The position numbers and the translations under genes are program-made. A stretch of 64,000 nt of DNA from Rhizophagus irregularis (Eukaryota > Glomeromycota > Glomeromycetes > Glomerales > Glomeraceae), in NCBI RefSeq assembly GCF_026210795.1, contig NC_089446.1:310001-374000 (forward strand), given 5' to 3'. Below are positions 1 through 64,000 of this stretch, in pieces (positions within the stretch are counted from its first letter, which is position 1; each line of letters opens with the position of its first letter). The notes below the pieces were generated by a model that saw only the letters and a program-made list of their open reading frames with translations, was not told the DNA's origin and made no database searches.

Positions 1-1935
1 ATAATTTATAATTTACCAGCTAAATAAAATAACAAATTTTAAATAAAGAATTTAGTTAGTTTAAATTATATGTAAATATTATATAAGTAAGTAATAATAG
101 AATTTAGTAAATAACTTATAGCTTACCAACTAAATAAAATTACATAATAATTTTTTAAATAAAAAAATTAGTTAGTTTAAATTGTATAAATACTATATAA
201 ATAAGTAATAATAGAATTAAATAAATAATTTATAACTTACGATCTATTTAAATAAAGAGTTTAAATTATTATAAATAAGTAATAATAGAATTAAATAAAT
301 AACTTATAATTTACCAACTACAAATTTTAGATAAAGAATTTAGTTAGTTTAAATTACATGTAAATATTATATAAATAAGTAATAATAGATTTAAATAAAT
401 AACTTACTCCCTACATTATTAAATAATTTTTAAATAAAGAATTTAGTTAGTTTAAATTACATGTAAATATTATATAAATAAGTAATAATAGAATTAAATA
501 AATATAGTCAACCCCCTCAGTTTATAGGCACCTTCTATATAAGAACTCTCCTTCTTAAGGCAACCATTTTTGTCCCAATTTTTATATATCTAAAATACCC
601 ATTCTATAATCACTTTATTAGTTATAAGTACAATCACACCAATTGTAAGTCCCATATTATAATAAATATATATAAAATTCCCTGCATAAGCACATAAATC
701 ACGTTATTTGATGTAATGACCAATAAAGTATGTTCTATGTAGTCTGCACTCTGAACTCAATGGTAGGAAAAGTTTTATTTTTCAAAATATTCCATAATAT
801 CTTTAACAGATAAATAATTTTAAGCATATTTTTACATTGCATATTCATTTATATATGGGAGTACTGGATTAATCTTCATTATAATCACGCCATTGGGTGG
901 TCTCAAGGGGTGTGATTATAGAGGGGGTTGAATGTAACTTATAACTTACGTTCTATTTAAATAAAGAGTTTTAAATTATATGTAAATATTATATAAATAA
1001 GTAATAAACTAATAATAGAATTAAATAAATAACTTATAACTTACGATCTATTTAAACAAAGAATTTAGTTGGTTTAAATCATATGTAAATATTATATAAA
1101 TAAGTAAAAATAGAATTAAACAAATTACTTATAACTTACCAACTAAATAAAATTACAAATATTAAATAAAAAATTTAATTAGTTTTAATTATATGTAAAA
1201 ATAAGTAAGAATAGAATTAAATAAATAACTTACGCCCTACATTATTAGATAATTTTTTAAATAAAGAATTTAGTTAGTTTAAATTATATGTAAATATTAC
1301 ATAAATAAGTAAGAATAGAATTAAATAAATAACTTACACCCTATATTATTAAATGATATTTTAAATAAAGAATTTAGTTAGTTTAAATTATATGTAAATA
1401 TTACATAAATAAGTAATAATAGAATTAAATAAATATCGTATAGCTTACCAACTAAATAAAATTACAAAATAATTTTTTAAATGATAAAGAATTTAGTTTG
1501 TTTAAATTATATAAATAGTAGAAATATAGATATATCTTACACCCTGTAGTGTTATTAATTATTAATTGGTTAGATATAAACATAATATAAAAGTATTCAC
1601 TGTAAATTAAATGTATTACTAACAATCTAGTTATTTATGAGAATATAATTAGTTAAGTTATATAAAATATTAAATAAACGAATATAATATATATTGTAAC
1701 TTACCATCTGTAATATAATTGTAATATAACACATTGTTAAATAGTTATTTAAACAAAGAATTTAGTTATTTGAATGTTATGTAAAAAAAAAATAAAGATT
1801 TAAATAACTGAATAACTTACTAACTATAGTATTATTAATTATTAATTGAATTATTAAGTTTACATAAAATAATAAATAAGTATTTCCATTATTATTTAAT
1901 TATAAGTAACTAAATAACTTATTAACTTACGAGCT
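1..1935 (-). repeat. Tandem array of intron-like units separated by triplets (left array)
   Basis: On the minus strand each unit runs from a GTAAG-type donor through a TTTAAACTAAC-like branch site to AG, then three bases, then the next donor. Triplets (minus sense): CTC 1931-1933, TTA 1821-1823, ATG 1705-1707, ATT 1624-1626, GGT 1541-1543, TTG 1449-1451, GGT 1338-1340, GGC 1234-1236, TTG 1140-1142, ATC 1045-1047, AAC 950-952, GGA 408-410, TTG 315-317, ATC 241-243, TTG 127-129, CTG 17-19. Units in the middle are near-identical to each other. The first five each have their own intron sequence, shared with the other two loci. Confidence 0.9.
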
Positions 1936-2265
1936 GAATTATTTAATATAATTTTATATTATATATAGTTAGTTTAAATTATATGTATAATTTTATAGAG
2001 TATAATTATAGATAGTATTTTAATATCTCAGTTAGTTTAATATACCTTTAGACTCCTCAATACTACATCCTTTAAATTTTTCAATAATATTTTCTCCGAA
2101 TTCTTCTGTGTTATTTCCTTTAGATTCTTCAATAAGCAATTTAAATAGAAGTGAAAAATAATAAGAGTTTATTATATTGTAAATTTGTTAAAAATTTTAT
2201 AGTTCTAATTTTATTAAATATTCTTGTTATATATGATTTTTACCATTATCATTTCTATAAGCCAT
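1..2265 (-). CDS. 5' part of TKL-kinase-family gene with single-codon exons (partial, runs off left edge)
   Basis: Exon 1 is 2244-2265 (22 nt, ATG start, encodes MAYRNDN, ends in phase 1 before GTAAAA). Exon 2 is probably 2046-2126 (81 nt, acidic and Ser-rich, ending IEESK, donor GTATAT). It uses a weak AAG acceptor but keeps phase. Sixteen 3-nt putative exons follow down to position 17, separated by intron-like units. Exon 1, exon 2 and the first triplets match the 8810 and 58675 loci in order and phase, so a kinase domain is expected beyond base 1. The concatenated triplets read ALNDWFGWLDQRIDLA without a stop. What is seen: splice-like signals and phase. What is inferred: that they are used. 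The gene could also be a decayed copy, since one donor is GTTAGT and an element sits in one intron. Confidence 0.55.
505..934. mobile_element. MITE with TA target duplication inside an intron unit
   Basis: The ends TCAACCCCCTC (508-518) and GAGGGGGTTGA (921-931) are perfect 11-bp inverted repeats, each set a few bases inside a TA dinucleotide (503-504 and 935-936). Removing the insert restores the normal array unit. It lies about 15 bases inside the donor of the intron after the AAC triplet and lengthens that intron to about 537 bases. It has no coding capacity. The TA duplication suggests a Tc1/mariner-type non-autonomous element. Confidence 0.75.
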
Positions 2266-2650
2266 TGTTATATTTTCCTAACTAGAAAAGATAGAGTAAA
2301 ATATCTTTTTATTTATTTATTTATTTATTTTTTATATATTATTATTATTAAATTTTTTAATTGGACAGTAAATTAGTAAATTAATTACGGGTATATATGG
2401 CAATAATAATGCATTATGTTGATCACAAGGAATATCTATCTGGTATGGTGTACCGACTGTACAACATGTCTTCTTGTTGTTTTCTATGTTGATCATACAA
2501 TGGTTTCCATTTATGGAAATCAAATCCTTTTGGATTCCATTTATAGCGTCTTACCGATTATCTGGGGGTTTAAACATATTACGACTTTGATAGTATCGCC
2601 TTTTTAAACACGAAAAAAGATAACAAAAAAAGTATTATGTATTAAATTAA
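2266..2650 (-). pseudogene. Fragment of a cysteine-containing protein family (CDQHNALL motif)
   Basis: A 63-codon open stretch at 2332-2523 (minus) contains a pattern ending PCDQHNALLLPYIP. The same motif (CDQHNALLPYIP) occurs on the minus strand at 58795-58900, upstream of the right-hand kinase copy. There is no convincing start or signal peptide here. It is probably the relic of a neighbouring gene duplicated together with the kinase locus. A (TTTA)n run occupies about 2308-2335. Function is not recognised. Confidence 0.35.
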
Positions 2651-2659
2651 ATCATTGAA

Positions 2660-3180
2660 ATTAAATTTTTTTTACAAGGGAGATTTTTTTTTTTTGATAA
2701 AGTATTTCATTAAAGAATTATTTTTTAATAGGAGGGAGCTTTTTTTGATAAAGAATTTCTTTTGATAATTTTTTTTAATACTAGGTGAAAATATTCTTTG
2801 GTGGAGAATTTCATTAATTTAATTAGAGAATTTTTTTTTAATAGGAAAGATTTTTTTTTGATAGATCATTTCGTTAGAAATTTTTTAACAGGAAGATTTT
2901 TTTTTTTGATAGAGAATTTCGGTAAAGAATTTTTTTTAATGGGAGGGAAGTTTTATTGATATAGTAATTCTTTTGAGAATTTTTTTAATAGGTAAGAATT
3001 TTGTTTAATTGGGGAGGATTTCCATTAGAAATTTTCTTCAATAGGAGATATTTTTTTTTGATGAGAATTTCATTAGAAAATTTATCTTTAATAGGGTAGT
3101 TTTTTTTGACAATTTTGTTGGTTGAAAATTTTTTATATGTGAGTCTTTTTTTGATGGAAAATTTCATTTAGAAGCCTTTT
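2660..3180. repeat. Degenerate T-rich tandem repeat, unit about 50-60 bases
   Basis: About nine diverged copies of a unit with the order AGGGAGA, long T run, GATAAAGAATTTC, A/T-rich spacer, TTTTTAATAGG. The short open frame at 2985-3167 is a product of this composition and not a gene. The adjoining 3181-3440 is AT-rich with nothing recognisable. Confidence 0.6.
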
Positions 3181-3450
3181 GGTAGAAAATTTTATTGAAA
3201 ATAATTTATTTAAGTAAGAGTATTGAGAATTTTAGCTTGAATTTTTTTTTTATAAAAATTTATTGGTAAATTTTTAATCCTATCATGGTTTTTCTTAATT
3301 TTATCCTTATTAATGTAATTGATTTTAATTCTTTTTTAATTTTAATCTTAATATATAGTTTCAGAGTTTTTTTTTAATTTTATTTTTATTTTATAATACT
3401 ATCATAGTAAAATTTTAGGCTGTAGAGAGATTCCTTAAATAATTATCTTA

Positions 3451-3551
3451 GAATCCTTAAGGATCTAGCAATTTATAGAATCTTTAAAAATCCTTATGTG
3501 AATTATAAAGATCCTTAAGGATTCTATAAATTACTGGATCCTTAAGGATTC
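3451..3551. repeat. Long hairpin built on CCTTAAGG palindromes
   Basis: Arms 3451-3494 and 3508-3551 are inverted copies (GAATCCTTAAGGATC start on both) with a ~13-base loop and few mismatches. Each arm also contains a smaller palindrome. It is probably a small snap-back MITE or the relic of one. No TIR/TSD pair could be fixed. Confidence 0.6.
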
Positions 3552-3717
3552 CTACGTTAAGTATTCTTTAAATATAAAAAAAATAGGCTTTTATAAATGT
3601 TACTTTTATATTACGACTATTCAACTATTCGTCTATTCGTGTATCAGTGTATCACGTATTATGTGTATCACATACTGTATATCACATGATATTCAGTGTA
3701 GGTGCAGCCGCAGTATA

Positions 3718-3930
3718 TAAAATTTTTTTTTATTTCTTTTGGCTTTTCTTTCGCCCTTTCTTTCTCCTTTTCCCCTTCCTTCGCCTTCTCCTTCCTCTTC
3801 CGATTTAGCCCTTCTCCTCTTTCACCCTTCCCTTCTCTTCTTTCACTTTCTCTTACCTTTCTTTCATTCTTTTCCTGCACCTTTTCTTTCTCTCTTTCCA
3901 ATTTTCTCCTCTCTCTTTTCCCACCTTATT
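3718..3930. repeat. Polypyrimidine tract, about 210 bases
   Basis: The plus strand is almost pure C/T (repeated CTTTC, CCTTC) from after the ATATAAAA at 3715. Three overlapping open frames here, all F/S/P or K/E/R low-complexity, are composition artefacts. The tract could adopt triplex (H-DNA) structure. It is followed by a possible GT donor near 3963. Confidence 0.7.
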
Positions 3931-4096
3931 AAGTTTCAGTAGGCGATTTGGACTTTAGAGACGGTAAGTCTCACAACATTTTGTTGTGAAACTTACATTT
4001 GAATTTATTTTTTCTAATAGAAATGCCTTTTAACATTTCTTTTTAATATATTTTTTTTTATTTTATATTTAATATAATTAATTTTTTTTTTAATTA

Positions 4097-4469
4097 TTAG
4101 ATACCGTTTATATTTCGTTCCTCTAACCTTTTATTTTGTAACCGTTCGAAATTTTCTTTTTGTGATTCCAAATTATCTGAATCGGTAGCATATCCATCAT
4201 CTGGTGGGTATTCTTCAATAAGAGTATCCTTATAGTTCTGATTTTCATTCAAATAATTTATTCCATCAGTTGTAAATATTATCAATTTCATTAGTAGATA
4301 AATTTGCTCTTCGAGAATGGTTTAGTATTGGTTCCTTGATAGTTGAATAAATCAAACGTGAATTAACTGTATTACCAATATAATCATTAGCTTGTGGTAT
4401 ATGAGAATAATGATTTCGAATAGTGAACTGTTTATTTGTATCTTTATAACTGAATTTTTTACGTAACAT
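4097..4469 (-). pseudogene. Broken hypothetical ORF in two frames
   Basis: Two minus-strand frames overlap at 4266-4291. The upstream one (4266-4469) ends ...NLSTNEIDNIYN. The downstream one (4097-4291) continues in protein-like composition (EEYPPDDGYATDSDNLESQ, then a charged NFERLQNKRLEE tail). This reads as one acidic C-terminal region split by a one-base frameshift, or an unrecognised short intron. The family is not recognised. Confidence 0.35.
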
Positions 4470-4903
4470 ATTAACAAAGGGCCTAACCAGTTAATATGAA
4501 AAATATTTTAAATTTTTTTTTGCTGAAAATTGTACCAATTTTTGATTTTATTTTACTAATGCATTTAGTTGAAAGATGATTAATTCCATTATTAATAAAT
4601 AGGAAAATTTTGGTATTAAAACTTTGAGTTTGGGGACAAATGACTGAAATTACCATCTCTGGGCCGCATTAAGTAAATCTGACCAGAATTATGGATTTAT
4701 GGTCAAAATAGTTTTAACTGGTTAACCTCTTAGTTGGTTAACCGTCTTAACTGGTTAACCAACTAATTAACATTAACCGGTTCTAACCTCTACAACAATG
4801 AGGCTTGATGAAGATATTATTCCAAATGTGCAAAATTTGTTTGTCATACATGTAATGCTTGTACTTATGATCAACATTTTTGCGCATAATGAATTTTACA
4901 TGA
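4470..4903. other. Intergenic, with GGTTAACC tandem palindromes
   Basis: No gene is seen. Between about 4708 and 4780 the palindrome-rich motif AACTGGTTAACC recurs three to four times, with a related CTAACCAGTTAA at 4482. These may be the ends of a small element, but no target duplication was found. Confidence 0.4.
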
Positions 4904-4939
4904 ATATTATTATGGCAAGCCGTACTGGTCAAAAGGTTG

Positions 4940-5165
4940 ATAACTTTTCATCATGTTTTTATGATGATTTTTCATCATGTTTCATGATAACTTTTCATCA
5001 TGTTTCATGATGACTTTTCATCATGTTTTATGATAACTTTTCATCATGTTGACATGATGACTTTTCATCATGTTGATCATATTTTTCATCATATTTTATG
5101 ATGTTTTTCACCATGTGACATGAAATTTTTTCATCATGTGTTGAATAATCTTCATCATGTTTCCT
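4940..5165. repeat. Subterminal TTTTCATCATGTT tandem repeats (left TIR)
   Basis: About ten copies of a 17-22 base unit, GATGACTTTTCATCATGTT with variants. The mirror array is at about 8450-8670 in the right TIR. Such subterminal arrays are where transposases often bind; that role is inferred. Confidence 0.75.
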
Positions 5166-5780
5166 AATATGAAATTTTAACTAACCAAAAATGTCTTGCC
5201 AAACTACTGGTTTTTTGATGTTCAGATTTAGAAAATAAGAAATTTTTTTTTACAAACTTAGAAATTTACCGATTTTCTGGTATTTTGCCATTACACAAAT
5301 ATATATCACATAAAAAATTTTATCACATCACGTTAACAGTATATGAACAAAAGAAAAATAATTCAATAAAAACAATACATATACATAAATATAGGTTGTA
5401 AAATTTTTCGTATGGGAAGAGTTCGTATGGGATATCTTTGATAGAAAATATTTTTTTTGAGATTTTTTGAGTTCGTATGGGAAGAATTCGTATGGGACTT
5501 TTTAATAAAGATTTTCTTTATGTAGGGTTCGTATGGGATATTTTTAATAAAATTTTTTTTTTTTTTGAGATTTTCTTAGAGTTCATATGAGAGGATATCT
5601 TTTGATAGAAGAGTTTTTTTTTTGAGTTCGTATAGGATATTTTAAATAAAAAATTTTTTTTTTGAGATTTTCTTAGAGTTCATATGGGAGGATGTCTTTG
5701 ACAGAAATTTTTTTGAGATTTTCTTAGAGTTCATATGAGAGGATGTCTTTGATAGAAGAGTTTTTATTTGAGTTTGTATG

Positions 5781-7341
5781 CCCTATAAGAAATATGTATA
5801 CAGAAAGGATACGTTTTGTATACATTTTATGTACGTTTCTATAGATTCCGTATACAAATTCCGTATATTTAATAAGCAATTCATTTTTGAACATTTTTAA
5901 AAAAACTAATGTATATGAAGTGTATACGGAAAAAATTAATCATACGGAATTTTTAAACTTAACAGTTAATATTTTTAGAAAATAATCTTACAAAAATCTC
6001 GTATCATAACACGAGATCACGTGATTATTTATTGTTTGTTATGATACGTTTTTTGTTTTTTATATAAACCCTTACTTTGATGAGTTTGATCTTCCGATCT
6101 TCCTTTCTGTCTTCCCTTCCTTCTCTTTTTCTCTTGTCTTATTTTTGTTATTTTTTCTAAATTTTTCTTCTTTTTTCGTCACCCTCCTTTTAAAAAAAAA
6201 TTTTTTTTTCATACCTCACTTTAAAAATTTTTTTTCATCACTCTCCTTTAAAAAAAAAATTGTTTTTGATTTTATTCTTTTATTCCCACTCTTCTTTTTT
6301 TTTAAAAAAAATTTTCTTCTTTCTATTTCTATTTCCTCTTTATAAAAAATTTTTTATTTTTCTGACTTTGACGTCGTCTCTTTAAAAAAAAAATTTTTTT
6401 TAACTTTCCTAACTTCGTTACCCTCTTTTTAAAAAAATATTTCTTTTTTTGATTTATTCTTTATTCCCCTTTCTTTTTTATTTATATTTATCCCTTTTTT
6501 TATTTCATAGGCCAGCAGATTTTTTTTGTGAGAAGATTCAGTTTCTTTTTTCTTTTTTGTAGATCAGTTTGGGAGTCTTTTCCTTTCCTTTTTGTAGGAT
6601 TGTTCAAGATTTTTTTCTTTTTTTAGGTCAGTTTAAATTTCATTTTTTTTTTTGTAAGTTGGGTTCAGATTCTTTTCTTTTTGTAGGTTGTTTCAGTTTT
6701 GTTGCTTCAGAGTCTTCTTTTTTTGTAGGTTAGTTTTGGATTTATTTTGTTGTTTTGGTTTCTTTTTCATCAGATACTCCATAATTCTTTTCATTTATGT
6801 AGGTCAGACATTCTGGAGTTCTCTTTCTTTTTTTGTAGGAATGCTGACCTTTGGTGACTTGGACGATTGCAGATATTATATATGAAGGGGGATTTTGTTT
6901 CCAATTAAGTTAGACGTTCTTATGTTTCTTTTTTTGTTTTTTTTAGGTTGTTTGACTCCAAATGAACCTGAACTTATAGATAATTTTGGTTGCAATAGGT
7001 GGTTTTAATGAGGAGGGAATTTTCATAATGTATTTGTATTTTGTTTATTTTTTATTTTTTATTTAATTTAATAAAGTAAAATTAGATTTATGTAAATATA
7101 ATTATAGTAAACTGTAATACAAATAGTAAATTCAGTGACCAAATCGTATAAATTTTGTGATAAAATCAGTGATCAAATCATGTAAATTCCATATGAATTC
7201 TGTGCAAATTCTGTATCCAAACCATATATTTAGTGATACAGAATTGTGCATTTTTCCGTATCCTATTATGATACGTTATTTCTAAAGAAAAAAAAATTAT
7301 ATAAAAACTTTATAAAAAACGTATCCAATTTTTTTATAGGG
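5781..7341. mobile_element. Nested 1.56 kb element with CCCTATAA ends and ATG target duplication
   Basis: It interrupts a GTTCGTATGGGATATTTT repeat of the outer element. The left flank ends ATG (5778-5780) and the right flank resumes ATG (7342-7344). The ends are CCCTATAAG... and ...TTTATAGGG. GGATACGTTTT recurs inverted just inside both ends (5808-5818, 7316-7326). A 9-bp inverted pair GTATCATAA/TTATGATAC at 6001-6049 precedes a TATATAAA box near 6060, followed by a pyrimidine-rich leader, which looks promoter-like. No transposase is seen. Confidence 0.65.
6500..6965 (+). repeat. Degenerate tandem units ending in TTTTTTGTAGG
   Basis: Seven to eight imperfect copies of a ~55-65 base unit: a T/C-rich run, TTTTGTAGGT, then CAGTTTGGA-like. 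Each copy resembles a polypyrimidine tract plus 3' splice acceptor. The Phe-rich frames at 6145-6345 and 6688-6885 are composition artefacts. Confidence 0.5.
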
Positions 7342-8449
7342 ATGGGATATTTTAAATAAAAAATTTTTTTTTTGAGATTTTCTAAGATTTATATAGGATA
7401 TTTTTGATAAAGATTTTTTTTTTGAGATTTTCTTAGAGTTCATATGGGAGGATGTCTTTGATAGAAAAGCATTTTTTTGAGAGATTCTAGGGTTCGTATG
7501 GGATATTTTAAATAAAAATTTTTTTTTTGAGATTTTCTAAGATTCATATAGGATATTTTTGATAAAGATTTTTTTTTGAAATTGTTTTAATTTGATAATT
7601 CATCAAATAACGTTGCGAGAACGTTTTTTAATATATAATTCAATAAAAAAAAGTTCACTGTTTTTTTCAATAATTGTTAAAAGCATTGTAATAATGTTTT
7701 AATTCAATAAAAAAAAAGATTCGCAATGTTTTTTTCAATAATTAATTTAAAGCATAGCAAAAACGTTTTTTAATATATAATTCAATAAAAAATTGGTTCG
7801 CAACATTTTTTTTATTGAATTATACATTAAAAACGTTCTCACGGTGTTATTTGATGAATTATCAAAAAAAACTCTCAAAAAAAAAAATTATCAAAAATAT
7901 TTTGTGAATCTTAGAAAATCTCAAAAAAATTTTTTTATTAGAAATATCCTAGAATCTTTCAAAAAAAACTTATCTATCATCCCATAGAATTCTTAAAAAA
8001 AAAATCTTTATTTATTAAAAATATCCTATACGAATCTTAGAAAATCTCAAAAAAAAAAAATTTTTATTAAAAATATCCCATACGAACCCTACAAAAAGAA
8101 AATCTTTATTAAAAAGTCCCATACGAACTCTTCCCATACGAACTCAAAAAATCTCAAAAAAATATTTTCTATCAAAGATATCCCATACGAACTCTTCCCA
8201 TACGAAAAATTTTACAACCTACATTTATGTATATGTATTGTTTTTATTGAATTATTTTTCTTTTGTTCATATACTGTTAATGTGATGTGATAAAATTTTT
8301 TATGTGATATATATTTGTGTAATGGCAAAATACCAGAAAATCGGTAAATTTCTAAGTTTGTAAAAAAAAAATTTCTTATTTTCTAAATCTGAACATCAAA
8401 AAACCAGTAGTTTGGCAAGACATTTTTGGTTAGTTAAAATTTCATATTA

Positions 8450-8672
8450 GGAAACATGATGAAGATTATTCAACACATGATGAAAAAATTTCATGTCACA
8501 TGGTGAAAAACATCATAAAATATGATGAAAAATATGATCAACATGATGAAAAGTCATCATGTCAACATGATGAAAAGTTATCATAAAACATGATGAAAAG
8601 TCATCATGAAACATGATGAAAAGTTATCATGAAACATGATGAAAAATCATCATAAAACATGATAAAAAGTTA
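8450..8672. repeat. Subterminal AACATGATGAAAA tandem repeats (right TIR)
   Basis: Inverted counterpart of the array at 4940-5165, in the same order read inward from the right end. The close match of the two TIRs suggests recent activity or gene conversion between arms. Confidence 0.75.
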
Positions 8673-8809
8673 TCAACCTTTTGACTTAGTACGGCTTGCC
8701 ATATATTATTACCATATATATTACCATATACAGTATACCTATACTAACAAAGGCGTTTAATAATAATATTATTTTTTCCAGTCAGAGAGAATTTTAATAT
8801 TATATAGTA

Positions 8810-11546
8810 ATGGCTCTCAATAATGATAAAGGTAATAACATATTACATATATATAGTATAAATATTTAATACAATTAGAATAATACTTCTAAACAAATTT
8901 ATTAATATAATAAAACTAGTTTCTGGTAATATTGAATTTGAAGGAAGCAGCACTAAAGAATTTGAAGGAAGTGTCTCTGAGGAATTTAAAGGAAGTGACT
9001 CTGAGGAATTTGAAAAAAGTAGTATCAAGGAATCTAAAGGTATATTAAACATGCTAAAATATTAAATTTTTATTTTTAAATAGTACATTTAAATACTATT
9101 TATAATTATACCTTACATATAAAATATAATTTAAACTAACATATTATACGAAAATAATATTAAATAATTTAGCTCGTAAGTTAATAGGTTATATTGTAAT
9201 TGAATAATAATAGAATTACTTATCATTTTTATTACATTTCATGTAATTAAATAATTTTATTTAATGATTAATATAATACTATAGTCAGTAAGTTATTAGT
9301 TATTTAAATCTTTATTTCTTTACTTCATTTTATTTATTTTACATAAAATTCAAATAACTAAATTCTTTATTTAATTAATTATTTATTAATTAATTGTATT
9401 ACAGATGGTAAGTAAGTTATAATATCATATTTTATTGGTTTAATATTTTATATAACTCACAATTATATTCTTAATTTAAATAACCAGATTGTAAGTGATA
9501 TACTTAATTTACATTAAATACTTTTGTATTATATTTATATTTAACTAATAATAATTAATTAATAATACTAGGGTGTAAGTTATAGTAAATATCTATTTCT
9601 ATTATTTATAAATAATTTAAGCTAACAAAATTCTTTATTTAAAAAATTATTTTGTAACTTTTTTAGTTGGTAAGTTATAAGTTATTTATTAAATTCTATT
9701 ATTAATTATTTATATAATATTTACATATAATTTAAACTAACTAAATCCTTTATTTAAATAGATCGTAAGTTATAAATTTATTTAATTCTATTATTATTTA
9801 GTATTTATATAATATTTACATATAATTTAAACTAACTGAATTTTTATTTAAACATTATTTAATAATATAGGGCGTAAGTTATTTATTTAATTCTATTATT
9901 ACTTATTATTGGTGTAATATTTACATATAATTTAAACTAACATTTAAAAATTATTTTTAATAATATAGGGTGTAAATTACTATTTATTTAATTCTATTAT
10001 TACTTTATTTATATGATATTTATATATAATTTAAACTAACTAAATTCTTTATTTATAAAAATTATTTAATAATATAGCTTGTAAGTTATTTGTTATTTCT
10101 ATTGTTATATATTTATAAATATTTATTTGTTAATTGAATTCTTTCATATAAAATTTCTGTTATTTTAGTTGGTAAGTTATGAAAAATGAAATATGAGTTA
10201 TTATTATATTCTTATATAAAAACTAAGACATATAGTATATTAAATTTCTATTTAAATTTTAGAGTAAGTATTGATTTTAATCTTAAATTTTAGTGTAATT
10301 TTTAATATAAACTTTCATAATAATATTAATTACTATCTAAATTTATAGATTTGGAAAAAGTGGAAATACAATTATGGATAATTTTATTTTGGAAAAAAAA
10401 TTAAAATGGATTCCTTATGATAAATTTAGAAATGTTGAATATCTTGATAAAGGAGGATTTGGTACTATATACAAAGCTATTTGGTTTTATGATGATAAAG
10501 ATAATGAAGTAATTCTTAAATGTTATAATAATTTAAGTGACAATTTAAATGAATTTTTAAACGAAGTATGATAATATATTGTTTATTTTTTAATTTAAAT
10601 TATAATTTATTTATATTAATATATTATTATTATTATTTTATAGTGGAAATATCATAGAAGTTGTTTAAGTTCATATGATATTATTTATTTTTATGGGTTT
10701 ACAAAAGATCTAAATACTTTGGAATATATGGCGGTAATGGATTATGCAAACAAAGGTAATTTAAGAGGAAATTTAACAAGAATAATCAAAAGTGATTGGA
10801 ATCAAAAATTATATATGTTATATGAAATTATTTCTGGACTTGATGACATACATAACCAAGATCTTATTCATTGTGATTTTCATGATGGTAATATTTTAAA
10901 TCATAATGAGAGTAAAATTTATATTTGTGATTTAGGATTATGTAAACCTGTAAAATCATTTTTGAAAAAATATGATATTTGTGGTGTTATACCATTTATG
11001 GCACCTGAAGTTTTAAGGGGCAAATCTTATACTCCAGCTAGTGATATATATAGTTTTTCTATGATTATGTGGGAATTTACATCTGGGATACCACCATTTA
11101 ATAATATAGCACATGATTTTCAACTTAGTTTAAATATTTGTAAAGGTGAACGTCCTGAAATTATTGAAAATACTCCACAATGTTATGTAGATTTAATGAA
11201 AAGATGTTGGAATGAAGATTCGTCAAAAAGACCATCATCTGAAGAAGTGTTTGATATTATTCATAAATGGATTTTTCGTCCAGATAAAGTGAAAGTTAAA
11301 GATATTAATGAAGAATTAAAATGCAATATTATGGAATTTATAAATGCACCAATTGGACATAACAATAATCTTACTACCAAATCTCATCCACAAGCATATT
11401 ACACAAGTCGCTTACTTGATTTTACTAGTAAAAAATTGAATGAAATTCTTGAAATTGAAGATTCACAAACTTATCAAGCAAGCTATTCTTCTACTGGTAT
11501 GACTGAAGATTTGGATGATTGTATAATTAAAGATATGAGTAATTAG
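8810..11546 (+). CDS. TKL-type protein kinase with micro-exon array in its 5' half
   Basis: Model: exon 1 8810-8831 (MALNNDK), exon 2 8920-9039 (acidic EFEGS repeats), eleven 3-nt exons and one 1-nt exon between 9173 and 10263, then 10349-10565 and 10644-11546. The sum is 1296 nt, 431 residues plus stop, in frame throughout. The kinase domain shows a GGFGTIYKA glycine loop, the VILK lysine (residue 116), HCDFHDGNIL (catalytic Asp 209), DLG (227), APEVLRG and DIYSFSMIMWE, so it should be an active Ser/Thr or dual-specificity kinase. The intron 10566-10643 sits at the same place in the copy at 56714-56628. If the upstream part is untranslated, an ATG at 10374 would give a kinase lacking the N-terminal 67 residues. 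Substrate unknown. In arbuscular mycorrhizal fungi this kinase type is greatly expanded. Confidence 0.8.
9040..10348 (+). repeat. Array of 13 introns separated by eleven triplets and one single base
   Basis: Triplets: CTC 9173-9175, TCA 9285-9287, ATG 9405-9407, ATT 9488-9490, GGT 9572-9574, TTG 9667-9669, ATC 9762-9764, GGC 9871-9873, GGT 9969-9971, CTT 10078-10080, TTG 10169-10171, then A at 10263. Eleven of the twelve donors after them are GTAAGT and one is GTAAAT. Intron lengths are 80-133. Most carry a CTAAC branch-like motif 20-60 bases before the AG. Exon 1 sets phase 1, giving the peptide ALNDWFDRRSF and then Glu across the last junctions. Joining exon 2 straight to 10349 would be out of frame. 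A second possible single-base unit (T at 10294) has a weak donor and is not used in this model. Confidence 0.85.
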
Positions 11547-12339
11547 GTATATAATATAGTATTAAAGAAAAACTAATTTTGCAAATTTTTTATATGGATT
11601 AATTTTTATTTATTAATTATTTAGATATTCAAACAGATGAAATTAACTAATTATTAAAAAATTCATTTAAGTGATATTTGACATGTATTCAATAGAAATT
11701 GTTTTTTATATTTATATAAACACTAAGGCTAGAGTAGTAAATATTTTACAAGTTTCTTAGTTTGTAATTTAAATAAATCTTTTTTTTTATCCAATTATTA
11801 AATATAATTATCAAAATAATAATATAAGTATATAAACCATTTCTAATGCTTAAAATTAAAAATAAATAATATAAAATTTTTCATACTCATTTCAATGGCT
11901 AATTGAATTTAATTTATATTGCTGACTTTTATTTTAGTATTATTTTAATGCTCACCAGAAGTGAAATTCACCTGGGGTGATTTTTACTGTATCATGTAAT
12001 TTACAATTTTTAATATTGTATAATTAAAAATATAATAAAAGTACAATATAAATGATCTCTTCTAATGAATTTGTTACGTTTATATTAATGTTAGCATTAT
12101 CATCGGATTAGTTTTTCAGCGATTTGCTAATTATTTTATTACAATTATTAAGTAAAAAATAACCAAATTTCATTAGAAGTATTAAAAGTGAATATACTAT
12201 TGAATTACAAGAAAAATATGCAAAAAAATAACTGCATGGGTTTTTTTTATCTATGTATGGACTGCGTGTGAGTTTTCAACTGCACATTGAGCTGCACATG
12301 GAATTTTTTACTGCGCATGGGTTTTTTGTAAAAAATCTT
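11547..12339. other. 3' flank of kinase gene, no further gene seen
   Basis: AT-rich. 11695-11790 matches two copies downstream of the right-hand kinase (around 55380-55440 and 55500-55580, inverted), so the duplicated segment extends past the stop codon. Near 12230-12330 the phrase ACTGCGCATGGG and variants recur three to four times. Confidence 0.5.
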
Positions 12340-12530
12340 GTCTGAGATTAGAATCTTTATTTTCTTTCCAAATCTCTCAAATAGCTATGTAAAGATCTGA
12401 AATATTTAGCATCTGTGCAAATATTTTTGAATGAAGTTTATTAATGTCTTCTGTTTCTGACGGAAATACTCCAACATCACTATTATTATAAAATTCTGGT
12501 CTAATAAGGAAATCATGCGCTTTTTGAAAA
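12340..12530 (-). pseudogene. Decayed coding fragment with in-frame TGA
   Basis: Read on the minus strand, about 63 codons have protein-like composition (HDFLIRPEFYNNSDVGVFPS and QMLNISDLYIAI near the stop), interrupted by TGA and then continuing EIWKENKDSNLRQD. There is no start and no domain that I recognise. It is probably an exon relic of a repeated family. Confidence 0.35.
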
Positions 12531-12574
12531 TGTTATACGCTTGAATAGGTTTTTAAATTTGTCTAAAGGGGCGG

Positions 12575-12605
12575 GGTTCGAATGACTACTATAATCATTC
12601 GAGCC
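12575..12605. repeat. 11-bp inverted repeat GGTTCGAATGA / TCATTCGAGCC
   Basis: A perfect stem except for one G-T pair, with a 9-base loop, inside a GC-richer island (GGGGCGGGG). It resembles one end of an element or an operator-like site. It is not a tRNA arm, as no cloverleaf can be built around it. Confidence 0.45.
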
Positions 12606-12638
12606 ATTATTTTAACATATTTAAAATGGTACTGAAGT

Positions 12639-12911
12639 TTACTTTAAAATAAACATGCGCGACATACTTTCCAGATTTGGTATACTCATACGTAAGTCGT
12701 CTATAATACCATCATAATCAGATTCACTTCGTCTTGTCTTATAACTGAACTCTTGTTGGAGACTATATGTATTAACTACCTTTTGACATTTCCCAAGATT
12801 CAAATGACAATCCAATGTGAATTCTGACGTTTGAGTTTCTCTATTTTCTGGCAGTTCCTCAAGTTCATCATCCATAGCAATTTCTGCATCCGGATGAACA
12901 TTTTCTTTATC
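12639..12911 (-). CDS. Hypothetical acidic ORF, probably an exon
   Basis: The open frame 12639-12875 extends upstream without a stop to about 12911 (DKENVHPDAEIAM before MDDELEELPENRE). Composition is protein-like: an acidic N-terminus, two Cys, a D/E-rich middle and the ending SMSRMFILK. No signal peptide, membrane segment or known motif is seen. It may belong with the fragment at 12340-12530 on the same strand as one decayed gene. Confidence 0.3.
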   Translation of the reverse strand, partial: DKENVHPDAEIAMDDELEELPENRETQTSEFTLDCHLNLGKCQKVVNTYSLQQEFSYKTRRSESDYDGIIDDLRMSIPNLESMSRMFILK

Positions 12912-12970
12912 AAAAAAAAGGGATTTTTTGAAATTTTAATTTATTAGAGATACTAGTATTCTTTACAATT

Positions 12971-13009
12971 AAAAGAAAAGAAAAGAAAAGAAAGAGAAAG
13001 AGAAAGTTT
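12971..13009. repeat. GAAAA/GAAAGA microsatellite
   Basis: Four AAAAG units followed by AAAGAG units. Simple repeat. Confidence 0.8.
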
Positions 13010-13084
13010 ATTTTGCAATTGATTAACTGATTTATACTTTTCTGATTATAATTCACGTGATCATCAAGTACGAAACCTGATAAT

Positions 13085-13640
13085 TATTTTCTATAAAAAA
13101 CAATTTATAAAATAAGTATAATATTTATTAAAATAACCATAAATTTACTAATCAATTTTATTTATGATTCGAATAAGCAATTCCTCAAAATATGAAATAA
13201 ATTATATATGTGAACCTTGCTTAGAAAATCTATAAATATTTCTACTTCTGTTTCAGGTTCATTCCATAACCCCTTTGATTGCAATTATGGTTATCGAAAA
13301 TTGTACTTCCTAGAACCATTGTGAAATCTATATCTTGTAAAACTTCAATGTCTTGAATTAATTTTTTTGTATTATGTGAATCATCATCATTTCAGATATA
13401 TTTATTAAATCACCAAGAATTGCCTGTTTCGAACTTTCATTTATTAAATCTTTTACTTGAGCTTTTAATTCTCGTTTTCTCTTTTCAAAAGTTCAACTAT
13501 TTGATTTTCCAACCTTTTATTTTCACTTAAAAATATTTCTTGATTTTATCTTTCATCTTATTATTAAAGGGTGCTTCTTTCACTTCTTTTATTTTTCTTG
13601 AAATGATTGAAAAGATTTTATTCTAGACAAAATCATCGCT
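13085..13640 (-). pseudogene. Deleted, decayed copy of the 62-63 kb coiled-coil gene
   Basis: The segment follows the same order as 61795-63150: the 3' flank (GATTCGAATAAGCAATTCC, TCTGTTTCAGGTTCATT), a TAACCCCTTTGAT motif, then pieces of the coding region (ATTGTGAAATCT, CTTGAATTAATTTT, GCCTGTTTCGAACTTTC, TTCTTGATTTT). Several blocks of 60-600 bases are missing and the remaining frame is broken. A separate 60-codon frame at 13623-13805 runs into it out of frame and is not homologous to the intact gene. Confidence 0.7.
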
Positions 13641-13805
13641 CTTGAATGAAGCAAGACATAAGTCAAAAAAATATTCCATATCATTATGACGTTTCTCAAT
13701 AAATTCAGGCACAATTTTACACTCAATTTTTTTTAGGCGGTAAATTTGGTATAAGTTTACGATATTTGGGCTGGACTTTAATAAGTTGTGCTCGTAATTA
13801 AACAA

Positions 13806-15060
13806 AATCGGAATACCTTTTTCTTACTACAAACTTCCTTTTTCTTTCAAAAAAAAAAGTTAAAATAAATTCATAAATTAAATTAATAATTGAAAAATTT
13901 ACAACAATTTATTATTTTAATACACGCCAAAAGAATGAAAAAAAAAAACAATTAAGAAAAAATATCACTAAATAGATTTTAAAGGGAAAAAATATTTTAA
14001 GAAAAAATCAGTTTGAAAAAAAAAGACCAAAAAAAAAAAATTATAAAAAAAAATGAATATTAATAAAATTAAAAAAAAATCAGTTTTGAAAAAAAAACAA
14101 ATATATATATATAACCATATTAAAAAAAAAGAAAATCAAGTTTGAAAAAAAAAAATTGGAAAAAAAATATTTAATAATATTAAAAAAGCAAATCAGGATT
14201 AAAAAAAAAATTAAAAATACTTAATATTAAAAAAAATCAAGTTGGAATTAAAGGAAAGAAAGTGAAAAAAAATTTCAACGTCCGATCGCATCATTTCAAA
14301 AGGCTAAAGGAGAAGAAAAACCAAACTTTTTTCGTTAGAATTAAAATTCATGCGCAGACGTATCACGTTTTCCTGTTACACAAATTAAACGTGACATTTA
14401 AAATGACTCATTAGTCATTAATTATAAAACTGTTGTTATTGATACATGCAGTTCATAACTCAAATAAAAAAAAAATGATTTAAAAAAAACTACTTACAAA
14501 TCATTTTACCATTCTAAGTTACTTTAAATAATTATTTATAAAATTTAAAAGTCCTTGAGTAAAAATCATTTATCAATCCTACTGATCATCTACTGCGATG
14601 ATGATCACATGATTTTACCGTTTAAAAAAAGAATTTCAATAATTTATACGCATTAACTAAATACAGTAGATTTATAATTATGAAAATAACTTCTATTTCT
14701 TTTAACATCCGGATAAAGAAAAAAAATAATGAATGGCATGATAATAAAAAAATATATTTATAAATATAATGAAATTTAACTCCGGAGGACGAAGTCCGGA
14801 TCTATATATGGAGTTATTTAGTCATACAGATCATTTATAAGTCATTATCATTGTACATGCGCCAATCTTTTTTATCTGCATTGATTTGGAAACTTATCTA
14901 AACAAATTCTGAAATTAATTTTAACTAATTTGGAAATAATTTTCAAATCCTGAGAAATAAATCTCGAGAATAAATCCTGAGAATAAATCCTTAGAATTTT
15001 TCGTTTATATTTTTTTTTAAAAAATAATTTTTATTATTTTTTATTAACATTCAATAAAAT
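13806..15060. other. No gene seen; A-rich tract and upstream region of the vWA kinase gene
   Basis: 13850-14270 is a run of diverged units with A8-A12 blocks and AATCAGTTTGAAAAA. 14780-14801 holds TCCGGA repeated as a small hairpin. The last 100 bases before 15061 carry CTGAGAATAAATCC repeated twice and T-rich sequence, with no clear TATA box. Confidence 0.4.
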
Positions 15061-16938
15061 ATGTCAAAGTGGTTCTGTCTGAAAAAAAAATCAAAAAAAC
15101 GGGCGAAAGCCAAAAATGCTGATACTATAACTACCACTTCCATTACCCCTTCATGTTCTAATGATACCGAGAAACTAAACCTCACTGAAAAACGTCCGAA
15201 AATATGTGCTGATGAGATAAATACTTTTTCTTTTGAAGAAAAGCCAATAAACATAAAGGTTAAAGATTCTCATACGATATCTACATCTATCCCCTCTTCA
15301 TTCGCATCTGATTTGGAAAAATTAAATCTCACTGAAGAACGTTTGAAACGTTATGCTGATGAGGCAGATACTCTCTATTCTGATACAACAATAACTTCTA
15401 ATACAGAAAATGAATTAAAAACTAAAGTTACATTTTTGCGAGAAAAGGCTATCTCCAAAACGCTCAATAACATCAAACTTTCAATGAAAGTTGATCTTTG
15501 CTTTGTTTTAGACTGCACTGGTTCTATGAGACCTTTTATTGCTGCTGCTAGAGATTGTATCTTACAGGTGACAAACTACATTAAACATACAAATCCAAGC
15601 ATTGAACTTCGGGTCGGCTTTTGTGGTTATCGAGATCATATCGATGGAGAAGGTCGTCTACTAACTTTAGATTTTACCGACCAATATGAGCAATTTACAA
15701 CATATTTGCAAAGTGTACCTGCTTCCGGTGGTGGTGATGCTCCAGAGGATGTTCTCGGAGGTCTTAATGCAGCAATAACCAAAATGGATTGGAAAAATGT
15801 TACTCGTGTTCTTCTTCATATTGGTGATTATCCACCACATGGCAAAAATTTTACAGATATGGCAGATACTTATCCAAAAGGTGATCCACATGGCCTAACC
15901 GCAGAAAATGTCCTAGAAAAGTTGCAATCAAAAAATATCCTTTACTTTTTTGGAAAAATTACTGATGCTACCGAAAAAATGCTTCAAATATTCCGTGGTA
16001 TAATTGGAGAATTTCCAGTATTTGATCTTATAGGAGGAGATCCAATTAAATTAATTGAAAAATTTATTAAAGCTACCTCAACATCTATTACTTATGCTGT
16101 TTCAATGACCAGTACTATTGGAAGCGACTCCAAGGATATTTATTCTTTACAACGAAAAAAACTTGATATGAATCCAAATGAGCCTGATTGGATTATTCTT
16201 CCGTTGCAAGAAGGAATAGTTATGTGGTATCCTATTCTTGATACTTTGAAGGAACTTAAAGACCCAAATTATTTCAACAAATCGAATCTCTTTTCTAGAA
16301 GTTTCTCCTTTAAGATTGCTCCACAACCATTTTCTGCAGGTGCTGAAAGATATGCTTACTTTGCTCTTGATATGGAAAGGTGTCCAGAAAAAAAAATGGT
16401 GATAAAAGAATATCTTCATGTTGGACGAAGTGATTCTTTTGAAAAGTATATTGAGGCGATAGAAATCTCTACAATTGCATCTTTTCTCTCTACAGAATTT
16501 AATTTGATTGCAAAAGGAAAAAATCTTCCCAAAGTAAAATTTCTCAATGTAAAACTTTTACGTTGTGGAACTATTGACTTTAGTACTCGATATTATACTA
16601 TTGAACCAAAATTTCATAATATGGAATATAAACGATTTAATGCGAATACTGGTGTAATTACAGAACTTCGGCCTATTCTTGAAGCTTTTGTCCATTTCAC
16701 GTATGAATACACCAAAGGATACTTGGTTGTTTGTGATCTTCAAGGAATTGAACTTACTAATGAGTTCTTATTAACTGATCCAGCAATACATTGTATTGAT
16801 TCTTTAAGATTTGGAAGAACTAATTTTGGCAAAGAGGGAATCGATCAGTTGTTCTTGGCAAATCATAGGTGCAATGATATTTGTAAACAACTAAAATTAA
16901 ACCATATTAATAATGGATTATCAGAAGTTGTAGTATAA
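15061..16938 (+). CDS. vWA-domain alpha-kinase (VwkA-like)
   Basis: An intact intronless 625-codon frame. Residues ~1-135 are a Lys/Ser/Thr-rich linker with a repeated KLNLTE motif (two related copies, ~38-60 and ~85-105). Residues ~140-335 form a von Willebrand A domain: VDLCFVLDCTGSM carries the DxxGS metal-site motif at 151-155, then GFCGYRDH and GGGDAPEDVLGGL. Residues ~410-615 form an alpha-kinase (atypical eEF2K/myosin heavy chain kinase type): Lys449 in MVIKEY, IEPKF, CDLQG (Asp559), LRFGRTNFG, and the zinc-type ending NHRCNDIC (His602, Cys604, Cys608). Family knowledge: Dictyostelium VwkA acts on myosin II and the contractile vacuole. The role here is inferred only as a Ser/Thr kinase targeted by its vWA domain. 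The reading frame is unbroken among decayed neighbours, which suggests selection. Confidence 0.92.
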   Translation: MSKWFCLKKKSKKRAKAKNADTITTTSITPSCSNDTEKLNLTEKRPKICADEINTFSFEEKPINIKVKDSHTISTSIPSSFASDLEKLNLTEERLKRYADEADTLYSDTTITSNTENELKTKVTFLREKAISKTLNNIKLSMKVDLCFVLDCTGSMRPFIAAARDCILQVTNYIKHTNPSIELRVGFCGYRDHIDGEGRLLTLDFTDQYEQFTTYLQSVPASGGGDAPEDVLGGLNAAITKMDWKNVTRVLLHIGDYPPHGKNFTDMADTYPKGDPHGLTAENVLEKLQSKNILYFFGKITDATEKMLQIFRGIIGEFPVFDLIGGDPIKLIEKFIKATSTSITYAVSMTSTIGSDSKDIYSLQRKKLDMNPNEPDWIILPLQEGIVMWYPILDTLKELKDPNYFNKSNLFSRSFSFKIAPQPFSAGAERYAYFALDMERCPEKKMVIKEYLHVGRSDSFEKYIEAIEISTIASFLSTEFNLIAKGKNLPKVKFLNVKLLRCGTIDFSTRYYTIEPKFHNMEYKRFNANTGVITELRPILEAFVHFTYEYTKGYLVVCDLQGIELTNEFLLTDPAIHCIDSLRFGRTNFGKEGIDQLFLANHRCNDICKQLKLNHINNGLSEVVV

Positions 16939-19925
16939 AGTATTGATAATCAGAATTATTGTCATATAATATTATGAATTTATAGTTTGTAAATTTTTTT
17001 TTGAAAAAATAAATTATCTGAATTTATTGATCTTTTATTAAAATTTTCACCAAATGTTTATTAAAGTGATAAAATAAAAACCGTGATGATGCAGTAATTA
17101 CATGTAATTTATAAAGACATCATTTTATTAACATTTTAAATTAAAAGGCCTATCTTGAATAAATTATAAGGATTAATTTTCTTTTTTTGAAATTAAATAT
17201 ATGTCATGTAACTGTCTAATAGTATTAAAGCACGCGCCTTGCACAAATGGATCATGTGCTACATTTAACTTTTTTTTCATCATTTACCTTAACTCTATTT
17301 TCACCATCATGTGTTTATTGTTGCCGTTTATGAACAATAAATAAAAATTTTTAAGATTGCCGAGTGAAATATTGGGTTATACAGTATAGTTAATAACCGG
17401 AATAATATCTGTACTATTAATATAATGAAACATTGGCTAGTATTATAAAAACTTGACATGAATTTAGGTATGAATTCATCTTGAACCATTACAAGTTAAA
17501 ATGTTATGCCCTACGGAGTCCGGTCCGATGATATCATGCCAATTTTTATTGCAGTCATGTGAATTCAGTTTCGGATCACCAGTGATTCACTCGACGCCTC
17601 GACGGTCTTGATTGGATTATAAAGCTTAAATTTTTTTTGCCACTCACCCATTCACTTTGTAATGGGTTATTAAAAAAAAAAAAATTATTTTTTCCTTAAA
17701 TTATATATACTGTATATACAGTACTTTTGAAAATCTGCTACTATATTCTTTAAAAAAAATTAAGTAGAAAAAGTTTTTTATTTATGTTTTAATAGCACGC
17801 AAATTTTCCATTTTTTCCACTTTTTTTTTTGAATTTTCACACAATTTTTTTAATTTTTCAAGCTAAGTTACTTCGCAAAAATCAAATCTGAAGCTTTAAA
17901 CAAAATGTTTATCTTTAGATTATTAAATTTAACTGTTAAAATGGGTTTCAATTAGTGTATTAACAATTAAATAATAAACAAATGATGATTGGTAAATTAG
18001 TAATCTATAATTAAGATATCTTAACAGATATTACTGTACCACCATAAGATGAATTAATATTAACCACTTCTAGCTGATATTTTTATGAGATAAAAAAATA
18101 GGGGGCACAAATTTATGAAGAAATAATGTCAAAATTTTGGCTAATTGACAATGTTTAAGTATTTCGCCCAACATTTCAAGATTTGTACAATATTGATGTC
18201 TAATACGTCTAATACTTGCACAATAAAATCTAACCTCATGGTCTTATGGGAGTGATATTATAAATACTTGAATAAAAAAGATTTAATCTTAAAAAATTTA
18301 TGCGATTTTGTACAAATTGATAAACATATCTATAAAGGAAACGTGAGGAATAGGGATAGTAATGTTATCCTTCTGATATTAATATTTATAAGACACATTA
18401 AATTTTAGTAATTAGTGCTTTTATGATAAAAGTTGAAATAAAAGCAAAGTAAAACTTTTAAACGTCTTAAGTATAAAATTCTAAAAAATGATTATTGAAT
18501 TTGTTTTCCAGTTATTAATATGAGACCGACCAGGAAATAGGTAAATGAAGATTCCCTGTCATATTAATAAAATTGATAGAACCCAAAAAATTTTGTTTAC
18601 TTTTTTTTGGATTGTGTCAAGTACTATAATCAGATTAGATGGCTTTTTTGATGTTTAGTAAGATTTTTTTAGTCAATAAATTTGTGTGAAAATTTTTTTT
18701 AGTAAGATTGTTTTTAATTATATGGATATATAACAATATTAATAATTTTGTATGACAAATCTATATAAATAAAAAATTTGTCTGACATTTGGATTAGTCT
18801 CCATATTAACTTGAAATCCCATGCCATATAATTAAAACCCATGACATGCCTCTGCCTGATCTATTTATGGTCAAGAATTATTCAATCCATATGAACTAAT
18901 CCAATTTCAGTTAATAAAATTTTTACCTGGATTTTTTTTTGTCCAGTTTTTTTCTTAAAAAAAAAGAAAACCATTTTTTAAATTTTCATTTTTTTTTAAA
19001 CTGAAATTTTTCTTTTTCTTATTAAATAATCCTATTGTTTCAGTCTTTTAAGACTAATTTTTTTTATATTATTTTTTTGATTTTTTTTCTGTATTATTAT
19101 TATTTTTTTTGGGGGGGCCAAAATATTGTCCTTTATTTTCAGAATTTTTTTCGGTACTTATTTTTTTTCGAATTCCCTTTTTCTAGAAATTTCCCTTTTT
19201 TTAAATTGATTGCTTTCTTAATCCTTTCTTTTCCCAAATTTTTTTTTTATTTTTTTTCTTTTTCCTTCAATTTTTTATTATTATTAAATAAAGAAATAAA
19301 ATATTATATTAAATATATTTACAAAATTATTATTTTTTTAAAAAAATCAATATAATATATAGGAAAATTGACCGACATTGATAGAAAGATAATTAAGGTT
19401 TTTCAATTAAATTAAATGCTGGATAAATAGTTTGCAGAAATTGTTAATTTAATAATAGATTATTATAACCAAATCCATATCCAAAATTTTCTAAATAAAC
19501 ACCAGATTTTTGAATAAAGATTTTAATTCAAATGATTTAGTTAAATTAATAATTTATTGAGTAAAATGAGTATCAAAAGAATAATAATAAATGAAATGAA
19601 CAGATTCTAATATATTTAATTGTTCAAATATTTCCCAAGTTGGTTATAAGTTTATGATTGACGTAATATAAAATAAATTATAAAATTTATAATTAATTAA
19701 TAAAAATATTTGTAGTATTTTTATAATATTAAAGTTTTTTAAAAATTTTCATTCTACACTCAAACATCAAATCATACATTATTATAAATATAATTTATAT
19801 CATTAATACATATTATTTTGTTATTTTTTGTTAACTAATTATTACCTATATTAAATTCTAATTATAAACAAAAAACTGCTGTGTATATATATATATATAA
19901 CCATCTTTAATTTACTTAGTATTAC
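16939..19925. other. Large intergenic stretch, no gene supported
   Basis: AT-rich with long T and A runs. A Phe-rich open frame at 19035-19355 is a poly-T artefact. A phrase near 18520 (TATGAGACCG ... GAAGATTCCC) recurs at 28010-28045 and marks a diverged dispersed repeat. 17500-17600 is a GC-richer island (GGAGTCCGGTCCGATG, CGACGCCTCGACGGTC) without a frame. Confidence 0.5.
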
Positions 19926-19933
19926 ATTATAAT

Positions 19934-20307
19934 TAGGGATGGCAACGGTCGGTCATGGTCGGTCATCGGTCGGTCATAACCGGTCAAGAACCTTTGACCG
20001 ACCGACCGACCGTTTGACCGACCGTTTGACCGACTGGTTAACCGATCCTGAAAACGTTTGCGAAACGTAATTTAATTGAAATACTTAATAAAAAACGTTT
20101 TCGCAACGTTTTCTATTAAAATAATTAAAAAAACGTTTGCGAAACATTTTTTTTATTAAATTACGTTTCGCAAACGTTTTCAGGATCGGTTAAACGGTCG
20201 GTCAAACGGTCGGTTAAACGGTCGGTCAGAGGTCTTTGACCGACCGATATCGGTCACGGTCATGACTGGTCATAACCGGTTAATGACCGTGACCGTTGCC
20301 ATCCCTA
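19934..20307. mobile_element. hAT-like hairpin MITE, 374 bp, with 8-bp TSD
   Basis: The ends are TAGGGATGGCAACGGTC and its inverse, flanked by ATTATAAT on both sides (19926-19933, 20308-20315). The element is almost entirely palindromic. Outer arms are tandem CGGTCGGTCA units and inner arms repeat AACGTTTGCGAAACGT. The TAGGGATGGCAAC end and 8-bp duplication fit the hAT superfamily (family rule). Non-coding. Confidence 0.88.
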
Positions 20308-20315
20308 ATTATAAT

Positions 20316-20939
20316 ACTAAATTTTTCTATTTAAACAAACTCATTGGTCCCAGTGCGAAGCAACAAGTGACTGCTAGTAATTAAAAAAAAATAATACAAT
20401 TCATACTGCTTTACAATTTTTTTTTTAAGAAAGAAAAATATGTCATCAGCAGTATCTGTATTATGTTAAGTCGAATCCAAAGGATTAGATGGTGGATTTA
20501 TCAATGGTTTGGCAAACTACCAAAAACATTCATTTTAAAATACAAAATTTGACATTTCTTAATACAATGTATAGTTATTTATTAGTATTATTCATTTCAA
20601 GTTATTGCCTCACATTAAACAGTTTAGAAACGCTTGTCAGGGACTAAGGCAACTTGTTTTTTTATACAATTTGATAACTGTCACAAATCGGATCCTTTAC
20701 AGATTATTTTTTTAAGTTAATATTTTGATTGACTTTATTAAACAAATTTGCATCCATTTTTAATCTTTTATTTAAATAAAAAATAAATTTATTTAAACAA
20801 TAAACATTTTTTATTTTTTATTAAACAAAGTAAAATATCTATTACAAATGATACTTTTTTTTTTATCATCACAAATAAAATATGTTTAACTTTTTATGAG
20901 ATCAATAAATAAAGTCATTATAGAAATTTATATTTAAAT
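20316..20939. other. Intergenic between the hAT MITE and the Sel1-kinase pseudogene
   Basis: No open frame or repeat of note. AT-rich 3' flank of the minus-strand pseudogene. Confidence 0.4.
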
Positions 20940-22952
20940 TCAAATTATACAATCCAAACACTCAGAATTATTTTGATATAAAATTTCAGTAAGCAAGCGG
21001 CTTGTATAATATGCTTGTGGATGAGTTTGTAAAACAGAAATATTATCTTGTTCTAGTGTCAAAACACTATTTGCTTTTATAAATTCATACATATCATTTT
21101 TTAATTGATTATCAATATTAGGAACTTCATATCTTGGTTCATCTTCACCATTTAATTTATAATATTCATTAACACATCTAAGCCATTCAGATATAGTATT
21201 TTCAATAATTACTATATTGGTCTTTTGGAAGGGTCTGAATCCCAGCATTTTTTCATAACATTTTGGAGTATTTTTTATAATTACAGGGCGATCTCCTTCA
21301 CAAATACTTAAAATAAGTTCAACATCATGAGCTTTATTATTAAATGGAGGAATACCTGATGTAAATTCCCACATCATCATTGAAAAACTATAGATATCAC
21401 TTGCTGGAGTATAAGGGTTGTTTCTTAATATTTCAGGTGCCATATAAGGTATAATTCCATAAACTTTATCAATTTTATCATCAGAATTTTGTATAGGTTT
21501 GCATAATCCTAAATCAATAATATATATTTCATTATAATCATCTGATATTAAGATATTACCATCATGAAAATCACAATGAGTAAGTTCTGATTCATGTATT
21601 ACTTTAAGTCCTGAAATAATTTTTTTCAATAATTGCAATTTAGTTTGCCATTTAAATTTAACTATATTAAACATTTTTTCAAACTTCCTTTTTTTGCATA
21701 ACTCATTATTATCACATAATTTAAATTATTTGGATCTTGGGAAATTCCAAAGAATTGAATAAATTTTGAAAATGATTTTTTCTGACAATTATAATGATGT
21801 TTCCACTATATACAGTAAATATTTAAAATTATTAATTTATAAGATAAAATAAAATATACAATTAGTACCTAATAAATAAAAATACTATACCTCGCTCATC
21901 TAAAAATTTATCACTTAAACTTGATGAATTATTAAGATTTTTAATAATAACTTCATATTCAGTCCATCTATTCCATTGTTGTTCATCAAAGTTCAAACTA
22001 TCAATAGGTCCATCTAACCAGATGGCTCTAAAATTTCACTAAATCCTCCTTTATCATAATAATTAATATTATTCAATTTATTATAAGGTATCAATTCTAA
22101 AACTTCATAATTACTTTTAGCTAGCTTCTTGAATAAATTTATCAATAAATTTATTTTTACTAGTCCATTTTGAAAAATCTTACTGAAATTGTTTAATATT
22201 ACATTGTTGGCACCATTTGTAATCAATATATGGTTGATTGCATTCCTTACATAAGTTGTTAATTTAAAATTATCAGAAGTCATTTTGTGCCAATAAAATG
22301 CTTTTTCCAAATTTTTCTCTATTCCTTCACTATATTCATAACATAATAAGGCAAGACTGTGCATTGATTGTTCATTGCCCTTCTCTGCTGCTTTCTGATA
22401 CCAGTAAAAAGCCATTTCCTAATCCTTCTCTGTCCCTTCACCATTGTAGTATTGTAAGGCAAGACTGTGCATTGACATTTTATCACCCTTCTCTGCCACT
22501 TTCTGAAACCAGTGAAAGGCCATTCCCAAGTCCTTCTCTGTTCCTTTACCATTTTTGTAATGTAAGGCAAGATTGTGCATTGATTCTTCATGACCCTTCT
22601 CTGCCGCTTTCTGAAACCAGTAAAAGGCCATTCCCAAGTCCTTCTCTGTCCCTTCACCATCATAGTATTGAAAGGCAAGATTGTGCATTGATTCTTCATG
22701 ACCCTTCTCTGCCGCTTTCTGAAACCAGTGAAAGGCCATTCCCAAGTCCTTCTCTATTCCTTCACCATTGTAGTATTGTAAGGCAAGAATATGCATTGAC
22801 CCTTCATCACCCTTCTCTGCTGATTTTTCTTTTTCTAACCAATTAATGTTATCACTTGAATCTTTGATATTAGTACAAGTTAATATTTTTAATAATTTTT
22901 TTAACCAATTAATGTTATTACTTGAATCTTTAATATTAGTGGAAGTTGACAT
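20940..22952 (-). pseudogene. Sel1-repeat TKL kinase, disrupted
   Basis: Starts ATG at 22950-22952. A 17-residue segment (TNIKDSSNNINWL-like) is duplicated at the N-terminus. Five 36-residue Sel1 repeats follow (consensus AEKG..SMH.LALQYY.GEG.EKDLGMAF.WFQKA). Next come a linker, a kinase glycine loop (YYDKGGFSEI), an intron at about 21891-21812, and the rest of a kinase domain (HCDFHDGNIL, DLGLCKP, APEILRN, DIYSFSMMMWE). Lesions seen: TAG in repeat 4 at 22419-22421 where other repeats have TTG; a one-base loss in a T run at ~22030 just after the glycine loop; an extra short block before the intron; a frame shift near 21675; and a local shift at 21190-21245 that garbles the KKCWDSDPSKRP region. 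The gene cannot give a full kinase as read. Confidence 0.82.
22305..22835 (-). repeat. Five 108-bp tandem Sel1 units
   Basis: The units keep very high nucleotide identity, which implies recent expansion or gene conversion. The antisense frames at 22298-22846 are shadows of this periodicity. Confidence 0.85.
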
Positions 22953-23559
22953 TATTAACAAATAGTTTTATTTGTTGACAATTTAAAAAATTTAAATTCC
23001 TAAATGGTACATTCCAAAAAGGAAGGGTCCTTTTTCAATACTGTATATGCTATGTTTCACTGCGCTGTTGTACATTCACCGCATTTCATTGCATTGATTA
23101 TAAGGTTATTTATTACAACTACAGCAGGCTATTGAGTACGGTTACGTTATTTGTCACACCATATACTCACGTCTCACTAACATGTGATTACTGCGCCATT
23201 GCCTTATATAGTAATCCGCAGAAACACGTGATCATGTCACTTCCTTATAGTAATTCCGCAGCAAGTCACGTGATAGTGAGTACGTGAGTACGCGGCTGTA
23301 GTCGTAATAAGTTTGCAGTTCATTATAACAAAATCATGTCATTTTCTTACGAATAACGGTTGTTTATATAAAGATTTTGGAAAATTGGATGATTTACATA
23401 CAGTATAATCCGAATTGACTGAAATTGCATAATAAAATTTTCTAACTATAAATATATTAGCGTACTTAAATTCATATGTATAAATTATTACATAAACCAA
23501 AGTTATTTTTATTAAAGTCCTACTTTGTTTAAGTATAATTTAATTGCCGATCAATGAAT
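22953..23559. other. Upstream region of the Sel1-kinase pseudogene
   Basis: GC content is somewhat higher at 23040-23300, with CACGTGAT and related CACGTGA motifs (23227, 23272) and repeated TAGTAATYCGCAG (23209, 23248). These E-box-like CACGTG motifs may be regulatory; this is inferred. No gene. Confidence 0.35.
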
Positions 23560-24385
23560 AAGCCGATTCTCAGCCAGAGTGACGGAACTGAAAAAGAAAG
23601 AAAAAAATTTATTAAAAACTTAATATTACTAATCCCCCAACGCCAAAGGAAATTAAAGCTATTTAACGTAATGCCGCAGCAGCAATCGCAGCAACGAACA
23701 AGATCCTAAAAAAGAAAAATCCTGGAACTGACCGAACCTAAAAGAAATCAACCCGACGCCAATAAAAAAAGTCATTACCACTTACCGTTAAACCACAGCA
23801 CCACAGAAGAGTCCAACTGAAATCTAAAAAAAAATGAAGAAAATAATAATTTAATATTACTAATCGCCCGATGCCAAAAGAAACTGAAGCCACTTACTGT
23901 AATATTGCAGCAGCAATCAACCGATAAAGATTCCGAACCTAAAAGAAAAGATAAAAAGTCAAAAAGTAATAGTAATAGTTAATATTACTAATCGACCCGG
24001 CGTCAAAAAAAAAAAATCATTAGCCCGTTGGACCGCAGCACCGCAGCAGAATATCTAAAAAAAATTAAAATAAAACGACAATTAGTAATAATTTAATATT
24101 ACTAATCGCCCGACCCTAAAAGAAACTGATGCTATTTACTGTAACGTAATACTGCAGCAGCTATCGCAGAATGAACCGATCCTAAAAAAAAATCCCGGAA
24201 CTGACCGAACCTTAAAAGAAAAAGAAAGAAAAAAAAAGTATTAGTAATAGTTAATATTAATGATTAACCCTACGCCAATAAAAATCATTAGTCACTTACC
24301 GTTAGACCGCAGCGCCGCAACAGAATCCGATCCTCAGCCAGCAGAGACGGAACTGAATCTGAAAGTAAGAAAAAGAAAGAATATT
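23560..24385 (-). repeat. Tandem exon/intron-like modules, period about 235 bases
   Basis: Three to four copies. In minus sense each module holds: a GC-rich island with GCTGCGG...GCGGT; AACGGTAAGTG (donor-like; 23781-23791 and 24295-24305, mutated near 24021); an AT-rich spacer with TTAGTAATATTAA; a TTTCTTTTAG acceptor-like run followed by GTTCGG or GATCGG; and a second island with GCTGCTGCAGTATTAC. The islands are not in one open frame between copies. They could be exons of a repeated non-coding transcript or a satellite derived from one gene. Confidence 0.6.
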
Positions 24386-25933
24386 AGTAATGTATGGTCA
24401 ACCAGCAGTTGAGTAGTTTATGCTACTAAAATTGTATTGAGTATTGAGTAGATAAGACGAAAACCAGTGGTGTAACAACCACGTGTGTATGATGTAAATA
24501 AAGTGAGAAGTACCGTATATAAGATGTGTATGCACCACAGCTTATCTTTCAGGACGAAATTTCATAATTGCGCGACATAATATGTATATAGTCAGACCTA
24601 GTGATGCCGACTAAGCCGACTAACTGAATCCAAATGTTAAAATTGTCTTTACCATTTATTATTTTATTTTTAGCTAATTATTAAAATTATTAAAAAGCTA
24701 AAATAAAGTTTAAATGACCTATATTTAATTAAAGTTAAAATTACATTGCGAAAATTAAAAGTTAAATAATCATATAGATAAAAATTTTTTTTAAAAAAAT
24801 TATTTTTAATTTATAATTATATTTAATAAAAGTGAACAAATCGGTACTATTCGTTGCTGACTTAGTCAAGTCTTTTACAGTATAAAAACTTGTGTTTATA
24901 TGAAAAAAAAGTTTAAAAATTTTGGTTTTTCTATTGGACTCATTGGTAAAAATTTTATTTTTAATTGCAATTAATTTGTCCTTGAGTAATTGTTACAGGC
25001 GACGGGAAACAGTTCCTTTGAGAAATGAATTAATTACGTAATATTTTTTTTGAAGATCCAAATGATTTTTGGACATCCGTTGTTTATCATAACAAAAAGA
25101 TTCCGGTTGTACGCATAAGGGTAAGACCAGATTTAGTTGTATAACGAAAGTTGGGTATAATGTACCAATGCCTTATATCAAAACGTGGTGCAGTTGTCGA
25201 AAGGTGAGGGAAATTTTTTCAGATTTTATGACTTTGTACAAAACCATATAACGGCTTTTGAGGTATAGTAGGGTCTTCCGTAGATATAAGAACGTCGAGT
25301 AGGAACAATTAAAAAATAAAGTTTTAAAGCGATAAATATGTGGACATGGAATTAATTTTCTATTTGTTTATCCCATTTCAACCCGCAAATAAAAGATTTG
25401 TATTTAATATCAAACATCTTGTACTTCAGATTGTATTTATAAAGACATTTCATTTTCATTCCATGCAATCTGTACTGAACGACGTTTCATAAAAAGATCA
25501 ACTGTAACAAACAAGACAAAAAAGGAAGAGCAAAGGAAAAAAACAAATAAAAGCATTTGATATTGTGGACTGATAAAAATAATTTTATGGGTTCACGAAC
25601 TTTAATTGGAAAATCGAACGAATCATACATATATTTATATATAGTATTCTGTTGTATCTTCAATATTCCATGCAAAATAGATAGATGGAATCTTCTTTTT
25701 TCTTAAAAAAAAAAAAAAAAAAAAATCGACGGAATTACTTTATTATAAAAATTAAACAATCATTAATGAGAAACATATTAATATTGTTCAAAAAAAAAAA
25801 AAAAAAGAATAAATAACTACCGAATTTCTTTCCAATCCAAATTAAAACCCACGTACTTTCTGTTAAAATTTCATTACGTTAAAAATACTTTGCTTTTATA
25901 TACGACGAAAACGTTATTTTTGAGTCTTAAAAA
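24386..25933. other. No gene supported
   Basis: AT-rich with short islands at 24990-25260 that have coding-like composition but stops in all frames. Poly-A blocks lie at 25705-25725 and 25790-25806. A 62-codon minus frame at 25487-25675 has no features that support it. Confidence 0.35.
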
Positions 25934-26744
25934 ATGAAGCCACTAAATCATTTTATTATTATTAACATAATCTTATCATTATTTTTTTATGTCGAATTAG
26001 CAGCAATTATTAACTGCACAAATGCTGATAAAAATTGTTATTATTTAAATGTAACTTTTGGCTCCTTGTAATCAACAGTTTAATTTTAGTTATATATAAT
26101 ATTATGGAAGTATGGGTGTTTATGGTAAATTCAATAAAGAACAAGTAAATATAGTTATCATGGAAAGTGATAATTAATAAATATTTTTTTTTTTTAAGCA
26201 CCCTTTTGGAACTCTGAAAGTTGCGTGTGTAGTAAAGAATATTATGATACTCTTGTTGCTTGTGGTAAACTAGGACCCCGAACAATATATAAATAGGTCA
26301 TAGGAAATTGGCAAAATTTTACTATTAGCTCTACGCATTTTTTCAGGGCCGGAATTATGATAATGTCAGTCAGTTACTAAATAAAGTAATATATTTCTTA
26401 CCAACGTTATCAAAATTTATCTAAAAAAGGAAAGATTTTCATGATTATTTTAGCCTATTCTACGCGTTATTTCTTGTTACCTATTTCAGTATTGCTCGGG
26501 GTCCTGGTAAACTTTGCAAATTTAATGTCGACCCTCCAGTAAAATATGAAAGTGAAAGTAAAATCGCTAAAAAACCTGTGGATCTCGGTGGAGGGTATGT
26601 TTTGCCGCAAATAATTCTATTTGATTTAATTCTTTCTAGGGTATAAATTCCAACAACAGGTTGCACATAAGCGGCAATGATGGCACGCCTACAAACACAG
26701 GTAGTTTAAGTGGTGGCATACAAAATATTAGATATTATGGATGA
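25934..26744 (+). pseudogene. Secreted cysteine-containing protein gene, exons out of register (candidate effector)
   Basis: The first exon starts at ATG 25934 and encodes a clear signal peptide (hydrophobic FIIINIILSLFFYVELAA) followed by IINCTNADKNCYYLNV. A second coding-like block after the acceptor at 26197-26198 reads PFWNSESCVCSKEYYDTLVACGK. A third, 26490-26594, encodes GPGKLCKFNVDPPVKYES and joins in frame (phase 2) to 26660-26744, a Gly/Ser-rich tail ending IQNIRYYG and TGA. The phases of blocks 1, 2 and 3 do not agree with any GT-AG choice that I could find, and an inverted duplication lies between blocks 2 and 3. I infer a rearranged member of a secreted-protein family. Confidence 0.45.
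26255..26515. repeat. Local inverted duplication inside the secreted-protein locus
   Basis: AACTAGGACCCCGAAC (26268-26283) recurs inverted near 26496-26510 (GCTCGGGGTCCTGG). Between them, 26318-26360 carries the inverted phrase ATTAGCTCTACGCAT...TTTCAGGGCCGG, which occurs in the same plus orientation at 58879-58916. Confidence 0.55.
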
Positions 26745-27837
26745 TATAATTACTGCGGCGGTATTAGTAAGAAGACTCGTATATTTTAAATTTTGTAATT
26801 TTGTAATTTTAACTCATGTTGTATTGTTAGTCATAATAATAAAAAATAATAATATTAAGTAAAAATCATCATCATACGGCCCTATAGGATCATAGTGTAC
26901 ATGTTGTAATTGTTGTACCAATATTTAGCACATCATGATACTTCGTGCCACATACCATTATTAATCAATAACATATAATTATCATTTTCGTTCTTATTAT
27001 TAACAGGACTGATAATTATTAAAACAATAGGGATTATTTTTATATTTTATATAGAATATTCAGGAATTCTAAAATATTTTATTATAAAGATCGTTGTATG
27101 TTTTTAATTATACTCTTGTACGTATCGGAATTTTTGGTCGGTTACACTAAAATTTTTTTGATGGTAGCACCAAAAACGAGGTGGCCGAGTAGATAAAAAA
27201 ATACTGACAAAAATAAACAAAAATAATTAAAGAAGCAACTAATTAGTTGGTAGTAGACTAATGATTCACTTATTGGTTTTTACCTGCACTTTACCTGAAT
27301 GAATTTACTTTCATCTTTTTGAGATATTTCATTAGCACTCGTTAAATTAAATAATTTTCTATTCAGTACGAAACTTTGAACAACCAGTTTCAGTTTATTT
27401 TCAAACTCCTCTTACTTTAATAAATTTATAGTGCTATAGATGGTCTATCGACTAAAATTTTGTTATTCCATATTAGAAGCGATTAATATTATTATTGATA
27501 ACAAGAGATCATTTTCATGGGCAAGCCTGGCATGCTTATAGAAGATTTTTAAGTAAAAGTTATTGCAAAAAACTAAAAAAAATTATTTTGACGTTTAGAA
27601 TACCTCCATATAAATAATTTGAATAGTATAGCAGAAAAATTTATAATTTGGTTGCTATCAGGTCATGTAAACATTCTGATGACCAATTCATGTGGCTAAT
27701 CCGATTCCAGTCAATACAATTTCGATATTTTTATAGGTAATAAGTAACGTAGTACTGTACATTGATATGAGCTCAGACGTACGCCTTTATATTTTGATAG
27801 TACATATATTTACAAAATTTAAATAAATTAGTATTAT
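26745..27837. other. Intergenic, no gene supported
   Basis: AT-rich; a triplet-poor stretch with AATAATAATATT runs at 26838-26856. Nothing coding. Confidence 0.35.
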
Positions 27838-27918
27838 TTATTTCATGGGGAGTTGGAAATAATAGGGTTTTTTTCCCGAAGGGAAAAAAGCCCTATTGTT
27901 TTCCTTCCCAGGAAATAA
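27838..27918. repeat. 81-bp snap-back hairpin element
   Basis: Arms start TTATTTCATGGGG and end with the near inverse CCCAGGAAATAA. The apex is AGGGTTTTTTTCCC gaa GGGAAAAAAGCCCT. The left arm (TTATTTCATGGGGAGTTGG) recurs at 43650-43672, so it is a dispersed family. Confidence 0.7.
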
Positions 27919-27929
27919 ACGGGTAATCC

Positions 27930-28130
27930 CCTGGAGCGTGTCACTCATTAAATATTAACTATTTTAACTATTTTAAACTAAAATTAGTAATTTTCCGGCT
28001 ATCTATATGAGACCGGGAAATAACTAAACGAAGATTCCCGGTTATTTATAAACTCAACTAATCACTCGCAATTTTTAAAAATTAGTATGAAGGTGATCAT
28101 GAGTGACACTTAGTGCGACAGGGGATTATG
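27930..28130. repeat. Inverted-repeat element with TAATCCCCTG ends
   Basis: GTAATCCCCTGGAGC...GTGTCACTCAT (27931-27955) is matched inverted by ATGAGTGACAC...GACAGGGGATTAT (28099-28129). The interior includes GAGACCGGGAAATAACTAAACGAAGATTCCC, itself partly palindromic and related to 18515-18560. Probably a MITE. Confidence 0.55.
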
Positions 28131-28960
28131 TTATAAATTTATAATCTTATAATTTATTTACTGTAATAGTGTGTTTATTTTATTATTTTATAATTGACTG
28201 AAATATTTTTTTTTTTTCCTGAAAAACATGGTGAAGTATTTTAATAAAAGTAGCTTATAGAAGCTTGTAGTTTATAGAAATTTATTAGTTTATACTTAAT
28301 AGCAGATAATCATAAAAGATATAAATATATTTTTTGTATAACTCAAATTATGTTTATTTATTATTTTTAAAACATTAAGATTTTTTTATATACGCATATT
28401 TTTTTAATTTTGTAATAAATAAAAAAAAAATTGTTAAAATTATTCTAGATATAGTGCTTCTTCGCTCTTTTTATTATGTAAAGTTGTAAACTAAAACACT
28501 GAAGAAATTTTAAATAATATTTTTGTGTTTTTTTTTTTTGAAAAACATTGTGAAATTTTTTTCTAAAATATAAAATATACACAAAACCAATCCTACCAAT
28601 AACATTTGCTATATTTTAATCGTACACCCCGGTTTTCTACACCTTAAGGATGCCCTATAAAAACACGGAATAGATCAGGCGCAGATGAACCAAACATAAC
28701 GGTCACACAAATTTTTTTTTGATACACTTACATCATTTACATGTAACAATTGTAGAGAATTTGAATAATTTAAAGTATTATAATATACTAGATTACCTAA
28801 ATTACAAATTTAAATTTTCCTATCATTATCCAAAACCTGAAATGTGTAGTTGACTATTACTAATTTTTGTCCAAACTTTAGAAAACTTTTGTAAGATTTA
28901 AAAATGGGGAAATAGATATATTAAAAAATATATTTAACAGTTAACAATATTTTAAAATTT

Positions 28961-29140
28961 GTTGTGAAGAAGAGAAAGAAAGTAATAGAAACTGTTGCAA
29001 ATTATTCACAAAATAATTTTTGTGAATTAAAAATATTCAATCCTTCAAATTTAAATGTATCATCTCCAAAAGATTTAGAATCATTCTTTATAATTTGGAA
29101 AGAACTAATTTACTATAACGATAATAATTACTATAACTAA
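28961..29140 (+). pseudogene. F-box-type protein C-terminal fragment
   Basis: A 59-codon frame in which VIETVANYSQNNFCELKIF and SSPKDLESFFIIWKELI match, from memory, the conserved C-terminal block of the expanded Rhizophagus F-box/LRR-like proteins. There is no start, and both sides are non-coding. A relic. Confidence 0.5.
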
Positions 29141-31012
29141 CGTTTGTTTAATTGGAGAAAACTCAATTATTCAAGAAGATTCCTCAATTTTAATATTAAA
29201 ATATATTATTATTATAGAAAGTAATAAGATTGTAAGATGCATTTCTAAAAAAGACATTAAGTTTTTTTTACTTAAAAATTTGTTTTTAAGGTATTGCCTT
29301 ACATGGAGTTATTAAGAACTCCCGTTATGACTATTCCATAAAAATATAAAAAATTAAATTATACGCAAAGGCATTATCTTATAAGTTGAACAAATATAAT
29401 TTATTGATTAATTTCTAGTGATTCTTAATTAAATAATTTTTAGAGGTTCGGAATTTTTGATAAAGTTCTCTTTCAAAGTGATTAATATTTACACAAATTA
29501 AGTAAACCATATTTTATCGCGTTAATGCACCAATTTATTACTTAATTAGTACTTAAACATTAAATGATTTAATCTGATTTATTTACAGAAAAGAAAAAAA
29601 AATCTGATATGAATGAAATTAGAGTTTATATTAATATTAGAAAGTCTAACACACTTTTAAATAATCTGTAAAATTTTTTTAGGAGTAAATCCATCTCTGC
29701 TTCGTGAGAATTTATTAAATTTTCATGAAATTGACGTTTAAAGAGATTTTAATAACTTTTTCTAAGAATTCTTTAGATGATAAATTAAAAAATCTAATTA
29801 AAGGTAAGCAGCGTTGAACTAAAAATTTTTCAGGAAATGAAGAAGTGAAATAAAGTGATTTAAATATTTTTTCAGGAGATTTTACTAAAGAATTGGATTG
29901 AAAGCTTTGTTTGATGGTTTAATTTAAAATGTTGTTCCATCCATTCAGATTTATTTTCAATCAAATATGTTTTGTAAATAATCAACTAGTTTTTGAAGAA
30001 GCAACGCAGAAATACTTTAGCGAATAGTTAAAATGGATACGAAATTTTAAGTGTATATATAAAAATTAGGTATATACTTTATTTAAATTAACAATATGAT
30101 AATAATAACAATAAATATGAAAAACAACTGCTAATTAAAATAAAATCATAATCATAACAAAACGAAATTAACAATATTGCAATACGTCTGCAAAATTATA
30201 CGAAAACTATCAATCAAAACACATAACATTAAAGTGATTAAGATATAATTTCATTTACTAAGAATATTTTAAATAAATTCTTTATGCTTTGAAGAGTATA
30301 CAATTTGATATAAATTCAATTTGTATTTTACGCGTCCTGCGCAAATTACATTCTCTATAGAATTATAACTGATACCGTATTTACCACTTATTTTGAGAAC
30401 TTAATTTTTTCATAAAAAAGAAAATAATACTTTCATTGAACATTTATTTTGAAAAATCCAAAATGTTTATCACCAGCTTTCATAAGCAATAAATTTAACT
30501 TCTTAAGTAGGTTACCTGCGCATTTCAAATTCCTATTTGATTTTAGACGGATTATCATTAGTACGAATACAAAATTAACTTCAATTCGTGCAAGTTAAAT
30601 CAAGAGAAGTTTTGTTAATTAGATAGTCATTAATATAGTTTAGATTTTATATAAGGTACTTAAATTGTATAGTCATGTAACTAAGTTTTATATGGTGTAC
30701 AGTAATCAGTAATGTATTACCTAACTTCTTTCCCGCAAGCTGGACAATCTGTTAGGAAAGTTTCATTAGATTGAACTTTTATCTAAGTTCTGTTTCTTCG
30801 TTGGGCTTGTCACATTTTCACCCTACCTAACTGCTAAAAAGCTTGAAATAATTCAGCCAGACTTTATTAACCACATCAGACAAACATTCACAACATGTGT
30901 CGGCTATCTCAAAAAATTCAATCTTAATAATCTCATGTAATTATCCGGTATGTTCAATTTACCGATTTATAACATTTAATATTATATTTTATTTGTATGA
31001 ATGATATGTAAT
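29141..31012. other. Intergenic, no gene supported
   Basis: AT-rich. Several short coding-like islands (29700-29810) have stops in all frames. 30585-30625 resembles 33330-33372 (TTCGTGCAAGTTAAATCAAG type), another duplicated flank. Confidence 0.35.
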
Positions 31013-31272
31013 AGTTATTTCACGGGGAACTGTGGATATCAATGGTTTTCACGGCTGCGCCGTGAAAATCATGATATTTGACCGAGCGGTAGGCCGAAGC
31101 GCCCGGTATGGAGAGGTGTGTCAGTGCTTGACATTGGCAGCTTCAATGTGATTCTTTTTAAATTATTTTTGTGAATGGTGCGCTTTTTATAAAATTAATA
31201 AAGAAGTTTTCACGTTTACGCGAGTGAAAAAAAAAAAGAAAAAAGAAAATCATGATATTCCGTGAAATAACT
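31013..31272. mobile_element. 260-bp MITE-like inverted-repeat element
   Basis: The ends AGTTATTTCACGG (31013-31025) and CCGTGAAATAACT (31260-31272) are perfect 13-bp inverted repeats. Inside is a GC-rich palindrome, TTTTCACGGCTGCGCCGTGAAAA. No clear target duplication. Related sequence continues to about 31310 (TCACGGTATCCGTAGTTCC), so there may be a longer, composite element. Confidence 0.6.
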
Positions 31273-31699
31273 GATTTATCTCACGGTATCCGTAGTTCCG
31301 TACCATAAAGCCCTTTAATATACTTATTTTGACTAATAATGATAGACTTTTTATTCCAATATTGATAGACTTTTACCCATCTTTTTAAATAAACAACACC
31401 CGTGAGAAATATTAAGAAAAAAAACCACAAATTTTAACTAAGAACCGTGGGATATATATATATAGTACAGATATAAGGAAATACAAAAAAAAAAAAAAAT
31501 ATCTTACAAATTATTGACATTGTACCCGGAGGTCAGGAGGTGTACGAAATTTTCTATTAAATGAAGGGTTTAAAAACTTGTATTTACATGTACTCCTGGG
31601 TAAAATTCAGAAAAAAAGGGGGTATTATACATAGGGGGAGGGGGAGTACTATGGCCCCATGTTATTCAGTACTTCTAACACTTTTAAAGAACTATTTAA

Positions 31700-32760
31700 G
31701 AAAGTATTGGCCATGCAAATATGAATTTTAGTATACCAACCACATCGCTTCATAATCTAATAGAAAGGTTTCTTAAGAAGTGAAGTAATTTTTTAACTCC
31801 TCTAAGTTTTAATAAAAATGTTTGCATTGTATATTTAGTCTTAAATAAATATATATATATATATAAACAGATGACGTGTAATTAAAAATTAACTTACCAC
31901 AATAATTCTTGTGGATTTCTATTTATCCAAAATTATATGTAAGATAGAAGCAATCTTCGCTTCCAATTTAAATTCTTTTTCAATTGATTTATTAGTGATA
32001 AAAGTTACGCTGCAGATAGATACAATTATGACTGTCATGGTGCAAATATCCATAATTTCTCTGAATTTTAATAAATTAATATGTTTTTAATAAATATTAT
32101 ATATAATATTCACAATATTCAAGCAATGAAAAAAAAAAACAGGCATACTTACATTTATTATATCTATTAATTAAAAGAAAACGAAAAGAAAGGAATGGGA
32201 AAATTACTTTAAATTATTTTTATTTGTATATGATCTACTAAATAAACAAATAAACAAATAATAATTTTTTTTAGGATGCTTGAGAGATAACGCAGATTAA
32301 TTTAAAAAAATTTATAATTATTTTACGATTATTATATTTATTAATCGGTCATCAACATACAATATCATTAATATTGTATTCGGTACCACACTGGTACCAC
32401 GTTCCTCAAAATTGTAATACATCTAGATGCGTAACACCATTATGAAATGACTGAGACGTACTTGGATTCATTTTGAAAATCAACTTTATATGATTTCCTA
32501 TTTCTCGTATTTCCCGTCTATTTAAGTTTTGCTAAATTAATTCAATTAAAAGGAATAATTAAATAATAGTGTAGAATAAGTAAGAACATTCTTTGTGTTA
32601 ATCCCAGGTTCGTATCTCTAGATTACACAGATATTATAAATAAAAAATTATGTATGGAAATGGACGGGATTTATTAAATCCCAATTCCCGTTTATAATAA
32701 TACAAAACCGGCGATCCCGTCTGGCAAATCCCGACGCTCATTATCTTTTTTCTTTTTAAT
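31700..32760. repeat. Segmental duplication partner of 50970-52180
   Basis: Landmarks occur in the same order in both: GATGANGTRTNATTAAAAATTAACTTAC; the small-protein exon; a CAATGAAA...CTTAC stretch; CGATTATTATATTTATTAATCG; TTCCTCAAAATTG; TGCGTAACAC; GAAATGGACGG..TTTA..AAATCCC. Divergence is high, so the duplication is old. Confidence 0.6.
31737..32053 (-). CDS. Small signal-anchor protein gene, copy 1 (probably frameshifted)
   Basis: ATG at 32051-32053 opens MDICTMTVIIVSICSVTFIT, a hydrophobic signal or anchor, followed by NKSIEKEFKLEAKIAS. The frame stops at a TAG where copy 2 (51274) reads on. A shared donor GTAAGTTAATTTTTAAT at 31897 and an acceptor at 31840-31841 mark the same two-exon structure. 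Relative to copy 2 the end of exon 1 is out of frame by an indel, so this copy may be a pseudogene or encode a 43-residue peptide. Confidence 0.45.
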
Positions 32761-33584
32761 TACTTTTTTTTTTGAATTTTGTAGTACTTGGCAATCATTA
32801 ATATTTTTATAGATACATAAAGATATTTAGCAATTTTTATTCTGAGTTTATTAGTTGGAAAGTTTATTATTATTTTTTTTTTAAAAAAAAAATTGTTTTA
32901 TATTAAATAAAAATATTTATTCATTTTTTTAAATTTTTGTATTCATGTAAAGAGATAATAAATGTCGGTGTCAGGAATTATTCGTTAATTATTACAGATA
33001 CCAAATTTGAGTATATAAAGTTTATAAATCAACATAACATTAAATTAGATTTATTTTATGAATAATAATAGAAATTCTTAAATAATGTCTTTTTAAATTA
33101 TTTATTTTTTTATTTTACACTATGTTTAACTGCGGAGTTATGTCTGACACCTTTCTAAGCGGTGTTGAATTTGGACAATGTCCAATTGAACAAATGACTC
33201 GACACTGTTTTTAAGTATGCTACCAATATTTGAGAGCTTGATTATTTTCATAATGGAATAATATTTATCCCCGCTATATAAATAAAATCTCTTGAAATAT
33301 TTCATGGAAAGAAAGTCTTAATTTTACACGGTTACTTCAATTCGTACACAATTAAATCAAGCGAAGTTTTATGTTTTTATTTACTTCGTTTCGATATATA
33401 TATATATATATATGATACAAAGCCAATTAATCAACTTCTGTTCACATGTTATCTTTTATAATCAAATACAAAACAACGCAGTATATTTTTTTAAGTTACA
33501 TCTCAGTATAAATCATTTGTAATGATGATCGCATGTTTTTTTAATATAAACTTTATTAGTATTATGACAATTATTAAACATAGT
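32761..33584. other. Intergenic, no gene supported
   Basis: AT-rich, with poly-T and poly-A blocks at 32870-32895 and an (AT)n run at 33395-33413. Confidence 0.4.
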
Positions 33585-33597
33585 TTATCATAATATA

Positions 33598-34163
33598 ACA
33601 TCAAAAAGATTCTGTCGGTAATGCTATATCGTTTATCGGGGATTGGATGCCTGGATTTCTTGGATGCTGGCAAAGGACGGATTCGGTTCTGTACCAGAAT
33701 CGCTTCTTATTTTTGTTGAGTTTCCAGTGACCACGTTAGCTGATCAAGATCGATGGCTGAATCGTTGCTTGAAAGAGTTACATTTACAAGGTCTCTCTAT
33801 TTTTGATGCTTTAAGTTAATACCCATATAGATCTTTAGACGGGATATGTAGATGAGGTTATTTCATGGCTGTGCATAGAGGAGGGTGCTGCTCATGGTTC
33901 GTTACGTTAGAGTAGTTATTTGAATCTTATTAGTCAGATTATGACGGTAATACTATCGCTATTGTAGGATTTGTTTTTGGTCGAACTATATGAAGGACTA
34001 GTCTAGTTTTAGTTTTAGATGTAGTATAGATTAGTCGTTAGTCTATATTAAGCTATTAGGTTGCTATAAAGCTTAATTAGCTTATACCTGATAATGATTA
34101 ATTATATAATTAAGTAAATTAACGTTAATAAAGAAATGTGTTATTAATTCAAAAAAAAAAAGC
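33598..34163 (+). mobile_element. 5'-truncated LINE-like retrocopy with 13-bp TSD and poly-A tail
   Basis: Flanked by TTATCATAATATA (33585-33597 and 34164-34176). It contains a GC-richer open frame (33622-33819, e.g. LDAWISWMLAKDGFGS and PVTTLADQDRWLNRCL) with no start, then a 3' UTR, an AATAAAG signal at 34128-34134 and an A run at 34151-34161. The 13-bp duplication and tail show target-primed reverse transcription (established for LINEs). Confidence 0.75.
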
Positions 34164-34176
34164 TTATCATAATATA

Positions 34177-35006
34177 GATAGATGAAAATAAATTTACATT
34201 TGGAAACTTTTTTACGTGAAATCACGTGACTTCAAAATAAAACATCTATTAATAACCTTAATTAAAACAAAACTTCTCGTTTCTCACAAATCCTCCATTA
34301 TTTTATCTTTTGGACTATTCTGTAATATTTTTTTTCACTTTCATTAACCAAATCTTTATTCCGATTTTCATCCTTAAGGCTCGAATGTTTTGTTACACGT
34401 AGTATAAATTGATTTCGTTACATTGTACTCTTACCAAAATATTGTTGTTATAAATTTGTGGTAACGATATTACAATACAGTGTACTTTTTGGTAATTTAG
34501 AATACACATAAAAAACATGTAAATCGAAGCTATTATGCACTTAACAGTAGATTATAAAATGAAAAAAAAAATGTTAAGTAGATACACCGCCTTCTTTTTA
34601 GTCTTCTTGGCCTTCTGTGGAGTTGTTTCGACTTCGGATTTGTATACATTCTCATTTATTATGGACTTGTTCACCGACTTGAACATCTTTTAAAACATCT
34701 TTCTGTAAAAATAAACCAAGCACCATCAGTATCTTACCAGGGCTATATGAATATTCATCAATTTGTTACTTGGGAGTCCATGAGAATTTTTATATCCAAA
34801 GCGAATTATTCCATATCGTTAAATTCACAAATTCATCATAGAAGTAAACCGATAAGAGGGGTCGAAACCATTGGAGTGTATTATAAACATAGTTAATAAA
34901 AGTAACATTCAATATTAAAATTTTTTTTGTATTACATAAAATATAAAGTAATATATGTATCTGAGACCGGAATTATTCCGAAAACCAGAATTTGTACTGA
35001 AATACA
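34177..35006. other. Intergenic, no gene supported
   Basis: A GC-richer island at 34571-34693 is open on both strands (40 codons plus sense with a signal-peptide look; Lys-rich antisense) and cannot be assigned. The rest is AT-rich. Confidence 0.35.
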
Positions 35007-35243
35007 TTATTTACCACGTGCGTTTCTTGAATTTAACCATACTAAATCCATATTATATCGTTGATCTTTATTACAACCACAATTTAGACAGAAATAATTT
35101 GATGTTGGTGCATTGATTCCTAAAACTAGTGCCACGAATTTCCAATCACCCGAAAAAAACAATTCAACCGGCCAAATTGTGTTATTTGAAGCTTTATATC
35201 CATTTATTTTAATTGTTAAAGTTCCTGCGAAAATTTGGCCCAA
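35007..35243 (-). pseudogene. Fragment of a multicopy, probably transposon-derived protein
   Basis: The 78-codon frame carries PVELFFSGDWKFVALVLGIN and NYFCLNCGCNKDQRYNM. From memory these belong to a highly repeated Rhizophagus protein family thought to be mobile-element-derived. The CxxCxC cluster suggests zinc binding. No start, and no flanking continuation in frame. Confidence 0.5.
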
Positions 35244-35321
35244 ACTGTAGATTTATATTGCGAAGTATTATAACGGGTTTACTAATTATTTGTGAAAATT
35301 GTGAAATAATTTTAGGAATAA

Positions 35322-36617
35322 ATGAAAAAAATTCAAAATTTATTATTCGAATTCAATAATAATTTTAGTAATAGAAGGAAGATAAATAGCGACTATTACT
35401 TAGAATTATTATTTATAGAAAATTTTTTAGAATATAACGAGATTAGGATCATAGATAGTAACGAAAAAAAATATAGATTAATAAAAGAGTTAAGGAATAA
35501 AGCAAGAGATATGTTAAAGGATAAAAACTCAAGTCAAACGATAAAATATAATTTTGAATTACAGAAGTTGGAGAAAAAAAGTTACGAACGCAATTTGGAA
35601 AAACGAAATACTTAACAGCGAAAAGTTAAACGATTTATTTATGTACAATTACAAAAAAGAATTCGATTGGCTACTTTAGAATTTGTGAGTAATAGAATTA
35701 ACTTTTCACAAAGATAATGTAGTAATAAGGATACGAAAGAAAGATCATACAGAATCAAAAATTTATTGAAAGAATAACCGACCTATAAAATTTTATTTTA
35801 AAGAAATACTAATAAAATAGAAGATGACAGATGTATAAGATGTGGGAAAAATGAAATTGAAAGTTGGGAACACATCTGGATCTGCGAAGACAACGAATTC
35901 TCGATCGATGAAATTGTACAAGGGTCGATATATCGTTTTGAACAACAATTAAAGACCTGTAACCAAGAGGAAGATATAAGTATTCTGAGGAATTTCAATA
36001 TCGAATTTATAAGTATATTAGAAAGTCCTTCGATAATCTTGAGAGGAAAAAGTAGAAAATGGGAATTAGAGGCGTATATAACGAACATTTCAATAGTCTG
36101 TCAAAAAAGAAAGAAGAGAAAATGTTGATAAAAAGACTTTGGATATTTATTTATGATGAAATTAAAAATCGTTTATCGATACCAAGATGCGAGGAAATTA
36201 AACGATTAGAAGAAAAAGCCAATATTCAAAAATTAGATTTAAAGAAAACCCGGAGGAAGGTACGGATGAAAAAATTAAAAATAATAGAAAAAGAATAAAA
36301 ATTAGAAAAAGCAAATAAAAATAAATTTAATAAAAAAATTAGTGTAGTAACGTTAGAAAGATTAACAGGTTCAATTATGGACGGGAATAATATAGCAAAA
36401 ACTTGGGATACAACGGTAAAAATGACAAATTATTTAGATTAGACATCACTTAGCATAGTTTTAGTAATAGATTTTTGTTCGAATATTACTTAGTTATAGG
36501 GTTTTGAGAAATTTTATTTCGAAAAGCTCTAAGTATTTTAATAATTAATTATGTAATTTGAATCAAATTTAAATAATTAATAAAATGCGTTACTATTTAA
36601 AAAGAAAAAAAAAAACT
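35322..36617 (+). mobile_element. 3' end of a LINE-type retrotransposon, decayed
   Basis: Coding blocks in shifting frames: 35322-35612 (Lys/Glu/Asn-rich), about 35818-36090 with a CxxC-x9-HxxxC zinc motif (RCIRCGKNEIESWEHIWIC), typical of the reverse-transcriptase C-terminus of non-LTR elements, and 36059-36298 (LWIFIYDEIKNRL, RCEEIKRLEEKANIQ). Stops and frameshifts separate them. The element ends in an A-rich tail at 36600-36617. The RT domain itself is missing, i.e. 5' truncation. Confidence 0.7.
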
Positions 36618-37402
36618 TTCCTGTTTAATTTATTACTACGTTTGTATATAATTACAGTATGTTTAATTTATAAAAGTTACGTTTTATAACTATACTTATA
36701 ATCTGCAAAAAGGCTTCTTTCCTTTTTCTGAATCGTATCTAAAATTAATAATAAACAGAAATAAGTATAGAGTCTCAAATTCTTCTGGCTAACTTTTATT
36801 CTAAAATCAAGAATGATAAAAATCAAAATTAACTCTTAGGTTCAAAATTGCTATCAAAAAAAAAGTAATGTTAGGAGAACTGATCTGAGATATAAATAAA
36901 ACCGCTTTTAAAATAAATGTTAACTGACCGAACTATCTATATCACTGATTATTTTGAAGATAAAAAGATAAAAGTGAAATTTATTCATTTGCTCAAAGCT
37001 AAGACAATTTTTAAAATAAATAATAACTACATAAAAACTCAATTAATATGGCAAGTTATAAAAAAAGTTCATTTTAAAATTTAACATAATATTTTTTTAA
37101 AAAGTTATAAATCAAACACCATTCACGAAAACAAAAGACAACGTTAATAACAAAAATTACCATGTTATAATATTTATAATCATACTTCTAATTTATATAT
37201 TTTATAATTTAACATAACGTTAATATATCAATCGCAAAAGTATAGTTCCCCCTTCACTTCTGAAAATCAAAAAATTATGTAGCTTATTCCAATAATCGCT
37301 ATTATTCCATTGTTTCTATTAAAAATTTGAACGTATAATTCATTAAAAAGTTGTTTATGTAAAACCAAATGATAAAAACGTAATTTAAACCATAAAATAT
37401 AT
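36618..37402. other. 3' flank of the minus-strand kinase gene
   Basis: No gene. AT-rich, ordinary intergenic. Confidence 0.4.
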
Positions 37403-39016
37403 TTAGTCATCATTATCATCATCTGTTAATAATAAAACATTACATTATTATTTTACATCATAAAATTAATATCTTAAATATAAAGTAGATTATATTTACC
37501 TTCTGACTTTGATGTGCAAGGAACCTCTAAGTTAATTAATTGAGAATCTTGACAACCTATTAAATTAAATAAAGTTTTAATTATTTAATAAAATTTAAAA
37601 AATATAATATAGTAAAATGCAATACCTTCATTATCTTCTTCATTAAGATATGTAGTAGCAATAAAAGATGAATTAATGGGTTTTGACACATTACTGAGTG
37701 TAAATGCTCTACTAGTATAAATAGCATCAGGTTTCTTTTCATATGAGGTTGAAATATTTGGTATTTCTTTATCAGCTTCTTCAAATACAGCTTTAACTTC
37801 TTCTTTTTTATATCCATATTTTTCATCTTCATCTAAATCCCTAAGATAATTATCCCAACAATCTAATATGTTAAATAATTCATTGGCTGTCGGCCTTTGA
37901 TTTGGATTAGCATTCATACATCTATAAGCTAATTTCTTATAAATTTCAGGAGTTCCTTTTCCAAATTCTGGTCTGAGTCCATTACATATTTCTAATGCTA
38001 AGCTATTATCATGATTTCTTTTATAAAAAGGAGGTTTTCCAGATGATAATTCAGCCATAACTACACCAAAACTATAAATATCTGAAGATAATGTATATGG
38101 TTCTCCATTTAAAACTTCTGGAGCAATATATGGCAAAACACCAACTATTTTATTACTATCTGATGATTTCTGTTCATTTGATGGTCTAGATAATCCAAAA
38201 TCTGAAATATAAGAACCATTACTAGTATTTAATATATTTCCACTATGAAAATCTTTATGAAAATATCCTAATTCATGTAAATTACTAAGGTCCCTTGCTG
38301 TTAAGTATAAATAGGTCACTTTTTTATTCCATAAAATTTTGTTAAAATTGCTTGAAAGAACATTTCTCAAATTTCCATCATCTGCATATTGCATAACCAT
38401 CATAATTTCTTCAGTTTCTGGATCTTTAGTTATTCCATAAAATTTTAAAGAATCTTCTTGTAAGCAATTTAATTTCCAATGTGTTTTAAGCTATTGTACA
38501 ATTAAAATAAATTAAATAAATTTTAATATTTTTTTAAAATTAAAATAAAAAAAATACCTCATTTAAAAAATCAGCTGACATATTCTGCGATCCATTTAGC
38601 CTTTTCAAGGCAACTTTCATGGATTCAGGTTCTTTTTTTATCCAATTTCCATCATCTTTAATGTATTTTGCTATACCATCAATCCAAGTTGCAGAATACA
38701 CTTTTGCAAATCCACCTTCACCTATTTGTTTCATATCTTCAAATCTATCAAATGGAACCCATTCGAGAAATGATGGGACATATTCATCACCAATATATTT
38801 CAAACGTACACTATAAATCGAATCCTTGATAAGATTATCAATATCATCATTTCCACTGGTCCATCCTTCAATTATGCAACGAGGAACACATTCTTTACAC
38901 CAACATTTTCTGGGTGGATTATAACAATTTTCATGATTAATTTTTGATGAATTTGGATTTTTATCAGAAATATTTAATTCATTAAATTCAGTTACTATTT
39001 CATTAATAAAATTCAT
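37403..39016 (-). CDS. TKL-type protein kinase, four exons, intact
   Basis: Exons 38558-39016, 37626-38490, 37500-37556 and 37403-37422. All have GT-AG borders and join in frame (1401 nt, 466 residues). The N-terminus has a Cys cluster (residues 31, 38, 40, 43, 47), then GWTSGNDDID. The kinase: glycine loop GEGGFAKVYSA (99-109), VALK Lys138, HKD catalytic Asp233 in KDFHSGNIL, DFG Asp250, APEVLNG, DIYSFGVVMAEL. The tail holds DAIYTSRAF, a motif shared by this fungal kinase family. The last exon is only 20 nt and gives an acidic DDDNDD end. A frame running on at 37585-37832 is intron read-through. Intact and likely active. Its micro-exon-array relatives share the W-x-S/D-G-N motif before the kinase. 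Confidence 0.9.
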
Positions 39017-40554
39017 TTTTAAATTTATGTTTTGTTAGTATTTTGCTTCAAATTTGCGAAACGTAAAAAAAAAAAATTTGGCGTTACTTTTATATTTATA
39101 TTCAATGAAGATAAAAAAGGAATTATTTCAACCAAAATTGTCATTGACATAATTGTGATACATCACAGTATCACAATCAACACAAATGTCCGGCGGATGT
39201 CCGTCTGACACGTGACGAAGTACAACAATAAAACTTTTAAACAGCACTTCGGACTTAATAACGGTTTCCGTTTCCTAGATCATTCCAATAGTTAAATTTT
39301 ATTAAAAGTCTACTAATTTTGTTGATAAGTGAAATGTAGCACTAAAAAATTTGTTATTTGAATATTAAGTTATATCTTAATTTGCTTTCCTATATTTAAA
39401 TTAATAAATGCTACAAAATCTTTTTAAATGTAGGAAATAAGGGTAACATTCATTATTTATTATACTTATTACACTTAATGTACTGTACATAAAAACCAAT
39501 AAGAAACAACTTCTTTTTAAAATATTTAATGTGATACTTCTAATTTTATATTGTATTTATTATTAAAGTTTGAACGATTATTATATCCGTATTTTTTCCT
39601 AATAGAAAAGGAAAAGCAAGAAATTATTTAAAAACTATAAAATTTATTACGTATATATTTAATTTTATATTAACATTTTTTATTATTTATATTAATACAT
39701 TAAAATAAATAAGTTTATCTGATGAATAATAAAATTGAATAATATAATCATAATTAAGAGATTCTTTCATTTCTTTGAAAAAAAATTTCATCACAAAAGA
39801 GTTTGATAAGAAAAAAAAAAAATTTTTTTGAAAATAATCACGTTATGGTTGTTGATTGACAAGAAGTTACACAAGAAACTTATGATTTATATAATTATGT
39901 AATTGAGTTATTTTATTTCGACACAGATCAATATACATTGTAATGCCGTAATATACCTAAATTTATTAAGAATTAGTGTATAAAAATTTAGTATTTTAAA
40001 ATTGAATGACGTTATAAATGTAACGTCCGAGATGACGTTAAACTTAATTGAATAATTGAGTCAAGTGATTAGGCTGCGGATTATGATGAAAGGGTTAATG
40101 ATTCGTATCACCTTATGCCATGAAGATCATTTTATCGATGATGTCAAATAGAGGATCATGAGTAATGAATAAGGAACCAATGAAAATGAAGCATTAGAAA
40201 AAGCATAAAAAGGGTACGGATTGACTTAATAAAAATAAGTTACGAATTTTGAAGAATGGTTAAGTATTACAATTTACCCTTAGAATAGTAATAATTCGAT
40301 TCTTTTAGCATTTTTCTTATGATGAAAAATTGCCACATTAATTAAATTAATGGAATTAAAGGTTACTAATATGGGGAAACTATCGCAGTTTGAAATTTTG
40401 ACATAAATATTTAATTATCAAGCACATTATTGTATTTATTTATATTATTAATAAAGTATTATTTTGTCAATATGAAAATGGGTATGTCGATTCTTACCTT
40501 ATATGTTTAAGACATATCAATTTTCTGATCTGTCCTATACTGATACCCTTTCAT
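39017..40554. other. Intergenic upstream of kinase gene and of the 40.5 kb remnant
   Basis: No gene. 39165-39250 is GC-richer (TGTCCGGCGGATGTCCGTC). The rest is AT-rich without repeats of note. Confidence 0.4.
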
Positions 40555-42371
40555 TTGACCTGTGGTAATATTACTCCTATTGAAAGAATAAGAATGGCAA
40601 TGACTGGTTTTTTCTTCTTACACCTTTGGCAATTCCATATTAAGATGCTTGCACAAAGACATCCTGATTTTATTATGATAAACCAGAATTTTTTGGCTGA
40701 CCAAACATTTTCATTACTTACTTCTCTTTGTCAATCAATGGTTTTATTAGTCAAGGCCCATCATGAATATTATTCTCAAATACCTTTAATTCCTTGGATG
40801 CATGGTACTGAACCTTGTGAGCATTTTTTTGGTGTAGCAAGACAAATAAATCCTGATTTTAGCTTTGCAGAAATCATCCAAATGCTACCAAAAATATCAC
40901 AATATACAAAGGCACTTAGAAATAAGAAACTAAATTTTGAAAAAGGAAAGGTATTTTTGACTTAAAAAATATTTTACTAAATAATTGTATATAAAAATTT
41001 CTAACTAAATTGGGTATTAAATTTTTTACTTGTAGGCTATAATTTTAATTATAATTCTGGCTCTTTAGATGAACTATCAATGCAAAAACTTCAACTTTGG
41101 CCATCAGATAAACAAATGTCACAAACTTTTTGTCATTCACAACATTTAGCAAGAGAACTTGCTGAATTTCTTGGAATGATTCACCATCTACTTTATTAAT
41201 CAATAACAATACTCCTACAATTTTTATTGATATTAATGATGAAGAAAATTTACATGACAATGATGAAAGTGAACTATCTGACGACTGTGAAATTGATTTA
41301 TCCACAGCAATTAACAAAGCCTCTTCCGAAATACAAAAAATTAATGAACAATTAGAAGAAAACCTTGAAAATGAAGAGAAATTTAATGACTGTTATTCTC
41401 AAATTCAATTACTTGATAAAATGACTGTTATGTCAATTTAAATGGTGGTGATAGTGGTAAGTTTATTTCTAAAATTTAATTTTTATTATAGCAGTCCTGT
41501 ATTTAATATTTTATTATACTGATTATTCTTTAATTAATAGTTAACAATGAATTCAAATATTTTATTAATAATGATTTGAATTTTGAATCACTAATTAATC
41601 AAAGAAAATTACATGAAGCATATTGCTCAAAACCTCTTGAAAGAAGATTCAAGCCTGTAGGATCAAATTTAAATTCATCTAACAATATTTCTATTCAACC
41701 AAATAAAGCAAGTCACTTCATGGCTTATTTTACAAAAAATGAAAACCTGGAACAGAGATTTGTCACATAAAGAGGAAAAAGATGGAAAGATAATAGAAAA
41801 AATCTGGCTCTTACACTTGCACAATTACATATGGAAGAATTAGAAAAATCAAGAAAGAAAAAAATGATCAATAAAAGAAAAGCTCATATTAGTACAATTC
41901 AAAGTGAGTGTTAAATGCATAAAATTGTTATTACTAATTATAATAATTATTTGTAAACTTATAAGTTCCAAATATTGAGGATGTAAACATAACTCGTGAA
42001 TTTCCGTTGGTAAAGGGTCATTATGTGTTTGTAAGATATGGTGATAAAATGTGCATAGGACATGTTATATCAGTTTATTTTGAAGCATATGGAAAGCATT
42101 GTTATACAGATGAACCAGTTGAAGCTATTAATGATATTTCCTATATTTCATTACATGTATATATCCCATTCATTTTAATGTTATTAGTGATTTAGTTAAA
42201 GAAGGGTGTAATATTTTAACACATCATATACCATCAAACATAGTTTATCATATTTCAGAAACAAAAGTTTTAATTGATAGTAATATGCTAAAGTTAGTAG
42301 GGGACGAAAAGAAATATTATGATGAATATTTTGGTCGGGATGATATTATTGAAAAAATGAAGAAATATTAA
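40555..42371 (+). pseudogene. Multicopy transposon-like protein gene, four exon blocks, disrupted
   Basis: Block 1 (40555-40955) has PWMHGTEPCEHFFGVARQIN and FAEIIQMLPKISQYTKAL. Block 2 (~41035-41440) has LQLWPSDKQMSQTF then an acidic stretch. Block 3 (~41542-41905) has KLHEAYCSKPLERRFKPV. Block 4 (~41990-42371) has HYVFVRYGDKMCIGHVISVY. From memory the order matches a repeated Rhizophagus protein family. Lesions: frame mismatch at the block 1-2 junction, frameshift near 41185, TAA at 41768-41770, frameshift near 42168. Probably a dead copy of a mobile-element gene; its biochemical role is unknown to me. Confidence 0.65.
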
Positions 42372-42517
42372 ATTGTTATCACAAAAAACAATAAAATGGC
42401 AATTGGAAATGATCATCATATGATTTTCATACTAAAAAAATTTTTTATAAGTCATATGATTGGATTGCTTATTTTTAGGCAATTCGTGAAGTCGCATGTT
42501 GAATTTGCTTATTTGTA

Positions 42518-43360
42518 TTAATAAAACCCTTGCGTAGAGCTATTATAAAAATTTTGACCTTTCTTGTTACCTATATATATATTGCTTAGGGTCCTTGATA
42601 GATCATATTTTTTGAGAAGGAACCTTTTCATTTTTGGAGTTCCAAAGCACAATTCATCATCATCATCATTATCATTATAGTTACTAGTTTTGCTAAATAT
42701 TGATTTTGATGAATTAAAATCAAAGTCAAGTTCCATTAGTTGTATTGCATGATAAATATTATCATTATTTTCACCATCTTTTGAATAGTATCCCATATAC
42801 AGCCCAGATATATACACCTTTGTATTGCCATTTTTAATGGTTTGGAGTGTTTTAGTCCAATGGTTTGAATTTTCATCATAATATAAGTAAAAGTTATGGT
42901 TATACTTAGATTTATCATATGAGCAAAATATATTATTACATTGATGTTTAATAATATTATGATGGTTATGGGTTTGTAAGGGGCTTGAATTAAGGTGAAC
43001 TGAAGCAGTAATGTAGGGATGGAAAATAGGTATTGTTTCACAAGTCCAGGGATTGGGATTTGGTATCAATATTGCTTGGTTTACTGAGAGCTTAAATCAA
43101 TAAAAAAAATTTTTAAATTATTATACGATTCATTGTATTATTATTTAATTAATAATTTATAAAATTATAAACATAGGATTACTATCACTATGACTCTTTC
43201 TATATGTAAACTTTCCACTAAGCATCACCAAGTTACCCTTTTGAAAGTCATGAATATCATTATTAGACCCGCTGAACAATTTAAAGTCAAAATTTTTGTA
43301 TTTATTATTATTTAGTCTATACAATGCAGTACCATTTACTATATAACTCTTTGTGGAATG
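42518..43360 (-). CDS. Uncharacterised multicopy-family protein, probably two exons
   Basis: The main block 42518-43085 reads IPNPNPWTCETIPIFHPYI ... KVYISGLYMGYYSKD ... ELCFGTPKMKRFLLKKYD with an Asn/Asp-rich run (NYNDNDDDDEL). An upstream block, about 43185-43360, reads SYIVNGTALYRLNNNKYKNF ... KGNLVMLSGKFTYRKSHSDS and ends at a stop. An acceptor TCTCAG lies at 43084-43089, but the phases of the two blocks differ by one, so either the donor is elsewhere or the copy is frameshifted. It resembles a repeated fungal family with a beta-rich, OB-like N-terminal part (recollection only). Confidence 0.45.
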
Positions 43361-43649
43361 TGGATGTTATGCCAGTTATCAATGCTAATACTGACATTGA
43401 ATTACTGAATTTGAGATTAGTTAATTTCAGAAAATTAGTAATTTAGTAATATACTACTATACATAGTCCTTTTAGTTAAAATAAAAAATTTTTCCTTTAA
43501 TTTATTTCATTAATTTTATAGTAACGTTAGTTAATTTGCATTAATATCAATAAAATTTGCAAACAATTTGCATTGGTATTGATTGTTAACTCATGATAAT
43601 ATTATGTGCAAATGATATTATAAATTTCATTATTTTATTTATTTGTATT

Positions 43650-43675
43650 ATTTATTTCATGGGGAGTTGGTTTTT
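43650..43675. repeat. Truncated copy of the TTATTTCATGGGG hairpin family
   Basis: Matches the left arm of the element at 27838-27918. The other arm is missing; a MITE begins 36 bases downstream. Confidence 0.6.
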
Positions 43676-43710
43676 TTCACTTCCAAATAATTCAAATTAT
43701 ATTTTAATTA

Positions 43711-44250
43711 TGGTGCCGGAACTCTATACTCAAAAATAAAATTGGGATACTTATAAATCTTTCAACACTTTAATAAAATAAAATTTCAAAGAAATAAACC
43801 GGTAACTTTGTTCTACAAGACAAGTACTATTAAATTACCGGTCAGATTTTCAAAAAAATATCTACATAAAAAGTTATAAGCATTTGAAATTTGATTATTT
43901 TTATATGATTGCCCCAAATTTGAAACAAAAAAGTCACATAGATGCATTTATTTTATGAGAATTTACATAATTCGTATTGACATTAAATTATTTTAAGGCT
44001 TAAAATGGCTTAAAACGTTCTTAATTTACTTAAAAGCTCAAAAAGGCTAAATTCAACCTCATATTGGCTTAATTCTTCTTAAATAAATACTACTTTCTGC
44101 TTTATTCTTTAACCGATTTCCTTTTTTGTACATGCTCGTATCCATTTTTTCTATTTTTTGTCCAAAATTATGAGTTTTTATTGGCTATTGTGCTTCTCAC
44201 GTCATAAATTAAACATTTGAAACATTTTTGAGTATAAAGTTCTGGCACCA
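43711..44250. mobile_element. 540-bp Tc1/mariner-type MITE with TA target site
   Basis: The ends TGGTGCCGGAACTCTATACT and the inverse of TGGTGCCAGAACTTTATACT, continuing to CAAAAA, form TIRs of about 27 bp with two differences. TA flanks both (43709-43710, 44251-44252). Non-coding. Confidence 0.82.
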
Positions 44251-44478
44251 TATATTGATATATTGGATAAATTAAGACCCAATACTGTGCCGCCGTATTT
44301 TTAAAATTATTTGTTTAATTAGAAATTTATAATATTTATATAATTTTTTTTTTAAAAAAAAAAAACTTTGGGATTTTGACCTTTAACTGTCAGGATTTGT
44401 GACTATCGGGATTTTGTTTCAACCGGGATTTGGGTTTATCGGGATTGTCAATATTATTGTTATTGGGAATTTGTGGTA

Positions 44479-45008
44479 AACCTGCTACATAACCATAATT
44501 AATTGTATTATATCCTTCAAGAATTTCGTTACTATCTTTCACTTTAACAATCGTTATCGTGCAGGATTTATTATCGCAAATTTAGGTCAAAGTCCATCGT
44601 GAGATCTACAAAATAACAATTTAAATTTATAAGAACTCAGCTTGTCCGTAATTTCTAATCTATCAATCCATTTTGAAATTAATTCAACATGTTGATGAGT
44701 TATAATTTTTGGCCCACTATTCTTTTGATCCAAATAGTAGTAAACGAAGTGACAAACCAAAATCTTATATAACTAAAGACTCAAAAGATCTCTTAGTAAT
44801 TCTTTATAGAAATCTTCTGGGAATATTTTTTTCATAAGGGAATACTTTTTCTAAAAATTCTTTAGAAGTTAAGTTGTGGAATTTAATAAATGAAATAAAT
44901 CATTGTAAGGTATTCTTTAAATTATTAGAGAATAGTTTGCAAAATCAGAAGGAAGATCCAGATTTTAAGCGAGTCCCCACTTAAGAACATATTCCCATAT
45001 CAATTTAA
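44479..45008 (-). pseudogene. BTB/BACK-TLDc protein remnant
   Basis: In order on the minus strand: IWEYVLKWGLA stop NLDLPSDF (BACK region), SKEFLEKVFPYEK, after a frameshift IFPEDFYKELLRDLLSL, then IITHQHVELISKWIDRLEIT and KLSSYKFKLLFCRSHDG and NKSCTITIVKVKDSNEILEG (TLDc domain start). These blocks match, from memory, the expanded BTB-TLDc family of Rhizophagus. At least two stops and two frameshifts. The N-terminal BTB domain is not found. Confidence 0.65.
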
Positions 45009-46684
45009 TTTTACCTTATTTTAATATTCCCAACTCAAACAACATCAGTAACATAATGATTTGTTTACTTCCAATAAAAAGAGTATATCCGCCTTCCTTA
45101 AATTATTTTTATTAATATATTTGCATAACGTGTATTTACTACCGTTTAAATTAATAAAAGTGTTTCTTTTCTTATTTAATGATCATGTTAAGATTTAGTA
45201 TTATTGGTTTAATTACTATTAATACTGAGTTATTTTTATAATCAAACTTAATTCCTAATCGAAGGATTAAGCTTAATAAGACCGCTAACTTCTGACCCAG
45301 TGATGAACAATCAGTCACAGATAAAAAAAATAAACTTATTTTAAATTGGTCGTAATTTTTTATTTCCATGATAATTGGAGGAGTAGTTTCTTTCGTATAA
45401 TGCTCATACGACGTAATGAAAATATGTTTACATAACACAAGAAACGAGAATGCCACTTGTTATTACAAATCTTTTCGATAAAGATCCAGTATATTTTTGG
45501 TTTTACAAAGTGAAATGGCGTTTCTATACTAATGCCTACAGATCACACCAGCATTTCATTCATCAAAACTATCTATACTAACACATTATCTTAACGATAA
45601 TTTATGATCCGGTTTCATTTGTCCCAATCATCAATATTCCAGGTAGAAAAATTGGTCGTCAGTTATGCAGAGTCAGAAATAAATTAAAAACAACATTGAC
45701 CTTAGTAAAACTCTTCGAAAGTTTATGTTTTCCGCTTAATAAGTTCCTCGAAATTTCTAAACAAAAAAAAAAATAGGTATTAGCTTTGCAAGTCTGAAGT
45801 CGTTCCCAAAAAAATATTTTTTTTATTCATATAAATATTCATTTCACAGTTGCGTAATGTCTTATCCAGACTTGAATAATTCTTAATCAACTCTCTTTTC
45901 AATTGTGACAAAATGAGTTCATATCGTTTTAGGCAAATGTAAGAAATCTCACATCGCACAGTTACCGCGCTTTATTTATTTTTTCTGGTCCATGTTGCAC
46001 ATAAATACTTAACCTTTTAATGAGTAATAATCATACGACTGAAATAAAATCGGATCAAAAAATTCTATTTTGTTATAGTTTAAGTCCAGTTATTAAAGTT
46101 AATTAACTACTGTCCAGTCAAAGCAAATACAGTAATCAAAAACACCATAATAAATATAATTTTTCATAATATACTATAAATAAGATACATCTTAAATTTT
46201 TTATTTTTCAGTTATTTCTGGTATGGATTATTTTCAGAAAAACTGCCCATGCAAATGGCGATATGTAAGATACTACAAATATCAACTGGCTTACCAGGAG
46301 GATTTCAGAATATCCTTTACGGAAGAATCTCGTCAACTTGAAGACTTAATACTCTCGACAATAAAAATGATAGTTAGAACTTAGAAGGTTATTAAATGGT
46401 ATCAAGCATGTAAAATTTTTTATTTACTGTACTTTCACAAATCTTATGATAACTTCAGATGGAGCTTAACTATTACAATATAAAAGTTCTTTGAAACAAA
46501 AAATGATTGTCAATGGAAAAATTTTTCTCATCAAAATTCTTGCAAAATAGTTGTCTGTTGATTCTGAAGCTGGAATCGACTATGTTTCTTACAATAGTTA
46601 AAGAATTTGCAATGTCTAACAAAGACACTCAGTAGTATTATAGCATTGTCAATAGTGCCAGTAAAACTAAAGGATCTGATGGGT
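45009..46684. other. No gene supported
   Basis: A 94-codon minus frame (45172-45456) lacks any recognisable feature. 46210-46390 has coding-like composition with stops in all frames. Confidence 0.3.
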
Positions 46685-47086
46685 TTAGCTTGCAGTAGTT
46701 ATTTTTAGCATTTCGCGAAAAGTTCCTTCCATATTTTGCTCTTTGCTTTGATTTGACATTACCTCTTTTTTTTTGAAAAGGATCATTGAATTAATTTTAT
46801 AGAGGTAGATGAATCTGGACGATGCTAGAGATATAACTGACGTTAAAAGAAGCTTGTGTAATAACAAACACCATCCAACACTCTTCGTGTCATGATTCTC
46901 AACAGAAATCTCAAGATGATAATAATGAAGACTACCCTCAACGTAATATGAAAAAGACATTTCTTCAGGATTATCACGAAGCGCAGCAAAAAGGAGAAAA
47001 TCCCTCCATCCGTTTTTAAAGAAAACTGAATAGTGATAGTATAAATGTTGTAGATTTACATTTCTGAAACACATTTCTAAACACAC
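46685..47086 (-). CDS. Hypothetical ORF, 133 codons, weak
   Basis: The longest frame in this stretch, with mixed composition (NPEEMSFSYYVEGSLHYYH, GWCLLLHKLLLTSVISLAS) and one possible hydrophobic segment. No ATG-based context, family or neighbour supports it. Could be a chance frame. Confidence 0.2.
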   Translation of the reverse strand: MCLEMCFRNVNLQHLYYHYSVFFKNGWRDFLLFAALRDNPEEMSFSYYVEGSLHYYHLEISVENHDTKSVGWCLLLHKLLLTSVISLASSRFIYLYKINSMILFKKKEVMSNQSKEQNMEGTFREMLKITTAS

Positions 47087-47739
47087 AATATTTTAATAAA
47101 AGAATTCACAAGAATGTGTTTCCGCTTTATTATTAAAATTTGAGAAATCACTTTCCGATATAGCAATTATTATGCAATAAAGTAAATGCAATTAGTGAAT
47201 GCTACAGTATATATAAAATGAAATTTTTTTTTATTTTTCTCAAAATCACGTACATTATTAAATTAATAACCTTTGAACCTTTATTGATTTTTCAAATTTA
47301 AAAGTAATGGAAACGCTGGAGAAGAAAATGAGATGGAAGTACTTTGATTACAAAAAACAATTTTATTTTATTAATAAATCGGTTTGGTAAATACCAAAAC
47401 CGAAACTAATCATCAGACTAACCGGAGATCTATTTCGATGTTGTTAAATGGTTTGAATTTAACTTCATCACCTTTGTGGATATTTTTATTTCTAAATGTG
47501 AATTACAATCTCATATTCTCTGTCCAACATATTGGTAAAAATATTATTACTACATAAACTTTTTAGTTCGCAAAGAAATGCAGGAAACTTACAGTAAAAT
47601 CTCGATCACTTTTTTATTGCATTATCAGAAAGCTGAGTAAAATATTCACTATCTCCCTCATTATTATACTCTTCTAAACTTTATATGAGCTTCTTCAGTC
47701 TATAGATAAATCACCATTAAAATACAGAATTTATGAATT

Positions 47740-48160
47740 AAGCACTTGAGATTATAACAGTAGTTCGTCTTTCATTACGCAAGTCACGGCAGGTGCCCCT
47801 ATGGGAATAACAGTAGTTTTTGACCAACCCTACCCATGACCTACATATGGGGTCAAGTAATCCTTTGCTGGGATATTCAATAACAAAGCAAGCATTAGCA
47901 CAAGGTTAGGTAGTACAATCAAGACTTTATTTTAAGATACTTACAAGGCACCAAAGAAAAAACTTGCATTTCTGGGTACGCGCTCACAATATAACTCTTG
48001 ACAACCAAGTGTGAGCCACAACTCGAGAGCTTATAGGATAACAGTAGTTCCTCAGAACACTCGGCTGTTATACTGTCTTCTGTGAGAGAATCTGGTCACA
48101 AATGTGCCTTCTGATGAAGAATAACAGTAATTTTTGTCTGTCTTATGCCAGACTAACATC
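47740..48160 (+). pseudogene. Possible Ty1/copia polymerase remnant
   Basis: ILRYLQGTKEKTCISGYALT (47933-47992) resembles the LRYLKGTK...GY region at the RT-RNase H border of copia elements. SEHSAVILSSVRESGHK further on resembles the STVALSSTEAE block. All frames are broken. The phrase ATAACAGTAGTT recurs at 47753, 47807 and 48038 within it. Confidence 0.4.
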
Positions 48161-50966
48161 TCGCAGGATAGTTCTATTTTACAAAATAAAGGAAAAAATT
48201 TTAGTACAGTCAACAAAACAATTTTTCATTAACTGTCTTTCAAGATCTGGTGATTTTGACTCCGGTTGAAGCTTCCAAGCATACAAAACTGTTTACCATT
48301 TAATGTTAGTAAGGCTTTGAAACATTATATTTACAACAAGAAATATATATAACTACATACAAGTGCGTCATAATCTGTTGTGCAATGTCATGTCCTCATA
48401 AAATATTACGTTGGATTAACATAATTACTTTCATAACCAAATAGACACAATTACCCAACACAAGAAATCGCATGCCTTGCCAACACGGTGGGTTCCAGAA
48501 TGCTCTATTTTGTCATCATGGTCTGCATCAGAGCTTCGAGCTATAGAATCCAGAATTCATCTGACTCCTCCCATACTATCTATGTATTGATCATTTCTTC
48601 TTCAACTAAATAGTCAGATAAGGATTGTTTTCAGCATCCGCAATTGGTTCGCTTGAGCCAAATGAATGATATGTGTTAATAATAAATAGCAACAACAAAT
48701 GACGAACGTAATGAAACTTGCGTGCATTGCTTCTTCTGTGGTGAATTTTGCCGATATTTTCTCTCATGATCTTCAGAATCAGACTCATTTTTCGGGAAAG
48801 CTGAATACTAGATGAGGAGGAAAAAATATCAATTACGATATACAATTAACTTGATTGAAATAATTTACTGTGAATGCAGGAATGAATGTAACCAAATACT
48901 TATGTAATTTCAAGTTTTGTCCGATTATTAGTTCCGAATTCTTAACATTCGCACCTTCTTCAAATCTGCTTGGTAGTTGTTTCTCATAGTAAATGATCTT
49001 GGTTTCAGAAGTAGACCTTTTACTGAGTCTTCATTCAGTAAGATGCGCACATAATGATGCATGCATGACCTATGGGACAGATGCTCTTCTTCCCACATTG
49101 CACAGAGCAGGACGTAGCACAATTCATTGATGAATTCCTAAAAATATAATCTTCAATATATCCCTCATTTGATATGGCTTTCCTACTTTTTCTTGTCCTT
49201 TTGTCTACATTTTCGATGAGTATGTTAGGTTCTATACCTAGAGAATTGTGCAAAACCTGTATTGTTGCTGTAGAATTTTATTTAAAGAAAAATTTGTCTC
49301 AAATTTTGGTATTGCATCATTTGGAACAGGGCTTCTCCCAAATTTTATTACATAATCAATGTTAGCGGTATTAAAGAATATTTCATCATAGATATAATTA
49401 ACATTTACCACGATATTTGAGCTTTAATAAAATATTTTCTGTAATCCCGTTTTCTAAAAGAACGTAAGGAAATGAAAACGCGAAACTGAAAAAACACAAT
49501 TAGTACTTATAAGCTGAAGATGCAGATAGTATCATGTAAATCAAAAGAAACTGTAAGCTTTCACACATAATAATGTGCATAATACTTTTTGTAGGTTTTT
49601 TTCAAAAGTCCGAGAAGAAGAATAAGTTGTATTGTTAAAATGATTATCAATATAAGTATCCATTGAGCCAATAAATTATCAACACGTTTATGTCACGTTT
49701 TTGGAGGAAACACGTGACCTCTTATTCTGTTGAACAAATCGTATTGTGGAAGCGAGATTTCCCACTCTGAGCACTTCTCTACTGAGTTTAACGAAGACAA
49801 TAATAGATCAATAGATTAACTGAGAAGCAAATGGATGAGACTTGTTCCATATTTGAAGGTTTGTGGTTTGACAGATAAGTTACACAAGTTACACATAAGT
49901 ATTGCAGAGATGAACGAGATCAAAAGTTATCTTTTAGACTATGATCTGTAACACAGTTATTAACGCACTCTTTTATCTATACAAATAAGTTAAGCTATCA
50001 CGCAAAAAATTAATCCCATGTACAGTAGAAGGTTCCTTATAATATAAAAATAAAACATGGACAAAGGGATGAAAGGTCACGCCCTTGGATCCAGAATTCG
50101 TTCGTAGTTGTCGAATTAAGATGTTTCCATTTCCTCGTTAACGATGAAGATACAGTTATTATGATATTGCAGATTTATTTATAGTGGAACCAATTTTTTT
50201 CTCTCAACATTTCAAATAGAATGGGAACTTGATATTTGCAACATGTATATTTGTCCATAGAGATATCCTCCATTGTACACTAATGTAGTACAGCCGATCT
50301 TGTTGTGTATGTGGATGTTTACGAATATTGTTTTCAAGGATATATTTTTTTATGTAAGTATCAAGAACGTGGAGATCTATGGCTCCATGTTTTTGTGGTC
50401 AGATTATGAATATCACTCGTTTAGTTATTTGTTTGTCTTCGCTGGTTATAAATTAACGAAATTCCTATCTTTACGATTCGAAGTCATCACACGGGAAATA
50501 TATTCAAGGGATGCGCTTCATGCATCTAATTATTAAATTGAACTAGTACAATACATATTAGCTGGATAAGTTGGACATACGTGATGGCTGAGAATGTGAG
50601 AATGGAATTTTGATGACAAAGTAATTGACTGATGGCATAATTATGTAAAAGTTCCAGTATAAGAAAATGACACATTATATGTAATAATTTAGGATTATTA
50701 GATAGGCATTGTTTAAGTAAATAATTCAGCGAACGAACAACATTCTGTGTGACTAGCTCAACAATTCCGTTCAAATTATTATTCACTTTAACCATTTTAT
50801 TAATAGATATATTTTATAGTAAACACAAGATGAATTCATTAAAGTCAAAAATGAAAAAGGAAATACAGGAAAAATATATATATATATATATATATATTTT
50901 ACTTCTAATACTTTGAAGAAATAATTATATTATTAGTCATAAAATTTTCAATTATATGAATTTTGT
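48161..50966. other. No gene supported
   Basis: Composition is less extreme than elsewhere, but the open frames (48606-48845, 48928-49253 minus; 49174-49365, 50273-50536 plus; 50526-50795 minus) overlap, are short and show no motif. Possibly an old, unrecognisable element. (AT)n at 50875-50897. Confidence 0.35.
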
Positions 50967-50969
50967 ATC

Positions 50970-52180
50970 AAGCAGTTTTAGCAAGGTTTCTCCAAGATGT
51001 GAAGTAAAATTTTAAATTTTTTCGCTACGAATAAAAATGATTATAGTGAGTGTACTTGGCCTTAAAAATACAAAAAACAGATGATGTATGATTAAAAATT
51101 AACTTACTTCGATACTTTTGCTTTTGAATTTTTATTTCTATCTCTACCCAAAGATAAAGAAAAGTACTGAGTAGCCTTCGCTTCGACTTTGTAGTCTCTT
51201 TCAATTGATTTATTCGTTATGAAAGTTATACCGCAAATTGAAATTAAAATGACAGTCATAGTACATAAATCCATCGTTAAATTTGTTTCATATAATCTCG
51301 TCTAGGTTTTAATAAATTAATCAATAAATATGTGTAATATTCACGCAATGAAATAACAGTCATTTTACTTAATAACTTACGTTGTAGATAATTTAATATA
51401 AATATATAAAAGAAAATGAAAAAGAAAGAGACCATGGAAAATCCATTTGTTTATTTATTTGTTTATATACAGAAAGTTGATCATTTACAAATGAAAAAAA
51501 TTTATACATTTGGTAAGCTACTTCCATTTTTGTTTATCTAAATATTCTCACGAATAAAATTTTTTTTTTTTTTGAATTACAAGTCATTTATACTATTAAT
51601 GAGAATCTACGCAACGACAACAACAATAATATCACATTGATTCTCAGAAAGAATGAAAATTAATGAGCATAATTAATCTAATTATATATGATAGAACATT
51701 TTTATTTTACGATTATTATATTTATTAATCGAAAATTATGATCGTCAACGTAAAATTTTAACAATATTAATAATATAATTGATATTGCATTCGGTAACAA
51801 AATTTATAAATCGCTATAAAACCTTGTTCCTCAAAATTGGAATTTATTTATGTGCGTAACACGTCTTTTATTTTTCACATAAATGGCTTTATTGACAGTC
51901 TTTCATTATTGAAAATCACTTTGTTATGATTTCCTTATTTTTCGTTTATTGTTTATCTAAATTAATTCAATTCAAAGAATGATTGTGATAGAATAGATAA
52001 GAAATTTCTGTGTTAGTCTATTAAATCATTTACTCCATATTCGTATTGAAATGTTCTTTGGCAGAATTCTAAATTTGTACAGCTATATAATAAATAAATA
52101 AAATATGAATGAAATGGACGGATTTAATAAATCCCGCGATCATTGTCCCTGAAATATTAGATCTATGCAGGGGTTTTTAT
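50970..52180. repeat. Segmental duplication partner of 31700-32760
   Basis: See the 31700 entry for shared landmarks. Both copies carry the small-protein gene in the same orientation. Confidence 0.6.
51012..51274 (-). CDS. Small signal-anchor or secreted protein, copy 2 (two exons, intact)
   Basis: Exon 1 51108-51274 starts with ATG and encodes MDLCTMTVILISICGITFIT, then NKSIERDYKVEAKATQYFSL and a Lys/Arg/Asn-rich end. Donor GTAAGT at 51107, acceptor at 51061-51062, exon 2 51012-51060 (PSTLTIIIFIRSEKI). The total is 71 residues. The N-terminal hydrophobic stretch fits a signal peptide or membrane anchor. The same gene, diverged, lies at 31737-32053. Twelve residues after the hydrophobic core are best conserved (TNKSIE.(D/E)(F/Y)K(L/V)EAK). 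No family recognised. Confidence 0.55.
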
Positions 52181-52379
52181 TAAGGTCAATACACAAAATT
52201 AACACTTAACCTCAAATATTTTTTCATCATGTAATTTTCCATTGTTTAGTCGATTTTCTTAATATTTTTTTTTCGTATTTTCTTTAGTATTATTCAACTA
52301 CTAATTTTTTTTTTCCTAAAAAAAAAATTGAAGAGTAATTTATTCTTTTCATTTCCTTTTAGGTTTTTATATTCGGCCA

Positions 52380-52830
52380 AGGTCTGTAAATCAAACATGA
52401 TATGGGTATACACGGAGAATTAACAGGTACTCTTCTTTTTTTCTTTTCTTTTTTTTTTGTGTTTTTGTTCATCACATTATTATGTTTGATTTGATTAAGT
52501 TAATGCATTAAAAAAAAATTTTTTTATTTAATTTCTTTTACAAGAAAAATTTGCTTTTTCGTGATGCGGTATTACGTTAGCGCCGGAATTTTCGTATTTT
52601 TTTTAGTTTCTTCTACTAAAAAAAATTTTTTTTTTGTCTTCTCAGATCCAGTTCAGCGTTGCGGTACTATGGTAAGCGCTAAAATTTCATTTCTTGATTT
52701 GTAAATTATTTTATATAATTTCTTTTACTAATTATTTTTTTTCGTCTTTTTTAGATCCAGTCGTCCAGATTGGGTTCAGTGAGGCGCTGTGGTACTATGG
52801 CAAGCGCTGAATTTTTTTTTGCATCGTTAA
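52380..52830 (+). repeat. Tandem intron/exon-like units (ATCCAG...TACTATG)
   Basis: Two copies of polypyrimidine-AG, then ATCCAGT...GCGNTGYGGTACTATG, then GGTAAGCGCT or GGCAAGCGCT (52646-52680 and 52754-52810), with a more diverged third near 52560. They resemble short exons with a donor after ATG. The second copy has lost the GT. An exon-like GC island with GCGGT also marks the 23.5 kb modules. Confidence 0.5.
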
Positions 52831-52857
52831 TTTCTTTTACTAAAAAAATTTTTCATA

Positions 52858-53018
52858 GCCAAAAAATGCAGCGTGGCCTTTATTAAAAATGTTTATATAG
52901 AAAAGACGCATAAAGTTATTTTATACTTTCGTAATGAACAAGATATGAAGAAAGTTAAGGAGTCTGGTTTTATTCAAACCAAAGCTTATTTCAAATTGGA
53001 TTGACAAAAAAAAAAAAA
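52858..53018 (+). pseudogene. LINE ORF1-like fragment with poly-A
   Basis: The frame 52867-53004 reads CSVAFIKNVYIEKTHKVILY and FRNEQDMKKVKESGF, like an RRM-type domain of LINE ORF1, then TGA and 13 A's. 5'-truncated retrocopy. No target duplication found. Confidence 0.45.
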
Positions 53019-53795
53019 TCATTTACTAGTTATTCGTACTGAAAAGAATATTCCTTTATATATTTATCATGGTTGGTAGTTGTGATGGATTTGAAATTAA
53101 TTCATTTAAGAATAAATGTAAAGGTCAAGTAGGCTAGTTTAATGATCAACTATCTGATAAAGTTCGATGGTATAAATCAATCATCTGGTGACTTTATCTT
53201 TTCATTTGAAAATAATGAAGTTATATTAGTACCAGTTTTAATTTTGGTTAGGATTCATTATATAAGATATGGAAGTTCATTTAAAATTATTATGACGATT
53301 ATACAATTAGAAGGTAATACAAGAAATTGAAACTTTTATTGTAACTTTAAATCAATAACTTTATTTGTATAGATAATTTCATGAAGTTTCCATAAAAATT
53401 ATTTCGTGCTTTATAAGTTATTTACAAATTTCATAAATAAATTTTATAAAAATTACAAATTTCAGTTATTTTAATATATTGTTTTTCAAAATTTTAATGC
53501 TTCTCTGTCTTCATATGATATAATTATTTATTCAAAGTGCTAAAATGATATGTTTACTAATGATTTTTTGAGAACTTTTCAAACTCGAAGCCCTTGCCGG
53601 TTTTAAGAATGCACTAAACTAATTTAAATTATTCATAGAATTTTGAACGTCACTGTCGTCACAATCAAATTATTAGTTTATTTACTGTCTTACCAAAATT
53701 AGCTTGCATCATGTGATACACAATTCAAATGAAAGGTCACACGATTTAAAATATTTCCTTTCTAAGCATCTTCAATGTATAATAATAATTATACA
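53019..53795. other. Intergenic, no gene supported
   Basis: AT-rich. A 62-codon frame at 53142-53330 has no feature that supports it. Confidence 0.35.
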
Positions 53796-53850
53796 TAGGC
53801 ATTTCGGCGAAACGCCGATTCGCCGATTCGCCGATCTGCCGATCCGCCGT
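53796..53850. repeat. CGCCGATT tandem octamers
   Basis: GGCATTTCGGCGAAACGCCGATTCGCCGATT..., about six imperfect units. Built like the tandem arms of the hAT hairpin element at 19934 but without a matching second arm. Lies about 70 bases upstream of the membrane-protein ATG. Confidence 0.6.
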
Positions 53851-53917
53851 TTTAGGTCTTATAAAATTTGAATATACGGGTGTCCCGACTATTAATTTTT
53901 TACCTTTTATTTGCAAA

Positions 53918-54910
53918 ATGAATACTCAAAGCGTTAATACAGTTATTTTGTTTCATGATACTGATGATAACACTATCGAATACAATTGGCTTACTGTTAT
54001 TGATGCTTTTATTGCTTGTATTGAATTGTTTTTTGCGTTCCGTTTTCTTAAGTCGGATATCAGAAACAATATTTCGACACATTGGTTTTTACATGGATCA
54101 ACTGTATTTATTGATTGTGTTAAAACAGCAACAGATCTAGGCCTAGGTTTTGGTTCAATTTATAGAGGTGGAATGTCCTTTATTTTATGGATGATTTTAT
54201 CGGTTATCATCATTATTAAAATTAAATATTCAGAAGTACTAGAGAATGAATTTTTGCACATACAACTGAATATTATATCAATCACAACGATTGTTTTGAA
54301 TCTTTCTAGACAATATGTTGCAAATCTTAGTGACATCTATTTCTTTTTAGGACTCATTAAATTCATTATCAATTTTTTTGAATTGATTGATATAATTCCG
54401 ATTGGTTTTCATTTCCAAATCATATTTACTATTTGTGAAGGTGCCTTACTTTATCTTAATAATTCAGTCTCAACATTAAATACTATCATATTGTTAGTAT
54501 GCATTTTTCAAAACTTTTTTTTTATTATGAATCTTTTCACAAATTTCACATATGAAAAAATTAAATGGAAAATTAATTTCTCATTTTTTTGGGTTGGATT
54601 CTTTTTGTTTAGTATTCCTATACTATGTTATATTTTTGATACTATAACGGTTATTATTTGTATGATTGTCGTACAACTTATTCCTTTTTCATTAACTTTA
54701 ATAGTTCTAGAAATTTTATTACAAATATTTTCATGGAGTAATTTCGAGTACAGTTTTTGGATTGCACATTTTATCATTTCCTTTATTTTTGCTATTTATG
54801 CTTTCACTTATTTATCCGAATATATGATTATTTGGATGAAAATTACAGAATTATACATACCATTTAATCGTATAAGAGTTGGTCTTCTTACCGTCCACTT
54901 CAAGCATTAG
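53918..54910 (+). CDS. Multi-pass membrane protein, family not recognised
   Basis: An intact 330-codon frame starting ATG at 53918. About nine hydrophobic segments can be seen: residues ~24-44, 60-78, 84-102, 112-134, 138-161, 164-180, 184-206, 217-239, 242-270 and 279-306. A short polar N-terminus contains DTDDNTIEYN. There is no signal peptide of the cleaved type and no nucleotide-binding or transporter motif that I know. It is intronless with an unbroken frame, in a region of decayed elements. It could be a lineage-specific membrane protein or a transferred gene. Confidence 0.7.
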   Translation: MNTQSVNTVILFHDTDDNTIEYNWLTVIDAFIACIELFFAFRFLKSDIRNNISTHWFLHGSTVFIDCVKTATDLGLGFGSIYRGGMSFILWMILSVIIIIKIKYSEVLENEFLHIQLNIISITTIVLNLSRQYVANLSDIYFFLGLIKFIINFFELIDIIPIGFHFQIIFTICEGALLYLNNSVSTLNTIILLVCIFQNFFFIMNLFTNFTYEKIKWKINFSFFWVGFFLFSIPILCYIFDTITVIICMIVVQLIPFSLTLIVLEILLQIFSWSNFEYSFWIAHFIISFIFAIYAFTYLSEYMIIWMKITELYIPFNRIRVGLLTVHFKH

Positions 54911-55769
54911 TAGAGGTCGAATATTTTTTTTTCTAGTCATGCAATCAGGTTTTACTCTTTCTTGCATTGCCATCTGACTATTAATAAAATTCCGATAAAA
55001 AATATATATATATTAAATAAACTTACGCTTCTTAAACCGATAAGAATTAGACCAATAAAACAGTAAAACTTAGCAGATAATTATTCTGTTAACTCACCTG
55101 ACCTAAAATTTCAATGTCAATGCTTATTATAAAGTTAAAATAATTATGTATAATTATGTATAATGTCGTAATGTCTTGTCTTAAAAATATAATTTATTAA
55201 AAAAAATAAAGAATATTTTTTGCAGACTTTAAAATAAAAGTCAATAATATAAAATTAAATATTATAATGAGTATAAAAATAAAAATTTCACTAATTTTAT
55301 ATTTTGTAAATGGTTTTATATTATTATTTTGATAATTCATATCTAATAATTGTAAAAGTTATATAAAAAAAAAAGATTTATTTAAATTACAAACTAAGAT
55401 ACTTGTAAAATATTTAATACTCTAGTCTTAGTGTTTAAATAATTCAAAGTAAATAAAAAAAATATATATATAAATATTTAATACTTGGATATGCTATGAA
55501 AAAAAAGGAATTATTTAAATTACAAACTAAGAAATTTGTAAATATTTTACTAACTCTAGCCTTAGTGTTTAAATAAATCTTAAAAAGAATAAAATAAAAA
55601 ATAATTTCTGTTGAATGTAAGATATCAAATATCACTTAAATCTTTTTCGAAACACAAATAATTAGTTGATTTCATTTGTCGTAATATCTAAATAATTAAA
55701 TAATTAAAATTAATTGCATATATAAATTTCCAAATTATTATTTATTTTTTTTTTGTATATTTTACATAC
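54911..55769. other. 3' flank shared with the 8.8 kb kinase locus
   Basis: Two inverted copies (55380-55440, 55500-55580) of the TTAAATTACAAACTAAGA...CTAGCCTTAGTGTTTA segment found after the plus-strand kinase (11700-11790). No gene. Confidence 0.55.
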
Positions 55770-55934
55770 CTAATGATTCATATCATCGTTAATTATGCAA
55801 TCATCCAAATTTTCACTTTTAAGAATTTCATTCAATTCTTTACTACTAAAATCAAGTAAGCGACTTGTATAACATGCTTGTGGATAAGATTCAATAGTAA
55901 AATTGGTTTTCTGCCCAATTGGTGCATTTATAAA

Positions 55935-56906
55935 TTATATAACACTGCGTTTTAATTCTTCATTAATTTTCTTTCCTCTAGGCTGAATAATCCATTTTTC
56001 AATAATATCAGACACTTCATTAGCAGATGGCCTTTTTAATGGATCCTCATCCCAACATTTTTTCATTAAATCTGCATAACATTGTGGAGTATTTTCAATA
56101 ATTTCAGGACGTTCGCCTTTACAAATACTTAAACTAAGTTGAAAATCATGTTCTCTATTATTAAATGGTGGTACCCCAGATGTAAATTCCCACATAATCA
56201 TAGAAAAACTATATATATCACTAGCTGGAATATAAGATTTTCCTCTTAAAACTTCAGGTGCCATAAATGGTATAACACCATAAATATCATATTTTTTCAA
56301 AGATGATTTTATAGGTCGACATAATCCCAAATCACTAATATAAAAGTTATCCTCATCCTCATTATTGTGATTTAAAATATTGCCATCATGAAAATCACAA
56401 TGAATAAGATTTTGATTATGTATAACACTAAGTCCAGAAATAACTTTATATAATATATCTAATCTTTGATTCCAATTATATTTGATTATTATTGTTAAGT
56501 TTCCTCTTAAATTACCTTTGTTTGCATAATCCATTACTACCATATATTTTAAAGTATCTGGATTTTTTGTAAACCCATGAAAATTAATAATATTACCTGT
56601 ACCTAAACAGCTTTTATGATATTTCCACTATAAAAAATAATAGCATATTAGTATAAATACTGTAAGTTATAATTTAAATTAAAAAAATAATAAATAATGA
56701 TTTTATCGTCATACTTCATTTAAAAATTCATTTAAGTTTTCATTTAAGTTATTGAGACATTTAAGAATTACTTTACTATTTTCATTATCATTTAACCAAA
56801 TAGCTCTGTATATAGTACCAAATCCTCCTTTATCAAGATATTCAACATTTTTAAGTTTATCATAAGGAATCCATTTTAAATCTCCTTCCGAAATAAAGTG
56901 ATCCAT
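55935..56906 (-). CDS. TKL-type protein kinase, copy 2 of the micro-exon locus
   Basis: Exons 56715-56906 and 55935-56627 (intron 87 nt, same position as in the 8810 gene) give 294 residues from an ATG at 56904-56906. The domain is complete: GGFGTIYRA, VILK, HCDFHDGNIL, DLGLCRP, APEVLRG, DIYSFSMIMWE, KKCWDEDPLKRPS. The first kinase exon begins at 56930 and reads IWKDGNEIMD in the kinase frame. The frame stops at TAA 55935-55937 where copy 1 reads GAA. The tail beyond it stays open to TAG at 55770-55772 (SYPQACYTSRLLDF), so the stop is recent. Upstream micro-exons deliver phase 2 to 56930 but the kinase frame needs phase 0. So copy 2 is either translated from the internal ATG or decaying. Confidence 0.75.
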
Positions 56907-56930
56907 AATTTCATTTCCATCTTTCCAAAT

Positions 56931-58675
56931 CTATAAATTTAAATAATTAAAATTATACTGAAATTTATATTAAAAGTTATAAGATTAAAATCAAGACTTA
57001 CTCTAAAATTTAAATAGAAATTTAATATAATATCTGTTTTAGTATTTGTGTAAGTATATATAATAATAACCTATATTTCCCAACTTACTAACTAAAATAA
57101 CAGAAATTTTAAATGAAAAAATTCAATTAAAAGATAAGTATTTTATGAAATATATAACAATAGAAACAACAAATAACTTACAAGCTGTATTATTAAATAA
57201 TTTTTTAAATAAAGAATTTAGTTAGTTTAAATTATATATAAATATTGTATAAATAAGTAATAGAATTAAATAAATAACTTATAACTTACATCCTATTTAA
57301 ATAAAAAATTTGGTTAGTTTAAATTATATGTAAACATTATATAAATAAGTAATAATAGAATTAAATAAATAACTTATAACTTACTATCTATTTAAATAAA
57401 GAATTCAGTCAGTTTAAATTGTATGTAAATATTATATAAATAAAGAAATTAAATTACAAATTTTAAATAAAGAATTTAGTTAGTTTAATTATATGTAAAT
57501 ACTATATAAATAAGTAATAATAGAATTAAATAAATAACTTATAACTTACATTCTATTTAAATAAAGAATTTAGTTAGTTTAAATTATATGTAAATATTAT
57601 ATAAACAAGTAATAATAGAATTAAATAAATAACTTATAACTTACGAACTAAATAAAATTACAAAATAATTTATTAAATAAAGAATTTAGTTAGTTTAAAT
57701 TAGATGCATATATTATATAAATAAGTAATAATAGAATTAAATAAATAACTCACTCCCTATATTATTTAAAAGAATTTAGTTAGTTTAAATTTATGTAAAT
57801 ATTATAAATAAATAATAATAGAATTAAATAAATAACTTACTCCCTATATTATTAAATAAAGAATTTAGTTAGTTTAAATTATATGTGAATATTGTAAATA
57901 AGTAATAATAGAAATAAATAACTTACTCCCTATATTATTAAATAATTTTTTTAAATAAAGAATTTAGTAAGTTTAAATTATATGTAAATATTATTACTTA
58001 TTACATACTAAATAAGTATATAAATAAATATAATAGAATTAAATAAATAACTTATAACTTACCAACCAAATAAAATTAACAAAATATTTTTTTAAATAAA
58101 GAATTTAGTTGGTTTAAATTATATAGATAATAGAAATATAGATTTAACTTACACCCTGTAGTGTTATTAATTATTAATTAGTTAGTATAAATATAATGCA
58201 AAAGTATTTACTGTAAATTAAATGTATTACTTACAATCTAGTTATTTATAAGAATATAATTAGTTGATTTATATAAAATATTAGATAAACGAATATAATA
58301 TATATTGTAACTTACCATCTGTAATATAATTGTAATATAATCAATTATTAAATAAAGAATTTAGTTACTTGAATATAGAATATAATATAAAATAAATAAA
58401 GATTTAAATAACTGAATAACTTACTAACTAGAGTATTATTATTTATTAAATGAATTATATAGTTTACATAAAATATAACAAGATTAATAAATATATTCAT
58501 TATTATTTCATTATAAATAACTTATTAACTTACGAGCTAAATTATTTGTATATTTTATATAGTTAGTTTAAATTATATTTGTATATTATTGTAAATTTGT
58601 TAAAAAATTTTAGAATTTTAATTGTATTAAATACTGTTAAATATGATTTTTACCATTATCATTGCTATAAACCAT
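56931..58675 (-). repeat. Right array: exon 1, fourteen readable triplets and a single base between introns
   Basis: Exon 1 is 58654-58675 (22 nt, MVYSNDN). Triplets in minus sense: CTC 58534-58536, TTA 58425-58427, ATG 58316-58318, ATT 58235-58237, GGT 58153-58155, (TTG 58063-58065 with acceptor mutated to GG), GGA 57927-57929, GGA 57841-57843, GGA 57754-57756, TTC 57645-57647, AAT 57550-57552, ATA 57385-57387, GAT 57290-57292, CTT 57182-57184, TTA 57089-57091, then A at 57002. One unit near 57450 is degenerate. The acidic exon 2 of the other copies is absent, which leaves phase unchanged. Donors are GTAAGT except one GTGAGT. Confidence 0.88.
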
Positions 58676-58794
58676 TATTATATTTTTCACCCTTCAAATA
58701 CAGGAACCTATATTGAAATATTGAGAATTTATATAAGTTATAATTTTAAAATGATATAAAGATAAGTAAAATGATTATTATTATTAAACTCCTT

Positions 58795-58960
58795 TATTAG
58801 TATGGGTATATATGGCAATAATAATGCATTATGTTGATCACAAGTATTGCATGGAGGCCATGGACCGACACATTTACTATTAGCTCTACGCATTGTTTCA
58901 GGGCCGGCACTATGTAATGCTGGTCGGCATTATTCACAAATGGAAGCGATCTACATGATT
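58795..58960 (-). pseudogene. Cysteine-containing protein fragment (CDQHNALL family)
   Basis: The minus frame after a stop reads CRPALHSAGPETMRRANSK then CVGPWPPCNTCDQHNALLPYI. The CDQHNALL end matches the fragment at 2332-2523. GPE.MRRANSK also matches an inverted piece at 26315-26360. Likely a mature region of a secreted Cys-rich family; no signal peptide here. Confidence 0.4.
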
Positions 58961-59841
58961 TTTGGCTCATTATAAGCAAGTAACTAGGAGTCTAAGATTC
59001 GACCTTTCTATGTATAGTTCGGGGTCCTATTGTATGTGTGACAAACAAATTTCGCTCATTTGGATTATCAGTATGTCAATCATCAAGCCTCATTATAAAT
59101 ATATACAAATAGCAATACAATGTTGTTGTTTTCAGCTATAGTTGTTGTTTTTGTGATTGGCTACTATGATATTACGTTATATTTTAAAAAGGGAAGGAAG
59201 TAGTCCTTAATTTCGTTAGTAACATGTAGTGAACAAGGGCAGTTTTTAATAAATATATATATAATATGAATCTCAATTACAATTACAATTACAATTTCAA
59301 TATATCAATATCACAGCAGTTATTTAAATAAATTTTAGAAAATTGGAAGATAATTTTCATTTACGACACAATCAAAATTGGATTCACATGCTAGCACAAT
59401 GAATAATTTAAGCAGCATATATAACAACTATAAGTAGATTAGTACAAATGAAATTGCACATTTTTTTATCGTCTAAAAATATTGTATTTTTTATTGTTTA
59501 ATGAAATCGGAATTTTTTTAATGAAATTACACTTTTTTTTATTTAAGAATTATTATTATATGGTTTGTATACTAATAAAAAACAAAATGTGAAAATATTA
59601 TGTAGTAATAACTGAAAGTGAAATTTTATATTCAAAATGATTGTACATGTATTAATCATATATTTAAAGAGTTTATAAAAATATTATCATATTAGCATAC
59701 TCTTATAAAATCACTTAAGCAAAATAAAAGATCCTTAACGTTGCACATAACAGATACTTAAAGAAAAAAATGATCATTCATCATAAAATTTTAATGTATG
59801 TAAATTTTTTTTTTAAAAAAAAAAGAATGGATGATTATATG
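58961..59841. other. Intergenic, no gene supported
   Basis: Contains AGTTCGGGGTCCT near 59017 (shared with 26275/26500) and an AATTAC hexamer run at 59275-59297. Confidence 0.4.
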
Positions 59842-59923
59842 TTATTGGATGATTAAACTAAATAATAGTCCAGTAGCGGCTAGTGCCACATTAGACTATT
59901 TTATAGTTTAAATCATCCAATAA
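59842..59923. repeat. 82-bp hairpin (TATTGGATGATTAAACTA arms)
   Basis: Arms 59842-59870 and 59894-59923 pair over about 28 bases (TTATTGGATGATT...AATAGTC), with a GC-richer 23-base loop. Small MITE or structured RNA; no TSD fixed. Confidence 0.6.
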
Positions 59924-62008
59924 TAATTTATCGGTTTGACGGGACCGTTCATGCAATTTTTATAATAAACTCCTGTTACTATCCAATAATTTTATTATTA
60001 TGCTATGTAATACATAGTAATACGATTATACGAGATAATCGACCTAAATAACAATTATGTAAAATCTGCATGAACTTATGAGGATAACTGGCAATTTGTA
60101 TAATATAATTATTAGATAAAATTTATAAAATATATACATATTACTTTGCTGAAATATCAATAAATTAAATAATAAAATATCTGCACTATAATTGCATTGT
60201 TTAGCCATTATTATGTGTGTTGCTATTTAGCACTATACAACACATTATAAAAGCATGATTACATATAGTAACTGTACTATATTCAGTTTATTGCAACCAT
60301 ATAGTTAACACATTATGATTTATGAAAGCATTATTAAAAACATTGATAAGTATTGTTTTAGCATTGTTAAAAATATTATCACTGTAAAGTATTTATACTA
60401 TAAGTTTCGAATAACCTCTGTCCTCACTGTTCATCTAACACACATGTCCAGACTTGTCTAAAAAAGAAAAGAACGAAACATCAGTAAGTATTTTGTTAAC
60501 TAATGTTTTGTTAAAGAAAAATTCAGAAAGTCACTTTTTCTGCACATGTTCCAATGGTTAAAAATATATTGAATAAGCTTCATCAGAGATATTTCTTAAT
60601 AAGGAAATTCGAGACTATAAAAAAAATAAAGAAATGTTAAAAATGTCTTTAATTAAAACAAAAAAGCAAAGAAATCCTTAGGGATCTGTAAAAAAGATAA
60701 AAGAAATGTTCAAAATGTTTCTAATAAAAAAGTAAAAAGATAAAGTTTCAAAGTTAATTTCAATACTTATTATTCGAAATCCCATCAAAACTGGAATCTA
60801 CAAAAGAAAAAAATTAAGATTTACTATTACAAAACTTTCAATTTCAGCATCTTCAGCACATTTTAGATGAAACCTATAAAAGAAAATAAATAAAAACAAA
60901 TATTAGAAGAAATTCTTATTTCTAATTAAATAATAAAAGAAATAGATTCTTACTAAGATTTTATGCGTCCAGAAATCTAGCTGTCTAAAAAAAAAATTGA
61001 GATATTAGAAAATGTTTCATTAAAATAAATATCAAGAAAAGATTCTCATACGCCTAAATACCATTTAAAAAAAAAGAAGACAAAACTTTTAATAAACATT
61101 CGATAAAAGATGCAAAAAAATAAAATTAAATAATACACTTATCAAAATCCCATGTAAAGAGAAATCTGAAAGAACTAACTAAAAAAAGCAAAAGAAAACA
61201 GATTCTTCTCTACAAAAATATTTTCCAAAATAAGTGGTCTTTTATGTACAACTTTAAATATGATTCATTAGTCTTAACCATATATCTCTAATTTTTTGTG
61301 ATACCTCGATATTGTTTAAAACGCCATAAAGAATTTAACATTGTAACGAAATTTGGCTAAAGTCACTTAAAATGTTAACTAAGTCAATATTTGCTAAATC
61401 AAATTTGGTATTTAATAAGAATAATATAAATATATTTTTTAAATACCTTACAATTTATACATTTTTTTTACTGCATCTCTACATCATACCCTGACTCAAG
61501 TCTAGGAAATTCGTTACATTATTATATACAAGGTGTTGTAAAACTTAAAGCTTTTATACGACATTAATCACTACAGTATTCAACTTAAACCTCTATTCGG
61601 ATCTAAATCTGGTTCGCATATTGAACAGTAAAGACATTTTAGTATTAAATTATTAATTGATTTATATGATGACAAAGATGATATGATCTTTGGCATCTTT
61701 TATATATCTGAAAGGTTAATAAAGATCAACAACCAACTTTGTGCATAAAATCTACATTTCATTATTTTAATAATTTTCGTTATTTAAATATATAAAAAAT
61801 AATTTATAAAATAAGTATAATATTTATTAAATAATCATATAGTATTATTTACTAATCACTCTTATTTATGATTCGAATAAGCGATTCCTCAAAATATGAA
61901 ATAAATTATACATGTGAACCTCCGCTTAGAAAAGCTATAAATATTACTACTTCTGTTTCAGGTTCATTTCATAACCCCTTTGATGGTTATCGAAAATTTG
62001 ACTTCCTA
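59924..62008. other. No coding gene; exon-like islands on minus strand at 60450-61200
   Basis: On the minus strand several pyrimidine-AG runs each precede 30-50 base islands, e.g. TTTTTTAGACAGCTAGATT (61005-60980 region), TTTTATAGGTTTCATCT (~60875) and TTTTGTAGATTCCAGTTTT (~60800), with AG-TAAG sites between. No open frame links them. They could be a spliced non-coding RNA or an old gene. The rest is AT-rich. Confidence 0.35.
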
Positions 62009-63622
62009 TTATAAACGCTTCGATCTTGTAATAATTTGGGCTTTTATAAAAATTCTATCACTCGATTTATCACCAGTAAATATGCCGATGCAAGGAAATC
62101 CGCAAACTTCCACTTCCAATTTTTTAGATTCATTATTTCCAAAAGCTCCTTGCATGAGATGCGGTTCCAAAGCTTGACCAGCATCGAAAAATTTATAGGT
62201 TGGTACAGAAGCTTGTGTTTTAAAACCAAAATAAAAAATATTAATAACTTTATGAGTTATTTGAACGGCTAAATCATCCATTTCACTTTTAGTTTCTTCA
62301 TCTACAACTTGTCTATATCTATTCATTTTATACAACAATTTACTTGCTGTGGTTGTGATTAAAGAGTGATCACTCGGAAAACCACGACAACGAAGGGCTG
62401 AATAAACATCTTGACGAATTTTGACTGGCGTAATCTTAGTGATATCGTCTTCTCCCTTCCGACTTTTTTCAAATAATATTGTCTGATTAATTAAGGTTTC
62501 GGTGGTATTTGCAATATCTCCCTCAAGAGCCATCCCTTGACTTCCTGTCCCTCTACTCATGGCAGTTAAATATTTTTCAACTTCTTCTAAAATTTTGATA
62601 ATTGCAATCCTTTGAAGTAAAAACCCTAAAACAAGGCTTGCTCGCGAACTAGGGCACTTTACTTCGCATTTAAGAACTCTTAAAAGAGCATTTGCCTCAT
62701 CGTTAATTATCTTATAATCACTTCCTTGAACCATTGTGAAATCTGAGAGCATATCTTGTAAATCTCTAATATCTTGAATTAATTTTCTTGAATTATATAG
62801 ACCATCATCATTCAAAGATAAATTTGTTAAATTATCAAGAGCTACCTGTTTCGAACTTTCATTTATTAAATCTTCTACTTGAGCTTTTAAATTCTCGTTT
62901 TCGCTTTTCAAAAGTTCTTGAATATTTTGAGCACCTTGTAACTCATCTTCAAGAATTGTTGAATTACCAATTTGTGAATTATTATCGGCCAAACCAACTA
63001 TTTGATTTTCCAAACTTTTATTTTCACTTAAAATTATTTCTTGATTTTCATCTTTCATTTTATTATTAAGGGGTGCTTGTTGTAATTCTTTTTCTTTTAT
63101 TTTTCTTGAAAATGATTGAAAAGATTTTATTCTAGACAAAATCATCGCTCTTAACTCTTTTTTTTGAAGTAATGAACAACAGTCTAATTGTTCCGAAACA
63201 TTAAAAAAATTATTCTTTAATCCATAGTTTTCCAATTCTTTCCAAACATCATGAACTAAATTTTATCTAAAAGTTTTGTTACTTAAAAAACGATAACCTT
63301 TGTAATCATCCAACATTTTAGAATAATTCTTATCGTTTTCCTCTGAAATATTTAATTCCTTGATAATTTGAATTAAATTATCAGTTTCTTCCCTTAATTC
63401 TTTTGAAAATTGTGCACTATTTCGTACTGGAATAGTATCCCAAACAAGAATAAATAAACAAATATAATTCTCAACTGTTTCCAAGGAAGCGAGCCACATA
63501 AATAATTGCCAGTTATTCTCACTAACTGTATCTAAAGAATATTCAATTTTACTGTGGTTTATAACAAATTCTCGATCTTGTGTTACACTTCTTCGTTTTA
63601 AAGGTTTTTTACTTGACGCCAT
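62009..63622 (-). CDS. Coiled-coil protein of unknown family, one in-frame stop or short intron
   Basis: ATG at 63620-63622 opens 119 codons (basic N-terminus MASSKKPLKRRS, then helical, Leu/Glu-rich). The frame meets TAA at 63263-63265, then continues in the same frame for 417 codons to 62009. A 42-nt GT-AG segment (GTTATCG... to ...TTTAG), wholly in frame, would remove the stop, but it is very short and its donor is weak. The second part has a coiled coil (Gln/Asn/Glu-rich, LKSENENLKAQVEDLINESS) and a conserved-looking C-terminal half (RCRGFPSDHSLITTTASKLL, VEVCGFPCIGIFTGDK). A damaged copy lies at 13085-13640. Function unknown. Confidence 0.65.
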
Positions 63623-64000
63623 AATTTTTAAATTAGTTGTGGATAATGGATTAACAATAAACGTAATTTTTTTTTAATTTTTTATAGGCTTGCTATGTGT
63701 TATGTTACGCTAAAGTAAATTGTGTCACGCTAAATTATGTTACGCCAAATTACGTTACGTAACTCATTGCATATAAGGCGCAGTAAAAGAGAAAGTCATA
63801 ATTTTCTTTTAAGCTAAAATCCAAACAAATATGATTTTAATAATATTGAATATATATTGTAAAAAAAAAAAATAATAACTTTGAATAATTATTGACTCTT
63901 GAATACTTTTTATAAATATTTACGATCATTAAACTTGAATAAATTTTTATTTTAATTTTATTAAGACATACATACTCACTTTCTAATAAAATGGCCTTAT
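63623..64000. other. Upstream region of the coiled-coil gene, with TTACGCTAAA repeats
   Basis: 63700-63760 has four imperfect copies of TTACGCTAAATT/TCACGCTAAATT about 17 bases apart, 80-140 bases upstream of the ATG. Spacing and location suggest a promoter element; that is inferred. The remainder is AT-rich. Confidence 0.4.

What the first reader, a model, noticed from the sequence alone, without database searches (positions are those of the whole stretch)
9040..10348. A kinase gene apparently built with eleven single-codon (3-nt) exons
Between an acidic exon and the kinase exons lie 13 consecutive intron-sized units. Each ends in AG and is followed by exactly three bases, then a new donor (GTAAGT in 11 of 12). 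Exon 1 (22 nt) and exon 2 (120 nt) fix phase 1. The triplets then read ALNDWFDRRSF and enter the kinase frame correctly over 1296 nt. Genes with micro-exons are known (schistosome MEG genes, aphid bicycle genes), but I know of no array of uniform one-codon exons. Alternatives: recursive splicing stations, or one large intron carrying fossil splice sites.
Basis: partly seen in the sequence, partly recalled or inferred. Interest (0 to 1): 0.96.

Follow-up and report, generated by a model that had tools for sequence, protein, structure and literature searches.

The report
Kinase genes with single-codon exon arrays
In a root-symbiotic fungus, many kinase genes appear to spell part of their protein one codon at a time, each codon being its own three-base exon between nearly identical short introns; nothing like these long uniform arrays turned up in the papers searched.

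Summary
The window lies in a 146.7 Mb assembly that I take to be Rhizophagus irregularis. Between acidic exon 2 (ends 9039) and kinase exon 10349 lie 13 introns, eleven 3-nt exons and one 1-nt exon (10263). Spliced, they give an intact 431-aa kinase frame. The window holds two more arrays. Genome-wide AG-N3-GTAAGTTAT occurs 4186 times, against 162 for N2 and 129 for N4: perhaps 6,000 single-codon exons in some 250 arrays (estimate). Parsed chains reach 46 units. No RNA could be examined, but sequence evolution bears on coding. Across 580 consecutive triplet junctions in 27 chains, phase 1 gives 0 stops; shuffled order gives 22.0 (minimum 9 of 5000). Skip-one joins give 21 against 20.5 expected. 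So the selected product is the full, ordered peptide, which speaks against fossil splice sites, plain recursive splicing and mutually exclusive exons. In near-identical units of one array, triplets differ about six times more than flanking intron blocks, suggesting diversification of the peptide. Ordered inclusion is very likely; the diversification mechanism is inferred. Existing Nanopore cDNA can test it.

The parts
8810..8831 (+). Exon 1, 22 nt, MALNNDK plus 1 nt (phase 1)
   Evidence: same N-terminus in public R. irregularis kinase proteins P0001, P0004, P0005
8920..9039 (+). Exon 2, 120 nt, acidic EFEGSS repeats, phase 1 in and out
   Evidence: 24-nt tandem repeat 8934-9014; nearly the same peptide in P0001
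9173..9175 (+). single-codon exon 1, CTC
   Evidence: AG|CTC|GTAAGT
9285..9287 (+). single-codon exon 2, TCA
9405..9407 (+). single-codon exon 3, ATG (followed by GTAAGTAAGT; public model P0001 reads DGK, which would fit use of the second donor here; inferred)
9488..9490 (+). single-codon exon 4, ATT
9572..9574 (+). single-codon exon 5, GGT
9667..9669 (+). single-codon exon 6, TTG
9762..9764 (+). single-codon exon 7, ATC
9871..9873 (+). single-codon exon 8, GGC
9969..9971 (+). single-codon exon 9, GGT (donor GTAAAT)
10078..10080 (+). single-codon exon 10, CTT
10169..10171 (+). single-codon exon 11, TTG
10263..10263 (+). 1-nt exon A (TTTTAG|A|GTAAGT); needed for the kinase frame
   Evidence: a 1-nt exon (18 A, 1 T) 76-95 nt after the last triplet in 19 of 27 chains; public models P0002, P0003, P0052 read ...LEFGKSGN, which suggests copies where A and ATTTGG are contiguous (inferred)
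10349..10565 (+). Kinase exon, enters as (G)A|A TTT GGA
10644..11546 (+). Last kinase exon to TAG
   Evidence: spliced protein hits PF07714 at 1.1e-40
55770..58675 (-). Second array gene: exon 1 from 58675, triplets 58536 to 57091, kinase exons 56930-55773. Looks decayed (unit 6 acceptor AG is GG, indel in the kinase entry exon, reading frame broken near the 3' end)
1..2265 (-). Third array gene, running off the left edge into L039: exon 1, exon 2, 11 triplets (1933 to 950), an insert at about 503-936, further triplets, then 37 more units and kinase exons in L039

Best explanation
The region is the coding N-terminal part of a kinase gene of R. irregularis, split into eleven one-codon exons and a one-nucleotide exon by short, similar U2-type introns. 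It is one of roughly 250 such arrays (estimate). Splicing (inferred): because two splice sites lie 3 nt apart, exon definition is hard to imagine; each intron of about 94 nt is probably recognised on its own (strong GTAAGT donor, CTAA-type branch sequence, TAG acceptor) and removed stepwise. Each step brings the next GTAAGT up against the growing exon, so the ladder deposits one codon per step. The codons are included in order and read in phase 1, giving ALNDWF...RSF-E before FGKSGN and the kinase domain. Evolution (inferred): the unit (codon plus stock intron) is frame-neutral, so units can be duplicated, lost or exchanged by recombination in the introns; the ends of the peptide are conserved, while the middle varies in length and sequence under diversification. 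Shown here by sequence: exact 3-nt size, genome-wide number, phase, ordered full inclusion as the product that selection has protected, link to kinases, excess change in triplets. Inferred: order of splicing, recombination as the engine, and a recognition or signalling role of the variable peptide.
For: Exact size: N3 4186 against N2 162 and N4 129 genome-wide. Contingency: a triplet ending in T is followed by one starting AA, AG or GA in 0 of 163 cases, other triplets in 87 of 417 (Fisher p 1.9e-14; distinct pairs 0 of 73 against 53 of 197, p 6e-9). Full ordered inclusion: skip-one joins 21 stops of 533 against 20.5, skip-two 22 of 487 against 19.1, so only consecutive joins are protected. 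In the stricter regex parse 5 stops appeared, all among 60 over-long gaps; each of those 5 gaps holds an AG-N3-GT candidate unit near its middle (a candidate exists in 44 of the 60). Codon-usage fit is best in phase 1 (-5.58 against -6.21 and -6.31 bits). Of 12 chains whose first triplet starts with CT, the fourth triplet is ATT in 11 and the fifth GGT in 10. Link to kinases: in 7 of 7 array loci found by the DNA pattern (L031, L032, L034-L038) a kinase exon lies downstream on the same strand, for L038 beyond the stretch fetched; L044-L058 were chosen through kinase hits and do not count for this. 8 of 27 chains gave an open exon1-exon2-array frame, three of them with unresolved gaps or none of the kinase part tested. 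A retained intron brings an in-frame stop in 576 of 580. Variability: in same-array unit pairs with near-identical flanks, triplet sites differ 0.302 against 0.015-0.099 (mean 0.053) for flanking 3-nt blocks; N1 0.147, N2 0.303, N3 0.456; triplets exceed flanks in 18 of 21 arrays with such pairs.
Against: No RNA or peptide evidence. No public protein matched the joined phase-1 array peptides (691 candidates, none at E<=0.1), and the public models that I looked at skip the array or start downstream of it. No retrocopy of the spliced product was found. One fetched array (L060) has a 2-nt unit AG|GG|GTAAGT that would break the frame, and array C in the window looks decayed. Two of 21 over-long gaps in the matrix parse (in L037 and L039) keep a stop unless a weak-donor unit is accepted. 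Skipping the whole array except the 1-nt exon also stays in frame, so a short isoform is not excluded. In the variability test two arrays (L036, L037) supply 181 of 327 pairs, and in 3 of 21 arrays (1-2 pairs each) triplets do not exceed flanks.
Confidence: 0.88

Rival explanations
1. One large intron with a tandem repeat (minisatellite) that carries fossil or decoy splice sites; exon 2 is joined directly to the downstream exons and the triplets are never in mRNA.
For: Skipping all triplets but keeping the A keeps the frame (G+A+ATTTGG). The introns are repeat-like. Public model P0001 keeps only a small piece.
Against: Untranslated triplets cannot avoid stops that form only when triplets about 95 nt apart are joined: 0 of 580 against 22.0 expected, Fisher p 1.9e-14. 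Triplets also fit real codon usage best in phase 1.
Confidence: 0.04
2. Recursive-splicing stations that shorten a long intron and leave nothing (or only transiently three bases) in the mRNA.
For: Acceptor immediately followed by a donor is the architecture of ratchet points; stepwise removal is likely part of the true mechanism.
Against: Known ratchet points are AG|GT with no bases between (recalled); AG-N0-GTAAGT is not enriched (4, control 3). The total distance here is only about 1.3 kb. Stop avoidance between consecutive triplets.
Confidence: 0.03
3. Alternative or mutually exclusive codon choice: each transcript includes one or a subset of the codons, giving combinatorial protein isoforms.
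For: The triplets are symmetrical units, so most subsets stay in frame; it would suit variable codons.
Against: Skip-one and skip-two joins carry stops at the shuffled rate (21 against 20.5 and 22 against 19.1), so skipped products have not been protected by selection. N3 is T in 27% of triplets and T joined to A-ATTTGG would give TAA; the 19 last triplets with a 1-nt exon behind them are 16 TTG, 2 TTA and 1 TCG.
Confidence: 0.05
4. Coding but without diversification: triplets look variable only because introns are homogenised by conversion or constrained by splicing, while codons drift.
For: Blocks next to the splice sites are the most constrained (0.015-0.018); ongoing homogenisation lowers intron differences; pairs within an array are not independent and two arrays dominate.
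Against: Blocks further from the splice sites also differ only 0.02-0.10 against 0.30 for triplets. Conversion tracts should carry the triplets along.
Confidence: 0.35

Closest known systems
Micro-exon genes of schistosomes (MEG)
   Same: Many tiny exons in one gene; the abstract start of PMC10526429 gives exons of 3-81 bp regularly interspersed with long introns of up to 5 kbp (seen in a search listing).
   Different: Exons there have mixed sizes, introns are long and proteins are secreted (same abstract start). Here the exons are uniformly 3 nt, the introns are about 94 nt and alike, and the array sits in front of a kinase domain.
Single very small exons: 3-bp exon of Drosophila homothorax (PMC7392893), single-nucleotide exon of Arabidopsis (PMC4674806), one-nucleotide exon in Fusarium CYP621A (PMC12940212); titles and abstract starts in listings
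   Same: Show that spliceosomes can include exons of 1-3 nt, also in a fungus.
   Different: Single exons in single genes or gene groups, not arrays of tens across many genes.
Recursive splicing (abstract start of PMC6224609, listings; Drosophila ratchet points recalled)
   Same: A donor regenerated right at the junction; stepwise removal.
   Different: Here every step is inferred to leave one codon that is translated.
Introners (recalled) and repeated stwintrons of Hypoxylaceae (PMC8469720, PMC9024468, PMC12403724; abstract starts in the listing)
   Same: Families of similar fungal introns, consecutive splicing reactions.
   Different: No nesting here; introns are stacked every 3 nt in one gene family.
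Expanded R. irregularis tyrosine-kinase-motif genes (PF07714; passages of PMC6123716)
   Same: The spliced product hits PF07714.
   Different: The array-coded N-terminus is absent from the public models that I looked at.

Membership tests
Protein kinase, PF07714/PF00069 | Near-complete kinase domain match of the spliced product | tested here: met
   PK_Tyr_Ser-Thr 1.1e-40, residues 89-334 of 431, profile 5-255 of 258
Micro-exon gene (as a kind, not the schistosome families) | Several consecutive frame-preserving exons of a few nt in one gene | tested here: met
   11 predicted exons of 3 nt in the finding, up to 46 in a chain
Micro-exon gene (as a kind, not the schistosome families) | Inclusion of the exons in mRNA | not testable with these tools
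   no reads; supported indirectly by stop avoidance
Schistosome MEG families | Protein homology and secreted product | tested here: not met
   product is a kinase; the 72 listed homologues are all Rhizophagus records, 70 of them with PF07714. Secretion itself was not tested
Recursive-splicing ratchet point | Zero-length exon AG|GT | tested here: not met
   k=0 4 cases (control 3) against k=3 292
Introner-type repeated introns | Many near-identical introns in one genome | tested here: met
   739 unit pairs from different arrays with 3 or fewer mismatches in 60 flank bases; 4186 strict 5' ends
Introner-type repeated introns | Insertion at scattered sites with target-site duplication or terminal inverted repeats | not tested
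   fixed 3-nt spacing argues for unit duplication instead; no empty site was looked for beyond
Stwintron | One intron interrupts a splice element of another | tested here: not met
   each parsed intron has its own donor and acceptor, three bases between neighbours

The most novel reading that the evidence does not exclude
A codon-cassette diversity system: hundreds of kinases carry a hypervariable peptide written one codon per exon on interchangeable stock introns. Duplication, loss or exchange of a unit always adds, removes or swaps whole codons in frame, and the base before each donor (first base of the next codon) is the most diversified, so the fungus evolves a large repertoire of kinase-linked recognition or targeting peptides, perhaps for self/non-self or host recognition.
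Probability: 0.4. Interest if true: 0.97.

Novelty: new variant of a known kind. Interest (0 to 1): 0.95.

Why it matters
If the arrays are spliced as the sequence implies, a spliceosome removes up to more than 40 consecutive introns separated by single codons, far beyond the usual limits on exon size, and does so with enough fidelity for selection to act on the joined codons. It would mean that the N-termini of many kinases in a model arbuscular mycorrhizal fungus are missing from current annotation. It would offer a natural test bed for intron definition, order of intron removal, intron multiplication and for a new way of generating protein diversity. The key claim can be tested with data that already exist.

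Tried and rejected
Fossil repeat in one intron, recursive stations, mutually exclusive codons: rejected by the junction tests. Phase 0 or phase 2 reading: phase 2 has 96 stops; phase 0 has worse codon fit, though it too has few stops (1 TGA among 601 strict units; TA- and TG-starting triplets are rare in general), so phase 0 is rejected on order dependence and codon usage, not on stops. Retrocopies or uninterrupted ancestors: searched with two 27-nt spliced-junction patterns at up to 3 mismatches; 0 hits for the first, 1 for the second, at the kinase exon of L055, where the match runs into intron-like sequence. Seven kinase hits that seemed to reach into the array peptide were fetched; the extra match was intron read-through, and all seven have arrays of their own. 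Public models P0044, P0045, P0030, P0015 and P0009 have odd low-complexity N-termini that resemble mis-phased triplets; P0044 was traced to C15:4511221 (99%) but its N-terminus could not be reproduced from that array in phase 0 or 1, P0045 had no exact locus (best 92%), and the other three were not traced, so I draw nothing from them. Intron core in viral contigs and prokaryote genomes: no exact match. Whole-intron identity against triplet identity was spoiled by gapped alignments and replaced. Literature: searches (open-licence PMC only) showed no report of such arrays, but some listed only the best rows (20 of 64, 20 of 89, 15 of 178, 8 of 30); bioRxiv as a library and most subscription papers are not held.

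Rows dropped before counts: of the 28 fetched loci L031-L058 and the window, five (L033, L040-L043) had no array of 4 or more units; L001-L030 overlap them and were not used; L059 and L060 came later and are not in the statistics; L039 was cut to its first 7500-7501 bases to avoid counting the window twice; one search gave 34 chains of which 7 overlapping ones were dropped (27 chains, 628 units); 21 joins across gaps over 140 nt, 2 of them with a stop, are not in the 580.
Full report
WHERE. The window is C18:310001-374000 of a 146,748,485-base, 32-contig assembly. A database protein called OCT59_011841 [Rhizophagus irregularis] lies on a contig of 6,138,810 bases, exactly the length of C2 here. 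The Manley et al. assembly of R. irregularis DAOM197198 has 32 scaffolds and 146,773,001 bases (GCA_026210795.1; passages of PMC10234402). I take the window to come from that assembly; the small length difference was not explained.

OBSERVATION. Read base by base, exon 1 (8810-8831) and exon 2 (8920-9039) are followed by 13 introns. Eleven of them end in AG and are followed by exactly three bases and a new donor. The twelfth is followed by a single A (10263) and GTAAGT, the thirteenth by the kinase exon at 10349. Spliced, the gene is one 1296-nt frame coding 431 residues with a near-complete kinase domain (PF07714, 1.1e-40). Without the A, or with A plus T, the frame breaks. AGNNNGTAAGT occurs 34 times in the window against 1.28 expected, 33 of them in three arrays: this one, one at 57091-58536 minus and one at 1-1933 minus that continues in the neighbouring sequence (L039).

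HOW MANY. Genome-wide AG-N3-GTAAGTTAT: 2069+2117, reversed-pattern control 146+126. With two bases: 162, control 164. With four: 129, control 228. So the three-base class is raised about 30-fold over its neighbours; other lengths were not counted genome-wide, except AGNGTAAGTATTG for the 1-nt exon, which is not raised in that strict form (18, control 34). In parsed arrays the strict string covers 395 of 628 units; with a background of 130-270 this suggests some 6,000-6,400 single-codon exons, and at about 23 units per parsed chain roughly 250-280 arrays. These totals are estimates; several sampled chains are cut by the fetched ends, and the sample was partly chosen by the strict string.

SAMPLE. 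Array loci were taken from the first 100 listed places and the window's left neighbour (13 regions), from 8 of the best kinase-exon hits and from 7 hits that seemed to reach into the array. Five regions without an array of at least 4 units fell out. A splice-site matrix that does not look at the triplets parsed 27 non-overlapping chains, 628 units. Introns average 94.0 nt (sd 10.5), lengths modulo 3 are 197/186/197, GC is 11.5%, a branch-like CTAAC, CTAAA or CTAAT is seen in 500 of 580, and 576 of 580 would bring an in-frame stop if retained.

ARE THEY TRANSLATED? If consecutive triplets are joined in phase 1, codons form from the last base of one triplet and the first two of the next, which lie about 95 nt apart in DNA. 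Over 580 such joins there are 0 stops; shuffling the order of triplets within uninterrupted runs gives 22.0 (sd 3.6; minimum 9 of 5000). Phase 2 gives 96 stops against 84.4. As a contingency table, T-ending triplets are never followed by AA-, AG- or GA-starting triplets (0 of 163), others are in 87 of 417 (p 1.9e-14; distinct pairs p 6e-9). In a stricter regex parse, 5 stops did appear, all among 60 joins whose spacing was 136-300 nt, and each of these five gaps holds a further AG-N3-GT candidate with a less usual donor (a candidate is present in 44 of the 60 gaps). The matrix parse accepted three of the five and left two gaps (L037, L039) with a stop unless the weak unit is accepted. Codon usage fits phase 1 best. 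The loci are paralogues, so junctions are not fully independent; the distinct-pair test is the answer to that.

ALL OR SOME? If codons were often skipped, skip joins should also be free of stops. They are not: one skipped, 21 stops of 533 against 20.5 expected; two skipped, 22 of 487 against 19.1. So the product that selection has protected is the full, ordered peptide. A form that skips all triplets would also be in frame and cannot be excluded from sequence.

ANATOMY OF THE FAMILY. For eight of 27 chains an open frame from an ATG exon through a second exon into the array was found, usually with more than one possible exon 2 and in some chains across unresolved gaps; starts include MALNNDK and MAQSNDK. 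Among 12 chains whose first triplet starts with CT, the peptide begins ALNDW, ALEDW, ALTNW, AFNDW or similar in most (ATT fourth in 11, GGT fifth in 10). Array peptides usually end in SF, PF, AF or TF before E-FGKSGN. A 1-nt exon (18 A, 1 T) lies 76-95 nt after the last triplet in 19 of 27 chains, with a kinase-exon start found 70-94 nt further in 18 of the 19. A kinase exon lies downstream on the same strand in 7 of 7 array loci found by DNA pattern; for L038 it is at C2:708860, outside the stretch. Loci L044-L058 were chosen by kinase hits. Two other kinase-like stretches in the window (20943-21805 and 37588-39034, minus) have no strict unit near them.

VARIABLE CODONS ON STOCK INTRONS. Among unit pairs in the same array whose remaining flanks differ at 3 or fewer positions, the triplet differs at 30.2% of sites, flanking 3-nt blocks at 1.5-9.9%, mean 5.3%. 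The third base, just before the donor and first in the next codon, differs most (45.6%). Triplets exceed flanks in 18 of 21 arrays with such pairs; L036 and L037 supply 181 of 327 pairs. The first two bases go partly with the subtype of the flanking intron, so units look like shuffled subtypes rather than random insertions. I read this as diversification of the peptide on homogenised introns, probably by duplication and exchange within introns. That reading is inference; differing conversion or relaxed constraint is a real rival.

PUBLIC ANNOTATION. The nearest database protein (P0001, another R. irregularis record) has nearly the same exons 1-2 and kinase but reads ESK-DGK-FGKSGN, that is, perhaps a 7-base piece at the third unit instead of the array (the 7-base reading is my inference). 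Several models, including OCT59 ones (P0012, P0028, P0035, P0060), start at MDNF, below the array. No protein matched the joined array peptides. So nothing here confirms splicing independently.

LITERATURE. In open-licence PMC the searches listed no paper reporting arrays of single-codon exons or microexons in this fungus; several listings were capped. For PMC10234402 I saw passages (12 of 30 places, 12 of 17; 'microexon' does not occur in its main text), for PMC6123716 seven passages; neither was read whole. Known neighbours are listed under Closest known systems, from search listings unless marked recalled.

VERDICT. The finding is confirmed and greatly extended. Coding, ordered inclusion of the codons is very likely on evolutionary evidence (0.88). 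The splicing order and the purpose of the variable peptide are hypotheses.

Noticed in passing
window 503-936: An insert of about 420 bp inside the third array, with imperfect inverted ends (TATAGTCAACCCCCTC / GAGGGGGTTGAATGTA, 88%), looks like a small DNA transposon (MITE-like) landed in the array.
   Followed up: partly
window 55770-58675, minus: The second array gene in the window seems to be decaying: one acceptor AG is GG, the kinase entry exon has an indel relative to the first copy, and the kinase frame is broken at about 55935-55937; it also seems to lack exon 2.
   Followed up: partly
window 22014-22967, minus: 108-bp coding tandem repeat (units such as AFHWFQKAAEKGHEESMHNLAFQYYDGEGTEKDLGM) resembling Sel1 repeats (name recalled), near a kinase-like stretch at 20943-21805.
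   Followed up: no
window 4938-5163 and 8452-8675: Two tandem repeats of about 23 and 46 bp that are reverse complements in style (TGATAACTTTTCATCATGTTT and ACATGATGAAAAGTTATCA), upstream of array genes.
   Followed up: no
L060, C15:4511200-4515200, minus: A very regular array of mostly TTG, GGA and ATC units with repeated spacings 99/104/109/111/116, which looks recently expanded, and one 2-nt unit AG|GG|GTAAGT.
   Followed up: partly
P0009, P0015, P0030, P0044, P0045: Public Rhizophagus kinase models with odd low-complexity N-termini before FGKSGN or FGKSEN; possibly mis-phased single-codon exons, but P0044 could not be reproduced from its locus and the rest were not resolved.
   Followed up: partly
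window 8810-8831 and 9173-9490: Exon 1 reads MALNND and the start of the array reads ALND; a possible internal duplication or a coincidence.
   Followed up: no
window 3959-3969, plus: A lone AGACGGTAAGT outside the arrays, the only one of 34 strict hits not in a cluster; likely chance.
   Followed up: no
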